A DNA stretch of 64,000 bases from Gloeophyllum trabeum ATCC 11539. Taxonomy: Eukaryota > Basidiomycota > Agaricomycetes > Gloeophyllales > Gloeophyllaceae. The position numbers were made by a program, and so were the translations under genes. The stretch is taken from the NCBI RefSeq assembly GCF_000344685.1, contig NW_006920414.1, positions 586,463 to 650,462 of the forward strand. The letters run 5' to 3'. Under the pieces are notes generated by a model that made no database searches, had not been told where the DNA came from, and was given only the letters and a program-made list of their open reading frames with translations. The first letter of the stretch is position 1, and every line of letters starts with the position of its first letter. Positions 1-64,000 of this stretch are shown here, piece after piece.

Positions 1-1137
1 CACTTTAAAGAACAAGACATCACCATGGACGATATGTGATCCCCTTCTCTATCTTACGTGGACCTTGAACTCGTGTTCCTCTGATTCCGCGAACCTCAGC
101 ATCGGCGCCGTGCAGGATCCTCTGTCTGGCACAGGGGGCGCCCCTTCGGCTGCCACGCTCTCGGAACTACCGATGCGAGTTCGAGGATAACTGCGTTGAT
201 CCTCGGTCGACTCTACAGTTATCGTCTCAGAGGCTTGTCCGCATTCCTTCTGGTGCTCCGCATTTCGGACGAAGACCTGGACTGGACATACTCGCGCTTC
301 CATGGGACCCATCAAGTCATATCACCACGGTTTACACGGTACTGGACACTCGGTTTAGGACGCCGCGCGCTTTAACAACGATGATAAGAATATATATTAT
401 ACCCTTTTCTTGCAAGTGACTCTTGGACTCGTTTCTTGGTATATGTATGTGTCTGTATGTATCAGTGTATGCAAGGCAATGTTTCCCTTCTCAATAGAAA
501 ACGATAATCAAAGTCGCAGACGATAATTCAGTGTTGTCGACTTTCGTTACCGTTAATTATCCGCGGTATCGTGACGCCTAAGCAGTATTTTGAAAGCGCT
601 AGTCCCCCTTGATATGCTTTGCCATTCAAGAGAGCCGTGCTCGGGCGTTACGAAAACGGCTTCAGAATGCTAAGAGGACCGCTACATCTCGTCCGCTACG
701 GCTAGATGGCATAAGCCCCCGACCTCACATGCTCTGAAGCATGGAGATATAGACACCTGTCCAGCTATCACTCGCATGATAGCTGGGCGAGTGTCCATAA
801 GTACTCCCAAGCATGCGGTGGAACCAGCTAGCACATGGATGTCGGGCAAATCACCTTTTCCTGAATGCCGCACACGAGAATGGCAACGCCGGGTGGACTT
901 CGTCGGATTCCACAACGTGGTTCCGAGTGCAAATCTCGGTCACAAAGAGACCGTAGTTGTGAGCCTGATAACGGGCAGAAGGTGTCCACGCTGTACATTG
1001 AATGTATTGGTATCCCGATAGATGCATTTAAAATATAATCCTACTGAGGCGCATATATGAGTGCATACGCAAGAATTGTGAAATGGATGTCCATACCAGA
1101 TATCCGCCTTGAATACATTTGTACTTTCCGCTCCCTC

Positions 1138-2229
1138 TCAATCAGTAGCAGTAGCAGTAGCAGCAGCAGCCAACCCAGCTGCGCCAGTGGCGGCCGCATC
1201 CTCCACAAACTCTACATACCGGAACACATGCCCCCTCTCCTTCAGCCCATCCAGCACTAACTTCCTATACTTCTCAATCCCCACCAGCGAGCCCCCAAAA
1301 CATACCACGCTCTCCTTCGCCGCCACAGCATTCTTCGCGACCTGGCTATCCCCGTCGGGGCTTAGCAGGACCGATATCTGCTCCGCGAGCATCCCCGCAC
1401 ACGTGCGCAGGACATTCAATGCGAGCGGGTCGCCGTCCTCGAACGCAGCCGCGAACACCAGCGGAGACAGCTGTGACAGCCTTTTCTCCTTCGGCACGCT
1501 CCGATACTGCGGCACCTCCCCCCCATTCCCCGGCGCGGGGTCCGGGTCGGGGAGGTGCACGAGCGCGAGGATCTCGAGCAGGTGGCTGATCCCAAACCGC
1601 TCGAGCACGCGCGCGCGCAGGCTCCCCGCGGGCTGCGCCTCCTGGACGCTCGCGCGGTCGGTCTCGAGCAGCAGCTGGCGCACCGCCTCGCGCCCGACGT
1701 GGAACCCGCCGCCCTCGTCGCCGAGCATCCAGCCCCACCCGCCGACCCTTCCCAGCTCCGCGAGCGTCCCGTCTTCGCGCTGGCGGAAGCTCACGCTGAT
1801 GGAGCCGGTGCCCGCGATGACGGCGACGGCGTGCGCGATGTCCGGGTGCAGGCGCAGCGGCGCGGCGAGTAGGTGCGTGTCGTTGCCGATGCTCAGCTTC
1901 GGGCCGGGATCGAGGTGGAGGAGGGCGGAGACGAGCGGCGTGATCGTCGCGATGTCTGCGGGGCTGTCGACGCCTGAGACGCCGAGCCAGGCGGCGGCGA
2001 AGAGGGGCGCGGACGGGGGGAGCGCGACGGGCTCGGGGGACGGCGGAGACACCGCGGTTTGGAGGGCGTGGCTGACGGCGTCCTTGACGGCGGCGAGGAA
2101 CGCGGCGGGGCCAAGGTACGCGTAGTTGGAGGGGCCGCCGAGCGCGCGCCCGACGATGTCGCCGGCGGCGTTGCAGATGACGGCGGAGGTCTTGGAGCCG
2201 CCGCAGTCGACGCAGAGGTAGAGGGCCAT
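1138..2229 (-). CDS. N-acetylglucosamine kinase (BadF/BadG-type ATPase fold)
   Basis: Predicted to phosphorylate GlcNAc to GlcNAc-6-phosphate with ATP in the cytosol, salvaging amino sugar from chitin turnover. The 363-residue single-exon product has the ASKHA-fold signatures: phosphate-1 loop VDCGGSKTSAV near the N-terminus, GNDTHLLAA, phosphate-2 loop VIAGTGSISVSF, GGWGWMLGDEGGG, and adenosine motif VCFGGSLVG near the C-terminus. The ATG at 2229 was chosen over an upstream non-ATG extension because family members begin directly with the phosphate-1 strand and the broken copy at 16966 starts at the same codon. The tail is an Ala/Thr run encoded by an imperfect trinucleotide repeat (1141-1172). 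Length agrees with eukaryotic NAGK (about 340-370 residues). A close sugar-kinase relative cannot be excluded. Confidence 0.85.
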   Translation of the reverse strand: MALYLCVDCGGSKTSAVICNAAGDIVGRALGGPSNYAYLGPAAFLAAVKDAVSHALQTAVSPPSPEPVALPPSAPLFAAAWLGVSGVDSPADIATITPLVSALLHLDPGPKLSIGNDTHLLAAPLRLHPDIAHAVAVIAGTGSISVSFRQREDGTLAELGRVGGWGWMLGDEGGGFHVGREAVRQLLLETDRASVQEAQPAGSLRARVLERFGISHLLEILALVHLPDPDPAPGNGGEVPQYRSVPKEKRLSQLSPLVFAAAFEDGDPLALNVLRTCAGMLAEQISVLLSPDGDSQVAKNAVAAKESVVCFGGSLVGIEKYRKLVLDGLKERGHVFRYVEFVEDAAATGAAGLAAAATATATD

Positions 2230-2389
2230 GGCGTTGCGCGGCGGAGTCACCTATGGCGGCTCTTATGTCGGGCGACAATCATCGCAGAGCATATGCATAC
2301 CGTCTCGATATAGTCGGAGTCGTGTGCACAAGCGTGCGCATGATACGCACCGCTCGGATCGGCGGGATCTGTTTTGTTAGGATCCAAAG

Positions 2390-2600
2390 CCGACGCCAAA
2401 CAACGCCGCCCGAAAAGGAAGGATCAGATTGTTATGTACTTTATTCACGGAATACATTCGTTCTGCAGTGGGCTACAGATTTCCAACACACCTTCCAAGT
2501 ACAGAGACCCCACTCACAAGCAGACTGACACGGCGGGATGCACATGGAATGTTACTGTCGGACAGCAACCTAAGGCGGAGATACGCTGAAGTCCCCAGTT
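2390..2600 (-). pseudogene. Relic of the PEX7 3' end
   Basis: Upstream of the GlcNAc kinase lies DNA that matches, inverted, the end and 3' flank of PEX7 at about 16620-16850. The antisense readings keep recognisable words in common (EKEGSDC, YSRNT/YTRNT, and a shared proline/histidine-rich stretch). The fragment has no open WD40 frame and no start. In arm B the order is PEX7 tail then GlcNAc kinase head in the same orientation, so this is most simply a leftover of the duplicated junction. Confidence 0.6.
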
Positions 2601-4591
2601 TCCTAATTAAATTGATACGCTTGCCTCGCGTTGCAGATCTGCTTTATAAATCAAACATTGATCCTCCACTAAATGCCAGCCGGAAGCGCTTTCTACCAGT
2701 CTCTACCTGAATTTGAAGGAGGTTGATCCCAAGAAGAGATTAATATACCATGCTCGGGATAGATTACCTTGACAGTAATTTGCACCATAATATGATACCC
2801 ATCCTTTTGCTCCCCGTCGACGGTAGCATGCGTATGCACTCGGTCGCCGTGCTTCTTCGGCCGCATCGCATCACTTCTTGCTGTCGGCTTATCAAGGGGT
2901 ATTTCAGCGAGAGGGTTAACTGATACAATACCAATTGGCGACAAAATCAGTAGGCGCCATCTGACGGACTTGACACTACAACTATAGAAGACCCAAGCGT
3001 ACGATGGTGAACGCGTCTGTGGCGTCCCGCACGAACCCAAGACCAAGCAATGCCAAACAACGCGTGTTCCGAGCGAGGATACTGCCCGTTTGTCTCACGT
3101 TCCCGCCAATGCTACATACTATCCCTGAAGGGTAGAGCTACTTGCTGCATTGGAGATAAAGCCGGGCGGTTACGGCGTGTATACCATCCGAGGATAAAGA
3201 AAGCCTTTGCTGCATTGTTAGAAATGATGCCGACATGAAAACGGGACCCACGGTCGGCGGCTCCTTTTGTGTGGTGAGTGTTGTGTAGTATGTACACTAA
3301 CTCCCAAACTTAGTAGGTTGGCGGATGAGCCTGGGATGTAGACTACAGTGACTCCGGGATGATGGACGATAGTAGGGCCAAGATGTATGCACAGCGGGGA
3401 CTGCTTCAGAAGCTGGCTATCTTGCCTTCATTCTGATACATGGATGGAGAAACACATTGCCGAATGCCAGCTCGCGAGAAAATGCCTCAAGTTGAGCAGT
3501 AAAGTACAGTAGCTGCGCAAAGAGGCAGGCATATAGCATATTATTCTGGTCTTCCGCTTCTTAGGGCATGTCCCTCTCATGATATGTCCAGCTCATACCA
3601 ATGCAGAGCTGCAGCATACGGAGCGTTTTGACTATGCAGGCTGTCATGCAAATGAAAACACGCTTCACAGCCCATGCTCCGATCTCATTCATCGCCCCCC
3701 CCCCCCCGCCCGGCCTCCTTCAATCATGAATTTGTCTCTTCCTGGATGAAATAGTCCTCAGGAAATCAGGGATGGCCAGCATCGCAGGTAAGTACGAAGA
3801 TGATCAGCATTATCCTGCATAGACATTCATTGAATAAGTACTGACGGGAACTCCCGAAGAGCTTCAGGAAAGGATGCCTGGGTATCGTCAGGTAATCCTA
3901 GTTTTCAGTCCGGACGCACCCAGCCTACGGAGACCATCGTGGTTCACTGTGTGGACGGCGACGTACCCGGCCGGGATACCCATCGCTGCTGTCCACAGGC
4001 TCCTCTCTATCAGAATTGCGACAGAAACAATCCGTACGGAGTGATTGACCGTGAAGGCCAGACACCGCGAGTTGCCATAGCCCGGATCATGGGCGCGAGC
4101 TACACCCAATTTCTCCTGACTGCGCTGGACTATGTGCCTGGGTTGCCTTCCACTTGCCCCACCGACATCTGGTCAAGCAGCTCCTCGTGCGCCTACGCCT
4201 GGTTCTCAAGTGGTGCGGCTGTCGTTCTGTCGCTATGGTCAACGACGAGGAGCGCGACGATCTCCAAAATGTGGAATATCCGCCCGGCGTTGCGATTTCC
4301 CTACGCAGCCAGGGCGAGGTTTAGGGCCGTCCTTAGCGCGCTGAGTCACGTGGCAACACTCGGCTAAACAGTGCGATCGCTCCCACAAAAGGGATTGGCT
4401 ATTTTGGGACGCGGCCATTCGGACGCCACCCGCCATTGAGGGACAATGCCGTCAAAGTTCCATAAACCTCACTCCAACCACCACCTTCTCTCTTTTTCAA
4501 CCCGCTCTTGTTCTCCCTTCTCTTCCGACCCTCTCCCTCCCGACCCATAGATTTTCCCTACCTCCGCCTCCACCTCTTTACGACTACCATC
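2601..4591. other. Intergenic, no recognised gene
   Basis: About 2 kb without a gene that I can support. A 117-codon minus-strand frame at 2693-3046 and a 142-codon plus-strand frame at 3939-4367 resemble no family I know. A run of 13 C lies at 3695-3707. The last 150 bases are pyrimidine-rich, as expected just upstream of a fungal start, and probably contain the glucanase promoter and 5' leader. Confidence 0.5.
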
Positions 4592-5775
4592 ATGCAGCAA
4601 ATCCTCACTGCTTTATCTGTCCTGTTCTTGATTCAAGGGGCTTTGGCTGGCCATCCCCATGGAACCCACGCGAGGCGTCATCGGAGCCGCCAGATCACCC
4701 CCAAGGTCCACGCGAGAGCAGACCAGACGTACAAGCTTGTCGATCTTTACCAGGGACAATCGTTCTTTGAGTACGCGTCTCATTGGTGGCATGTATTGCT
4801 CTGAGCTGACCAACTCTTGTAGCGGCTGGGACTTCTTCACCGGTGGTGACCCAACTCACGGTCTCGTTGACTTCGTGTCACAGTCCGAGGCGCAATCCGC
4901 CGGTCTCGCCTACGTCCAGAGCGATAACACGACCGTTCTGGCTGTCGATGACAAGAGCACTGTTGCCGTTGGCGGTAATCGGAAGTCGTAAGTGTCGTGA
5001 TCCTCTCAATCGGATGATTACCGATGTTGATCTACTTCATACGTATCTAGTGTTCGGATCACGTCGAAGAAGACTTACTCGAACGGCCTTTTCATCGCTG
5101 ACTTCTACTCGATGCCCCATGGTTGCGGTGTGTGGCCCGCATGGTGGTCGACGGGGCCCAACTGGCCGAACGGTGGGGAGATCGACGTCGTCGAGGGTGT
5201 CAACCTGGGTCAGACGAACCAGATGACCCTGCACACCGCTGATGGGTGCTCCCTGGACACTGCTACCGCATTCACTGGGCACACCCTCGGCACGACATGC
5301 GCAAGCAGCCCCGCCGACAACTCCGGGTGCGCGATCGAAGACACGAACGACAACAGCTATGGCCACGGCTTCAACATGATCGCCGGCGGCGTTTTCGCCC
5401 ATCTGTGGGACGACAACGGGATCTCCATTTGGCACTTCCCCAGGGGCAGCATTCCCGCGGACATCACTGCGAAGACGCCGAACCCGAGCAGCTGGGGCCA
5501 TCCTGCGGCGTCGTTCGCGAGCTCTAGCTGCGACATCAAGTCCCACTTCTACGACCACTCGTTGGTGATTGATACGACCCTTTGCGGCGACTGGGCTGGT
5601 GCTGCGTACGCCTCTAGCGGATGCCCCGCGACGTGCGAGGAGGCTGTAGCTGACCCTACCAATTTCAAGAGTGGGTAGTATCGTTTCATGTCGGTACGAC
5701 TAGTATAACTGACGAAACATCTGTCCCTCCATAGACGCGAAGTGGAACGTCAACTACATCGCCGTTTACCAGTAA
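4592..5775 (+). CDS. Secreted GH16 endo-1,3(4)-beta-glucanase-like glycoside hydrolase
   Basis: Likely hydrolyses or remodels beta-1,3/1,4- or beta-1,3/1,6-glucan of the cell wall. Four exons fit: 4592-4770, 4823-4987, 5051-5670 and 5735-5775, giving 334 residues. The first 20 residues are a signal peptide ending near GALAG, followed by an Arg/His-rich propeptide-like segment. The GH16 pattern is clear: FFDGWDFFTGGDPTHG, then the catalytic signature GEIDVVEG with nucleophile and acid/base Glu, preceded by WPAWW and followed by the MTLHT strand. The C-terminus reads WNVNYIAVYQ. Paired Cys residues suggest disulfides. Basidiomycetes carry many GH16 paralogues, so exact glucan specificity is not readable here. 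Confidence 0.93.
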
Positions 5776-6316
5776 ACTGGCACGTCCGCAGCATGGATCC
5801 GGCTACTTTATCACAACCATATAGGCGCAATTGTACACTAACGCAAGAATCAGCCCGTCCGGCACGCATCAATCACCAATGTATCCGCTAGCTCGCATCG
5901 TCCGTATTATTAGCTTGGGTCGTCACGTTCATCACGGGTTCCGCTGTCTTTACTGCTGTCTCTTTATTGCTGGGATCTGCTGGGGTCGCTCGCTTGGGTT
6001 TTACGAGGGCGGGGCTCTCACAGTGCTGTCTTTTCTCCTCGGAGCATGCACTTGGTCATGTTGGGTTGCGGGACCGGGTTGTCCCGCAAAGGAGTGCATA
6101 TCTTATGTTTCATGGTAGACATAGACGTATTGTTATACTGGTCAATATAACACAATTGTTCACGACAAAACTCACGGCGATGCGTTTGAGAGCTCAATGT
6201 GAGAATGAAGCAGATACGATCGCGCGCGTCTTCGGGCCAACCTCGGGCCCGACAAAATGCACCGGATTGTGTCCGAGCCGCCCTGAATGTTCGGCACCTC
6301 CCTTCCATCGACTGCT
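5776..6316. other. Intergenic region, nothing recognised
   Basis: About 540 bp between the glucanase stop and the zinc-cluster gene start. It is likely to hold the glucanase 3' end and the zinc-cluster promoter. Short frames here show no family resemblance. Confidence 0.5.
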
Positions 6317-7977
6317 ATGATTCCCGAAGGTATAACCTTTCCGAACCCGACATGCACATCCGATTCCGCGAGCTATAACGCCTATACGAGACGCACGAGC
6401 AAGGTACGATCGCCTCCTTCCCCATAGGAGCCCTCTGCCCATTTTGATCCATTGTTTGTTGATTGACGTGGCTTCCTGTTCGCGATGTTGATCCTATACT
6501 CTAAAGGCTTGTGCCAATTGCAGGTTCGTACAAGTTTAGATGCTTCTCTTCCATATATGAAGATGTGGGCGCTGAATTGACTTTGAGTGAAGGAGGGACA
6601 AGATTAGGTGTGACGGTGGCAGGTACGTATTTGCAAGTAATGGGCCCTCCTACTACACACTAACATAATGGTCCAACAGACCATGCGGGAACTGCATAAA
6701 GAAGCGCTTCCATTGTACGGACGGATGCCAACATTGTCGTAAGGCGAGAGTTCGATGCGAAGATGGTAGGCCTTGCCGACGGTGCCGCGAGAAGGACCTT
6801 GAGTGCCAGGACGAGCCCGAGCCTCCTCCGAAGCCTGTGTTTCCAGTGCTGGATGCCACAGGCCCTCTTTCAGTCTATCCTGCGGGATTGTCTGCCCCGA
6901 AGATCGGTAGCTCGGCCCGTAATCATAGCGTCAAAGTCCCCGAGAGAGTGAAGTTAGCATGCCTAGCATGTCGGAAGGACAACAAGAAGGCATGTCGTTC
7001 ACTCCGGTGCGAGATGCAGAGGCTATACAGATCCCAATAGTGCGACGACGAGCGGCCCTGCTCGCGGTGCGTCGCGAGGGGCCAGGACTGCATTCATGTG
7101 GAAAAGGGGCCTAAGCAGGTGAAGTCCCGCTGCGAGGCGTGCCGGCGAGATAGCAGGAAGTGCGAAGACACCCGGCCGTGCAGGCATTGTGCCTACCAGG
7201 GAATTGAATGTGTCGACGCCCCTCGGAAAGGCCGGGGGCATGGCCTACGAACAAGAGCGGTGCGTACTCGTTCTACGCTATTCATGTCTATAATTCACAA
7301 GTTATCTCCAGGCATGTAATAGTTGCCGGTAAGAGCGTTTACAACCTATTCATCGGACTCGACTGAATTAGTCGAATAGGAGAGACAAAATCAGGTGCGA
7401 CGGTGGACGGTAAGCTCTTTCTTGCCTCAGCCTGGCGTTGACTTAAATACCCTCAAGGCCATGTTCAACATGCGTCCGCAAGGGCCTCCATTGCATCGAC
7501 CAACCATGTACCGAGTGCGTGCGAGAGGGCAAATCCGCCCGGGCCTGTACGCATGCCACTCCGCCAGAACCGGGTATACCATACGAGGCCCCGTCAACTT
7601 CCCTGCAAGCAGATCAATATCAAGATCCTTCCGCTAGCTATCAAAATATCGACCCATCCCTCCAGCTGCATCACAGTGTAGGCGTAGCGGGGGTGCAGCA
7701 CACTCCCGAGGTCCACGTTCCCCATTACCCTGTGCAGACGAGCTACCAGCAGCATATCCCGAATATACCCCCGTTCCCCATGCACCCGCAGTCTCATCCG
7801 GGTATGATGCAGCACGCTGAAGCGTATGCAAGTCTTCCTTCGACGTCGCATTCCATGATGGACTTTCCTATGCCACAGAATCAAGGCGGCCACTACTCGA
7901 ATTTCTCGGTAATGGAGTCAGACTATGCCGCGCAGGACTTCCAGGGACGCATGGTATCCGCGGAGAGGTTTGGTTGA
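6317..7977 (+). CDS. Putative regulator with five tandem Zn(II)2Cys6 clusters
   Basis: Probable nuclear DNA-binding protein of the Gal4-like zinc-cluster class, but with an unusual architecture. Eight exons join in frame: 6317-6403, 6507-6523, 6593-6622, 6680-6989, 7041-7259, 7312-7328, 7380-7409 and 7458-7977, giving 409 residues. Five complete C-x2-C-x6-C-x5/6-C-x2-C-x6-C clusters begin CANCRRDKIRC, CQHCRKARVRC, CLACRKDNKKC, CEACRRDSRKC and CNSCRRDKIRC, each continuing RPCxxC. A sixth half-cluster (PCTECV...C) follows. The remainder is Pro/Gln/His/Met-rich and probably disordered. Clusters 1 and 5 are each built from a 17-nt exon plus a 30-nt exon plus the start of the next. Intron 4 (6990-7040) starts with GC and must be removed to complete cluster 3. 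No fungal-specific TF middle homology domain is visible. Start chosen as the ATG giving an open 29-codon first exon in phase. Confidence 0.8.
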
Positions 7978-8328
7978 AGCAGATATGGTTGTGGATTGCT
8001 TGTGCTTCCACGCTACATTTGGTATAATGCTACTTGTATATAATGCACCATGTACTGGCACGTATTAATTTATTTAGAATGTTATATAAGGGAAGGCACG
8101 GATCTCATGAGGGTGAGATTGCCAAATTGCCATCACCCATTGGTTCACGGCGGGAAAGATAGGATTCACGGGATGACCTTGGATGACCTGGACCACTTCA
8201 GAACTTGAAGGGAACTTCGCCTATATAGTCACGTGGCCCGACGTCATTTGTGGTTGTCGACTTCTTCATAACCAGGGATTGGGACCAACGGCTGGTATTC
8301 TTCAGATTCTCAGCACTAGCCCATCACC
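7978..8328. other. Intergenic region, nothing recognised
   Basis: About 350 bp between two plus-strand genes. No clear frame or motif is visible beyond an AT-rich stretch near 8030-8090, probably 3' end signals of the zinc-cluster gene. Confidence 0.4.
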
Positions 8329-9266
8329 ATGCCGCCGAAGCGCGCCTGGAAAACGACAGGGACAGCGCCAAAGCCAGCAGCAGACGAGCCGAGAACGAAA
8401 CGGCGGAGGATAAGTCAGGTCGTCGCGAACCCAGAGCTCGCGCAGAGGATCCTGAAGAAATATGGGACTACCATAGCAGAGCAGCTGGGAATCGATAACG
8501 ATGGTTCGGAGCCAAGCCTGTTCCAGCAGTTCATGGCAGGACAGATATTCTCGACAAGAATATCGCATGATATTGCGCTACAGACGTTGAAGGTTAGTAG
8601 GTAATGCAGAATAGAATAAAGAATATAACAGCTAGGACTCCAGACATTGTTCCATGAGCATGGTTTGACCGACGCAAATAAGATGAGGGACACGACCTGG
8701 GAGCAGCGAATGGAGTACCTTACAGAAGGCGGGTACACTCACTATCGGGAGCGGACAGCTACCTTTCTTGGTGAAATGAGCGACAGATTGCTAGAGAAAT
8801 ATGGTAGAGCTCAGGCATAACTTCTAGGGTACGGCGTTACACTTGCGAGACTAGGTGGGGACTTGAACAATCTCCGCGAAGCCGCGCAGAACAACCCTAG
8901 TAAGGAGCGGAAACTGCTAAAGGAATTCAAGGCGCGTTTCCGGAATTTAGCTGGGACCAAGGGCCTTGCTTGAACATGGCATTACAGGTATCGGCGAAGT
9001 GGGAGTGAGTATCTTTCTGTGGGACGTCCAGGTAGTATGGGAGGAGAATTATCCCCACATCAATGGCGAAGCGCTCAAAGCAGCGCAGAAGCTTATCACA
9101 CCCCTCTGCCAATCCCAGCTTGCAATCTGACAGTAAATTGCAGCTAAATCTGGGATCTTTAGCAAAGGACGTGGCTTCGCACGTAGAAGGCAAGCAAGAG
9201 TTCGCAAAGCTAGTCGGAGGGCTTGTCCAGGTGAAATTCAAAGGGGCATACGGCAAATTTCAATAG
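8329..9266 (+). CDS. Helix-hairpin-helix/DNA-glycosylase-like protein of unknown role, possibly decayed
   Basis: Starts MPPKRAWKTTG with a basic KRRR patch. The next exon probably joins at CTCCAG near 8646 and reads TLFHEHGLTDANK; a further exon from about 8829 reads YGVTLARLGGDLNNL. A later block, around 8990-9105, reads GITGIGEVGVSIFLWDVQ and then an acidic/Ala-rich helix, which looks like a helix-hairpin-helix (G-I/V-G-x-x-G) turn of the endonuclease III/HhH-GPD type. The final block (SLAKDVASHVEGKQ to the stop at 9266) is open. I could not join the block before the hairpin to it, nor the hairpin block to the last one, with canonical splice sites without meeting a stop, so the 3' half may be frameshifted. 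The function is inferred only from the hairpin resemblance. Confidence 0.45.
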
Positions 9267-9645
9267 TTACGGGTCGCATGACAGAGGGACTTTAGCATGC
9301 TTTCGCGTTGTACCTTAGCCAGGATATACCAGGATATGCCCAACTCGGAACGTAGAGATCATCGGGGACGCATGGCTGGTACGCCATGTCCCGGTAAATC
9401 GAAAAACGGCACAATAATTCATAGAGCCAGCTCTGAGTAAGTCGGCTAGAACCGTCACAGGCAGCGCCAAAAGCTCAGGAAATGACTACAAGCCTGCAAG
9501 GATCCGGAAGGAGAGTGGACTCAGTTGGGACGGTGAGCGTTGTGTTGTCGGAGTTGGAATTCCCGATACCCGGGCTGCCACCTTCACCCGCGCATCCACG
9601 GTCTCGAAGTCGAGAAATCCCGGGGCTCCGCGTTCCAGAGAAGCC

Positions 9646-11579
9646 ATGGATAGCCAGACATCCTCTCCTGACAGGTAAATTGTGCGAGCCTGGGCTTATG
9701 GGCGTGCTGACTTGGTTGCGCGCTTTGCAGAGCAGCCGTTAAGGTCAAGTACTCGAGGAAACACAAGGTGAGTTTGTCTCATCTTCATCGCGGGGTTGGG
9801 AGGCTGAATCGTGAGCGCAGAGGGATAGTAGCACTGTCAGCGTGACACAGTGAGTTGAATAGTGCTGCAACGGGAGGGGGTATCGACATTGATTGCAGGG
9901 GAACATTGGACGGAGGTGAAGCGACGGAGAGCAAGAATGGGGCGGTGGAGACTCCCAGTCAACGAGTGAGTGCCATTGTTTGCTATGGAGATACCGCTGC
10001 GGTCCAGTGCTGTGAAGAGGGGAAAGGGGGGGATCCATGAGGGAGAGCAAAACTGCCCCGATATGCTCCAGTTCCCAAATAGAGATACTGAATTTATTCA
10101 ATTGTAGGGGCCGAAGAAAGTCGATGTGCAGTATGTCCTTGTATCCACTACCAGCTTGATGGTCATTTTCTTATTTCTACCGGCTCGCTAGTCTACCAGG
10201 GCCAGAACCCAGTCCAGCTAGCACCCCTGCCAAAGACAAACTCAAGAGAAAGCGGTCCTCCATCGCCAAACGCGACCCTGCGTATGCCCTCGTATCCCCC
10301 GCCCAATTCCCTTCCAATGACGCTCCTCGTAGATACAAACCCGGCGCAGAGTCTCCTGACGACGACGCCTCCTCGATCGCCGAGTCGTCCACCTCCCTCG
10401 CTCCGCGCATGCGGAGGACGGAGCCGGAGCGCAAGAAGATCTTCGAGGACGACCCGCACTGCGACCAGTTCGAGGAGCACCGCGCGCACTGCTCTAAATG
10501 CGACAAGTGGATCAGTCTGGGCAAGAAGCCCACCTATGCGGTTCGCCCTTGGCTGAATCATATTCAGAGATGCGTGCCTGGGTGCGTCTCGGATTTGTTG
10601 AACCGTCTGCTTCAGCCATGCTTACTATTGTGCTCAGCCGGGAGCAGGCGGCGGTGATGCAGGAGCAGGCAGCGCAGGAGCAGGTAGCGCAGGAGCAGGC
10701 AGCGCAAGAGCAGGCAGCGCAAGAGGAAGCGGAAGAAGAGCAAGAGGCTGAAGACGCAGCCTCCGTCGTAGCGCCTTCTGTAGCTGGGAAGTTGCGTACC
10801 ACGGAAGCAGAGCGGCGCGCTGTGCTCGAAGCGGACCCCATGGTCGCAGAGGCGCGACCGCACGAGGTGTTATGCAAGAACTGTCACAGATGGATCAAGC
10901 TGGCAACTGGCCGAGTGTACGTCCTCGGGAACTGGAATCGTCACAGGGAAAGCTGCGTCGGGAAATCTCAGTCAGCGTCGCTTTCGTCATCCCTGCTTGA
11001 ATGCTATTTGACATGTTAGTATTCCAGGCCCAGCGGTCGCGTCGCAATGGCCCAGCGCAAGTTGAACCTCGTTAACGACCCGCTGGCCCACTCGTTCACC
11101 GCTCGCAGCGTGGAATGTGCATCGTGCGGTGAGACCGTTACGACTGAGAAAGACTCCCCCGACTACGACTTGACCAAATGGCAAGAGCACAAGGGGTCCT
11201 GCGTGAAGTACGTTGCTCGGTAGTGTATTTCGTATCCCCCTGCTCACGTTACCATCCAAGGCGCCCGAGATCGCCTAGGTCCCCGCCTCAGACGAACGGG
11301 ACGTCCACTAAGACCCGAGCCGCGCCGGTATCCCCTCCCTCCGCCCCGGTACGTCCTGCATCCGATGAAACCCCGAAGGAGGTCAGCCCGGACAGAGGCC
11401 AGAAACGCCCGCGGGAAACCGAAGACGGTGATGCAGAGAGCAGGCCGCAAAATCGCCCGCGAACGGCAGACTACGAAGCTCCCCAGCAGGAGGCGCCGGG
11501 CCCTTGGGGCTGGTTCCTCCTGCCTTTCAAAACGTTCATCCGTGGGTTCCGCGAAGGGTTGAGCGGGGGCTCGTCGTAG
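9646..11579 (+). CDS. Protein with three CxxC-x19/20-H-x3-C zinc fingers
   Basis: Unrecognised family; a nucleic-acid-binding role is a guess from the fingers and Lys/Arg-rich ends. Seven exons join without a stop: 9646-9674, 9731-9767, 10108-10130, 10192-10581, 10638-10970, 11028-11207 and 11261-11579, giving 436 residues. Three repeats have the same layout: a lead-in like RRTEPERKKIFEDDP, then CxxC, a 19-20 residue spacer with a conserved Trp three residues before His, then H-x3-C (for example CSKC...WLNHIQRC, CKNC...WNRHRESC, CASC...WQEHKGSC). Between fingers 1 and 2 is a Gln/Glu/Ala pentapeptide repeat. The C-terminus is Pro/Arg-rich and ends in an aromatic amphipathic stretch (WGWFLLPFKTFIRGF). 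The next gene downstream carries a fourth finger of the same kind. Confidence 0.7.
10655..10735 (+). repeat. In-frame 15-bp minisatellite encoding QEQAA-like pentapeptides
   Basis: About five degenerate copies of a 15-base unit (roughly caggcagcgcaggag) run head to tail and are translated as repeats of QEQAA/QEQVA that grade into a Glu-rich segment. The unit keeps the frame, so copy-number change would vary the linker between fingers 1 and 2 without breaking the protein. Confidence 0.85.
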
Positions 11580-12157
11580 AAGTTGTGAATATTTAAGTAA
11601 TATATTCAAGAACTTAAATGTAGGCTGTACTTGACTTCCTCTGGGCTTTAATTCTGCGATACCTCTACTACCCCTTCCGACATTCCTCACTATGTTAGGT
11701 ATTTGGAGTCTTGTTTTCTACTACTACTGGCTTGATTTTGTTTGTACGATACCACTACGTATACGATCTCCCGCTATATACAGTGACTGTTAGAAAAGTA
11801 TCAGCAGGTCGATGGCCTGGAGCGGGATTCAAGATATGCTGTAGAGTGAAAGATTGTGCTCCCATAGGACAGCAACATAACATAGTAGACCGGACGTGAT
11901 AGGCCCAGGTTTGCGTACGCAAAGCGCCACGCCTGTTGTGGACGATTGCGTCGGTGCCCGGAAGTTGCCGATCGAGAGCCTTTCTGGGCCTTTCTCCTGG
12001 CTGTGGCGTAGGTGGGTGCGCTATTATCCTCCTTCGCCCCGTACCACAACCTACCGCCTTCATATCATCTTTCCATTTCTCTATCAATGACTTCCCTGCT
12101 TAATTCCCCGCGTAATACGGCTAGTACCGCTGTAGCTGGCTCGAGGTGAGCGCTTTC
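11580..12157. other. Intergenic region between the two finger genes
   Basis: About 580 bp. The first 30 bases after the stop are AT-rich (tatttaagtaatatattcaa), consistent with 3' end formation. The remainder shows no gene; it probably holds the promoter and leader of the downstream finger gene. Confidence 0.45.
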
Positions 12158-13238
12158 ATGTCTACTTCTGTGCAGAATAACGATGCTGAGCGCCACTGTA
12201 GCTCTGCGACGCCCGGCGCGACGCGTAATGACGCGACATCGCAAGACTCGAGGATCGACGATAGACTGCAGGGCTCATCTTTACACGCGTTGCTGAATGA
12301 CCCGGAGACTGTGCTTACACGGACGAGGTACGCCGCCACAGCCCGAAGGGCATGTGTAGCTTCGCTAACCGAAGACGACATAGTTCCAAGCCCCCCTCAG
12401 AATCCACCGAAACAACCCGTTCATCTCCGTAAGTCCGCCTGCCATATGTTGCCGAAGAGGTCCTCTGACTGTCTTCTGTAGTTCCGCCAATAGTAGTTTT
12501 GTCAGCCGCACCCCCGCTCAGAAGAAGAGGGAGAGGAAGCTCCGAGACGATCCGATGGCAGAAGTGCTAGGGCCCACTGCAGTTGTCTGCAAGCGCTGCT
12601 GGTCGACTATCAAGCTGTCACCGAAGAGCACGTACGATCCTTTCCACTGGAACAAACACAAGGAGCGATGTCTTAAGAGGCCGGAGGCGCTTGTCGAGCA
12701 GAAGAAGCAGGAGGCTAAGGAGAAGGTACGTGACTTCAGTGCTTATATGAGCCGTATTCATTTGCCGCCCACTCAACAGTCGCGGTTCCCCAAATTACAG
12801 ACTTCCTCGCGCTCAGTCTCCGTCTCGAAAGCCTCCTCGCCCAAGGAGTGCACTCCCCCTCCCCTCACACCCGACTCCGACGAAGACCGCAGCAGCTTCG
12901 ACCACCTCAAAGAGGAGTCGCCCGCGCCTGACCTCTCACCCTCGCTCCACATCCGCGAGCCCGATCCCGAGGTCGAGGACTACCTCTCGCGCTCGCACCG
13001 CAAGATCATCCGCGAGCTCCCGCCGCTCAGCCCAGAGGACTGGAAGAACTGGAGCTGGTCGCACCTCAAGCGCCCCGTGTGGGACCAGTCGACGATGTTC
13101 CACCTGAGCACCAACGACGGCGACGAGGACGACCTGCTGATGCGGGATATGTCGGATCGCCAGGTGTGCTTGCACCAGGTGTCGAACATGCGCTCGACGT
13201 CCGTCAACGAACCCCCCACGGCGCGGGATATCTCATGA
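12158..13238 (+). CDS. Single CxxC-x19-H-x3-C finger protein, neighbour paralogue
   Basis: Same unrecognised finger family as the upstream gene. Exons 12158-12327, 12384-12428 and 12482-13238 join in frame. A further in-frame 54-nt intron with GT/AG ends may lie at 12726-12779. The single finger starts CKRCWSTIKL and ends HWNKHKERC, preceded by KKRERKLRDDPMAE, the same lead-in as in the neighbour. The C-terminal part is Ser/Pro/acidic with a tryptophan-containing segment PLSPEDWKNWSWSHLKRP that looks structured. A longer first exon from an ATG at 12087 also exists, but its frame breaks at the splice site, so 12158 was chosen. Function unknown. Confidence 0.65.
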
Positions 13239-13790
13239 TTTATTCTTCCTTGCTGCTTTGTTGTGCTATCATTGATCGCTCTGTCGTCGCTTTGCGTTGT
13301 ATTCTAACTATTATACTTATAGTCGTAATGTCGATCTAATGTAGCGCGGGCATGTTGTATATATTTTCCGTCTCTGTCACTTGCTTAGACGTCACTCTCC
13401 TCTGTTCCCGGTACCATTTACATGTAATTCTCCTGCATAGCTTGGTTCGGACTTCGATGTATCATAGTGTTTTCCCCGAGACCACTAGGGTGTCGTTGTA
13501 AAATCCTAATCTAAACATCAATTCGGGTTTCATTATCACTTGTACACTTATATGCTATTATGCTATAATGATCACGGGCAAGAGTGGTGGTCGCGAATCG
13601 CGGAGAGTCAGCGAGAACGTAGGATGACAGGGGTACGATACATGCAGGCTAGCCCGCTGCTCCAGGGCCGGTAACGTCCTCCCCGTCGTCATCAAGAGGA
13701 GGTCGGGTGATCCCACTAAACAACAGAAGTCAGGCCGCGCATCACAAATACCAAACAGAGTCAAGACCGACCTGGCAAGCATCTCTCGGA
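13239..13790. other. Convergent 3' intergenic region
   Basis: About 550 bp between the stops of the plus-strand finger gene and the minus-strand sirtuin. AT-rich, with no open frame that resembles a gene. Confidence 0.5.
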
Positions 13791-15349
13791 TTACAGGATC
13801 TTCGACTGCTCGTACACCTCTACACCGCTATCAACTTGAGCAAGTCAGTATGCAGGAAGAGGGACTTACACGAGGGCCTTGACCACTTCCCGAAGGACGG
13901 CACTCGTAGGGAGGTCTATCTTGTCCAACTCTGCTATGCTATCCGCGCGGGTGGGGCCGACGTTGAGCATCAGCACGGGCTTCTTCAGCTGAAGCGCGTG
14001 TTTGAGTAGTCTACACAATCGGGATGTGTATTAGTATCCATATGTGCTTAGAGACAGGAGGCGTGATACCTGAACGCGGAGTAGGTGGCTAGGGTGGTCC
14101 CGACGACGAACAACCTGTCGCCTTTCTCGACGTCCTCAAACCTGGGGTAAAGTTGTCAACAACAGCGGAGAGTGGGAGGGTGGCTGGGTGTGCGTACGAT
14201 CTTTCGCGTACTTGCTGGCGGATAGACTCGCCGAAGAAGATCACCTCTGGCTTGAGCTGGGGCAGGGGACGGTAATCAGCCACAATACTCGCAAAGTATC
14301 CGGCTTAATGCTATACTCACCACGGAGTTCCGCCGCCCTTCCAGCATGCAAGACGGGCAGTGGGGCACCACGAAGGTTTCGTACTCCACGCCCTCCAAGA
14401 CGACCTATAGACACGCCGTGAACACAAGCAGGCAGGGCGAGTAAATGAACAGATTTACGTCGCCGTCCGGGTTAGTCCGTGGCTGCCGCCCCGTCCGCTC
14501 GAGGTCGTCCGCGTACGCTTTCCACTGCGGGTTCGCCGCGGACAGCCAGTCCTGGAACGTCTCGCGGTCGACTGTGTGCCCGTGATTGCAGTGGACTTTC
14601 TGCCACCACCACGTCAACCAGCAAGCGAGGAAAGGAAAGAAAATAGCGCGCATACATGCAGCGTCCCGTGTAGCTCGAGGATCCGCTCCCGCAAGCGTGC
14701 CTCATCCCAGACGCCCCGGAGCGCCTTGTGGTGCAGCCCGTCTACATTCTGTGTGATCAACCGCGGTACGAGGCCGGCATACTGCAGGGCGGCGAGGGCG
14801 TAGTGCGTCGTGTTCGGGAGGGCGTCGCGGACCGGAGGATAGCCCAGATACGAGCGTAGCCTTCGTGCATTATGCCTCTTAAGTTACCACACAGGAACGT
14901 AAGGAGTTGCAGCCTCACCAGTATCTCTGCCTGGATGTACACTGGTAAGCGTAGGCATGTCGGAATAACAGGAATGTACGCACCGGAACGCGTACCCCCG
15001 CGGGGTCTCGTCTATGAGTTCATGGTACTTCCCATCATCCGTTAGGACGCCTCCCCGCCGCATATACCTTGCACACTCACGAAAATCGGCCTTCACTAGC
15101 ACTCAGCTCATTACCTCCTGCATATAGCTAACCAACGCACTTGTAGTTCGGGTTCGTGTACCGCCCATCCTTGCCTCTATACGCCCTGATCCCGGAGTCG
15201 ACGCTGACGCCTGCGCCTGTTATGACTGTTGCATTCCCAGGAGCGAGAAACGTGGATATGCGCTCGATGGCGGCGGGGAGGGAGGGGGCGGGTGAGCTGC
15301 CTGCGGCTGCGAGGATAGCTTGGGGGATGCCCGGGACGGAGACGCGCAT
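13791..15349 (-). CDS. Sirtuin (SIR2 family NAD-dependent protein deacylase)
   Basis: NAD-dependent deacetylase/deacylase; the sequence most resembles class II/SIRT4-like fungal members. In order on the minus strand: NAD-binding loop [18 protein letters not shown] near 15210-15240, [27 protein letters not shown] with the NAD-contacting Asn-Val-Asp, LHGTLHKVHC with the catalytic His, [14 protein letters not shown], and [14 protein letters not shown] near the C-terminus. The final exon reads [11 protein letters not shown] before the stop at 13791. The ATG at 15349 gives [11 protein letters not shown]. At least seven short introns are implied. The first half of the zinc site is CNHGH rather than CxxC. 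It shares a 149-bp intergenic region with PEX7. A mitochondrial targeting peptide is not obvious. Confidence 0.88.
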
Positions 15350-15498
15350 GTGAAAAGAGCTCGAGGACGCGGGGGACGGTGGCGTCAACCTTGCACTCGG
15401 ACGATACGTGCTGCCTGCAGAACACGGCGGCGAACTACCACGAAAAAACGAACGGCGACGACTGAAGGCGGTCCACGACACAGACGCAACGGAGCGCG
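15350..15498. promoter_or_regulatory. Short divergent promoter between sirtuin and PEX7
   Basis: Only 149 bp separate the two start codons, so both transcription units must use overlapping upstream DNA. No TATA box is evident. Coupled expression is inference. Confidence 0.5.
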
Positions 15499-16775
15499 AT
15501 GAGCAGGCCCCCTCCGGCGATGCTGCAGACCCCGGGCTTCGCGCACTACGCTCTCGCCTGGTCCCCCTTCCACACGACCCGCCTCGCCGTCGCCTCCTCC
15601 GCAAACTACGGCCTCGTCGGGAACGGGCGTCTGCACCTCGTCTCTGTATCACCCGGGCCCGGCGGCGTCCCCGCCTTGGGCCTCGACAAATAGTACGTCT
15701 GCCCAGCAACCCCCAGTACAGTCGCATCGGAATCGGACCATTGATGATGAAGACGGCAGCTATGAAACGCAGGATGGGCTATACGACGTCGCGTGGTCGG
15801 AGGTGCACGAGAACCAGCTCGTCACTGCGAGCGGCGACGGGTCGATACGCCTGTGGGACGTGATGCTGAATGTGCGTCTTCCCGGTGCGTGCGGGTTAAT
15901 GGCAATCAATAATGCAAGTGCCTGGCTCGCGTCCTAGGATCTGCCTATCCGTGCGTGGCAGGAGCATACGAGGGAGGTTTTCTCGGTCGACTGGTCGAAT
16001 GTGCAGAAGGATCTCTTTGTGTCCTCGTCGTGGGACGGGAATGTGAAGCTGGTGCGTCGAGCAACTGCTGCACCCGACCAACGAGCTGAAGACGGTACTA
16101 GTGGTCCCCGGAGCGTCCGCGCTCGATAACTACCCTGCACGCGCACCACTCCTGTGTCTACCAAGCCCTCTTCTCCCCCCACCAACCCGATATCATCGCG
16201 ACGTGCTCAACCGACGGCACCATGAAACTCTTCGACCTCCGTGCCCCCTCCTACGCCCCCACCCTCCCCTCAACCAACTTCAGCACCCCGCTCGCCGCGG
16301 CCGCCCTCACCGTGCCCGCGTCCACGACCGAAGTGCTCACGCTCGACTGGAACAAGTACCGGCCGTTCGTGCTCGCGAGCGCGGGCGTCGACAAGGGCGT
16401 GAAGGTGTGGGACTGCCGGATGGCGAAGACAGGCGGGGAGGGCGTGGGGGGCGTGTGCGAGGTCGCGCTCGCCGGGCACGAGTACGCGGTGCGCAAGGTG
16501 CAGTGGAGCCCGCACCGGCCGGACGTGCTCGCGAGTGCGAGCTATGACATGACCTGCAGAGTGTAAGTGGATGTTCTCTCGCGGTACGTCGAGTGCTAAT
16601 TTGGATTTCACCGCTGGATAGATGGACCACCACGCCGCCGTCTGGCCGGTCGCATTTGCTACATATCCATGACCCGCACACAGAGTTTGTCGTCGGATGT
16701 GCTTGGTCTCTGTATGAGGAAGGTGTGTTGGCGAGCTGTAGCTGGGACTGCAGAGTCAATGTATTCCGTGTATAA
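15499..16775 (+). CDS. PEX7: Peroxin 7, PTS2 import receptor (WD40 protein)
   Basis: Cytosolic receptor that binds PTS2-signal proteins and carries them to the peroxisome docking complex. Exons 15499-15692, 15760-15871, 15938-16051, 16102-16562 and 16622-16775 join to 344 residues, close to the usual PEX7 length. WD repeats are visible throughout: [60 protein letters not shown] and [13 protein letters not shown] at the very end. The N-terminal [20 protein letters not shown] is the typical PEX7 first blade, and [20 protein letters not shown] is also characteristic. Just downstream begins a broken copy of the GlcNAc kinase. Confidence 0.9.
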
Positions 16776-18021
16776 CGTACACAACAATCTGATCCTTCCT
16801 TTTCGGCGGCGTTGTTTGGCAGCAGCTTTGGATCCTGTAACAGTGTCACAGATCCCCGCCGATCGTTACACACAACCGTCGAGACGGTATGTATATGCTC
16901 GACGCTGACTGTCGCTGGACGCCCGACATAAGAGCAGCCAAAGGTGCCCCGCCGCCCTTGAACGCCATGGCCCTCCACCACTGCATCGACTACTGCGGCT
17001 CCAAGACCTCTGTCGTTGCTAGATGCGCTGCAGGAGGAGGGGCATGTGCTCCGTGGAGCTTGTTGAAGAGGCGACGACGATGCAGCTGCCGGTTGAGAGG
17101 GTCAGATCTGGTATGATCATCATTTTTCGCGTCTTTGGCTGGCACTCATCCATTCTTCGCATTAGGATTCTATGCATCTTAGACTATCAGGTTACCAACA
17201 GATTCGGATATGGACAGGCCTCCTGACAATCGTCTCGTGTGCGCGGCGTGGACAAAGGTCCCAACGACCGTTCGGTCTAGGACTAGTGTCTATACGCCCA
17301 TCCTTTGGAGCGTGTGAGGTAGGGAGCTTATACTCGTCCAGCCGTAGAGGATAAGATGTAATGGTCCTGTCAGCATCTTGAAAGCGGATATCGTGACGCC
17401 GAAGTACCCCTGCTTCGACTTCCACACCATCATCGTACATGTTTGCATCATGATTCCCAAGCATCGGTTACAGGTGTCCTCCGCACTTGATCCTAATCAG
17501 CGACTCCGAATATCGTTTTCTATCGACATGGAAGGCATTCAAGCTGTTCTACATACACTAGCACATTCATACATATACATATATTCCAAGAAACGAGTCC
17601 AAGAATCACTTGCAAGCGAAGGGTATCATATAGGGTCATCTTTGTCGTGAAAGTGCGCGGCGTCCTAGGATGAGTGTCCAGTACCGTGTAAACCGGGTGA
17701 TGAGTTGATTGGATGGGTCCCGCAGAAGCGCGAGCATTGTCTAGTCCAGCTCTTCGTCCGAAAGGGGGAGTACCGGAAGGGAAGCCGGACAAGCTTCTGA
17801 GAGAGTAATTGAGGAGTTGGTCGAGGAATGAAGTTGTCGCCAAAAGCGCACAAGTAGTTTCGGAAGCGTGGCTGCCGAAGGGGCATCCCCTGTACCAGAC
17901 AGGGGATCCTGCACGGCGCCGACGCTGAGGTTCGCGGAATCAGAGGAACACGAGTTCAAGGTCCACGTAAGATAGAGAAGGGGATCACATATCGTCCATG
18001 GTGATGTCTTGTTCTTTAAAG
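16600..18021. repeat. Arm B of the inverted segmental duplication
   Basis: Reverse complement of 1-2600, diverged and with internal loss. It includes the PEX7 3' end, the start and 3' flank of the GlcNAc kinase but not its body, and the block at about 17870-18021, which matches the first 150 bases of the window nearly base for base (for example tcgtccatggtgatgtcttg against caagacatcaccatggacga). Confidence 0.8.
16900..17190 (+). pseudogene. Deleted GlcNAc kinase copy
   Basis: An ATG at 16966 opens MALHHCIDYCGSKTSVVA, the counterpart of MALYLCVDCGGSKTSAV in the intact kinase at 2229. The likeness stops near 17045. From about 17158 the sequence again matches the intact gene's 3' flank (taggattctatgcatct against taggattatatttt...atgcatct). 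About 1 kb of coding sequence is therefore missing, and the phosphate-1 loop Gly-Gly has become Cys-Gly. It cannot encode a kinase. Confidence 0.8.
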
Positions 18022-18445
18022 TGCGCGGCGTCCTAAAATGAGTGGCCAGTACCGTTTAAACCGTGTGGTGATATGACTTCGAAAGGTCTCGTGGAAGCTT
18101 CAGTTGCGCGAGTATGTAGGCCGGGCAACTTCGGCGGCCTCAACGTATTCAGACTGCTCGAACTGCGGAAACGTGGCCGCCGAAGGGGCTTGCCCTGTGC
18201 CAGACAGGGAATCCTGCACGGCGCCGATGCTGAGGTTCAGGAGATGGGTCCGAGTTCCACTTGAGAGGGAGGTTTTCCATGTTCATATCTTGTTCGTTAA
18301 AAGTGCGCGGCGTCCTATAATGAATGTCCAGTACCGTATAAACCATGTGATGAGATGACTTCGAGGGTCCCAGGTCGCCAGCTTGCAGATCATACAAGTA
18401 CGGTGACCTCACGGGATGTCGTCCAACTCACACCGGTAGTTGCCA
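17650..18445. repeat. Degenerate tandem array with units of about 280-370 bp
   Basis: Three units start with nearly the same 50 bases, gtgcgcggcgtcct...gtccagtaccgt...aaacc, at about 17652, 18020 and 18302. The two complete units also share cctgcacggcgccgacgctgaggtt, which resembles coding DNA of the neighbouring minus-strand gene at 19255-19285 (reading SVGAVEDP). Each unit therefore seems to contain a decayed piece of that gene. An inverted copy of one unit is at 1-375. The array runs into the assembly gap. Confidence 0.75.
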
Positions 18446-19851
18446 NNNNNNNNNNNNNNNNNNNNNNNNNNNNNNNNNNNNNNNNNNNNNNNNNNNNNNN
18501 NNNNNNNNNNNNNNNNNNNNNNNNNNNNNNNNNNNNNNNNNNNNNNNNNNNNNNNNNNNNNNNNNNNNNNNNNNNNNNNNNNNNNNNNNNNNNNNNNNNN
18601 NNNNNNNNNNNNNNNNNNNNNNNNNNNNNNNNNNNNNNNNNNNNNNNNNNNNNNNNNNNNNNNNNNNNNNNNNNNNNNNNNNNNNNNNNNNNNNNNNNNN
18701 NNNNNNNNNNNNNNNNNNNNNNNNNNNNNNNNNNNNNNNNNNNNNNNNNNNNNNNNNNNNNNNNNNNNNNNNNNNNNNNNNNNNNNNNNNNNNNNNNNNN
18801 NNNNNNNNNNNNNNNNNNNNNNNNNNNNNNNNNNNNNNNNNNNNNNNNNNNNNNNNNNNNNNNNNNNNNNNNNNNNNNNNNNNNNNNNNNNNNNNNNNNN
18901 NNNNNNNNNNNNNNNNNNNNNNNNNNNNNNNNNNNNNNNNNNNNNNNNNNNNNNNNNNNNNNNNNNNNNNNNNNNNNNNNNNNNNNNNNNNNNNNNNAGG
19001 TCCGGAGGCTTGGGCTGCTTGTCGTGCTCCCAGACGCGGTTCCGATGGCGAACCACTTCAGGGTTGTCGGGCGAAGCGATCCTGGCCTCCTTCTTCCTTC
19101 GAGCCTCCCGTGCAGTCTCCCACACCATGTCGAAGACGAGGGCGCGCTGCAGGGCTTCCCGCTGGGCCTCGAGGCGAGCAATCCTCCGCGCCGCCCTTCG
19201 CTTCCTGCGGGACTCGCGAAGCACAGCGAAGATGGGGTCAATGTAGTCGGGGTCCTCCACGGCGCCGACGCTGACGAATTCAAGGGAGGGCACCGGTGGG
19301 AGCTGTTCGAAGTTGGCATCCTCGTCGATGCCGCTGATGAAGTCGAGGTGATGTTCTTCATAGTTCTGTAAATCATGGACATTAGGATAGGTGACATCAG
19401 CTATGCAGCCTGGACATACGTCGTCATCACTAGCCCAGGAGGAAGAGCGGGCGTCCCCAGGGTTGTCGATGGTGTCGTAGATGGTGTCGTAATAGAATTG
19501 AATACCAGGGGAGAGTTCAGAGTGAGGCGTCCTAGAGCGAGAGAACCGATAGACGATAGTAAAACCAAAGACGAGCAGAATGATGCTCCCCAGTATGCAG
19601 GCGGGAACAAAGGCCTTGACCGGGGAGTATCCGTCACTGTTCGAGTACACTGATGCGCGTGGGCCGTCCAATAGGAAGACCGTAGGAGGCGCATCGAGCG
19701 AAGGAGCAAGTGCATAGCCGAACAGGAAGCAGTAGAGCCGTCGAAGAGCAGGAGAGATACTGCGAAGTACGCGAGACAGCAGGTCAACACCCGAGAGGAG
19801 GTGGACCGCGTCGAAGAGGCTGCCAGTGTGAGTGCTGGAGAGCGAAGACAT
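18409..19851 (-). CDS. Single-pass membrane protein of unknown function, interrupted by the gap
   Basis: Unrecognised. The ATG at 19851 opens a frame that stays open to the gap. Visible features: an N-terminal segment SGVDLLSRVLRSISPALRRL, one strong transmembrane helix (ACILGSIILLVFGFTIVY) about 90 residues in, a Ser/acidic region, and a coiled-coil-like Arg/Glu-rich stretch (RESRRKRRAARRIARLEAQR) just before the gap. The part after the gap (18409-18445) is too short to prove it belongs to the same frame. A fragment of the same gene family lies at 42342-42540 on the same strand, and pieces lie in the tandem array. Confidence 0.5.
   Translation of the reverse strand: MSSLSSTHTGSLFDAVHLLSGVDLLSRVLRSISPALRRLYCFLFGYALAPSLDAPPTVFLLDGPRASVYSNSDGYSPVKAFVPACILGSIILLVFGFTIVYRFSRSRTPHSELSPGIQFYYDTIYDTIDNPGDARSSSWASDDDVCPGCIADVTYPNVHDLQNYEEHHLDFISGIDEDANFEQLPPVPSLEFVSVGAVEDPDYIDPIFAVLRESRRKRRAARRIARLEAQREALQRALVFDMVWETAREARRKKEARIASPDNPEVVRHRNRVWEHDKQPKPPDXXXXXXXXXXXXXXXXXXXXXXXXXXXXXXXXXXXXXXXXXXXXXXXXXXXXXXXXXXXXXXXXXXXXXXXXXXXXXXXXXXXXXXXXXXXXXXXXXXXXXXXXXXXXXXXXXXXXXXXXXXXXXXXXXXXXXXXXXXXXXXXXXXXXXXXXXXXXXXXXXXXXXXXXXXXXXXXXXXXXXXXXXGNYRCELDDIP
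18446..18997. other. Assembly gap (552 N)
   Basis: A run of N directly after the tandem array. The true length and content are unknown; the adjacent repeats probably caused the assembly break. Confidence 1.
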
Positions 19852-20779
19852 GGTGGTTCGATGATGAGAGAGATAGAGGGACTCGCTCGCCTTTTATGTT
19901 GGTTTCCGGGCGGCTGGCCGGGGTATTCGTGTAGCGTGCCAGCCGCTCGAAGCTACCAGTGACGTCGAGCTGTCTGGAGGCTGGCAGCCTCGGCGTCCAG
20001 CAGTCGAGATTGAAATGAAGGAACGAATCGCTTCATCTGAATCCCCCCGGGAACAAACCCTCATATACAGCATCGCGCTTCAGTGGGAAGAGGCATCACA
20101 TTAGTAGACAGTTAATACTTCGCTGCAGTCGTCCGGCCTGAGTGATGGCCGCAAGGATGCAAGAGCTCAGTAGGCATCCTGGCTGAGGCTTGGAGCTCGC
20201 GTTGTTTGGCTTTGTTTGGCCTGTGCCGGACGCCACAGACGCGTCGGTTATTAAGCATCAGGAAAAGCAAATTCTCCCGCAGCAGAGACGGTTCTATAGT
20301 GCACTACTTTGTAACCGCCGGTCCCTCCTTACGCTCGAAGGTACTGTAGGATAGGTACGCACGACTGATGCTATGATAGGCAGGTGGGAAATGTTTCTCT
20401 CCAAGGAAAACATCAGCGCTTCATTGACAACTGTCAATGATCATAAGCTCTTTCTCGCAGTGCTAAATGCTGTCAGTAAATCCAGTCGCTGTGAACTACT
20501 GAAGCAGTTGAATTTCACGGGAATGCGCACGGGATAGCCGGGTTGGATTAAGAGCGTCAACCAAAGAACTTGAACGCGAGCTATCGCCGTCAAGTTGGCC
20601 ATGGGTAACTTAACATTTGCGATTACGTGGCGGCTTGCACCCGATATTTTACGGTGGCCAGTGACCACGGAAGACTCGTTGAGGGCCACGACAGCGCTGT
20701 AAACAGATAACATCAACAGTGCGACTAGCGGCACGGGCAAAGCGACACGAAGGAGAACAGATATAGCCGTACTACGAGC
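19852..20779. other. Intergenic, includes a block shared with 43.7 kb
   Basis: No gene recognised. Positions 20199-20246 (gttgtttggctttgtttggc...gacgccacagacgcgtc) are almost identical to 43709-43758, which lies upstream of the first BTB gene. This is one anchor of the direct segmental duplication. Confidence 0.6.
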
Positions 20780-22005
20780 CAAAGCAAGTGGTCTTCGGGC
20801 GTACTTGCGCCTATATTTCGCGTCGACTCCCTCTAGATAGAAGGCACGGGGCCACTTTCCATCGACGGACCCCCGGGCTCGTAAGCGGACCGTCCACAGT
20901 TCACCTCTCGCAGTTGGAGACATTCACAGTGCGTCAGATATTCTAGTGTCACAATCGCATAAACGCACCTGGAGCGAGTCAATTTATTCCTGGCACGGCA
21001 CAACCTGCACACCCGCTGTAGGTCTATCCTATCCCGCATCTGGGTCGTATCGCCCTTAACGTGGAGCGTGAAGGACGACGACGCGGCCCCACGGCCGCAC
21101 GCGAACATGCTCACCCGCTTGCTCCGGAGATCCGCAGGCCCGCCGGCAGAAATCAGAGAAGCGAGCCCGCCGTACCGCAACGCGGTGTACATGTTCCCGC
21201 AGCGCTTCGCGCAGTACATCGACAGTACAACTCGAGACGCGCACTCATCCTTAGAGAAGGCCCCGAACATGTTTTCGACGCTTTCGTCTGTGAGCGAGGC
21301 GGAGGGGGGGGGTTGAGTATGGACTGGTCTATGGACTTGGGGGCGGAGGGGTCGGCGACCAAGTCATTGTACAGAAGGCGCGCGTGGCCCTTCTGCACGA
21401 TTTTGCCGTACGGGCAATGGAATACGTGATAGGCGGTGTCATCCAAGCTAAAGGTGGAATCTGGGTCGTCGTGTGTTACGGCCCGCCCCGGGCCAGTCTT
21501 CTCGCCAAAGCTGGAGTAGGACATATCGAGGGCAGTCAGGTAGGACGTCACTGATAAAGGACCGTCCACTTCGGGGTATTCAAAGTCAAGCCTGGGCTTA
21601 TAGAAGTCGTAGGTATCGGTCATGTAGGTCCCATGAATGGCTAAACGTGTCACGTCAGCGGATAGAGTTAGTAGGAAAATATCCTCCATAATAAACGGAT
21701 GGTACCAACATTCAAAGACGATGGGCGCAGTCAGTGCAGAGGGATTGATATCCTCGCGGTCGTCTGCGAAGGCCATGTACTGCAGGCCCAGGGCGATGGT
21801 ATACTTTCCCTTTGATACACCGTCGAATACCTCGAGCTCTTCCTCTGAGATGCACTGCCGGACAAATCAGCCTGAGTAGTGGGGAGAACGAGAGTAGACT
21901 TACTCTCCTGAGGAAATGCATCTCCATGGCAAGCATACCGACATCCTTGGGCCTTGGGCGGGCCTGGAGCTCTTCGACGACGATGTCGACAATGGGACAA
22001 GTCAT
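20780..22005 (-). pseudogene. HMG-CoA synthase copy lacking the catalytic-cysteine segment
   Basis: A diverged copy of the intact gene at 45133-46873. It retains the start ([20 protein letters not shown]), DDREDIN, APIVFE, the TYMTDTYDFYKPRLDFEYPEVDG block, [31 protein letters not shown] and the end AFYLEGVDAKYRRKYAR. The stretch between DDREDIN and APIVFE, which in the intact gene is almost the whole second exon and carries the nucleophile in NACYGSTAA, is absent, and the flanks are fused in frame. Frame is lost further on (after about 21300). With no nucleophile it cannot make HMG-CoA. Whether it is transcribed is unknown. Confidence 0.85.
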
Positions 22006-22548
22006 GATGAATGCGAGTACAGTGATAAACCTGACGGAAAGGATCAAGTGGACATATATACCAGTTCAACTTGATGGTGCGATTTCTATTGACGGGGCAA
22101 TGATACGATAGATGGAGACCTTTTGGCGGAGACCTGCGCACCGTTGGCTGATTCGTGCATCGGTCGGTGATGTGGCGCGGCCGCTGGTGGCTGACCATAC
22201 ATGCCCGTAAGCTACTCTGAATAAAATGTAGTTAGACCACCGTCCTCGAATTCTGAGGCTAGGCGTACGCCGAACACCCCACAAACAACCTGTACGTGGC
22301 GGTTTATTCATGTTCCGACTCTGAATATTGTCCCGCCTGATATATGAGCATTCGTAGGATCAGTAAGGCAACTACCCACAGCGACAGCGCTGAAAGTGGA
22401 GGCGCGTTCAGACTTCAGAGCCCTCTATTCGTCGGCAGGATGAGATTGCAGGGGTAACCCTAACCTTCCGGACGCTATCACTATAGCTGTGGCTGTGCGA
22501 CTTATATCCTGGTCCGCCACCAAGGAAGCAGCGATCTTTCACACCGCC
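22006..22548. other. Duplicated HMG-CoA synthase upstream region, then CRIPT promoter
   Basis: The first 200 bases keep pieces of the intact HMG-CoA synthase promoter in the same order and orientation: tacgatagatgg, then ttggctgatt, then tggcgcggccgct (compare 46998-47115). A tatata element sits near 22050. The rest is ordinary intergenic DNA before CRIPT. Confidence 0.6.
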
Positions 22549-23040
22549 ATGGTCTGCAAGAAGTGTGAGAAGGTGCGTCCAGCCAGTCATAGTCCCGGTG
22601 CCACCGTACGAATTGTTGCCTCCTCTGCAGAAACTTTCTAAAGTCGCAGCGCCGGATCCCTTCCAGTCCTCCTCGTCCAGCATCAAAGAGGGGTCGCGGA
22701 AGGTGGGCGGACACAACGTGCTTGGGAAACCTCGAGCTGGCGGGTCGTCGTCCAAGAATCGGTATTCAGTGCGTAACCTTGTCTCCCTTCTGCGGTGTTT
22801 TTACTAAACATCGCCGCCGACAGCCATACCAGAACAAATGCAAAGACTGCAAGCAGACGACGACGCAGAACGGGGCAAAGTACTGTCACGGTACGTCTTA
22901 CCTCCATCTTGACTCCCAAGCTGTCCGGGTGGCTTATGTGGTGCGACTCTTACCCAGGATGTGCTTACAAGAAAGGTATTTGCTCGATATGCGGCAAACA
23001 GATCCTGGACACGTCCGGCTATGTCATGTCGAGCAAATAG
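22549..23040 (+). CDS. CRIPT-like cysteine-rich protein
   Basis: Small zinc-binding protein conserved across eukaryotes; in animals it binds PDZ domains and is linked to the minor spliceosome. Exons 22549-22572, 22631-22768, 22824-22890 and 22958-23040 give 103 residues, the normal family size. It starts MVCKKCEK, continues KLSKVAAPDPF, and has the paired CxxC motifs CKDC, CHGC and CSIC within CHGCAYKKGICSICGKQILD, the hallmark of CRIPT. The last residues are MSSK. All four exon joins preserve frame. Confidence 0.93.
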
Positions 23041-23401
23041 AACTCCGGGTCGACGTGTAGACTTCGGGCGGATGCTTTTACTTTCTAGCATATATTGTAT
23101 ATCATGAACCTTTGGGGAGACTGTATCGTAATGCTGTGTATGTGCTCTCGTGTTATTTATAATAATGCAATAAACATTCCCTCTATCCTTTATGACAGCG
23201 TTTCCCCCTCGACTGAAGTAACAATAGTGTTTGGTTCTCACTTGATGGCAAGGAGGAATGTACAATCTAGTGTATTAATCCCGTACTATATCCAACCCTA
23301 TTAGATGACAGCAGCTAACTATACAAATGTGGTACGCTACGGCTTACAGCCATTCACAGCATCGACAGCAGGAGCACAACACAAACCAAGAACCCACATC
23401 T
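23041..23401. other. Convergent 3' intergenic region
   Basis: About 360 bp between the CRIPT and DNMT5 stops. AT-rich around 23080-23180 with no gene visible; probably the 3' ends of both transcripts. Confidence 0.5.
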
Positions 23402-26400
23402 CTACACCTTCTTCCCCGTCCTCTGCTCGTAGATCTCCTCGTCAATCGTGTTCGTCGACAAGAATCGCCACACATTGACATGGTTCTGCTGGCCATACCT
23501 CCTTATGCGCCCAATCGCCTGCGTCTCCCGCGACGTGTACCAGTCCTGCGACGGCCCGAGCAGCGGGCTCAGGAAGATAGCGTGGTTCGCGCCCGTCAGG
23601 TTCGCCCCGCTCGCGCTCTCGTCCGTCACGTTCAGCAGCAGCACGCGCTCCTCCGAATCGTTTTGGAACTTCTCGAGCGCCTTCGACTTGCTCGACGCGG
23701 AGCCCTTGATCTCGAGGAACGGCACGTGGTGCGCTTCGAGTGCCTCAGCCACTTTCTTGGTGAGGTCTTGGAACTGCACAAAGATGAGGACGCGTTCATC
23801 CTTCGGGATATGTTCCCTACGCCATTTCATCAGTATCTGCCGGTGTAGATCTGAGTGAAATGCTTACTTGATCAGATCGATGACCTTCTCCAACTTCATC
23901 CCGTAGTGCTTGCCCCTCCCTTCCCTCTCCACGTCGTCCACGCCGAGAGTGTTCCCTCTGACAACGTTAATGACCCTCGCAGCAGACTTGCATCCTCCAT
24001 TCTGCGCCGCCACGCACTCTTCCAGCCCCGCATGTTCCTTGACACACTCATAGCACCCGGTATGGCCGCACGAGCTGAGCACCGCGATCTCATCCGGCGA
24101 CAGCCCCTCCTTCCCGCACGCGGGGCACGATATCTCCGGCGGCACCTCCCGCTGCTTCTGCAGGTCGCGCACGACCGTGAAGTACCTGAGCGAGCGCACA
24201 CGCCCGACAAGCTCCTTTGCCAGCCGGCGGATGACGTGCGTCTGCTCGCGGTGCTTCCACTTAAGGTCGTCGAGCGCCTCGTCCGCTTTGCTCTTGCCCT
24301 TCGACGACCCGCCCGCGCGGGGGTCGTGTGGCTTGTTCGTGACCGTCTTCAGCGGCGCCGCCACGCCGGCCTCGTCGAGCAGGTCCAGCACAACCTGGCT
24401 GGCCTCCGCGTCGCCGACGCCCTCGGACCGTGACACGCGGACGAACTCCTGGAACATCGACTCCTCGGACGTGCGCCCGATCTTGCGCTCCATCGCGACA
24501 GCCTCCTGCAAGTGCTTCAGGAGGTCCGCTTTGCAGGCTTCGAGTTCCTTATGACGACGCTGTACAATCGTCTCACATGCCGTCATCGCGTTCTCCTCGT
24601 CATTATCTTCCAGTTCGAAGTGCGAGCACCGCTTTAAAAGGGCTTCCTCCGCAGACCTAGGAATCATGCACGTCAGAAACCGATCGATGCTTGTTAGACA
24701 GCTGGTGCGTACTGGCTTTCACCGAGCGCCTGAGTCAGCCTCTTTTCACGATCACTCTCGGTCTTCCTGCCCCGCTTGATGGTCATGTCAAGGGCACGGA
24801 GATGGTGCTCCAACTCAAGATAGATCGCTCGTTCAGCCGCGGGCAGTTCGACTTTCACAACCTTTTCTGTCCAAGGAATCTCGTCGATTTCGGCAATATT
24901 CTGAAATCGGAGTGAGTATTACGAGGATTTCCAATGGATAATAATGTGTACCTGTCGGACAAACTGATTGAGGAAACCTTGCCCAAGATCATGTCGATGA
25001 GCATGCCATTCCAAGCTGTGAACTTCGCGGAAAGAGTGGAACTGTTCCGCGGCTGCACCCAAGGAATTGAGTAACGGTTACATGTAAGGACGGGTCTGAG
25101 CTTACTCGTTTGATCTTTCTTCCTCCTCTTCTTTTCCTTATCCTGGAATTCATCCTCGTCGTCAACCCCAAGATGCAAATTCAGGAAGGCGGCAATTGTT
25201 TTCAACGACGCGAAGTCTGCGAGAGGCGGGGTACCAGATAGAACCCAGCGTCTGTCGGTCGTCAGATTAGTGATGAGAGCATGGTCTTTGCCCTCTAGGT
25301 AAGTATACTCGTCTACGACCACCCGGGCAAAGTGGAACATCTCCAGGGGCGGCGCTCTCATCTGCGTCCAGTCGTTTCTCACTGCAGAGGTGAGCAGCTT
25401 CCACGGGTCGGTGTCCTCTCGCCGCTTTTTCGCTGGCGCTGCTACCGTCCTGCGTTTCTTGGCGGATGGCTTGCCTTTCCCCTTCGGCTTGGAGTCAGAG
25501 ATTTCGTCGACATCCATATCAGCATCGCTAGAGCTGGCCTGGGACTTCGATGACGAAGTCTCCATAACGTAGTCTTCTTGGTCGCTATCGACCTGTCTGC
25601 GGCGTTTCGTACCGGTAGCTTTTTTGGTGGTCTTCGCTTTTGTCGTGATCGCTGCATCGTCGTCATCGTCTGAAATAACTATTGTCTTCTTTGAGGTTTT
25701 CCTGGGACGGGCAGTAGTACACTGCTCGGCGCCTGAAGACTCATCAACATTCGATGACTTGGTCACGGATGAGCAGCTGCTCCGCCTGCTGGTGATGACA
25801 ACCTCTGGTACGAGGCCTTTAGGTGTAGCAAGGGCCGGAGAACCAGGGGAGGGCGCGGCAGTCCCAGCTTGCGTGGTCTTCTCTGCAGCTTCCCTGTACG
25901 CTTTGCCTTTCAGCCTTTTGGTTGGAATGAGGGCATCGGCTTCCTCATCTACGCCAGGGTTTCATGTATGGCACTGAGGAAACGGGAGGGGCAACGTACC
26001 TATTTTCCTCCCTTCATGTATGCGTTGCATTACTTTCTTCGAGTCACCCTCCTTCAGCAAATCCACCTGTTTTCGCAGAGACATCAAAACAGACTGCAAC
26101 CTCGTCTTGAAGTAGCGTCCATCACTGGAAGGCAATGTACCTCCTGCTGCGAATGCCTCGAGATTATCAAGGTAGACAGAGCTGTGGAAGAGGTTAGACG
26201 CCACTACGAGGATATCAGCTTCGCAGACCGCCTCAACGGTCAAGGCGTTGATCTTCGCCGCTGTCTCCACGGAAACCACCTTCAGTTTTGTACCCACAAA
26301 CTTCTTTGCCTCAGAAGCCCACTGTCTCGTGAGATGTGGAGGTACCACAACGAGAGTGGCTCGACTTCGAATCTTTCCTGGCATATCGTTCGCTTTCTGG

Positions 26401-29400
26401 TACTGTCTGTGTATGTCTTTCAGGGTCCAGTCGATGAGACCCAGGGTAATCGCAGTTTTCCCATAGCCAACTTCGTCAGCGAGGACACCTCCCGAGACTC
26501 GGACAGGCCTTCGTGCACGACCCTCAGCTCTCCAGCCTAAAGGTTCGAGGATTGCCTCAGCTATCTCTTCCTCGATAAACGGAGGAGCATCCCGAGATTC
26601 TTGACGCAGCATCCACCCAAGTGACCGGAGCTGCTCGGGTCTCAGATCCAGCTTGAAGTTCGGCGGTTGGGCATGAGTAGGGTCATTGCGATTACTGAGG
26701 AGCTTGAACTTAGGGAAGTTCAACTTAGCCGCAGGCGCAAAGTCGGTGTCAAGGTGCCATGAAAGTGCGTGCTTCTCAGCTCGGCCGGCTTTGGGAAGCC
26801 GTGACATAGCCCTATGAAGTAGTGAAGCGATGTTCACTCCGATCCGGATGGTTCCAACTCCGTCAGACCCAAGTTTGAGCTGGGTGACAAAGGGGGCTGG
26901 ACGCCTCTTGAGGCGACGCTCGTATTCCCCGGCTTGAACGGTATCTTCAATTGGAAGTATTTTCTTGTTCACTCTCATCCAGCGGACATTCGGGGCGGTC
27001 GGGGCGCAACGCTGACAGTCCGTAGAGTACTCCACGAAATCTACATCTTGCCATTCCTTGAGCTTGTCTTGGGTGCTCCGGATTCTCTCGATGATCCAGG
27101 CCAACGATCTGAACGTCAAGCGTTCATTGATCTTGTCGACCTCGACCCAGTGATCCCGAGGCCATTCAGGTCCTGCATTCCCATCCAGAGCAACACGGCA
27201 TACCAGGAGGGCGTCGGCACTACGGCAGGCGTCACAGTCTGCTGTGATCGCGACGTCACCCTCGACCGACGCGAAAGTTGCTTGGTGACCTGTTTCAAAC
27301 TATGGCGGACGTCAACAACTGAAAAATATACGTGCAAGAAGCTGAAATCACCTTAAAGGCTATATCCTCAGCCTCGACCCATTTTGTGGGTATATCGCAC
27401 TTAACGGGTGTACCTTCCTTGATGACCTTATGCTGTCGCCACTCTGGAGACAGCCTACATATGATAGGTCTTGCTTCGCCGAACTCGTATCGCTTTGTAC
27501 TGATAGAGAATGCGAAGCAGTCTTCGTCAGGGGGACCGACTCGTGCAGGATCGAACAGCAAAAATAGAGGCGGTAACCCAGATAGTTCGGAGACTTGCTT
27601 GTGAAGTCCGCAGCATGCCGTCCCGCAACGGTCAAGAAGTTCATACTCGCCGCTGATATCCCTATCAAACTTGTCGACATCATTCTCCGGTACGGTAACC
27701 TTGATGCGAGAGTAAACCTGACGGTCTCGGAACTCAGGACTTTGTAAGCCTAAGCGAGCCTCCCAGGATGGAACGAGCTCTCCGCTTCCCTCGATAGTTA
27801 TCTTCACGGATGTAGTAGAAGGGACTCCAATCTCCCAAACACCATCGAATAGACTGTCCTTGCAGACGAACCTTGCTACCGGTGTCTCAAGGATCTTGCG
27901 CAATTTCGAACTAGCAGGCTCTTTCGCCTCCGGCTTGGCATAGAGCCGCCATTCTGGACGCAAAGGATGGAGTGAGAGCTCCAGAGTCGCCGAGGGAGAC
28001 TGGTAAACCGCTGTCCAGATCTCCTGCCGCTTAGGCTCAACAAAGTGCAGCTCGTTGGCGACAGCACGAAGGACAGCAGAACACCAGCTAGGCCAGTGCC
28101 TTTCGGGTACTGACACTCCTGCTGCCTCCTTGATTGCCACCAACGTCTCCTGTGTCACGTTGGCAACAGAGAGCGACATAGGAAGCGTGGCTTTCAGCTC
28201 CCTTGCGAAAACGCCAGGGGCGACCCTGGGTGTGTCAAAAGCTATAAGTTGGTAATTATGCTCCGGCCGACCGCCACACTTCTCGCAAGAGGTATAACTG
28301 CAATCAACGCAGCGATTCAGGCGGCGCTCCGTCATAGCAGTACGCCCCTCGCAGATGCACAACCGGACGCTTCGCTGGGCAGCAGCAAGAATCTCAGAGA
28401 GGGAGCCTTGATTCATAGCCGACAGATCTAGCGGGCGTTCCGTCAAGCGTTCCTCGCCCACGACATGCTCCTCAATAGGGAGCTCCGCTTCCTCGGGCTC
28501 GTCGACATTCATAGTGCCCGTGCTCCGGCCTTCGGCACCGGTTTTGCCCTTGGACTCGTAGGTTTCCGTGTCGTCTCCGGGCTTCAGTAACTTTACGCTG
28601 ACGACCAGCGCAGCCAGCATGCAGGCGCCGACAACGGTAGTAGACATGGCATTGCCCGCAAGATCGGCCAACTGATCCTCCGTTTCTTTTGTCAGGAGTA
28701 GTTTGTCGATGGGTAGGCCTTGCATACACAGGGCTTCAAGGCCCACCATAGGTCCACCACGATTGGAGATGTAGGGAATCATGGACGGCGTAAGGCATGG
28801 GCAGATGCCTTCCTTGCCCTCTCCTACATTGCGATCCACGTTTTGTGACAAGTTCCACACTTGCCTGTCGTTCAACGGGTCAGATGCGGGTCTAAAATCA
28901 CCTTGCGGATGGACTTACGTTTTGTAATTGGGATCAACATAGTCTTTCGCTTTCTTCAGGACCGTAATGTCCATTAGATCCCAGACTCGTTCGACCTGAA
29001 CTATACCCCAGTCGGGCCCCCAAGTAAAGTCTGGCATTTTGCACAAGCCATTCTCGTCCCAGTTGGTGTGAGGGCGCTTCGAACCCAGTTGTTCTTCCAA
29101 GCGCGTCCTCTGATGACGCGACTCGCAACGGCCCCAGTCTGTACGGCCAGACCGTCTGTCCAGCGCATTGGAGCCCTCACGGACCAGTTTCTCTCGGGAC
29201 TGCTGGATGCGAGGATCGTCCGAGGGAAGCAAGAACTCGTCCAGCGTCGAAGACGCAGCTCTTTTCAGCCGTTTAAGCCAGTCAAGCCATTCGCGGGGTA
29301 GACTAGATTTCTTCTGGTCCACGGCCAAGAGATACCCACGTGTGCGGGTATGGGGAATATAATATGACTTCGTATCGAGCCTTAACGACGTCGCGCTATA

Positions 29401-30422
29401 CTTGTGCTCCTCGAAATATTTCACGACTTTATCCCAAGGTGCACTGCAAACGTTTTCGAGAATGACGATAGGCGGGCGATGCTTCCGGACCCAGGACATC
29501 ATTCCACGGAATGTCCTTCCGGACTCTCCGTTAGCGTCGATGTCCTGCTTCTTTGTGTTGAGGTTGGAATAGTCCACGCAAGACGTTCCTGCAACGAGCA
29601 TGTCGACATCCCCTGGGACTTCTACAGTAGCTCCGTAAGCCGTTGTCCTATACAGGAGACGTCAATAAACATCTATCATATACGAATGCCGGGTACGTAC
29701 GCGTAGTCCTCGCTCAGCTCGCAGACATCGCGGAACAGGATAGGAGGACGGAAATTTCTCTCGATATAGGCCTGCTTGAAAGGCTCGATTTCGCACGAGA
29801 AGACGTGCTCAATCTTGAGAGTGACCCTGTACTGCTCCTGTATAGCTTCACATATCATCTCGAGCGCTAGCAATGGCGACTCCGTGCCAGAGCACATGGT
29901 GGCTACTCGGAGCGTCCGACCTTGAATCCGCTTGGCAACCTTTTGTATGTCCGGAATATGGCTCACGAGGTCGGAGAACATGGCACGAATATCGCTGATG
30001 GGAGGTAAGTCGGATGCGACGGTCGTATCCTGGCCTCTGGAGGCTCCGAGACCTTTCAGTGCGGATTTCGACTTAGCTGTCGATGTTGCTTTCCGAGCAG
30101 AGTGCATGTCCTCATCTACTTCTTCGTCCACGGACATGGCCTCATCAGCACTCGCTTCGTCCACCGCCTCTTCCTCGAACGCGTCGTCGTCCTCTAAAGC
30201 GCCTCCATCGTCCACGTATTCCTCGTCTGCGCCTACACTTTTCTCCTCTTCACCGTGATCATCCTCTTCGTCGGCCGTTGCGTCCGCGACTGACGACGTG
30301 TCCACGTCCATGTGGTCATCGGAGACCTTCGTTTTCTTCCCTTTCTTATTTCCTCCGCCGAAGTAGTCCGCTATAGACTTCTGGCCTTTGCCAGCCTGGC
30401 TGGTGGCCTTCGCCTTCGCCAT
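23402..30422 (-). CDS. DNMT5-type cytosine methyltransferase with RING and SNF2 ATPase domains
   Basis: Chromatin protein of the DNMT5 class, which uses ATP to maintain CG methylation on hemimethylated DNA. In order: PIP-box-like QKSIADYF (residues 14-21); a long acidic tract; C5-methyltransferase motif I (ATMCSGTESPLLALEM), catalytic loop AGTSCVDYSNLN, ENV (VILENVCSAPWD), TRTRGY, and motif X-like LAGNAMSTTVVGA; a Cys-rich mid-region; SNF2 motif I GGVLADEVGYGKTA; a Lys/Asp-rich insert; a DEYT box in place of DEAH (VVVDEYTYLEG) and LSGTPP; a RING-like CPACG...CGHTGCYECV; and helicase-C ending with TSRETQAIGRIRRYGQQNHV. No chromodomain is seen. The TSCVD loop in place of PCQ is, to my knowledge, normal for DNMT5. 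First intron 29648-29700. I could not find a canonical junction that keeps frame between about 27345 and 27298. The start at 30422 is the ATG before KAKATSQAGKG. Confidence 0.9.
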
Positions 30423-30561
30423 AGTGAGAGATGACGGCGGACGGGATAGACGCGTCGGGTCGCGTCTCTGAAGGCGTCTTTTGATGTGTGATCCGTAACG
30501 GCGTGACACCACGCGTTTTACATGCCGCGACTTGCCGCCCAGTTCCCAGGCTTCCAGCTCC
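30423..30561. promoter_or_regulatory. Divergent promoter of DNMT5 and the PAP2 gene, with MCB-like motifs
   Basis: The 139-bp space contains ACGCGT at 30450-30455 and at 30511-30516, plus two further gcgtct copies. ACGCGT is the core of the MluI cell-cycle box bound by MBF in ascomycetes at G1/S genes. S-phase control of DNMT5 is inference; ACGCGT also occurs by chance in this GC-rich window. Confidence 0.45.
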
Positions 30562-31769
30562 ATGTTCCTCACGCGGATTCAGGACAAGATCAAGGAGATA
30601 TTCGGCCATAATTCCTTAGACTGGTTGAATATCTCCTACTCCATTGACTGGTACAGTTTCTGCGTGTCGAGTTGAAATCTGACGAGAATTTCACCCTTCG
30701 ACAGGGCTGTGGCCACCTCTTTCTGGTTTCTGGGTGACTTTGTCTCCCGTCTGCCTGTCTTCCAGAGGGATTTCAGCCCAGATGATAGTACGATCAGCCA
30801 CAAGCATGTGACACAGCAGTGCGTCGCTACGTTCTCCGTCTGGCATCAGGCAAAGGATCGTATACCTATCTCGACCCATAGGATTAGCGGATATACCAAC
30901 AACCTCATCGCACTGTTTGTTCCCCTGATCATCACCACGGCCGTGGGCACATTCAAAAAATCGGCTATTGAGATACACCATGCCGCGCTCGCTCTTTGGA
31001 CTGGGAGGTACGTCTGTTAGCTCTTCCATCGTCCGCTCCTAATGTGCGGCAGGTCTTTGACCCATCTGGTCACGGAATGTCTCAAAAATCGAGTGGGTAA
31101 GGCTCGATTGACTTGACCCTTTGTTTAAGCTTCTCACCACGAATTCAGGTCGACTACGACCGGACTTCCTGAGTCGATGTAGATGGGACACTGCCCTGGC
31201 AGCCTGCACAGGGTTTGCCGTCCAACGCCATCTGGTATAGTCGGTGACTGACACAGTTTATCAGGAAAGCAGATAGCATACGGGACGGACGAGAATCGTT
31301 CCCGTCGGGTCATTCTTCTACAGCTTTTGCGGGAATGACATTCTTAGCGCTCTGGATAGCTGGTCAGACGGCTGCATGGTGCTTCTCTATTCCGACACCG
31401 AGTGGCACACTTGTTCGTACACGCATGTGCAGATTCGTTGTGTGTCTGCTACCACTAGCGTATTCTACCTGGGTTGCAATATCCCGCCTTGAAGATTACG
31501 TGAGTGTAGATCCACTCGTAGCATCGTCTTATACTGACTTCGCTCTCTAGCGGCACCACAAAGAAGATATCATCGTCGGCGCTCTGATCGGTGCCCTATG
31601 TTCGAGCATATGTTACTTTATGTATTGGCCGAGCCCCTTCTCTGCGGCGAGCTTCAATTCCGAACAGGTAGGCCGCCCACGCGTCGATTACGCAGCTTAC
31701 GATTACCCCGAGCGGAGAAGCGGTAGTTATCAACTGACTAGACTGCAAGACGATACAGAGCATGTATGA
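30562..31769 (+). CDS. PAP2-family lipid phosphate phosphatase (DPP1/LPP-like)
   Basis: Integral membrane phosphatase expected to dephosphorylate diacylglycerol pyrophosphate, phosphatidate or related lipids. Starts MFLTRIQDKIKEIF; seven exons join in frame with small introns. The three PAP2 motifs are complete: KNRVGRLRP (motif 1, formed across an intron), FPSGHSS (motif 2) and SRLEDYRHHKEDIIVG (motif 3, also across an intron) with the catalytic His. Hydrophobic segments such as LIALFVPLIITTAVG and LIGALCSSICYFMYW agree with a six-helix topology. The tail carries a short acidic cytosolic region. It converges on the CID gene with only 28 bp between stops. Confidence 0.88.
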
Positions 31770-31797
31770 CGTGGACGAATTGTAGCCTAATATGTCG

Positions 31798-34346
31798 CTA
31801 TCCCTTGACGAAGACCCATCTGTCTCCGACCTTCTGCATACGACCTTGCCCTCCAACGCTATTGTCGCCCGCTAGGCCTGCGCTTTCGGTGCTGGACATC
31901 GGTTGCTCCTCCGAAACCTCTCCGGCCTCGAGAGTATCTTTATTCTGTTCAGATGCCCCATTCTCTTCTCGGACGTTGCCGTACGAACGCCCACCGTTAC
32001 TCGAAGGAACCTGCGCTTCTGTACTCGTAGACCATGAACCCGCAACACCAGATTCTGCTGGATACTGCTGCCAACCGATGGAGCCCCACTGCTCCCCCTG
32101 CGCCATCCCTACTTGTCCGCCCATGGGTGCCATAGCCGGCATCGTCTTTGCCATGACTAACTGCATGATTTCCTCTGCTGAGGGTTGATAACCATGAGTA
32201 ACTTGCCACGCCGACCCGAGTGCTTCCCACGCGGCAGGCGACGTAGGATCAAAGGCCGAGAAATCATAGTCGTCGAGTCCTTTCTGTTTTAGTGGAACTT
32301 TCGAGGGGCCGACGTCAGCTCCCTTGGGATAACTAGGTGGTTGTGACTGTGACGCTTTGTTATCTCCCAATGTAGGTGATCGCTCTAATGAAGAGGGTAC
32401 AGATGTCAACTTGGCCTGCAACTGCATATCTATTTTGTCGTGAGATGCAGACGCCGTCCCGGGATCTCTACTAGATTGCGGTCTGATGTCTCGCCCAAAC
32501 TCGTCTAAGTCTGCAGAAGGTCCACGAAGGCGTGATGGTTCCGGATGGTGAGCCGAAGGGTGTAGCGGTGGTTTTCGAGGGGGGCTATGAGGTTGTCTGT
32601 CCCGTCCATACCTTCCACCAGGAGGGCTGCGAGAACGACTCGGTCTTCCTCTGGGAGGAGATCTCCAGTCGCGATCCCTACGACTGAAGCGGTCCCGATC
32701 ATCCATTCGACCTCGTCCACGGCCGCGGTAGCCGCCACGATAGCCGCCTCGCAAGTCTCTTCGGTCATCATGGTAGTCATCGCGGCTATGGCTACGGCGC
32801 GGGTCGTTGTATGGGTCTACCCTAGGGCCCCTACGGTCGTATTCACGCCGATCGTCACGATCGGGCGGCCGAAAAGGATAAGATGGCGGCGCATTAGGTG
32901 CGTGAGCAGGGCCGGGTGGTGCTAAGGATAATGGTACTGATGGAGACTGTGCAGCATTCGTGGTGCCTAATTGGCTTGTCTGTGCTAATTGCTGTATCAG
33001 CGCAAGCTGATTGACGTCTAACTGCGCGACCTGTGTCGCGGCAGCTATTGCGGCTGTGTTTGGTGGTATTTGGCTATAATTATGGACGTTACAAATGAAA
33101 TCTGGATGCGGAGGTAAATATCGTGCTTACGGAGGGCTGGCTGCTGCTGTTGCAGCTTGACTAAGTAACGCTAACAGCGTCGATTGCACAGCGTCCACCG
33201 CTGGTGGAGTAGGGTGTGCTGGAGGCGGCTGCGTAGGCGGTGTGGACTGGGCTCGGGGATCGGGCGTAGTGTCGGTTTTTATTTCCGGCTCTGACGTAGA
33301 AACAAACCAGACGCTGATTCAGTTCCAATTCTCATTGTACGGCAGGCAAAGATCCTGGATATCATAGCTAGGATTACAGGGCGGAGAGGAGTACTTAGCG
33401 GGGAGAAAGATGGATCTCGATAAGCACCTTTGTCAGCTTCCTTCACGATATCTGCCAGGCGCGCCAAAACAGCGGGAGGGAACGTATTGGACTTGACCCA
33501 TATGTCAAGAACTTTCTTTGTCTTTTCCTGTTGGCAACATAGAAAAGGACTCGATGTCAGGACAATCATCTCCTACGCGTCCCTTGAGAAAATAGAAAGC
33601 GTAACGTAGACGATCCATATCATGTGACTGGACGCGCTCATTGAGTCCTTGACGCGTGGTGCTGGATCGTGGCGATCAACAGAAGTATACGGCCGGGCGG
33701 ACTGGGTATGATGGGCAGAATTGCTATCCGGTCGTAGGCGCGCGAATTAGCATCCATGTCCATGGGACATTGGACACCGAGAGTGCTCTTTGAGACAACC
33801 TTACCGGCCGTGCTCGGAATGCTACGTAGGGAACGTCGGAAAATCAGAGGGGGCAAACACTAACCTTGGCTTCTGGAGGTCCTGACGAAATCATGTCGTG
33901 AAACAGACCGTCCAAGACGCCCTCCACTTTCAACAGAAATGTGGCGCAATTGCCCTTCCCGGCGTCTACGTCGCTAGGAACGCCGTGCTTGACCACTTTA
34001 TTGCGAGCTGCACGGGCGAGCGCATCAAACGCGTACAGACTAGATATCTTGGACTTTGGAGGGAGAGTCTTATGCGTGCGGTACAGTACAGATACAAGTT
34101 GTGTATCGTTCTGTTGCACGCGTCGAGCGATGTACAGTACGAACCATGAGTGCACTGAGCGAGACAAACACAGAGTAGACGCGTACCTCCATGGATTTGA
34201 GAGCGACCTCTGTTAACTTGTTCATCCTCGACGCCGACAGATGCTTCCCCTGCACGACATCCTTCAACGCCGACTCGAATTCCTGCGAGGGGTCAGGTCC
34301 AAACACGACGACATATAGCTGGCTCCGCTCACCTCAACCAGTCCCA
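31798..34346 (-). CDS. RNA polymerase II CTD-interacting (CID) domain protein, Nrd1/SCAF-like
   Basis: Likely acts in transcription termination or RNA processing by binding the phosphorylated CTD. A five-codon first exon MGLVE is followed by EFESALKDVVQGKHLSASRM. The CID continues through VLYRTHKTLPPKSKISSLYA and EKTKKVLDIWVKSNTFPPAV, the conserved helix 7-8 region. After it come an Ala/Pro/Gln-rich linker, an Arg/Asp/RGG-rich segment (GGYRGGYRGRGRGRMDDRD) and an SR-like region. The C-terminus ends VGDRWVFVKG. No RRM is visible, unlike Nrd1/Seb1, although I did not resolve every exon between 32760 and 33280. The ATG at 34346 was chosen because it splices cleanly into the first CID helix. Confidence 0.8.
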
Positions 34347-34701
34347 TTGGAGCCTCAGAAACAAGAATAAATAGTGACGGCCTGCAGCACGGTTGACGAC
34401 AGAGGGGTAGAGCAAAGGTGGACGTTGAAGTCGATATTTGCCTTTGTTTCGCTGCGCTTGGCCTTTGGAGCTGGCCTTGCAAGCCAAATCGGGAAACCAT
34501 TATAATGTGGCTACATTATAGCGCCCACAAGGGGCCACAACTTTCAAGAGCGGATTCATGGTCGTCTCAAGTCGACAACGATACAGCAGGGTATATTATA
34601 TATCCGGCGAATATGGGCGACCACCGATGGGAAGAGATAATATAGTACTTTAAGGGGTCCTCGAGACCTCCTGACATCCAGAGTGCAAGTCACGGTACAT
34701 C
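34347..34701. other. Intergenic region, nothing recognised
   Basis: About 355 bp between the CID gene start and the EMC5 stop, both on the minus strand. It includes an AT-rich stretch (tatattatatatccgg near 34592), probably the CID gene promoter. Confidence 0.4.
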
Positions 34702-35239
34702 CTACTTACTCTTGCCGTAGTTCTCCCCTAGTAAAGAGCTACCTCGGTTTCCCCAATTCGCAAATCCGAGCCTCGTATCCATTTCATCGATCGTGCTGCA
34801 ATCAGTCGTAGTGTTAGCTGGTTCGAAGAGCCCGCGAGCAAAAAGAATACGCACCGTTTCTTCATCTCGCTCGCCCAGGTAATTTCCTTCAGAGCTGGTG
34901 CATCTAATGACGCTCCCAGGATCCCTGAGAACAAGCCGACTAGGGCCTCCAAGGTGACCTTCAACGAATATTAGTCGGATAAGCGGCGAGCATGTAAAGG
35001 CATTGATCACATCATTGGGCACTGATTCTTCCAGCCTGCCAAGAGCTTTCAGGTACGAAAGGTCTGGTATTCACAACTGTCACATAGAGGACCGTCGTAG
35101 AGGAGCAGCGACTAACGTTCGTACGTGGAGAAAGCAGCTACACATGCTTCTGTAAGCTTAGACTCACACTCCGTTACCATTGAGACAGACCGTGCAGGAG
35201 AGCGAGCGCGCCGAGAACGAGAAGAACACGCCCGAACAT
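34702..35239 (-). CDS. ER membrane protein complex subunit 5 (EMC5/MMgT-like)
   Basis: Small two-TM subunit of the EMC insertase in the ER. Starts MFGRVLLVLGALALLH (first hydrophobic segment), joins ACVAAFSTYEHLSYLKALGR, then LEESVPND, then VTLEALVGLFSGILGA (second hydrophobic segment), ending SEMKKRTIDEMDTRLGFANW and NRG. The pattern LPxDI-xLExLLG and then a conserved F-x-x-x-N-RG end is typical of EMC5. Five exons are implied with introns of about 45-60 nt. It diverges from ZW10 with 142 bp between starts. Confidence 0.75.
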
Positions 35240-35381
35240 AGCGAATTAACACAAGAAATGAGTCTTTATACTTGAAAGTCGTTAGCTATAGAGTTCGATT
35301 AGAGTTCCCGGCGAAGTGACGCTACGTGTAACCGGGACACGTGCGCCGTGCACGACCTGCTCGCGTCCGTCACCGTCCTGC

Positions 35382-38300
35382 ATGGCCTTCCTCGTACCCG
35401 ACCACCTACCGCGTAAGAACGTCCCGCAAGATGTGTCGACGAGAATACTGTCCGCGATATCCGAGACTACCCAGAAGGGCCTAACGGCGCAGGTGGCTTC
35501 ATCATGGGTAGCGCAGCTGGACGATACAATATATTTGACGAAAGTACGTTTGACTCGCGGAAATTTCAATTGCAGGAGGTTATTGAACTGCAAATATAGA
35601 AACGTATTCATGATCGTATACATGAGGATCTGCCTTTGTTTGGACGCCAGCTAGAATCGACCAAGTCTGTCCAAGAACGCTTACGTTCCCTGACGGCGAA
35701 CGTTGACGACCTCTCACATTCACTGTCGGATCCGGAGGTGCGCAACTATTACATATCGACTGTCTGAGCATGATACGACTGTCCAATCAAGTCAGGCTTA
35801 ATTCCAAGACTGCTGCAAGACCTGGCTTCACACGCGTCTGTCGCTCAGGAAGCAACAAATACTTCAGTGAAGCTTGAGACGCTGGAACATTTGGCACTAT
35901 GCCGGAAAGAGTATACAAACTTTACGTTTAGCCTAGGAGAGGGCAAACTCCCTGAAGCCAAGAGCAGCTGTCTGAATCTGCAGAAACTTGTCATGGAAGC
36001 GCCACCACCTTTGACTCAAGCTAAAGTGTTCAAAGACCTTTCAGTGAGTGATGAACTTATTTCTACGGAATATGCGTAATCTCTGGATACCGACTGTCTA
36101 TGGGAGAGTCACAAGGCGGATTGCACAAGCGCCGCTGGAAAGTGGCTACTCCTCACCAGGGTTGACACGCGATGTACGAAAGCACCAGGTTTTTGTGCAT
36201 CATGTGTCCACTGTGAGGTCCCAGAGATGGACTATGACCTTCTGGCAGTGTTCCGACCACTCATTCGTATCATGGCTCATCTGTAGAATACGGAATGGAT
36301 CGCTCATCAGCTTATTTCCAGCGCGAATTCCAAGCTCTGAAGGCCCGCACAGATGAGCAGCTGGACGATGCTTACACCCGCAGCGTGGTGATTTCCGCGA
36401 CTGAAATCATCATCCGACCTTCCGTGCAAGGTACGTCACGTTGCGACCGGCCACGCTGAACATGTTCTCACTCGGCAATGTCAAGTTCGCCGGTCAGAAA
36501 CATTCATAAATCTACCGTCAATATTCTCCTGCCTCTCACCCGAGGCCATGGGTGCTCATATATCAACTATGCGGCGAGACATTAGCACGCACTTTATCGA
36601 CTACTTGTCTAAGCAGCCATGCGCCGTGTCCGTCTCTGAGAACGAGGACATCCCGGGGAGTACTAAGTACCACCTCACCATATTCCCCTCGCCGCCGGAT
36701 TCGGAGAATCGGTCTTCCAGGTTGGCGAATCTATCCACGGTATTGACATTCCTTAGCACGCATCTTTTTACCGCCATCCCTGAGCCACATGTCAACTCCC
36801 TCCGCCAATCCCTGTGCAAGCCGCTCACAAACGCCGTGCTTCAGAACCTGCTCATACCCTCCTTGCCTGCCAGCCTTGACAGGTTACCCTGGTTCCTGCG
36901 TCTGGCGGAGCAGGCCCTCAAGTTTGAGGAAGAATATATATCGAATGTTTTGGGAGATAAGAGCCCTGACAAGGAGATCCAAGCTTGGGTTAAGGGGATA
37001 AGCGGACATTATGAGCGGAAGCGGAGGATCGAAATATTGGATCGGGCAAGGGCGATTATCGTCCAAGAGGATGACCCCAGCCGGACTTTCCGAGCGGAGG
37101 TGGACACCAAGCCGGAAATCACCACGGTACCGGTTGAAGCCGTGCAGGATGACGTTGCGGACGATTCAGCATGGGGCTTTGAGGACGAAAAGGAGATCAA
37201 CGGGGATGCAATCGATGAGAATGGCTGGGGCTTGGACGACGACGAGCCTGCGCCAGAGTTGAAAGAAAACAAGGACGAGGGCCCTGCAGAAGCCTGGGGC
37301 TGGAAAGACGACGATGAGGCGACGGCGGTAGAAGACAATACCGAAGAGGTTGAAGACGACAATCCTTGGGAAGATGATCCTTGGAATGATCCTCCTCAGG
37401 AGTCGCTGCAGACACTACCTCCACCATTGCCTGTTTCACCCATCCCCAAGCCTGCTACTAGGCTGGAGAAGTTATCTGCGAAGGCGAAGAACGGTCGATC
37501 GAGTATCGATTCTCCGGCTGCTTCCCCTTTGCCCCCTTCGATCCCCGCTTCTCCTGCTCCACCTCCGCCTGTCCCACCCGTCAAGAAGCCGAGCAAGCAG
37601 CTAGAACCAATAAAGGTTCGGACTGTATCGAAGGAGAGCTACCTTGTATCCAACCGCGTGAAGGACGTTTTGGATATCGTGCGTTCAGTTGTGCAAGAGA
37701 GCAAGGAATATACAGCGTCGAAGATATTTTCTCCAGCCTCCACGAGTCATCCCCGGGGCACGGTTCTGATGCAGACCGCCTCGTTGGTACTCGATTTATA
37801 CCGAGCGCTATATCCCGTGAAGTTCCTGCCCGAGCTTGACGAGTCTGCCTCACGCTCGATGCGTTTCTCTAATGACTGCCTTTATCTAGGCGTGGAGCTA
37901 GAGAAGGCAGCTTTCGGGACCGCTTCTGTTAAGGAGAAGATATCGGAGTGCCAGAGCCGACTGAAAGTCCTTGGCGACTCCTGGTTTTATTACAGTATTG
38001 TGAGTGCCACATCTACGTCAGTGTCGCCTCGACTGACACAGCCCGCGCAGGAAAAGGAAGAACGAGCAATCAATGATATATTGTCGCGGACAGAGGGTTT
38101 GGTCGACGTTGCAGACCAAGAGCAGTTCGATGAATGCGAAAATGCTGCCAACGAAGCACTCCAGCATATCCGACGTCTCGCTCAGCTGTGGAAGGTAGAT
38201 ATCATTCCTTCATCTCCCGCTCCCTATGGCTTATTCTGCATCAGCCTATCTTGCAGAAAAGCAAGTACTACTCTGCGGTGGGCTTGGTAGCCGAAGCAGC

Positions 38301-38749
38301 TCTATCACGGATGTTGGGAGATATCTTGGCATTGTCCGACATCCCAGAACTGGATTCTCACAGACTTAGCGAATTGTGCAGAATTTTCAACGCCCTGGAG
38401 GGTCTCTTTGTGGAAGACCCGGAGCAAGTGAGTCCAGGCCGTCTATCTGATAGGGCATTTGTTAATCGCGTGTAGCCGTCAATGGTGGTCGCTTATGTGC
38501 CTTCGTGGCTGAAATTCTCCTACCTCTCTGAATTGCTGGTGAGTCTCTCATTCACGGTCTGCTTCGGCTGATCTGACGTCCCTGCAGGAGGCATCTATCG
38601 CTGATATAACATACCTCTTCGAGGAGGGGGCGTTAGTTGACTTTGAAATCGATGAGCTAATCAAGCTGGTTCGGGCGTTGTTCGCTGATACACCGTTGCG
38701 GACAAACACAATCAATAAGCTCATGAAAGGACATCCTGCTCCTCGTTAG
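35382..38749 (+). CDS. ZW10/Dsl1-like vesicle tethering protein
   Basis: Subunit of the ER tethering complex for COPI vesicles (and of the kinetochore RZZ complex in animals). Starts MAFLVPDHLPRKNVPQDV. The intron after YLTK joins to KRIHDRIHEDLPLFGRQLES, then SGLIPRLLQDLASHAS. The large exon from about 36500 reads HFIDYLSKQPCAVSVSEN and WGFEDEKEI. The middle has repeated acidic WGW/WGF/NPWEDDPW motifs, which may act like tryptophan-acidic coatomer-binding motifs of Dsl1, then a Pro-rich linker. The helical C-terminal part (RVKDVLDIVRSVV..., ALSRMLGDILALSDIPELDS, ELIKLVRALFADTPLRTNTI) is characteristic of ZW10. Ends HPAPR at 38749, convergent with the RFC gene. Confidence 0.85.
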
Positions 38750-38932
38750 CGTACGCACATATGCCATACTACCTCCTATGTAGCCTATATTTCTTAGTGG
38801 CCGGATATGCGTATATTCATACCTTAGGACAAATCTGCGTCGGACGTCGTGAAGATCGTGTGAATGGATGCAATAGCTCAAGTAGGAGTTATGCGTCTTA
38901 CACATTCTATATAGTATCAACGAGACATGGTG

Positions 38933-40307
38933 CTACGTTGATTTCGCGGATAACTCTACGGCGTTCTTGAATGCGCCTAGCAGCGCCGTGAACTGGATCT
39001 TCTCGTTTCCGCCAGTGGACAGCCGATACCTACGCACCAAAATAAGCTCCATGGTCTGCCAAGGCATCACAAGACACGTACTCGGTCGTGGCCAGATGGT
39101 CTAACAAGTAGACCCTGGCGTGAGGCTTGAAGTCGATGGTGTCGATGTAGTCGTACGCGCCAGCGATGAGATCCTGGAGTGCCAACCCTCGCTCTGTTTT
39201 CAGAGCAGAAATCACTGCGAGAGACTGTGAAAAAATGCTCTGCTCTGCTTTGGACTCAGCCGTACTTTGATATGACGTGGTGAACTCGTCCGAAAGCATG
39301 GAGTTCACGACGGTCTCGATATCTGACGGATGTGGGTTTCCCGTGCAGTTGTAGATTTCCGTTTCACCAATTAGGTCATACGCTGCGTGGCAAGCTTGGA
39401 GTACATTCAGAGCTCTTCGCATATCACCCTTCGAGAGCTTCAGCAATGCCTTTCTCCCGTCCTCAGTCAGCTTCACTCTAGAAATACACCGTCAGTATCA
39501 CGAAACTAGAGTCAGCAGGAACCTCACTTTTCAGCCTCAATGACTCCTTCCAGCCTCCTCTCTACCTCTGGGATTGGTAGAGGTGAGAAACGAAAGCGCG
39601 TACACCGACTTTGGATGGCCGGGGTAATCTTGTTCACGTAGTTGCAGATGATACAAAATCGCACGTTCCTGGTATAATGCTCGATTACACGTCTTAGAGC
39701 AGCTTGGGCAGCCTGTGTCATCATGTCCGCTTCGTCCAGAATGATGAGCTTGAATCCCGTAGAGAATAACGTGCGTGTCTCGGCAAACTGTTTGATTTGC
39801 TCTCGAACTACGTCTATACCACGATCGTCCGAGGCATTGAGCTACCGGACATTTCAATACAAATAAACGAAGACGGTCGGGAGTGCCATACCTCAAGTAT
39901 CATCTTCTTATAATCCTTCCCATATATCCGACGAGCCACAGCGAGAATAGTCGACGTTTTGCCCGTTCCTGGAGGGCCGTAGAAGAGGAGATGTGGCAAT
40001 CTGTTCTTCTCAATAAACTTCTCGACTGCCGGCACTTGAGCCATCATGGCACGCATTTACGGATGAAGGACCTACTTGTACTAGTGATGTGTTTATGAGA
40101 GACGACGTCATCCAATGTTACTGGCCGATATTTCTCTACCCTATAACAATATTAGTTAATTCGCCATGGTTCATTACAGCGATATACTCGCCATGGTAAG
40201 TTGTCCTCATCGTGACCATTGGCTTGTTCGACCGCCTTCCCCTTCCCCTTCAGCGCAGAGGGAATCGGCTCTGCGTCCATCATTCGCGTGTCCTCATCGC
40301 TATCCAT
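38933..40307 (-). CDS. Replication factor C small subunit (yeast Rfc3/human RFC5-like)
   Basis: AAA+ clamp-loader subunit that helps load PCNA. Starts MDSDEDTRMMDAEPIPSAL; then LPWVEKYRPVTLDDVVSHKH (RFC box), Walker A FYGPPGTGKTSTILAVAR, Walker B LIILDEADMMTQAAQ, sensor 1 IICNYVNKITPAIQSRC with the arginine-finger SRC, and GDMRRALNVLQ (sensor 2). The C-terminus is GGNEKIQFTALLGAFKNAVE. LDEADMMT places it with Rfc3/RFC5 or Rfc5-type subunits. Intron 1 (40141-40191) begins with GC; only this junction yields LPWVEKYRP. The last splice near 39020-39070 has two possible donors. Confidence 0.9.
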
Positions 40308-40615
40308 GTTGTGTTCCACCGTTTTACACTGTGCTCCAGGCTAAGAGACGCGTCGATGACCAAGAGTATGAGCTGTTATGCGAGACGCGCCGCAAAGCTA
40401 ATGAGACGCGTCGGTAAATGCGTCGGCCAAAACGCGTCTCGGTAAGCGCCGGTCGGTTAGCTGACTAATTCTCACGCACGGGCCATCAACAACCCGCGAC
40501 CTGACAAATCCTTTCCCTCCTATAAATCTCCGCATCTTCTGCAGGCCGCCCTTTCAAGACTTACGCTTTTGTCGACGACTCCATCGTTTAGTTCGTTGGA
40601 CAGACAAGAGCGAAG
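40308..40615. promoter_or_regulatory. Divergent RFC/ubiquitin promoter with three ACGCGT motifs and a TATA box
   Basis: ACGCGT lies at 40348-40353, 40406-40411 and 40432-40437, with further gacgcgcc and gcgtcgg half-matches, nearer the RFC start. A TATAAAT at 40521-40527 sits 89 bp before the ubiquitin ATG and fits that gene. Use of the ACGCGT cluster for G1/S control of RFC is inferred from MBF biology in ascomycetes. Confidence 0.6.
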
Positions 40616-41258
<643 letters not shown>

Positions 41259-42341
41259 TTGAATGTCTTGTGACCTATGCTGTGTATCGCTATGTCTGTA
41301 CTTCCGATTGTGCTCATGCGGATGAATGATTATGGCATGCGGGTTACTCCGCTGTTTGTCTCCTCAAGCATCTCGTTCTTTACGTCTCTTGGCGACCTGT
41401 CACTGTTTAGTGAAAGAACACGAACTCCCGACTTAAGAGTTCGCGCTGACGTGCACTCAGTGTTGCTTGAGTGATAGATACCATCGCATATGCTCCGACA
41501 TACGTGAGCATCGGCGACGTGCTGTGTTGGTTCCTACTGAAAGCACATTAGTCTCGTATACAGTATACCATCTCTTGATGCATAGCTCGAGGCCGGGACC
41601 ATGGGGGTTCCTGTTGCTTTATAACAACCAGCGCGTTTAGATACAAACTAGACTTACAGCTCGGCTTTCTGTGCATCAAAGACATTCACGGTCTAAGGTC
41701 AGTCCTATGTACTCCGTACAACATGCAAAATAATCGACCAGTGCTCCTATAATGCTTCATTTCCGTAACGACGGACCTCAATCACAGTCCTTGGCCTGAG
41801 TACATCGTGCGATCCTTCCTCATCGCTGTACCCAGCCCCTCCAGCTAACCTCCGCAAACCCATCCTGTGGATGCTGAAACAGCTTGCTGAATTCCTTGTT
41901 CCCCCGATACATGTTTCGAAGTCTCCCGCTAGTATCACTCTTTATCACCTTCCGATTCCGTCGCTACTCTTACGATCTACATCCGCTCAACGCCTGTTTT
42001 CAAGTGGCAGTTAAGCCCCCTTCCGACTTCCGTTCACCATCCAAGCGCGCTCGTGCCGATACCCTAACTACGCGAACGATTCTTGGATGCTTCTCCTGAG
42101 CTGAATATCCCAGTCTTACATGCAGTTTCGGCTGTCGGCACCAGGTGGCGTCTTGCAAGTATGACAAGGCCTCTAGGATGGTCGAGCCTGCCAGGACTTT
42201 GCCTCATCCGGAGCCGATGACAGAGACGGCTCCGCGAGAGTGGTGGTGTTGTGATTTACTGGAGACGAGAGGGGCGAAGTTCCGAGAGATCGCCGATGAT
42301 GTGAAGACGATGTGCTCTGATGTCTTGTGTGAAGAGATTGA
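41259..42341. other. Intergenic, no recognised gene
   Basis: About 1.1 kb. Short frames on both strands (for example 42145-42363 plus) show no family resemblance. A pyrimidine-rich, AT-rich 3' region follows the ubiquitin stop. Confidence 0.45.
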
Positions 42342-42540
42342 TTATAGAATGAGCAATGATTGACTGCATCGATTTTGCCATTCTTGTGACTTGTGTTTCT
42401 CTTCCAGCGTAAGGTAGGGCGGAAGCCGTACAGGGAGTAATAGAGAGCCGCCTAGAGCAGGAGAGACGTCGCGGAGTACGCGAGAAAACAGGTCGACACC
42501 GTGAAGAGGACATCGAAAGGTTGTCGCTGTTGATGCAGTA
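42342..42540 (-). pseudogene. Fragment of the single-pass membrane protein family
   Basis: The reading GVDLFSRVLRDVSPALGG corresponds to GVDLLSRVLRSISPALRR at the N-terminus of the gene starting at 19851, and DNA at 42455-42505 tracks 19743-19800. There is no transmembrane helix and no complete frame. It marks one end of the direct segmental duplication. Confidence 0.7.
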
Positions 42541-42617
42541 CCAGAGCAGCGAAGCTCGTCCAGGACAGTGCCATCTTCCAATACCAGGCCGCTTCCAAGA
42601 GACCCATGTAACAACCT

Positions 42618-43445
42618 TCACAGAAGCAATGACATGTTCCATCTTAAGACAATCCATACGACCCACTTCCGTCTCTCCCGTTCATCCTCTCCCTCTGCGC
42701 GCGAGACGCTCCATGATCTGCTGTTATCGCCCTCGACGGCACGTTCCGTCGCAGATACGACGTCGAGCCCAGCAATTTGCACGGCTTTGAGAAACGACTC
42801 AACCGTGTACCGCCCGGTGTGCAGGCCGGCGACAAGGTGCACCCTGGCATCGGCTGTCCTACGCAGGCTCATAGTGAGGGATTCGATGAACAGCGGGTGC
42901 AGCTCGGGGTTCCATAGCGTGTCCGCTGCAATGACCACGTCGTATCCCAGCGAGGACACTGGATACTTGGACAGAAGAAGTGCCGGATTTGTTCCCCAGG
43001 CGTACGGTACCGCACGACACCTCTCACCGACGCCGTTCCTTGCGACGTTCTCAGAAAGCGCGCGAAGTAGTTCTTCGTCGGGGTAGTCGCTCACTGTGAC
43101 ACGGGCGTGCTCGTGCGTCTTGGCAAGCAGAATGCCGGGCAGGCCGGCGGATGCCCCGAGCTCGAGGACGCAGATCGGGTTAGGGGGAGGGGGCAGCTGC
43201 AGCTCGGCAAGGTGGTCAGCCAGGAAGAGGGCGGAGACCCAGATGGAGGAAGCATGCAGGTGCCAATTCGAGGCCTGAGTATCGGGCGTGAGCAGGGTTA
43301 TTGTGGGTCCATCGGAAGGAGCTTTGTAGGTGAAGACGGACCCCGCAGAGGAATGTGTGATCGGCGTGTAGTCGTACAAAGTCCCGAGAGAAGATGAAAG
43401 GATATCCTCAGGGTCCGACTCCGAGGACTGTTCCAAGGCATCCAT
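42618..43445 (-). CDS. Family 16 lysine/N-terminal methyltransferase (EFM7/NNT1-like)
   Basis: SAM-dependent methyltransferase; the closest named relative is yeast EFM7, which methylates the N-terminus and Lys3 of eEF1A. The 275-residue single-exon product has the WVSALFLADHLAEL lead helix, motif I VLELGASAGLPGILLA, the acidic post-I motif VTVSDYPDEEL, and DVVIAADTLWNPELH (post-motif II, DxLW instead of DxxY). The C-terminal WSVSRAEGEDERERRKWVV matches the family's final strand. The ATG at 43445 (MDALEQ) is preferred to an upstream non-ATG extension. Confidence 0.85.
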   Translation of the reverse strand: MDALEQSSESDPEDILSSSLGTLYDYTPITHSSAGSVFTYKAPSDGPTITLLTPDTQASNWHLHASSIWVSALFLADHLAELQLPPPPNPICVLELGASAGLPGILLAKTHEHARVTVSDYPDEELLRALSENVARNGVGERCRAVPYAWGTNPALLLSKYPVSSLGYDVVIAADTLWNPELHPLFIESLTMSLRRTADARVHLVAGLHTGRYTVESFLKAVQIAGLDVVSATERAVEGDNSRSWSVSRAEGEDERERRKWVVWIVLRWNMSLLL

Positions 43446-43857
43446 GAGAGTACAGTAACAAAGCTGCAGTTTAGGTTGCAAAAGGCAAGTAAAATGCAGC
43501 TACCCTCTATGCACTTCAAGTTATCGACGATCAGATGCCGTCGGCCGTGGGTCCTGTTTTCATGTCGGCGTTGTCAGAGACAAGAACATGTAGGTTGTGA
43601 AGGCCATTCACTCCGACCTTTCTTCGAAATATCGGTCAACGCGCCCGGGATGACTCGGACAAGTGCATTCGAACAGCAAGGACCCCACTGATTCGAGGAT
43701 CGATCCAGCGCGTTGTTTGGCTTTGCTTGGGCATTGTCAGACGCCACAGACGCGTCACTCCTGTAGGTCTCTGCTCCTGGTCGCTTTTATTCCTTTTACT
43801 TACATTCGCTGACCTCGTAGCATTTCGGCTTGAGTTTATTAAAGTCCATCTAGCAAT
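43446..43857. other. Divergent intergenic region, includes the duplicated block
   Basis: 412 bp between the methyltransferase start and the BTB gene start. Contains 43709-43758, nearly identical to 20199-20246. No gene seen. Confidence 0.6.
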
Positions 43858-44880
43858 ATGGCTGTCTATCGTCCCGCGGGTGCGCCGTTCAATCACGAGA
43901 GCGCAGACGTCATCCTCAGGACGACAGACGACGTCGACTTTCGCGTGCACAAAGGCATCCTCGCGATCGCCTCGCCATTCTTCAGCGACATGTTCGCTCT
44001 AGGCCAAGGCGCAACCGACCGACCTCTAACGACTAAAGTACAACCCGAGGAGCAAGAAGGCAACTTGCAAGTAGTCCCGATGCTCGAGGAGAACAGCGAA
44101 GTCCTGGACAAGCTGCTTCGCCTTTGCTACCCCGTGCCAGCGCCCGATAACAAGGCGCTCGACGAGCTTACGCCCGTACTCGCAGCGGCCCTGAAGTACC
44201 AGCTGGAGCACGCCGCCGAGCGCTTGAAGAGTGACCTCGTATCGCCCAGGTTCATGCGGGACGAGCCCCTGCGCGTGTTCGCCATCGCGCGGCGATACAA
44301 CCTGGACAAGGAAACGACGGCAGCGATCCCGCACGTCCTTCGACAGGGCCTTCCAGGCCCGTACGTCGACGAGCTGAAATACATCCCCGCGTCCGCCATC
44401 CACCGGCTATGGGAGGTGCGGCGGCGCGCTACGAGCCTCGCGGCGTCCCTGGCGTCCGACTTCCAGTGGCTCACGAACAACAAGGCTATCAACAGGACGT
44501 GGGTCTTCTTTCTATGTACCGTGTGCGCTGCGAGCGACGTGACGATCGCCATCGACGGGCGAGAAATAAGACCGCGGGCGTGGTGGAAGGAGTACATGCG
44601 CCGCGCGGAACAGGCTCTGAGGGAGACGCCTGCAGGGTCGGTCGTGACGTCCTCCACTGTGCTGTGGCCGTCCTTCAAGGCTATGGGCACATGCGCTACG
44701 TGCGGGTCTGGTCGAGGCGTCGATGATCTCAGAGAGTTCAGTGAGATTTTTGCTGCAAGGATAGACAGAACAATCATGGAGGTCTGCGCATCTTCCATCC
44801 CTATAACCATTCCCAACCTGCTCACTGACGAGAGCATGGCCTTTCATATGCAGATCGCAGACGGAACCAAGTGGGATTAA
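43858..44880 (+). CDS. BTB/POZ domain protein, Agaricomycete-expanded family
   Basis: 340-residue intronless frame. The N-terminal BTB domain is clear: HESADVILRTTDDVDFRVHK, GILAIASPFFSDMFALG, then VLDKLLRLCYPVPAP. After it come helical repeats and a conserved module RAWWKEYMRRAEQAL followed by CATCG. Such proteins are numerous in mushroom-forming fungi. A role as Cullin-3 adaptor is possible but unproved, since no Kelch, MATH or other substrate domain is present. It diverges from the methyltransferase and converges on HMG-CoA synthase. A relative lies at 48392-49394. Confidence 0.88.
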   Translation: MAVYRPAGAPFNHESADVILRTTDDVDFRVHKGILAIASPFFSDMFALGQGATDRPLTTKVQPEEQEGNLQVVPMLEENSEVLDKLLRLCYPVPAPDNKALDELTPVLAAALKYQLEHAAERLKSDLVSPRFMRDEPLRVFAIARRYNLDKETTAAIPHVLRQGLPGPYVDELKYIPASAIHRLWEVRRRATSLAASLASDFQWLTNNKAINRTWVFFLCTVCAASDVTIAIDGREIRPRAWWKEYMRRAEQALRETPAGSVVTSSTVLWPSFKAMGTCATCGSGRGVDDLREFSEIFAARIDRTIMEVCASSIPITIPNLLTDESMAFHMQIADGTKWD

Positions 44881-45132
44881 CTTTCACTTTACATGTTAGC
44901 TTCGAGGGAATGAAGGGGGTCATGAACTTTCCACCCTCGGTTACAGTGCTCGATCTGAATCACCCCAGCATGACTTGCATAATACACGGCATATATTATC
45001 CTTGAGCGTAAACATCTAATAGTATGGTCTAAGTGTGAGTGAGTAGCAAAGCATAACTGCGACTGATTAAATAATAACTGCGAATGCGACGGTGACAATA
45101 CGACCCAGTGACAACCCAACAACGCCCTCTGC

Positions 45133-46873
45133 TCATGCTGATGCAACCGGTGCCCGCGCGTACCTGCGCCGGTACTTGGAGTCGATCTCCTCGAGGTAGT
45201 ACGCGCCCGGCCAGATGTTGTCGATGTCACCCGTGGGCTTGTACGCCGCGGCGTTGTGGTTCAACTCGCGGAGCTGGGTGGGATAAACCAGATGAGCTCC
45301 TAGCACAGCATGCAAAGCAGGTGGAGTGGGACTTACGTGGAGCGAGTCAACGTACTCCTGGCAGGGCACGACCTTCATGCTCGCGAGGCGGTTGAGCAGG
45401 TCCATCTTCTCCCGGATCTCCGTCGTGTCGCCCTTCACGCGGATCGTGTAGAACGACGACGCCGCGCCGGAGCCGTACGCGAACATGCTTATTCGCTTGC
45501 CCTTGAGCTCGGACGGCTCGACGGCGGAGATGAGCGACGCGAGCCCGCCGTACAGCGAGGCGGTGTACATGTTCCCGCAGCGCTTCGCGCAGTGCATCGA
45601 CGGCGCCACGCGCGAGGCGTACTGGTCCTTCGCGAAGCCCGTGAACACCTTCTCGAGGTTCTTGTCCGTGAGTGACGCGGCGGGGGAGACGTTAAGGAGG
45701 GACGTGTCGATGGCGGCGAACTTGGGCGCGGAGGGGTTGGAGATGAAGTCGTTGTAGAGCAGGCGCGCGTGGCCCTTCTGCACGAGCTTGCCGTACGGGC
45801 TGTGGAAGACGTGGTAGTCGGTGTCGTCGAGGCTGAACACGGCCTTGGGGTCCTCGGACTTGCCGTTGACCTCGCCGTTGACGCCGTTGGGCGCGTGCCC
45901 GTGGATCTGCGCGAGCTTCTTGAACTTGGCGGTCTTCTCGCGGAAGCGCGAGTAGGAGTTGTCGAGCGCGGTGAGGTAGGTGGTGATGGAGAGCGGGCCG
46001 TCGACCTCGGGGTACTCGGAGTCGAGCTTGGGCTTGTAAAAGTCGTACGTGTTGGCCATGTACGTGCCGTGGATGGCTAGACATGACAAGAGGTGTCAGC
46101 GCTGATAGTCAGGCGGCGAAGACATTCCAAAAGGGGAGTGTTCCTGGACATCGGGACAGGAACATGACAGGACGGGATGCACGGAAGAGAGATGTATCGA
46201 GTCCCGAGTCGTAAAGTGAAGGATACTCACGCTCAAATACGATGGGCGCATTGGGTCCGATGAGCATGGCGCAAGCACCGGCACCTCCGACGGGCCGGGC
46301 GCCGCCCTCAGCGTAAATCGCGATGTCGCCGGCGAAGACGATAGCATTGCGACCATCCCATGAGCTGGATTCGATCCAGTTGATGGCGTTGAAGAGGGCA
46401 GCGGTGGATCCGTAGCAAGCGTTCTTGGAGTCGATGCCCTCAATGTCTGAGTTGCCGGACTCGGCGAAGAGGTCCATGAGCACGGTCTTGACGGATTTAG
46501 ACTTGTCAATGATCGTCTCGGTACCGACGTCGAGACGGCCGATGGACCTCGGGTCGATGTTGTACTTCTCCATGAGGCTCGAAACGACTATTGGCTGGAT
46601 TAGAATCCGAACTGAACGCAGATGGACGTGTCATCGGTGCTCACCACTCAGGGCGAAGGAGTTGATGTCCTCGCGGTCGTCGGTGCAGGCCATGTATTGC
46701 TGGCCGAGGCCGATGGTGTACTTGCCCTTGGCGACACCGTCGAACACCTCGAGGTCCTCCTCCGAGATGCACCTGCGCGGGAAGTACATCTCCATGGCAA
46801 GGATACCGACATCCTTGGGCCGCGGGCGGACCTGGAGCTCTTCGACGATGTTGTTGACGATGGGGATGGTCAT
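45133..46873 (-). CDS. Hydroxymethylglutaryl-CoA synthase
   Basis: Condenses acetyl-CoA with acetoacetyl-CoA in the cytosol, the second step of the mevalonate pathway to ergosterol and terpenoids. Exons 46645-46873, 46231-46587, 45337-46076 and 45133-45273 give 488 residues, typical length. Motifs: [34 protein letters not shown]; the nucleophile in [106 protein letters not shown]. All joins preserve frame. A TATATAA-like element lies near 46953-46959 (minus strand). A decayed copy lacking the nucleophile is at 20780-22005. Confidence 0.97.
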
Positions 46874-47120
46874 GGTCGGTGCTGGCGGTGGTGGGGTGGG
46901 CGGTTGTATGCGGGGGAGGGATGGTCGTCGAGCAAAGGAGCGAATAGAGGAGTTATATAGCAGCGGAAATTAATGGGGTGTTTTCTGTGACGCGGAAAAT
47001 GGTACGATAGATGGCAGCGTCACGGACGGAGGCCCCCTTAGCGGCGCGCTTCTCCTGATTGGCTGATTTATTCCCCGTCTCGCTCGCCCTCCGTTCATCT
47101 GGCGCGGCCGCTACCGTGCG
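46874..47120 (-). promoter_or_regulatory. HMG-CoA synthase upstream region, partly conserved in the duplicate
   Basis: Includes a minus-strand TATATAA near 46953-46959 and three short blocks also found, in the same order, upstream of the decayed copy: tacgatagatgg (about 47001), ttggctgatt (about 47058) and tggcgcggccgct (about 47100). The last contains a NotI-like GCGGCCGC palindrome. Their conservation beside a dead gene may reflect recent duplication or real regulatory sites. Confidence 0.45.
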
Positions 47121-48391
47121 TTGCTTGCCATTCGCTCTGCAGCGACGGTCGTACACCTCGTGAAGTCTTCGTCCGTGATATACTCTCTTCTACCTCGTCT
47201 TTTGCAAGAGCGCAGCTAGCCTTGGACCCGCCGCGGTTTGCAGTTAAAATGTTTTTCTATGTCTGAGAATGGGCAATTATATCTCTTGATCCATGTTGTA
47301 ACGTCCATCAGTGCCTCCCGGCCTGCCTCCTATCTAAACGCCTTGTTTCCAAATCTCGGATTAGGTATGGACCCAGACTAGCGCTGATTACCTTGATCCA
47401 AACAATTGCGCCGGCCACACCAAATCTATTTGCGATTGTCTCGCAGCCCGTTCCTTGTCTGCCTGAGTCTCTCTAACACCTCCAGACTCCCTCGTCCTGA
47501 CTCACAAACGTGGAGTTGCTGCCAGTGTCGCCTGACTCTGGAACTCTACGCCTTCCGGCTTCACATCTCACCTCCTACCAATTTCGTATATAGTGGAGAC
47601 GGACCCGTTCGAATTGCCTGCTTACGGCCGCATGTATTGCCTTGCCTCCTCGAATTCCCTTCACTTGGCTGCATCCCGCGGAGACCGCCCGTTCCGATGT
47701 CTTATCAGCCGTAGATCGCCCGCCGTTATTGAAGATGCCTGTAGATGCGAGCCAGAAGCGGGCTCGTTATGGACTATAGCAGCTGTGCTCGGAAGCAACG
47801 GAAGAGGACCGACGTCGGCACCGAGCCATCCTCCGACTGATCATTGGCTCAAAGCCCATATCCGGATAAGCTGCCTATTCTAGCGTATCCAGTTATTGTC
47901 TGCAACGGGTCTCAACAATAACGACCAGTGTTCCAGAGGAAGGCGGCCACTTTGAATCGCAGACTTGCCTTTCATCTGCGAATAATGTATCACGATCTGC
48001 AAGCGATCCTCGGTGAAATGCATCTGCCAGTGGTCGTGACAAACCTAGTCGGGGCGTGGCATCGGTATGGAATGAGAAGTTCCCGTGTTGACGAGCGTTC
48101 CTCGCTTACAAGACGCTGCCGAACGCGATGGTGCCTTTCCTGTCGGTCAGCGAAAAGGGGTATCTATCCTCTATCCAAATTCTACAATCCACTGGTAGAA
48201 AGCGGTCCAAGGGCGAGTCTGAAGGTAATCACCGTGTCAAATACCTATCGAGCGCCCACAGTATCGCCGACCAATCTACCGACTTGACAGCCTTCACATC
48301 TTTCGGATATGACACTGACACAGCGCCCATGGAATACCAAGCGCTGCTCGGAATCGATATCGGCCAACCCGCAGAGCCACCCACACGCGCG
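47121..48391. other. Intergenic, no recognised gene
   Basis: About 1.27 kb. Plus-strand frames at 47406-47714 and 48128-48538 do not resemble a family I know; the second overlaps the antisense of the BTB 3' exon. A degenerate gene cannot be ruled out. Confidence 0.4.
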
Positions 48392-49394
48392 TCACGCCCC
48401 CCCTGCGAACGCCATCTCCTGCGCCACCTAAGCAAGAACAACGCCTGCGTCCAGGACACACGCCAACAAGAGACACTCGACGCACCTTCGCCGTGGCCCG
48501 GTCCACCTCCTGCGCATACGCCTCCACGAACGCCATGAACTCCGTGTACGCGTCGCGCCGGCAGCACTCGCACGTCGCCGCGCACGCGAGCGCCTTCCAC
48601 ACGCCCTCGGGCGCCCTCACCGCGTCCGCGCACGGCCGCTCTCTCAACAGCTTCCTCGCCGCGCCGACATAGTCCTTCCACCACGCCCGCGCGACGAGCA
48701 CCCGCCCCCCGGCGATCAGCATCCCCGACCCGCGCTCCGCGCACGCGCCCGTGTGCTCGCCCCCCGCGCGGAGGAACACGCAGTCCGCGTGCGCCGTCGC
48801 CAGCCAGGCGAACTCGAGCGCCGCCGCAGCACTGGCGCACTTCTCGCGGTACTCGAACAGCCGGAAGACCGCGGCGCCGCTGACCTGCGCGAGCTCGGGG
48901 ACGGAGCGGGGCAGCGCGGAGTGGCGCAGGAGCGCGTGCGCGGCGTTGCGGGCTTCGTCTTCGCACCCGTCGCGGCACGCGAGCGCGTATATGCGCAGCG
49001 CGTCCTCGGCGTGCCGGCCCTTCAGCTGCGCGGACACGCGCTCCTCGACGCTGTCCATCATGTACTTGTTCGCGGCTCTGCGGATCGCCCACAGGCGTCC
49101 CAGGTCATCCTGTAGTGCGGGGGTAGAGTCTTTCATGGGGTAGCAGTAACGCAGCAGGCCCTCGAGTGTGCGCGCGTCCTCGGTGAGTGACACTTCGGCA
49201 ATTTGGGAGGGGGAGGGAGAGGCGGCGCCGACGGCGAGCATGTCGCTGAATATCGGGGAGTGGATGGAGAGGATGGATTTGTGCACGAGGAAGGAGGCAC
49301 CGTCGGACGTGATGAGGGTTAGATCGGGAGCTGGGGCCGGGCATATCGTGATGGGGCCCTCCGGGTGCGTCGTGGGCGGTTGACTGTCGTTCAT
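48392..49394 (-). CDS. Second BTB/POZ domain protein
   Basis: Same architecture as the BTB gene at 43858. Exon 1 (49394-48486) and exon 2 (48427-48392) join to end AKVAQEMAFAGGA. The BTB domain reads DGASFLVHKSILSIHSPIFS, DMLAVG and then LEGLLRYCYPM. The shared downstream module is RAWWKDYVGAARKLLRERP followed by CECC. Identity with the first BTB protein is low outside these motifs, so they are old paralogues. The two face opposite ways around HMG-CoA synthase. Reading through the intron would add an Arg/Cys-rich tail, which is unlikely. Confidence 0.85.
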
Positions 49395-50587
49395 CGCAGT
49401 TTCTGTGCGTTGAGGTCACCGAGCGACAGGGATCCGTTTCCTTGCGGGGGTGGCAGACTTGGGCGTAGGAAGGCAGACGCATGGGCGACAAGGGGTTATA
49501 TACAGGCAAGAGAGAGTCCGTATCGTAGGCGAGTACCCCCGAGGTTATATCAAGATGGAGATCACCTACCTTTACATAGCACGCGGACCCACGAGAGCTG
49601 TCTCTTCCTCTTCTTGGGCGAAATGCTTCCTGGATGTCGGCGGGCTGTACGTACGTCTCTTCGTTGCGAAGTCAAGGATGGCATGCTTCTCCGACTCTGG
49701 GACAGACCTGCGTAGCGGTGATAGCAGAGGGTAATTGAGAGGGCGCTACGAGAGCTTTGGCTACGTCGGAAGCGGACGCCGTACGCCATACGCATCCCTT
49801 CTCAAGAACGCCAGACCAAGGCCAGATTAGCACCGGTACGAGGAGTAACCGGGACAGTGGGAGCGTTAAGCGTAGCAGACGTACCGGCGGGTCTATGTAT
49901 AGAGACCCGCAGCAGAGACATCGGCAGAAGATGCGCGGGTTCCCAGAGGTGTTGGCGTCGACGTCAGTGTAGAAGGTTAATAAAGGTTGTTCCAGCGGTT
50001 TTCCAGGTTGGAGCAGTGTAGGAAGCTTGCAGATGCGGCATACTTAGAGAGCGGTATGACGACGGCTTGCGTAGGCGTATCGCAAATAGAGAGAACAAAT
50101 AGGCACGGCGAGGGAAAGACATCTGTGAGCCCTGGGTATTCGTGTCGTAAGTCTTAGGGCCAGGACAGAAATCCAGAACGTCCAGATATAAGCCTTCACG
50201 ACGATGGTGAAATGCAGTTCGCATGCATGAGGCATGTCCTCATGCTTCAATCGCGATATGAATCAGGCATTTGTACTGCCAGCTCAGATTCATGCTAAAC
50301 ATGCCAGTGTCTAGTCGTGTGTATCTGGTCCGCGGTTTAGAGGAAAGGCAGGGAGGAGGAAGATGACTCCGTTTCAGCCACAAAGCAGATATCGCCGAAT
50401 TTGGTATATCTTACCGAAATAGTTATCACGCGCGTCGAGCCTCGCGTGCAAAGTGCTCCCTCACTGCCTTGCGCAGTGGACAGTATCTCCTACGCTCTAC
50501 ACCTACTTGCTCTGAATGCTGCCCCTCTGAATCTGGCGTCATTGTTCCAACGACCTGTTCCGACAGCCGCAACTTTCAGCTGAAGAA
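49395..50587. other. Divergent intergenic region
   Basis: About 1.2 kb between the BTB start and the Vps9 gene start. No gene seen in either strand. The last 150 bases before 50588 are pyrimidine-rich, fitting a promoter/leader for the Vps9 gene. Confidence 0.45.
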
Positions 50588-53428
50588 ATGGCGGCCGAGG
50601 CTGCCGCCGCACCAGCTCGCGATTCAGGCTTAGATGTTTCGCTGCAGGGTCTTCACATTTCGGAAGTAGAGCATGCGCCGACCCTCGAAGAGCAAGCCAT
50701 AACACAATCTAACCCATGGGAGGACGATGGGGCCGATCGTCCCAACGATCACGCGGTTGCAACTTCAACACCTTTTGGCCTACGAGAGCCGGCCGCGGGG
50801 ATCTCAGCTGAGCACGCATTCAAAGACGAGGAGAGCAAGCCGCGCGTGTCAGAAGAAGTGCTCACCCAGTTCGACCCGCTCGCCGCCTCGCACGAGGAGA
50901 AAGCCGCGCGCGAGGCCTGGGCGCACGCCGAGTCGCGCCCGTCCCCTCCCGCGCCCGCGCCCATCCCGGTGCCGTCGCCCGAGCCAGAGTCGCCCAAGCC
51001 TGCTTCGGGGTCGAACACGCCCGAGTCCCCGTCGTCCCCCTTTTCGCCCGCCTTCCCCTCACTCGCTGCCCTCGCGCGCACCTTCGCGCTCCCGCTCCCC
51101 CGCACGCGTCCGCGTTCACTCGATACGGCCGTCTCAGTTCCTTCTCCTTCTACCCTTTCGTCTTTTGCATCACAACAGCAGAAGCGCCCTCTCCCGGCCA
51201 CGGAGGAGCGCGGGGATGAGAGCGCCTCGTCCTCCGGCTCAGAAGCTCCGAGATCTGGTAGGGGGGAGGAACGCGATAAGGAGAAGGAGAAAGACCCGCC
51301 GTTTGATTTCCAGAAGTTCCTGGACCAGATGAAGATGAAGGGCGCGGAGCCGGTGGCGAAGTACCTGCGCTCGTACGTATGTTGGTACCCTGCCTTGCGG
51401 CGGAGATGGTGCTCATTACTTGTCTGTGGTTCTCAGATTTCTGAGTAATTTCGCGAAGCGCACCTTTACCGTGAACGACCAAGTGAAGATCATCCAGGAC
51501 TTTCTCGGTGTGCGTACTCCACTTCTGCCTACGCGCCACCGCTGATTACCCGTATGCTCGTGGTGGTGGTGGTGGGGTATTACAGTTCATCTCCGGCCGC
51601 ATGCGCGAGTGCGAGGTCTGGCGGAACGTCTCGGACGCCGAGTTCGACAACGCGATGGAGGGCATGGAGAAGCTCGTCATGAACCGTCTCTACGTTTTGT
51701 AAGTAGGATCGTTTTTCATCTCTACGGACTCCAACGTATGCCTACAGTACCTTCACGCCGGCTGTCGCACGCGCGGTCCCGCCCCGGCCCGTCACGACCG
51801 ACGACCTCGAGCGCGACCGTGTGCTTGCGCAGCGCATCGCGCTGTTCGGGTGGATCGAGGAGAAGCACCTGGACGTGCCCGAAGGGGAGGGGAGTAAAGG
51901 CTTCCTTATGTTTGCGCAGCAAGGTTCGTTTGTCGCTGCATGGAATCGGAATCTCGGGGCTGCATGCTGACGAAGGGTGCGTATGATAGAATTGCTGAAG
52001 ATCAACCACTACAAGGCCCCGCGCGACAAGCTGATATGTATCCTGAACTGCTGCAAGGTCATCTTCGGTCTGCCCTCCTCTGTGTCCCGCCAGGCGTCCT
52101 CCGAGCTTACGCATATACTTTATATCCACTAGGTCTCCTCCGCCACCTGCACATGGAGGAGAGCGCGGACTCATTCTTGCCTATCCTAATCTACGTCGTC
52201 CTCAAGGCCAACCCCGAGCATCTACTCTCTAATGTCGAGTGAGTGATATACGTTACTCACCCGGTTTCACTGGTCGGCGGTTTACACGACGATACTCGAG
52301 TGTTCAGGTTCATTAACCGCTTTCGAAACCCCGCGAAACTGCAGAGCGAGGCGGGGTATTATCTCTCCAGCCTTGTATGAGATTCCGTATATACCTACCA
52401 GCTGGTACATGCTGACTCGTCTTGCAGATGGGTGCGGTCTCGTTTATCGAGACAATGGACCATACGTCACTGTCGAATATCACGCAGGAGGAGTTTGAGC
52501 GGTAAGTGCACTTCTTACCTCTCGGCATGCCGGCATACCGTCTACTTTCTGACCCGCGATTCTGGAAACTAGCAATGTGGAAGAAGCGATCCAAGCCCTC
52601 CCGCACACACCTGATCCCTCCGAACCCACCACGCCGCGCGACAGCAACGAGAAAGGGCATCCCGGCCCTCCACTTTCCCCGCACCTGGGCGAGGAAGCCG
52701 CGCAGCCGCTGTCACTACCTGGTCCGGGGACGACGCTCAGCGAAGATGCGAAGAGACTATTGCAGAAGACGGGCGACGCGGTGTCGAAGCCGCTGAACGC
52801 GATCAGCCGGATATTCAACGAGGCGCTGGACAGCGCAGACGGGAAGCTGAGCTACCTCCCGGGGCCGTTCGCGCCCCTCGAGCTCGGGCGCGAGCGGCAG
52901 CAGCACCTCGACTGGGGGTCGCAGGGCTCCGCGCAGGAGTATACGCCGCCGCACACGCCCGCGGGGCAGGGGGCCGGGAATGCGCAGACGCTGCAGACGC
53001 CGTACAAGCCGAGGGTGCGCCGTGTGCCGTCGCCGCTGTCTTCGCAGTCGATGAGCTCGCCAGGGTTCGCGGAGCACACGCCGACAAGGAATGCGCCGTG
53101 GACGCACCAGCCGCTCGCCATGGGTCCATCGCAGTCGCTCCCCGCCGTCTACCAGCACCCCCAACCGAGCCCGCGCATGCAGGCGCTGGCGCAGTCCGAG
53201 TCGGAGGGCGCGCACGTGTCGCGCACGCCGACGCCGAACCTCGACCTGGCCGGGATACAGGCGGAGATCGACCAGGCGCACGAGCGCGCGGCGACGGCGG
53301 CGCGGGAGACGCTCGTGCAGATCTTCCCCAGCACGGATAGGGAGATTATCGATTGGGTGCTGGAGGCGAACCAGGGCGATCTGGGGAAGAGCATTGAGGC
53401 GCTGTTGGAGATGAGCAGTGGGACGTAG
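50588..53428 (+). CDS. VPS9: Vps9-domain Rab5 GEF with C-terminal CUE domain
   Basis: Guanine-nucleotide exchange factor for Rab5/Vps21 GTPases on endosomes, with ubiquitin binding through CUE. Starts [20 protein letters not shown]; an acidic and Pro/Ser-rich N-terminal region is followed by the helical bundle ([60 protein letters not shown]) and the Vps9 core: [64 protein letters not shown] and [20 protein letters not shown]. The C-terminal CUE reads [20 protein letters not shown], then [19 protein letters not shown]. About nine short introns. The architecture matches fungal Vps9. Confidence 0.92.
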
Positions 53429-54103
53429 ATAGAGGTGGACCGAGTCTATTGATATGCGTCTTCTCGTGCGCTCCGAGCTCCCGGGTTTGTGGGCTCTCGT
53501 ATTGGATGCGGACCCGCATGTTGGGTCTTGCGATAGGCAAGGTTGGCTGGGCGTGGACCAGTGGCTTGAAATAAGCTTCTGCTTGAAATGCATCCGGTCG
53601 AGGATGAGATCTTGGGCATAGCTAGAGCACTTCAGTCAGTTACATAGCTCCCTTATGTTCTGCAGACAATTGAGAGCAGGCGGTCTCGCGTGCCTGGTGC
53701 CACCGCCTGTACGATTGGCAGCTGTTCTTGTCGCGAAGGTACTTGCCGGCACCGACTGACAGTGTGTACGATCGCGGCCAATGGGAGGGCAGCATCGGCG
53801 TGGGAACATCAAGGGCAGCCGTCCTGACATACCGGATTTGGGCAATGTGCGGATGATCCGTTATTTCTGGCAGTCAGCTGGAACTTCCCCGCGTTCTCCC
53901 ACGCGTAAATGCCCCTCGTTCCATTCGTCCTCTGCCAAAATGGGTCTGGGGTCGACCCCATGATTCTCTGGAGCAGCCTAATCCAAAGCGGTGGCTGGTT
54001 TAGCCGTCCAGGAAGTTGGTGTGCCGGCGATATAAGCTGACGGCAAGCAAGTGGGTTGGCTTTCTTGCTCAGCGCCTCCCAGTTACCTTGGACCTGCTGC
54101 ACC
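53429..54103. other. Intergenic region, nothing recognised
   Basis: 675 bp between two plus-strand genes. No supported frame. Probably 3' end of the Vps9 gene and promoter of the transporter. Confidence 0.45.
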
Positions 54104-56574
54104 ATGGACGCGTCCAAGTCGTCTCCTCCTGGCTCGGTATCGGAAAAGGGGCGCGTGTCTGAGGTCGAGGAAGCCAGCCCTGCTTCGACCTCTGTCTACA
54201 ACCCCCATGTCGACGTTAGCGGCGTGGACGAGCGCAAGTTGATGAGGAAGCTAGATTGGCGGCTCATCCCGTGGCTCTCGTTTTTGTATCTCCTGAGTTT
54301 CCTGGATCGGACCAGCATCGGGAACGCCAAGGTACGTGCGCCCAATGCACTCCTCATGTTCCACGTCTGACAACGAGTCGAACAGCTTTACGGTCTAGAG
54401 AAAGATCTTCACATAAGCGACAACCAGTACCTCATAGCCCTTACAGTCTTCTTCTTTCCCTATGCCGTCTTTGAGGCAAGGATAGCCCTTCCGCTGGTCG
54501 CCGACACCTGCTGAACGTACTCGTGCAGGTACCGTCAAACGTCTTCCTCAAGCGTCTGCGTCCCTCGATATGGCTTTCAGGCCTAATGTTCTGCTGGGGT
54601 ATAATGATGGTACATTTTCTAGCAAACTCCACGTTCAGCGCGCTCACGGAACCTGCAGACGGTTCAAGGACTGGTGCACAACTACGGCGGCCTTCTGGGT
54701 GAGTCCGGCACCATGTCCTGACTCAGCGTGCCAATCTGCCTGATGTCACCGCGCCGCTGATATCCAAATATACAGGCATGCGATGGCTGCTGGGAATGTT
54801 CGAAGCCGGCCTGTTTCCGGGCGTTAATTACTACCTTTCATGGTAAGCGTGCTGTCTATCTATGTTGCACTTGGGCCTTGGAATGATGATGCCTCTGTGC
54901 GTAGTTGGTACCGACGATCCGAGTTCGGCATCCGCGCGGCCATCTTCTTCTCCGCTGCTACGGTTTCTGGAGCGTTCGGCGGTTTGTTGGCTGTAAGTCT
55001 CCATCCTTCCCCAAACTCTAGCATCCTTCTCCGTCTATCTATCTTTACGCATATCCATGACCCCGTCGCTGACGCAAGCACCCTATTCCAGGCCGCCATC
55101 TCCAAAATGGCAGGCATCGGCGGCAAGCCCGCCTGGGCCTGGATCTTCATCCTCGAGGGCCTCGCGACCGTGCTCGCCGGCGCCGTCTCGTACTGGATCA
55201 TCGAGGACTTCCCCGAGCACGCCAAGTTCCTCTCCGAGCCGGAGAAGACGGTCGTCATCCGCCGCCTGCAGAGCGACGACCAGTTCAGCGCGGCGGGCGA
55301 GACGCTCAAGATGAAGTACATATGGAAGAGCCTGCTGGATTGGAAGACGTGGCTGGCGATGATCGTGTATATGGGCGCGGACGGCCCGCTGTACGCGTTC
55401 TCGCTGTTCTTGCCGAGTATTATTAGCGAGGTGCGTGGTTCGAGTTGGGATTCGTAGGTTAATGTCGGCTGAATGTCCCTCCGGCAGCTCGGTATGGAAT
55501 TGTGGTTATCTGGCGCAGTGATGGGGCGATCTAATTTCGGTCGATGCTAGGTTACTCCGCGACGCCGGCCAACCTGCTGAGCGTGCCGGTCTATGTCCTG
55601 GCGTGCATCTTCACCTGCGCGGTGGGATACATCGCAGACAGGCATGGCTGTAGAGGGTACCTCAACATGTGAGTTTCCTATCAATCGCTCACAACCTACA
55701 ATTCTCATGCTTTACCCGTAATTCGCAAGTGGCTGCTTCGTCCTCGGTATGCCTCCACTGACCTTGTACACCGCTGCATTCCAGCTAAACCTTACCCTTC
55801 CGCAGCGGCCGCGGGATACATCATCCTCATCGTCTCGCGCAACGCCGCGCTCTCCTACGTCGCCGTCTACATGGCTGCCTGGTACGTCCTGCGTGCTCTG
55901 CGGCATTTCTGCCATTTGCTGATGTTCTATTCTTAGTGGTATATACCCCGCGATTCGTGAGTGCTTCACCTATCATACAGTGCTTCTTGGCGGTTAATCA
56001 TGGACAATTGCTTCCGACGTTGTTAGCTAATACCATGTAAGTTGCACTTGGAGCGTGGATAGCGATACGCGCTGATTATGGCTCCTTGTCAGTGCCTGGA
56101 TCTCCAACAATGTCGAAGGATCGTACAAACGGAGCGTTACTTTGGCGATGGTTATAAGCTTGTACGTCACTCCCTTTTCATTTCATCCCGTCGACAGGAC
56201 TCACCATGCCTTGCCAGCGGGAACATAAATGGCGCCGTCAGCTCTAACGTTGTGAGTATTATTTGGTACGGTCAACTCTTTGAACCGACTTCATTGCTGA
56301 CAATCCGCGGCAGTACCGAGCAAAGGACAAGCCGTGGTACACCCTCGGGCACGGCATCGTGCTCTTGTACATCGGGCTCGGGCTGCTCTCCTCCGTGCTC
56401 ATGCTGACCCTCCTGCGCGCGGAGAACGCGCGGCGCGACCGCGGGGAGCGCAACGAGTACATCGAGGGCGTACAGGGCGACGAGCGCACAAAGAAGAACG
56501 GCGTGTTTGCGAGCGTGGACGAAGCGCGCCGGGAGAAGGGCGACGAGTGGAGCGGGTACCGATACACTTTGTAG
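54104..56574 (+). CDS. MFS transporter of the anion:cation symporter (allantoate permease-like) family
   Basis: Plasma-membrane organic-anion/vitamin transporter. Starts MDASKSSPPGSVSEKG; the acidic N-terminal tail precedes RKLDWRLIPWLSFLYLLSFL and DRTSIGNAK, the family signature. Further segments: LYGLEKDLHISDNQYLIALT, NVFLKRLRPSIWLSG, MRWLLGMFEAGLFPGVNYYL, WYRRSEFGIRAAIFFSAATV, WAWIFILEGLATVLAGAVSY, PLYAFSLFLPSIISELGYSA, and AWISNNVEGSYKRSVTLAMV. Roughly a dozen exons with 45-90 nt introns. It ends GDEWSGYRYTL. Substrates of this family include allantoate, nicotinate, biotin, pantothenate and dipeptides; none can be chosen from sequence. Pantothenate synthase is 7 kb away, which I do not take as evidence. 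Confidence 0.9.
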
Positions 56575-56966
56575 TTTTAGGATTGGATCTTCTCCCATGA
56601 CTTAGGATCGCACGACCGAGTGTGTATGTATGATAGAGTTACTGACATAGATCGGGCCTCGGGATGTATTGCAATGCGACCGAAATGACATCTACTGTAT
56701 TGGTTCCGCGTGTAGACGATGCACAGACGAAGAAGCATGTGTGGTGGAAACGTAGCAATGAACAGCATAATGATATCGAACAACAGCGACAACCCCATCA
56801 ACCCAGACAGTTTTGATACATCCTGCGAGCACAAGCGTCGTAAAACCCTAAGATATGATATATATGGAAAGGACTGGACGTGCGTAGGCGAGCACTGTGG
56901 GATAGAATGAACCCGGCCATTTTTTTGTTTCTTCATCTGAGGTTGTTCGACATCCTTCCGCGACTA
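56575..56966. other. Convergent 3' intergenic region
   Basis: About 390 bp between the transporter stop and the stop of the minus-strand disordered protein gene. No gene seen. Confidence 0.5.
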
Positions 56967-57875
56967 TCAGATCCTGATATGACGCGCCTCCACCTGCGTG
57001 GGGGCGATGTGGGCGAGCGACATCCTGGCGCTGGTGTTGCCCAGGAGACGCCGGTTGGCGGGGGTAGGGGATACGGGGAAAGGGGCAGGGGCAGGAGACC
57101 AGTGATATAGTCTAGGAGTGACGGATGGAGGCGGGGAAGGGGTCATGTAGGCGGCTGGCGTCTGAGGGGCCGGAGGAGGGGTAGTGAGGCGAGGAGGGGG
57201 AGTGGGAGGCGTCGCGGGCGCTCGAGCGCGCACGACGATTGGCGTGATGTCGGACGTTCGAGTGGTGATCGCCCGGTCAATGGCGCGGCTGGGTAGGTTA
57301 TTTGGCGTATCCAACCTGTCTCTGGCTCGGAACGCCATATTGTACAGGGAAGGTATATCCCCAGCTCGGTAGGCATGGGGCGCCTCCGGACGGTCGTGTA
57401 GCACCCGCGTGCGCGTCAGACCACCGGCAGTACGCTCAGTCTGGTTGACGGGCACGCGAACAACGAGAGGGACATAGCCGCCGGGATAGTCACCTCTGTC
57501 CGACCCTGCATCCTCCGAAGCAGCGCCCTCCATAGGACTTTCCCTGCCGCTCGCAGTTCCCTCGCTTGATCCAGAACTCACATCACTAGCGTCCTCGATG
57601 ACCACGACGCCCGCACCAGCGGACGCGTGGCTAGGGGTGGCCCTGCCTGGAGACGGCGATCTGCTCGAGTTGCTTCCTCCCTCCCTCAACTCCGGCCTCG
57701 GCTCCTGGTCCACAAAGGCCTCGTAGACCGCGTCGTCGCTCTCGAACCACTCCTCCGAGTCAGGGTCGAACGCGTTCTGCGTCCACTTTTCGTACGCAGG
57801 ATACGCTACGTCGGGTTCGACTCTGACCGCGGGGGCAGAGTCGCGGAAGGCACCAGAGAAGAGGGGTCGGCCCAT
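56967..57875 (-). CDS. Disordered, Pro/Ser-rich protein of unknown function
   Basis: 302-residue intronless frame from an ATG at 57875. Starts MGRPLFSGAFRDSAPAVRVE; the N-terminal 60 residues are acidic/aromatic (AYEKWTQNAFDPDSEEWFES), then Ser/Gly-rich. A segment AGDIPSLYNMAFRARDRLDT may be a short structured motif. The C-terminal third is Pro-rich (ATPPTPPPRLTTPPPAPQTP). A hydrophobic-acidic patch VVVIEDASDVSSG resembles a SUMO-interacting motif. I do not recognise the family. Open length and codon use support a real gene. Confidence 0.55.
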   Translation of the reverse strand: MGRPLFSGAFRDSAPAVRVEPDVAYPAYEKWTQNAFDPDSEEWFESDDAVYEAFVDQEPRPELREGGSNSSRSPSPGRATPSHASAGAGVVVIEDASDVSSGSSEGTASGRESPMEGAASEDAGSDRGDYPGGYVPLVVRVPVNQTERTAGGLTRTRVLHDRPEAPHAYRAGDIPSLYNMAFRARDRLDTPNNLPSRAIDRAITTRTSDITPIVVRARAPATPPTPPPRLTTPPPAPQTPAAYMTPSPPPSVTPRLYHWSPAPAPFPVSPTPANRRLLGNTSARMSLAHIAPTQVEARHIRI

Positions 57876-58425
57876 TTTTTTGAGATAGTGATACAGGGAA
57901 GACTGACGGGGTATTGAGGGACAGGAAGGGTATTTACGACGCGGTTCGCGGTTGTGGAGAGGCGATTGCTCGAAGACGCGCCACGCAGTAACCGGACTTT
58001 AGGGCAGGCTGCGGCCGAAGAGCGGAGGCTTAAAACTTCAGCTCTTTCCCTTTCCGGAACAATGTGGCTGCTGTGGCTGTTCATCGCGCATGGCGGGTCC
58101 TTGATGAGTGCGATGTGCTGTACAGGGATGACATGTCTTTCGAGCAGCTGTGGGGAGATGTATAGACGCAAACCATATTTCCACCACCCTTCTGCGGTGG
58201 TTGAAGTGCATTCAGAAATTTCTATTCGTCTCCCCTCTACACCCGCAGCGGCGCTCAAGTGACTTGCATGAGTCAGCCGGCGGTCCGGCTAGAAAGGATA
58301 CGATAGATGATGGACTCCTATGATTTTGAATACTATGAAACATCATGACGCCGTGATATGTTGGACCCGACATACATATGTTATATTTCTGGACTGTTCT
58401 CAATGACCGACGTCGATTGTGGCAG
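57876..58425. other. Intergenic region, nothing recognised
   Basis: 550 bp between the disordered-protein start and the Rpp40-like stop. No clear gene; the short plus-strand frame at 57954-58262 has no family resemblance. Confidence 0.4.
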
Positions 58426-59934
58426 CTAGCCCCAGCGCATATCCCACTTGCTGGCCGTCTCCGCCATCGCCCACGTTGCCTCTCTAACGCCCGTCTCCGG
58501 GTCCTCTGGAACGCCCCGGCTTTCTCTGCCTTCGGCGTTCTCGAGAATTAGGGACCATGTGCATTCCGCGTCTTCTGTGACCACCCGTATCGGCGGTGCC
58601 TTGGGAGGGGCCGGCAGGTAACAGACCGGCGAATTATATGGACAGTGTGATGTTACGGAAGATAAGGGGGGACGGTGCTCACTTCTCGAGCGTAGCAAAG
58701 TAACCGGAGTCATATTAGCTCTCCTGCCGTCCCAAAGCGTTGCAGTAGAACTCACACCAAGAAGTTTATCACCGATTGAATAAATTCCGGAGAAAGGAAT
58801 CCCGTCCATTGCAGGTGGACGACGTTCCCGACGTATGACGGGTCCGGGGGGCTATATATCGCGACAAAGGGGTCAACCCTGTCGTTTGCTGCCAGCCTGG
58901 ACCCGCCATTTGCTATATGTCAGGGGGGATCTTCAAATAATTTGGTAAAGAATACTATCACCTCTGTGAACCAAGGGACACCAGACCGACCCATTCAAAT
59001 ATTTCGGACATGCCCTCCTCCCAGTCGTCCTTGGCATCCTCGCCTTTCAAAGGACACGGCGTTATCGAAGGCCTCGGAATATGCACCTGCGTCCGTCTGG
59101 TTACTTGAGGCTTCGCATTGGGGGTGCTGTGAGGGAAAGGGGGCTGAAAACCTAGGTTCCATTAAAGCGGTGACCAAACTTAGGTTGGTCTACCTTACCT
59201 CCTACGGAGCAGCTGAACAAGATATCCCACCCTCCAGCGTTTTCTTCTCTCCTCTGATCCCAAGCTTTAAGTGCACCCTTGTACCTCTCCCAATTTTTGG
59301 GTGTTTCAAGCTGCTTCCGTAACGGTATTCGAATGACTAGGATAACACCTCAGATAGGCAGTGATGTATTGCCCGCCACAACGCACTGTACTGCTCAGGT
59401 GCCTCTCTGAATTTGAAAGGGAGCTTGGAGCCGACGAGCCCTAATGTCTCGTACGTGTCTTTAGCGACCTGAAGGGTCAGGGTTCCTCGCGGATCGATGC
59501 ACCAGTAGTCATCTGACAAGGGTGATGGGAGGGGTAGAGCTGAAAAGCTAGCGCTACTACGTGGACTTTCAGGTGTGTACCTCCCACAATTGACTCCAAG
59601 GTTGGAAACAAACCTTTCATGTCCATGGCTGTCGACGAAAGAACTTGCGTACTCGAAAACAGGCAGCAAGCCTACCTTGGCCCTATTGTATGATGCTTCT
59701 AGGTTCTGTAAGGAGTCCAGGAGGTTGGTCTGGGATCGCTGTGAATCACTGCCCATGGACACGACTACATCGATCTGCAAGGAATGAGTTATGCCTACTA
59801 TGCGATGCTTAAAGAAATGACGAACGGACTTGTTGGCTGAAAGGGTAAGCGGATGCCAACTGTGAAATCTTTGGAGCTGGTAGAGTACCGGTACGTAGCA
59901 TCGTACGGGATGTGCTAGGAGAGGATAGGTCCAT
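58426..59934 (-). CDS. RNase P/MRP subunit Rpp40-like protein
   Basis: Predicted protein subunit of nuclear RNase P (tRNA 5' processing). It emerges only when several exons are joined. An ATG at 59934 (MDLSSPSTSRTML) leads to TGTLPAPKISQLASAYPFSQ, spliced in phase 0 to QIDVVVSMGSDSQRSQ. Then GTLTLQVAKDTYETLGLVG, which matches the DKDTYEETGLQG element of human RPP40, PLRKQLETPKNWERYKGALK, DWEEGMSEIFEWVGLVSLGS, ANDRVDPFVAIYSPPDPSYV, GNVVHLQWTGFLSPEFIQSV and SSVTSHCPYNSPVCYLP. Order and spacing follow RPP40 across its whole length. The C-terminus ends SKWDMRWG. Exon boundaries in the middle (59000-59340) are not all settled. Confidence 0.72.
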
Positions 59935-62446
59935 TCTGTCTCGCGGGGTTCCTCAAGTAGTGGGTAGTTAATGCACTGGCAGGGCCGAATCGAACCGGAG
60001 TCTTCGCCCAGTTCAGACAGTGACTTTTATCTACTAGGAAATGAGCTGTATACGCCGAGTCTCTGTACCACAACGCGTTGTTCCTTACGTTTCAAATGTG
60101 ATCTTTCACGATCTCGGTCAAATCCTGAGGTTGTTAAAGATGCTTGAGATTCGCGCGTCAAATGGAAGTCCGGATCGAAGCGTCTCCCAAACCCCAGACT
60201 AGGGTCAGTAGTACCGGTCACTTTCTCCGGAGGACCACTGTACTGTGCAATCGTAACACGTTGTGATGCGGCTGGGATATAATACAATCACACTCTCAAA
60301 ATACATATGACAGTCATGGTCAGAGAAAAAATAATACAGGGAGGTAGGTGAACTCCTTGGTTGACTGTAGAGTAAGTTCGCGATTGGATATCAAAGAAAG
60401 GTATGGCTAGCATTCCATGTCCAATTATGACTAAGAAACGGCGGCATTTGGCGTCTGGGGCATAGTATCCCCTTCATCAGTACTCCATCTTCACGCCTTC
60501 ACGTCAAAGACATAGAAGTCGTCATGTTCGCTGGAAGTGCGATTATAGCTAGACCTGCGAGAGGGGAATAACGGGACGTCTATATTCTGTCGACTGTCTG
60601 AATCTGAATACCGTTCACAGCATGGATGAGCGACGAAAAGATACGTTGTGGACCGAAGATGAGATGCGCACCGGAACGGCGCCAGTCATGCCATGCGCCC
60701 ACTGAAACTAGCATGCTGATGATAAACCCGAATAGGGTCGAGTTGTTTCCGAGGATCATGGTGATCAAGGATAGAGGCTTCTTCCAAGTCTCCGTCCTGA
60801 TCGTACAAGGATACCCTCCCTCAATATCCTTGTGGTGCAGATCTCTCGACGCAAGATTCTAGAATGGAACCGCATGAGCTCGACGCGGCAGTCGATGTGA
60901 CACGAAAAGCCTACCAATACGGTATAGAGGGTATTGAGACTGTGAGCCCTCATCTGAGTTATTATCTGCAGTTCATCGAACCAATCGCTTGGTTGAGCTT
61001 TTGTGGCCTCGAATGCATCCGCAATATCGATCGTATGCTGTCAGTGTCAGCTGTAGACCACAACCATCTGATGGGCAGGGCCAAACTCGGCACGATCCGA
61101 AGTGGCCACGTTAGGTAAGTACTGGAAGCCATCGAGCCACACAGAGAAGTCGAATAGTCTGTTCGGATGTATCGACGTATCGTTAGCCGGGCAGCCAGTC
61201 ACGTCACCGTACGACGGTAAGAAGAGGAAAGGAAATGCGCCATTGGGGAAGTCTAGTCTGTCGAGGATAGACACTCTGAAGATTGCTATCTGGGAAGGGA
61301 GAAGATTAACCTACTGCTGGAAGTATTGCGCCCCCATTCCGAACACCTTGGCTTGAACCAAGTTTTGGCTCTCTTCGGCCCAAGTGCGTACGGACACGAC
61401 ATTGGTTATTAACGGACCCCTGCCCTGCGTCATGACATTCTGAGGAAGTGGCGTAAGATCAACTGGCTAACCCTGAGCAATGATGCGACCCACCCAAGTA
61501 TGTAGGAAGACCGGCATATATAAGGTCCTATGGCAGGCTAGGTAGATCTGGGCCCCGGTATTAATCATGCTCAATGCACAAACTCCCAGGAACCAGACGG
61601 TGAATCGATTTCTGAATGGTTTCGATAGATGATTTCGGCACCGGATATCTTGAGACCCGCGTGGTTTAGCATCAGCCCCGTAACATAAGCCGCACATAGC
61701 TCACGGTACAAACGGCAGGAACCCTGCGAGAGAACTGAAAGCTCTTCCCATGGCGTTCCCTGGAGGACTTGGAATGAAGCAGAGAGCACAGGAACCCAAA
61801 CCCAAGGACAAAGAGAGAAAACGATACTGGGTCCAGACTTCCCGGCGACATGATATACAGGTATTTGCCCCTATTGCATCTTCACCCTAAGTGGTGATCG
61901 GGGATCATTACCACAAGCTCCAAGCCTAGCATACGGGCAATAGCGCGAAGGCAATGTTCATGTCCTTCCATAATATAAGTATAAGGGAAAGCAACTTTAA
62001 CAAGCTCGCCAACCCAAGCTGCATTAATTCCAGAAGAAATAACCGACCATTTACAACATGGACGAAGAAAAATGCGGACTTCAGGCAAGCCCCTGTCCAC
62101 GCAGGGAGACTTATGAAACAAGATAGGCTTCCCCATTAGCGGAGTCCTAGTACACGCAGCAACAGGTAGCAGCAGCGTCAAACCGTAAAACAGTGTCTAG
62201 CATCAATAGTCAAGGGTGACAAATACCATTTATGGAATTTATGACATAGTGGGTGGTCACGTGCAACGCTGCCACCTCCAGAGAGACGCGACTTGTTCCT
62301 TCATGGCCGCGGTTACTCTGAAATCCATTGCGTCGTAAGGAATGCTACACTAGACTCTGATTTTCATAAGGCTGTCGACACCCAACATTACCAATACTCT
62401 GGACTTTTGAAACACGAGTAGGAAAGTTCAGTAAATTCCATTTGAT
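59935..62446. other. Unresolved 2.5-kb region with scattered coding-like fragments
   Basis: No gene can be assembled with confidence. Minus-strand pieces look protein-like: ISSGINAAWVGELVKVAFPY (about 62010), FTVWFLGVCALSMINTGAQI (about 61570), LDRLDFPNGAFPFLFLPSYG (about 61230) and ILGNNSTLFGFIISMLVSVG (about 60720). Several are hydrophobic and could be membrane helices of one multi-exon protein. Stops lie between them; introns could remove some. A tRNA-like GAATCGAACC string at about 59987 has no matching cloverleaf. Confidence 0.3.
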
Positions 62447-63481
62447 ATGTCGCAAGGCGAGCTGTCCCGAGCGTCTCTGGAACTCACCCATGTTCTATGT
62501 GAGACATACGAAGCACCGGGCTCGCGAACCAACCTGACTGGTTGCTCTAGATGATCCCTCTTCCACGACATCGTTCCTGCTGGCGCTGCTCACGCTAAGC
62601 CCCATTTTATTGATGGTATGATATCTCATTCTCTGCATGATTCTTCCTCACGTAAGGATAGGCATCCTACGCTGCCCTTTCGGTGTATACAAGGGAGCTC
62701 GTGATTATTGAAATGTGGGCTGGCCAGTTCATCTGCGAAGGATTTAACTGGGTCCTGAAGCGTCTGATAAAGCAGGATCGTCCCGAAGGTCGGTATATTT
62801 TGCTCAACCGGTTTTTCTATAGCCCTTCCTTTACTACGCTTCCATACTGGATGATTACTCCATGCTAACTACGCCATTTAGACAGCTTGGGCCATGGCTA
62901 CGGCTTCCCTTCTTCGCACAGCCAGAATATGGGATACTTCGCCTCGTTCCTGATGTGCCATATGTACTTCCGGCATAGGTTCGCAACTTCGGGAAACAGG
63001 ACGTTAGACCGTGCCTGGAGGGTATTCTTATATTTAGCTCTTGCGGCATGGGCGGGAACAGTAGCGTACTCTCGGTCTGTCAACCCTCATTCCTGACATT
63101 CGTCCCCAGTCCGCACTGCTAACGAGGGACGTTGATTTCTTCAGATACCGCTTGACTTACCACACACCCCACCAGATCTTATGGGGCCTCGGTATCGGAA
63201 TTTTGTATGGTGTCGTGTTCTACGGCCTCACGGAGTTGATACCGATCCGAAGACCAGACAGCCTCCTGGGCCGATTCAGGCGCGGTCTGCTGTTGAACCC
63301 ACTCTCTGAGTGGATTGAGCTCAAGGATGGATGGCTTGTATACCCGGACGGTGGGCGGGCGGAGGAGTGGAAGGTATGGCGGAACAGGCTACAGAAAGGC
63401 GAGAAGGTCGAAGGGCGGATGGAACGTCCGTTACCATGGGTAGCGGATTCAGGGCTCGACAGAGGCCGTAAAGAACTATAG
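62447..63481 (+). CDS. Dolichyl-diphosphate phosphatase (DOLPP1/Cax4-like)
   Basis: ER membrane phosphatase that recycles dolichyl pyrophosphate for N-glycosylation. Starts MSQGELSRASLELTHVLYDD; five introns are removed in phase. PAP2-superfamily motifs: KRLIKQDRPE (motif 1), YGFPSSHSQNMGYFA (motif 2), and YSRYRLTYHTPHQILWG (motif 3, formed across the last intron, with catalytic His). The SSHSQ and HTPHQ wording is diagnostic of dolichyl-diphosphate phosphatases rather than general lipid phosphate phosphatases. The C-terminus is longer than in yeast, with a DGWLVYPDGGRAEEWKVW segment. Ends at 63481. Confidence 0.93.
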
Positions 63482-63840
63482 GGATATCGGGTCTGAGCTG
63501 GTTTATGTTATTTGAAGGTTCTGGCATAGCGATCTTAACAAACTATGCTTGATATAAACACAAAAGGATCATGTCCTGATGTGGCATGCACATAGCATGC
63601 GATCACCTCGGATTCGACAGCCACAAAAAGCCACAAAGGTCCCAACGGGCTATGCCGTAATCACGTGCAGCCCGTGTACTCACCCTCACCGAGGAAAGTG
63701 GAAAATACGCCGCAAAGATCGCGATGGTCGACTGATCTCTACCGCTAAACTTATTGCTTATTATTATGTCTTGGATCTCATTTACTTATACTTCACTTCG
63801 GAAAGTTAGGATACCAATATTCACCTTCACTGGCAGGGCT
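63482..63840. other. Intergenic region, nothing recognised
   Basis: About 360 bp between two plus-strand genes; AT-rich around 63740-63800. No gene seen. Confidence 0.45.
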
Positions 63841-64000
63841 ATGTCTACGGCGCAGGCACTCGCTCCTGGTGCCAATAATGCAAGCGATCTACCAGCTTCA
63901 CCTATCCCAATATTTACGACGGTGGCCTCCTTCAGGGAATGGAGGAGGAAGGCCTTTGATGAAAAGAAAACGGTTGGGTTCGTGCCGACGATGGGGGCCC
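63841..64000 (+). CDS. Pantoate-beta-alanine ligase (pantothenate synthase), 5' part
   Basis: ATP-dependent ligase joining pantoate and beta-alanine in vitamin B5 and CoA synthesis. Only the first 53 codons are in the window. ATG at 63841, then PIFTTVASFREWRRK and KTVGFVPTMGA, the latter being the start of the PanC nucleotide-binding motif (normally followed by LHxGH). The N-terminal 20 residues are not mitochondrial-like. The frame is open to the window end. Confidence 0.88.
   Translation, partial: MSTAQALAPGANNASDLPASPIPIFTTVASFREWRRKAFDEKKTVGFVPTMGA

What the first reader, a model, noticed from the sequence alone, without database searches (positions are those of the whole stretch)
6317..7977. 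Five complete Zn2Cys6 clusters in one 409-residue protein
Gal4-type regulators normally have a single N-terminal zinc cluster. This gene model, which joins eight exons without a stop, gives five full clusters plus a half-cluster, and no middle homology domain. It could bind extended or multipartite DNA sites, or use clusters for RNA or protein contacts.
Basis: partly seen in the sequence, partly recalled or inferred. Interest (0 to 1): 0.78.

Follow-up and report, generated by a model that had tools for sequence, protein, structure and literature searches.

The report
Conserved five-zinc-cluster mushroom gene regulator
A fungal gene encodes a likely DNA-binding regulator that carries five zinc clusters and a sixth, single-zinc-like site in one chain instead of the usual one cluster, and close counterparts occur across many mushroom-forming fungi, which points to an unusual way of reading DNA that still has to be tested.

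Summary
Eight exons (6317-7977) give a 409-residue protein with five complete Zn2Cys6 clusters; Pfam finds five PF00172 stretches and each cluster alone exceeds the curated cut-off. It is not an artefact by homology: a Neolentinus protein matches residues 1-408 at 60%, and three searches returned 105 proteins, 101 taken as relatives. In 42 aligned members chosen for having five clusters, all 30 cysteines are invariant, and 203 of 210 clusters are closest to the same slot of another protein, so the five slots are old and distinct. The "half-cluster" is usually a four-ligand CCCH, or in some lineages CCCC, site that may bind one zinc. Clusters 3 and 4 resemble fission-yeast Pho7: most members have Asn at the Gal4 Lys18 position (the window has Ser in cluster 4) and basic residues at Gal4/Pho7 phosphate-contact spacing. 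No middle homology domain was found. Best reading: a single-chain, multi-cluster DNA-binding transcription factor with a disordered C-terminal tail. DNA binding, target and role are inferred. New variant of a known kind.

The parts
6317..7977 (+). whole coding region, eight exons, 409 aa (stop included)
   Evidence: join; one search match to P0001 over residues 1-408
6510..6716 (+). cluster 1 (residues 31-57), interrupted by introns 2 and 3; Gal4-Lys18 position = Lys
6726..6806 (+). cluster 2 (residues 61-87), three residues after cluster 1; position 18 = Arg
6960..7091 (+). cluster 3 (residues 139-165), Pho7-like, interrupted by GC-AG intron 4; position 18 = Asn
6990..7040 (+). intron 4, GC-AG, 51 nt, phase 0, in-frame stop if retained; relatives P0070, P0071, P0072 show apparent read-through right after DNKK, the same place
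7092..7130 (+). 13-residue linker 3-4 with basic residues K173 and R178 at C6+8 and C6+13 of cluster 3
7131..7211 (+). cluster 4 (residues 179-205), Pho7-like in most relatives; position 18 = Ser here, Asn in 37 of 42
7212..7314 (+). 17-residue linker 4-5 (PRKGRGHGLRTRA type), R213 and R218 at C6+8 and C6+13 of cluster 4; contains intron 5 (7260-7311)
7315..7494 (+). cluster 5 (residues 223-249), interrupted by introns 6 and 7; position 18 = Lys
7555..7974 (+). C-terminal tail, 140 residues, rich in P, S, Q, A, H, poor in K/R; low predicted confidence in the model of the relative P0001; ends in a recurring SAERF-type motif
6404..6679 (+). introns 1-3 (phases 0, 2, 2) with micro-exons of 17 and 30 nt, at cluster 1
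7260..7457 (+). introns 5-7 (phases 0, 2, 2) with micro-exons of 17 and 30 nt, at cluster 5, the same pattern as at cluster 1

Best explanation
This is a sequence-specific DNA-binding regulator of a conserved Agaricomycete family. Five zinc clusters and a terminal one-zinc module form an array in one chain, in the order pair 1-2, pair 3-4, pair 5-6', followed by an unstructured tail that probably recruits the transcription machinery. Shown: the gene model by homology, the five clusters, their conservation, their separate slot identities, and the conserved contact positions. Inferred: clusters 3 and 4 dock on DNA as Pho7 does, with the basic linker residues on the phosphate backbone; clusters 1, 2 and 5, which keep Lys or Arg at the Gal4 base-contact position, add further CGG-like subsites or stabilise the complex; the protein works without the coiled-coil dimer of Gal4, because the array itself supplies several DNA contacts. 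That the tail is an activation region is a guess from composition.
For: Five PF00172 stretches. All 30 Cys invariant in 42 of 42 aligned members (window plus 41), which were chosen because they show five clusters. Position equivalent to Gal4 Lys18: Lys 42/42 in cluster 1, Arg 41/42 in cluster 2, Asn 41/42 in cluster 3, Asn 37/42 in cluster 4, Lys 42/42 in cluster 5. Pho7 has Asn299 there, and Gal4 Arg46 and Arg51, which touch DNA phosphates, are Arg326 and Arg331 in Pho7 (passages of PMC5559640). That spacing is C6+8 and C6+13 by my count on the Pho7 sequence. Counted along each protein, both residues are basic in 38 of 42 after cluster 3 and 35 of 42 after cluster 4, against 0 of 42 after cluster 2 and 1 of 42 after cluster 5; by alignment column, R178 and R218 are Arg in 42 of 42. 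The best solved relative by profile is the Pho7 DNA-binding domain, E = 2.4e-11 on cluster 3; it also leads the Foldseek list, though only at E = 0.009. The core has 55 K+R to 30 D+E, the tail 2 to 12. The model of P0001 has no helix longer than six residues, so no coiled coil is predicted.
Against: No binding data, no expression data, no known target. After cluster 1 the two spaced residues are also basic in 40 of 42, but there they belong to cluster 2 itself, so the spacing is not unique proof. The window's own cluster 4 has Ser, not Asn, at position 18. The model's pTM is 0.32, so how the clusters sit relative to one another is unknown, and the block of linker 4-5 has pLDDT 53. No Foldseek match reaches E 0.001 and Z to single clusters reaches only 4.9, a level the tool calls middling. 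Three residues between clusters 1 and 2 may be too few for both to enter the major groove.
Confidence: 0.66

Rival explanations
1. Only the central Pho7-like pair (clusters 3 and 4) reads DNA; clusters 1, 2, 5 and the sixth module are structural or protein-binding, for example replacing the dimerisation helix.
For: Only clusters 3 and 4 are followed by their own basic linker with the Gal4/Pho7 phosphate-contact spacing; the linker after cluster 2 is variable; the best solved relative matches cluster 3.
Against: Clusters 1 and 5 keep the Gal4 base-contact Lys and the Arg after the second Cys (R35, R227) in 42 of 42, which purely structural clusters would not obviously need.
Confidence: 0.2
2. 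The array is not mainly a DNA reader but a zinc-loaded scaffold, RNA binder or zinc sensor (eleven zinc ions if all sites fill).
For: Unusual density of zinc sites; CCCH sites of other proteins are also used for RNA or protein contact (recalled); no target known.
Against: Slot-specific conservation falls on positions that touch DNA in Gal4, and the solved relatives listed are DNA-binding domains, the CBF3 centromere protein and the RSC3 remodeler subunit.
Confidence: 0.1
3. Gene-model artefact: two or more neighbouring genes, or spurious exons, joined by the reader.
For: Micro-exons of 17 and 30 nt and one GC-AG intron make the model demanding; no transcript data; 35 of 77 hits of the first search do not show five clusters by pattern.
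Against: 60% match to P0001 over residues 1-408 without a gap at any junction; 41 relatives align with all five clusters in the same order; places of introns 4 and 5 are visible as apparent read-through in relatives.
Confidence: 0.02
4. It is the gluconeogenesis activator ERT1, as automatic UniRef names of many relatives suggest.
For: UniRef names cut off as 'Transcription activator of glu...' or longer on P0002, P0003, P0004 and others; the full name is completed from recall.
Against: Pfam finds no domain but PF00172 in 42 members apart from one marginal Extensin_1; ERT1 proteins have one cluster and a PAS-type domain (recalled, not from a call). The name may be carry-over from cluster similarity.
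Confidence: 0.02

Closest known systems
Schizosaccharomyces pombe Pho7 DNA-binding domain (PDB 6e33, 6o19)
   Same: Cluster 3 of the family profile shares the DNKKCDD-x-RPC-x-RC stretch with Pho7; Asn at the Gal4 Lys18 position; basic residues at C6+8 and C6+13 after clusters 3 and 4. Pho7 is 43% identical on average to slot 3 at non-Cys positions, 13-32% to the other slots.
   Different: The solved Pho7 domain holds one cluster; here there are five plus a CCCH module. Full-length Pho7 was not compared.
Gal4 / Put3 / Hap1 / Leu3 / Ppr1 class of Zn2Cys6 activators
   Same: The cluster itself (PF00172; solved relatives) and Lys or Arg at the base-contact position in clusters 1, 2 and 5.
   Different: One N-terminal cluster with a coiled-coil dimer and often a middle homology domain in that class (general knowledge, and for Gal4); here five clusters, no predicted coiled coil, no such domain.
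Two-cluster Zn2Cys6 protein of Alternaria (mentioned in PMC10305253, passage seen)
   Same: More than one Zn2Cys6 domain in a protein.
   Different: Two domains plus a transmembrane segment, as described there; sequence not compared.
Polydactyl C2H2 zinc-finger regulators (recalled)
   Same: By analogy: an array of small zinc modules in one chain reading an extended site.
   Different: Unrelated fold; each Zn2Cys6 cluster uses two zinc ions and six Cys.

Membership tests
Zn2Cys6 binuclear cluster domain (PF00172) | C-x2-C-x6-C-x5-C-x2-C-x6-C, score over the Pfam cut-off | tested here: met
   Five of five clusters exceed 21 bits; the sixth module does not match
Gal4-class activator | single N-terminal cluster | tested here: not met
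   Five clusters, same in 41 aligned relatives
Gal4-class activator | coiled-coil dimerisation helix after the linker | tested here: inconclusive
   AlphaFold2 model of relative P0001 shows no helix longer than six residues, a prediction only
Gal4-class activator | middle homology domain (common, not universal) | tested here: not met
   None in 42 members by Pfam at E <= 0.01
Pho7-like DNA-binding domain | Asn in place of Gal4 Lys18 | tested here: met
   Cluster 3: Asn in the window and in 41 of 42. Cluster 4: not met in the window (Ser), Asn in 37 of 42
Pho7-like DNA-binding domain | basic residues at Gal4 Arg46/Arg51 = Pho7 Arg326/Arg331 spacing | tested here: met
   38 of 42 after cluster 3, 35 of 42 after cluster 4; the window has both in each
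Pho7-like DNA-binding domain | binds 5'-TCG(G/C)AxxTTxAA-type sites | not testable with these tools
   Site quoted from passages of PMC5559640; no binding assay possible
ERT1 (automatic name of relatives) | one cluster plus PAS-type domain (recalled) | tested here: not met
   Five clusters; no domain but PF00172 in 42 members save one marginal Extensin_1

The most novel reading that the evidence does not exclude
A 'polydactyl' Zn2Cys6 factor: one monomer uses five unlike zinc clusters, with family slot code Lys-Arg-Asn-Asn-Lys at the base-contact position, plus a CCCH cap, to read one long asymmetric DNA site. That would be another solution, beside coiled-coil dimers and single-cluster monomers, to how Zn2Cys6 proteins reach specificity, and it is old within Agaricomycetes.
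Probability: 0.35. Interest if true: 0.78.

Novelty: new variant of a known kind. Interest (0 to 1): 0.6.

Why it matters
Zn2Cys6 proteins are the most abundant class of fungal transcription factors (abstract of PMC10141177) and are usually described as one cluster acting in dimers. A family that keeps five different clusters in fixed order across several Agaricomycete orders, with no second copy seen in this genome (whose counts are lower bounds), is a natural test of how cluster identity, position 18 and linker set DNA specificity. It also exposes a practical problem: the micro-exons seem to make gene predictors drop clusters, and automatic names call several members ERT1-like.

Tried and rejected
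Gene-model artefact: rejected. ERT1 identity: rejected. Half-cluster as a true half of a binuclear cluster: less likely than a four-ligand site; a profile comparison of the sixth module with cluster 2 was too weak to show descent (probability 11%).

Duplication of cluster 1 into cluster 5: supported by identical micro-exon lengths (17 and 30 nt) and intron phases (0, 2, 2) and by the highest slot-to-slot identity, 53% of 21 non-Cys positions. Control: read by eye, one other zinc-cluster gene of this genome (L003) appears to have an intron at the intron-2 position and phase, while L007 and L008 have it at other positions; so intron 2 alone proves nothing, only the triple match counts, and the order of events is not settled.

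The Pho7 crystal paper (PMC6265462) is not held; nothing of its contents is used. Literature: eight searches on multi-cluster or Agaricomycete Zn2Cys6 wording and two on Pho7; I saw listings, and no title or passage seen describes this family. The library holds only open-licence papers. Passages seen: PMC5415576, PMC10141177, PMC5559640, PMC11253589, PMC3998117, PMC12421882, PMC6498484, PMC10305253; none was read whole.

Structure: apart from two rows of probability 0.02 or less, the Foldseek rows are Zn2Cys6 DNA-binding domains or CBF3; VIA-align likewise, and parts outside residues 158-202 of the model were barely tested. I did not try to fetch related DNA from other fungi: the held genome collections are prokaryotic and metagenome scans were capped at none, so there is no dN/dS and no intron comparison at DNA level. 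No named Polyporales, Coprinopsis or Schizophyllum protein is among the hits (orders by recall); this is not read as true absence, because those searches rely on shared words and length limits.

Rows dropped: A1 holds the window plus 41 of the 42 five-cluster hits (P0031 left out, its fifth match spans an apparently unspliced stretch). The sixth-module count starts from 102 sequences (window plus 101 of 105 proteins; P0099-P0102 dropped as non-members), loses 15 without a recognised linker and 15 truncated ones, and so examines 72. The shuffle test of the tail motif ignores that the sequences are related.

Full report
WHAT IS THERE. The window lies in a 35.5 Mb, 34-contig genome at C5:586463-650462. 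Exons 2 and 6 are 17 nt and exons 3 and 7 are 30 nt. The five clusters lie at residues 31-57, 61-87, 139-165, 179-205 and 223-249. Pfam gives PF00172 with five stretches (E = 3e-34) and no other family at E <= 1 for the whole protein; each cluster alone passes the curated cut-off.

IS THE MODEL REAL. No transcripts were available. By homology the model is strong. P0001 of Neolentinus lepideus (Gloeophyllales) aligns from residue 1 to 408 with 247 of 411 columns identical and no gap at a junction. Heliocybe P0002 covers 100% at 53%. These two best hits suggest that the window is from a Gloeophyllales species, which was not tested further. Of 77 proteins found by the first search, 42 show five clusters by pattern, 20 four, 9 three, 4 two and 2 one. 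I read all 35 with fewer than five, plus P0031 and P0085. By eye most begin late, are partial records, or are cut or mis-joined where the window has introns: apparent read-through after DNKK (intron 4: P0070, P0071, P0072) or after VKA (intron 5: P0052, P0061, P0062, and P0081). Against this, P0024 has Arg in place of a cluster 1 Cys and P0077 (Sphaerobolus) is divergent, so real loss occurs too. In the own genome the whole protein hits its own exons and, weakly, four places with at most a single cluster each; no second copy was seen, though the tool's counts are lower bounds.

A CONSERVED FAMILY. The profile search returned 102 proteins at E <= 1e-5 and a search from a longer member 19, 105 different proteins. 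Named hits are Agaricomycetes (genus names judged by recall except as below), apart from the marginal chytrid hit P0100 (E = 2e-6); many others are unnamed metagenome proteins. Orders looked up: Gloeophyllales, Sistotremastrales, Geastrales, Hymenochaetales, Russulales, Jaapiales and Amylocorticiales; Agaricales and Boletales are by recall. The hits from Geastrales (divergent), Jaapiales and Amylocorticiales do not show five complete clusters (P0077 and P0028, P0079). In alignment A1 (window plus 41 relatives chosen for having five clusters) all 30 Cys are invariant; the gaps between clusters are mostly 3, about 30 (19-87), 13 and 17 residues in the pattern count, where values of -1 come from a greedy pattern. 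When each of the 210 clusters is compared with all clusters of the other proteins at its 21 non-Cys positions, 203 find their best match in the same slot; the seven exceptions are five swaps between slots 1 and 5, one 2-to-1 and one 4-to-3. The five slots therefore separated before these lineages did and are each held to their own sequence.

SLOT CODE. The residue at the place of Gal4 Lys18, which contacts guanines, is Lys in 42 of 42 for cluster 1, Arg in 41 for cluster 2, Asn in 41 for cluster 3, Asn in 37 for cluster 4 (Ser in the window and two others) and Lys in 42 for cluster 5. In ten other zinc-cluster loci of the own genome that I read by eye, the residue is Lys in eight, Arg in one and Cys in one, never Asn; alone lists 24 matches, so this is a part. 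Pho7 of fission yeast has Asn299 there, and Gal4 Arg46/Arg51 correspond to Pho7 Arg326/Arg331 (passages of PMC5559640). Pho7 is also the best solved relative by profile, matched at cluster 3 (E = 2.4e-11), and the first Foldseek match of the P0001 model, at E = 0.009. Basic residues at both phosphate-contact spacings follow cluster 3 in 38 of 42 and cluster 4 in 35 of 42, but not cluster 2 (0) or 5 (1); after cluster 1 they are basic in 40 of 42, but there they belong to cluster 2.

THE SIXTH MODULE. Of 72 sequences that run past cluster 5 with a recognised linker, 51 have C-x2-C...C-x-H, 9 have C-x1-2-C...C-x2-C, and 12 fit neither pattern; of these 12, two (P0034, P0105) still have four possible ligands by eye, and ten lack the set. 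Five of the ten are Russulales by genus name (Auriscalpium, Dentipellis, Stereum, Amylostereum, Russula; Stereum looked up); the others are P0029, P0068, P0080, P0083 and P0090. Exchange of His for Cys as fourth ligand is what a single-zinc site allows, so I read it as a one-zinc module rather than a broken cluster, lost in some lineages. Zinc binding was not tested.

STRUCTURE AND TAIL. The AlphaFold2 model of P0001 has ten-residue block means of pLDDT mostly 79-96 over the clusters, 76 at the end of the sixth module, 53 in linker 4-5, low values in linker 2-3 and the tail, and pTM 0.32: the clusters fold, their mutual placement is unknown. The window's tail is rich in P, S, Q, A and H with 2 K+R and 12 D+E in 140 residues. 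A C-terminal S-[SA]-[EVD]-R-[FYM] motif occurs in 19 of 103 tails against 0.07 expected from shuffling (maximum 2 in 500), among named ones mainly Gloeophyllales and Boletales; the sequences are related, so the test overstates it, but a small docking motif is possible.

ORIGIN. Cluster 1 and cluster 5 share three intron phases (0, 2, 2) and both micro-exon lengths and are the most alike of all slot pairs, 53% of non-Cys positions. The block 1-2 also aligns along block 3-4, as any two tandem pairs might. Duplication of an intron-bearing segment is likely; the exact history is open.

HOW IT WORKS. Most likely a transcription factor in which the array, not a dimer, gives the DNA contacts, with the Pho7-like pair 3-4 at its centre. 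What is shown is anatomy and conservation; DNA binding, site length, zinc content of module six and the role of the tail are inferred. No description of the family was seen in ten searches of an open-licence library; a two-cluster Zn2Cys6 protein is mentioned in print (PMC10305253 passage).

Noticed in passing
window 10409-11019, + strand: Downstream ORFs hold two copies of a C-x2-C...W...H...C motif (CSKCDKWISL / CKNCHRWIKL) separated by a repetitive AQEQ-type stretch; of these only the ORF 10498-11019 was scanned, with one Pfam zinc-finger match below its cut-off.
   Followed up: partly
window 5112-5678, + strand: Upstream neighbour reads like a secreted glucanase-type protein (by eye and recall); the longest single ORF matches no Pfam family at E <= 0.01, perhaps because it is one exon.
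   Followed up: partly
window 18446-18997: A run of 552 N in a stretch of low G+C (41.5% at 18001-20000), an assembly gap or withheld stretch.
   Followed up: no
G000:C3:2625456-2625599 (L014): A single-cluster place of the same genome with CTNCQKACKKCDDARPC, by eye close to the Pho7-type stretch KKCDDARPC; it has Cys at the Gal4 Lys18 position.
   Followed up: no
P0099 (Gloeopeniophorella): A predicted 798-residue protein joins PF00735 (septin, name recalled) to PF00172, with two clusters by eye; probably a fused gene model.
   Followed up: no
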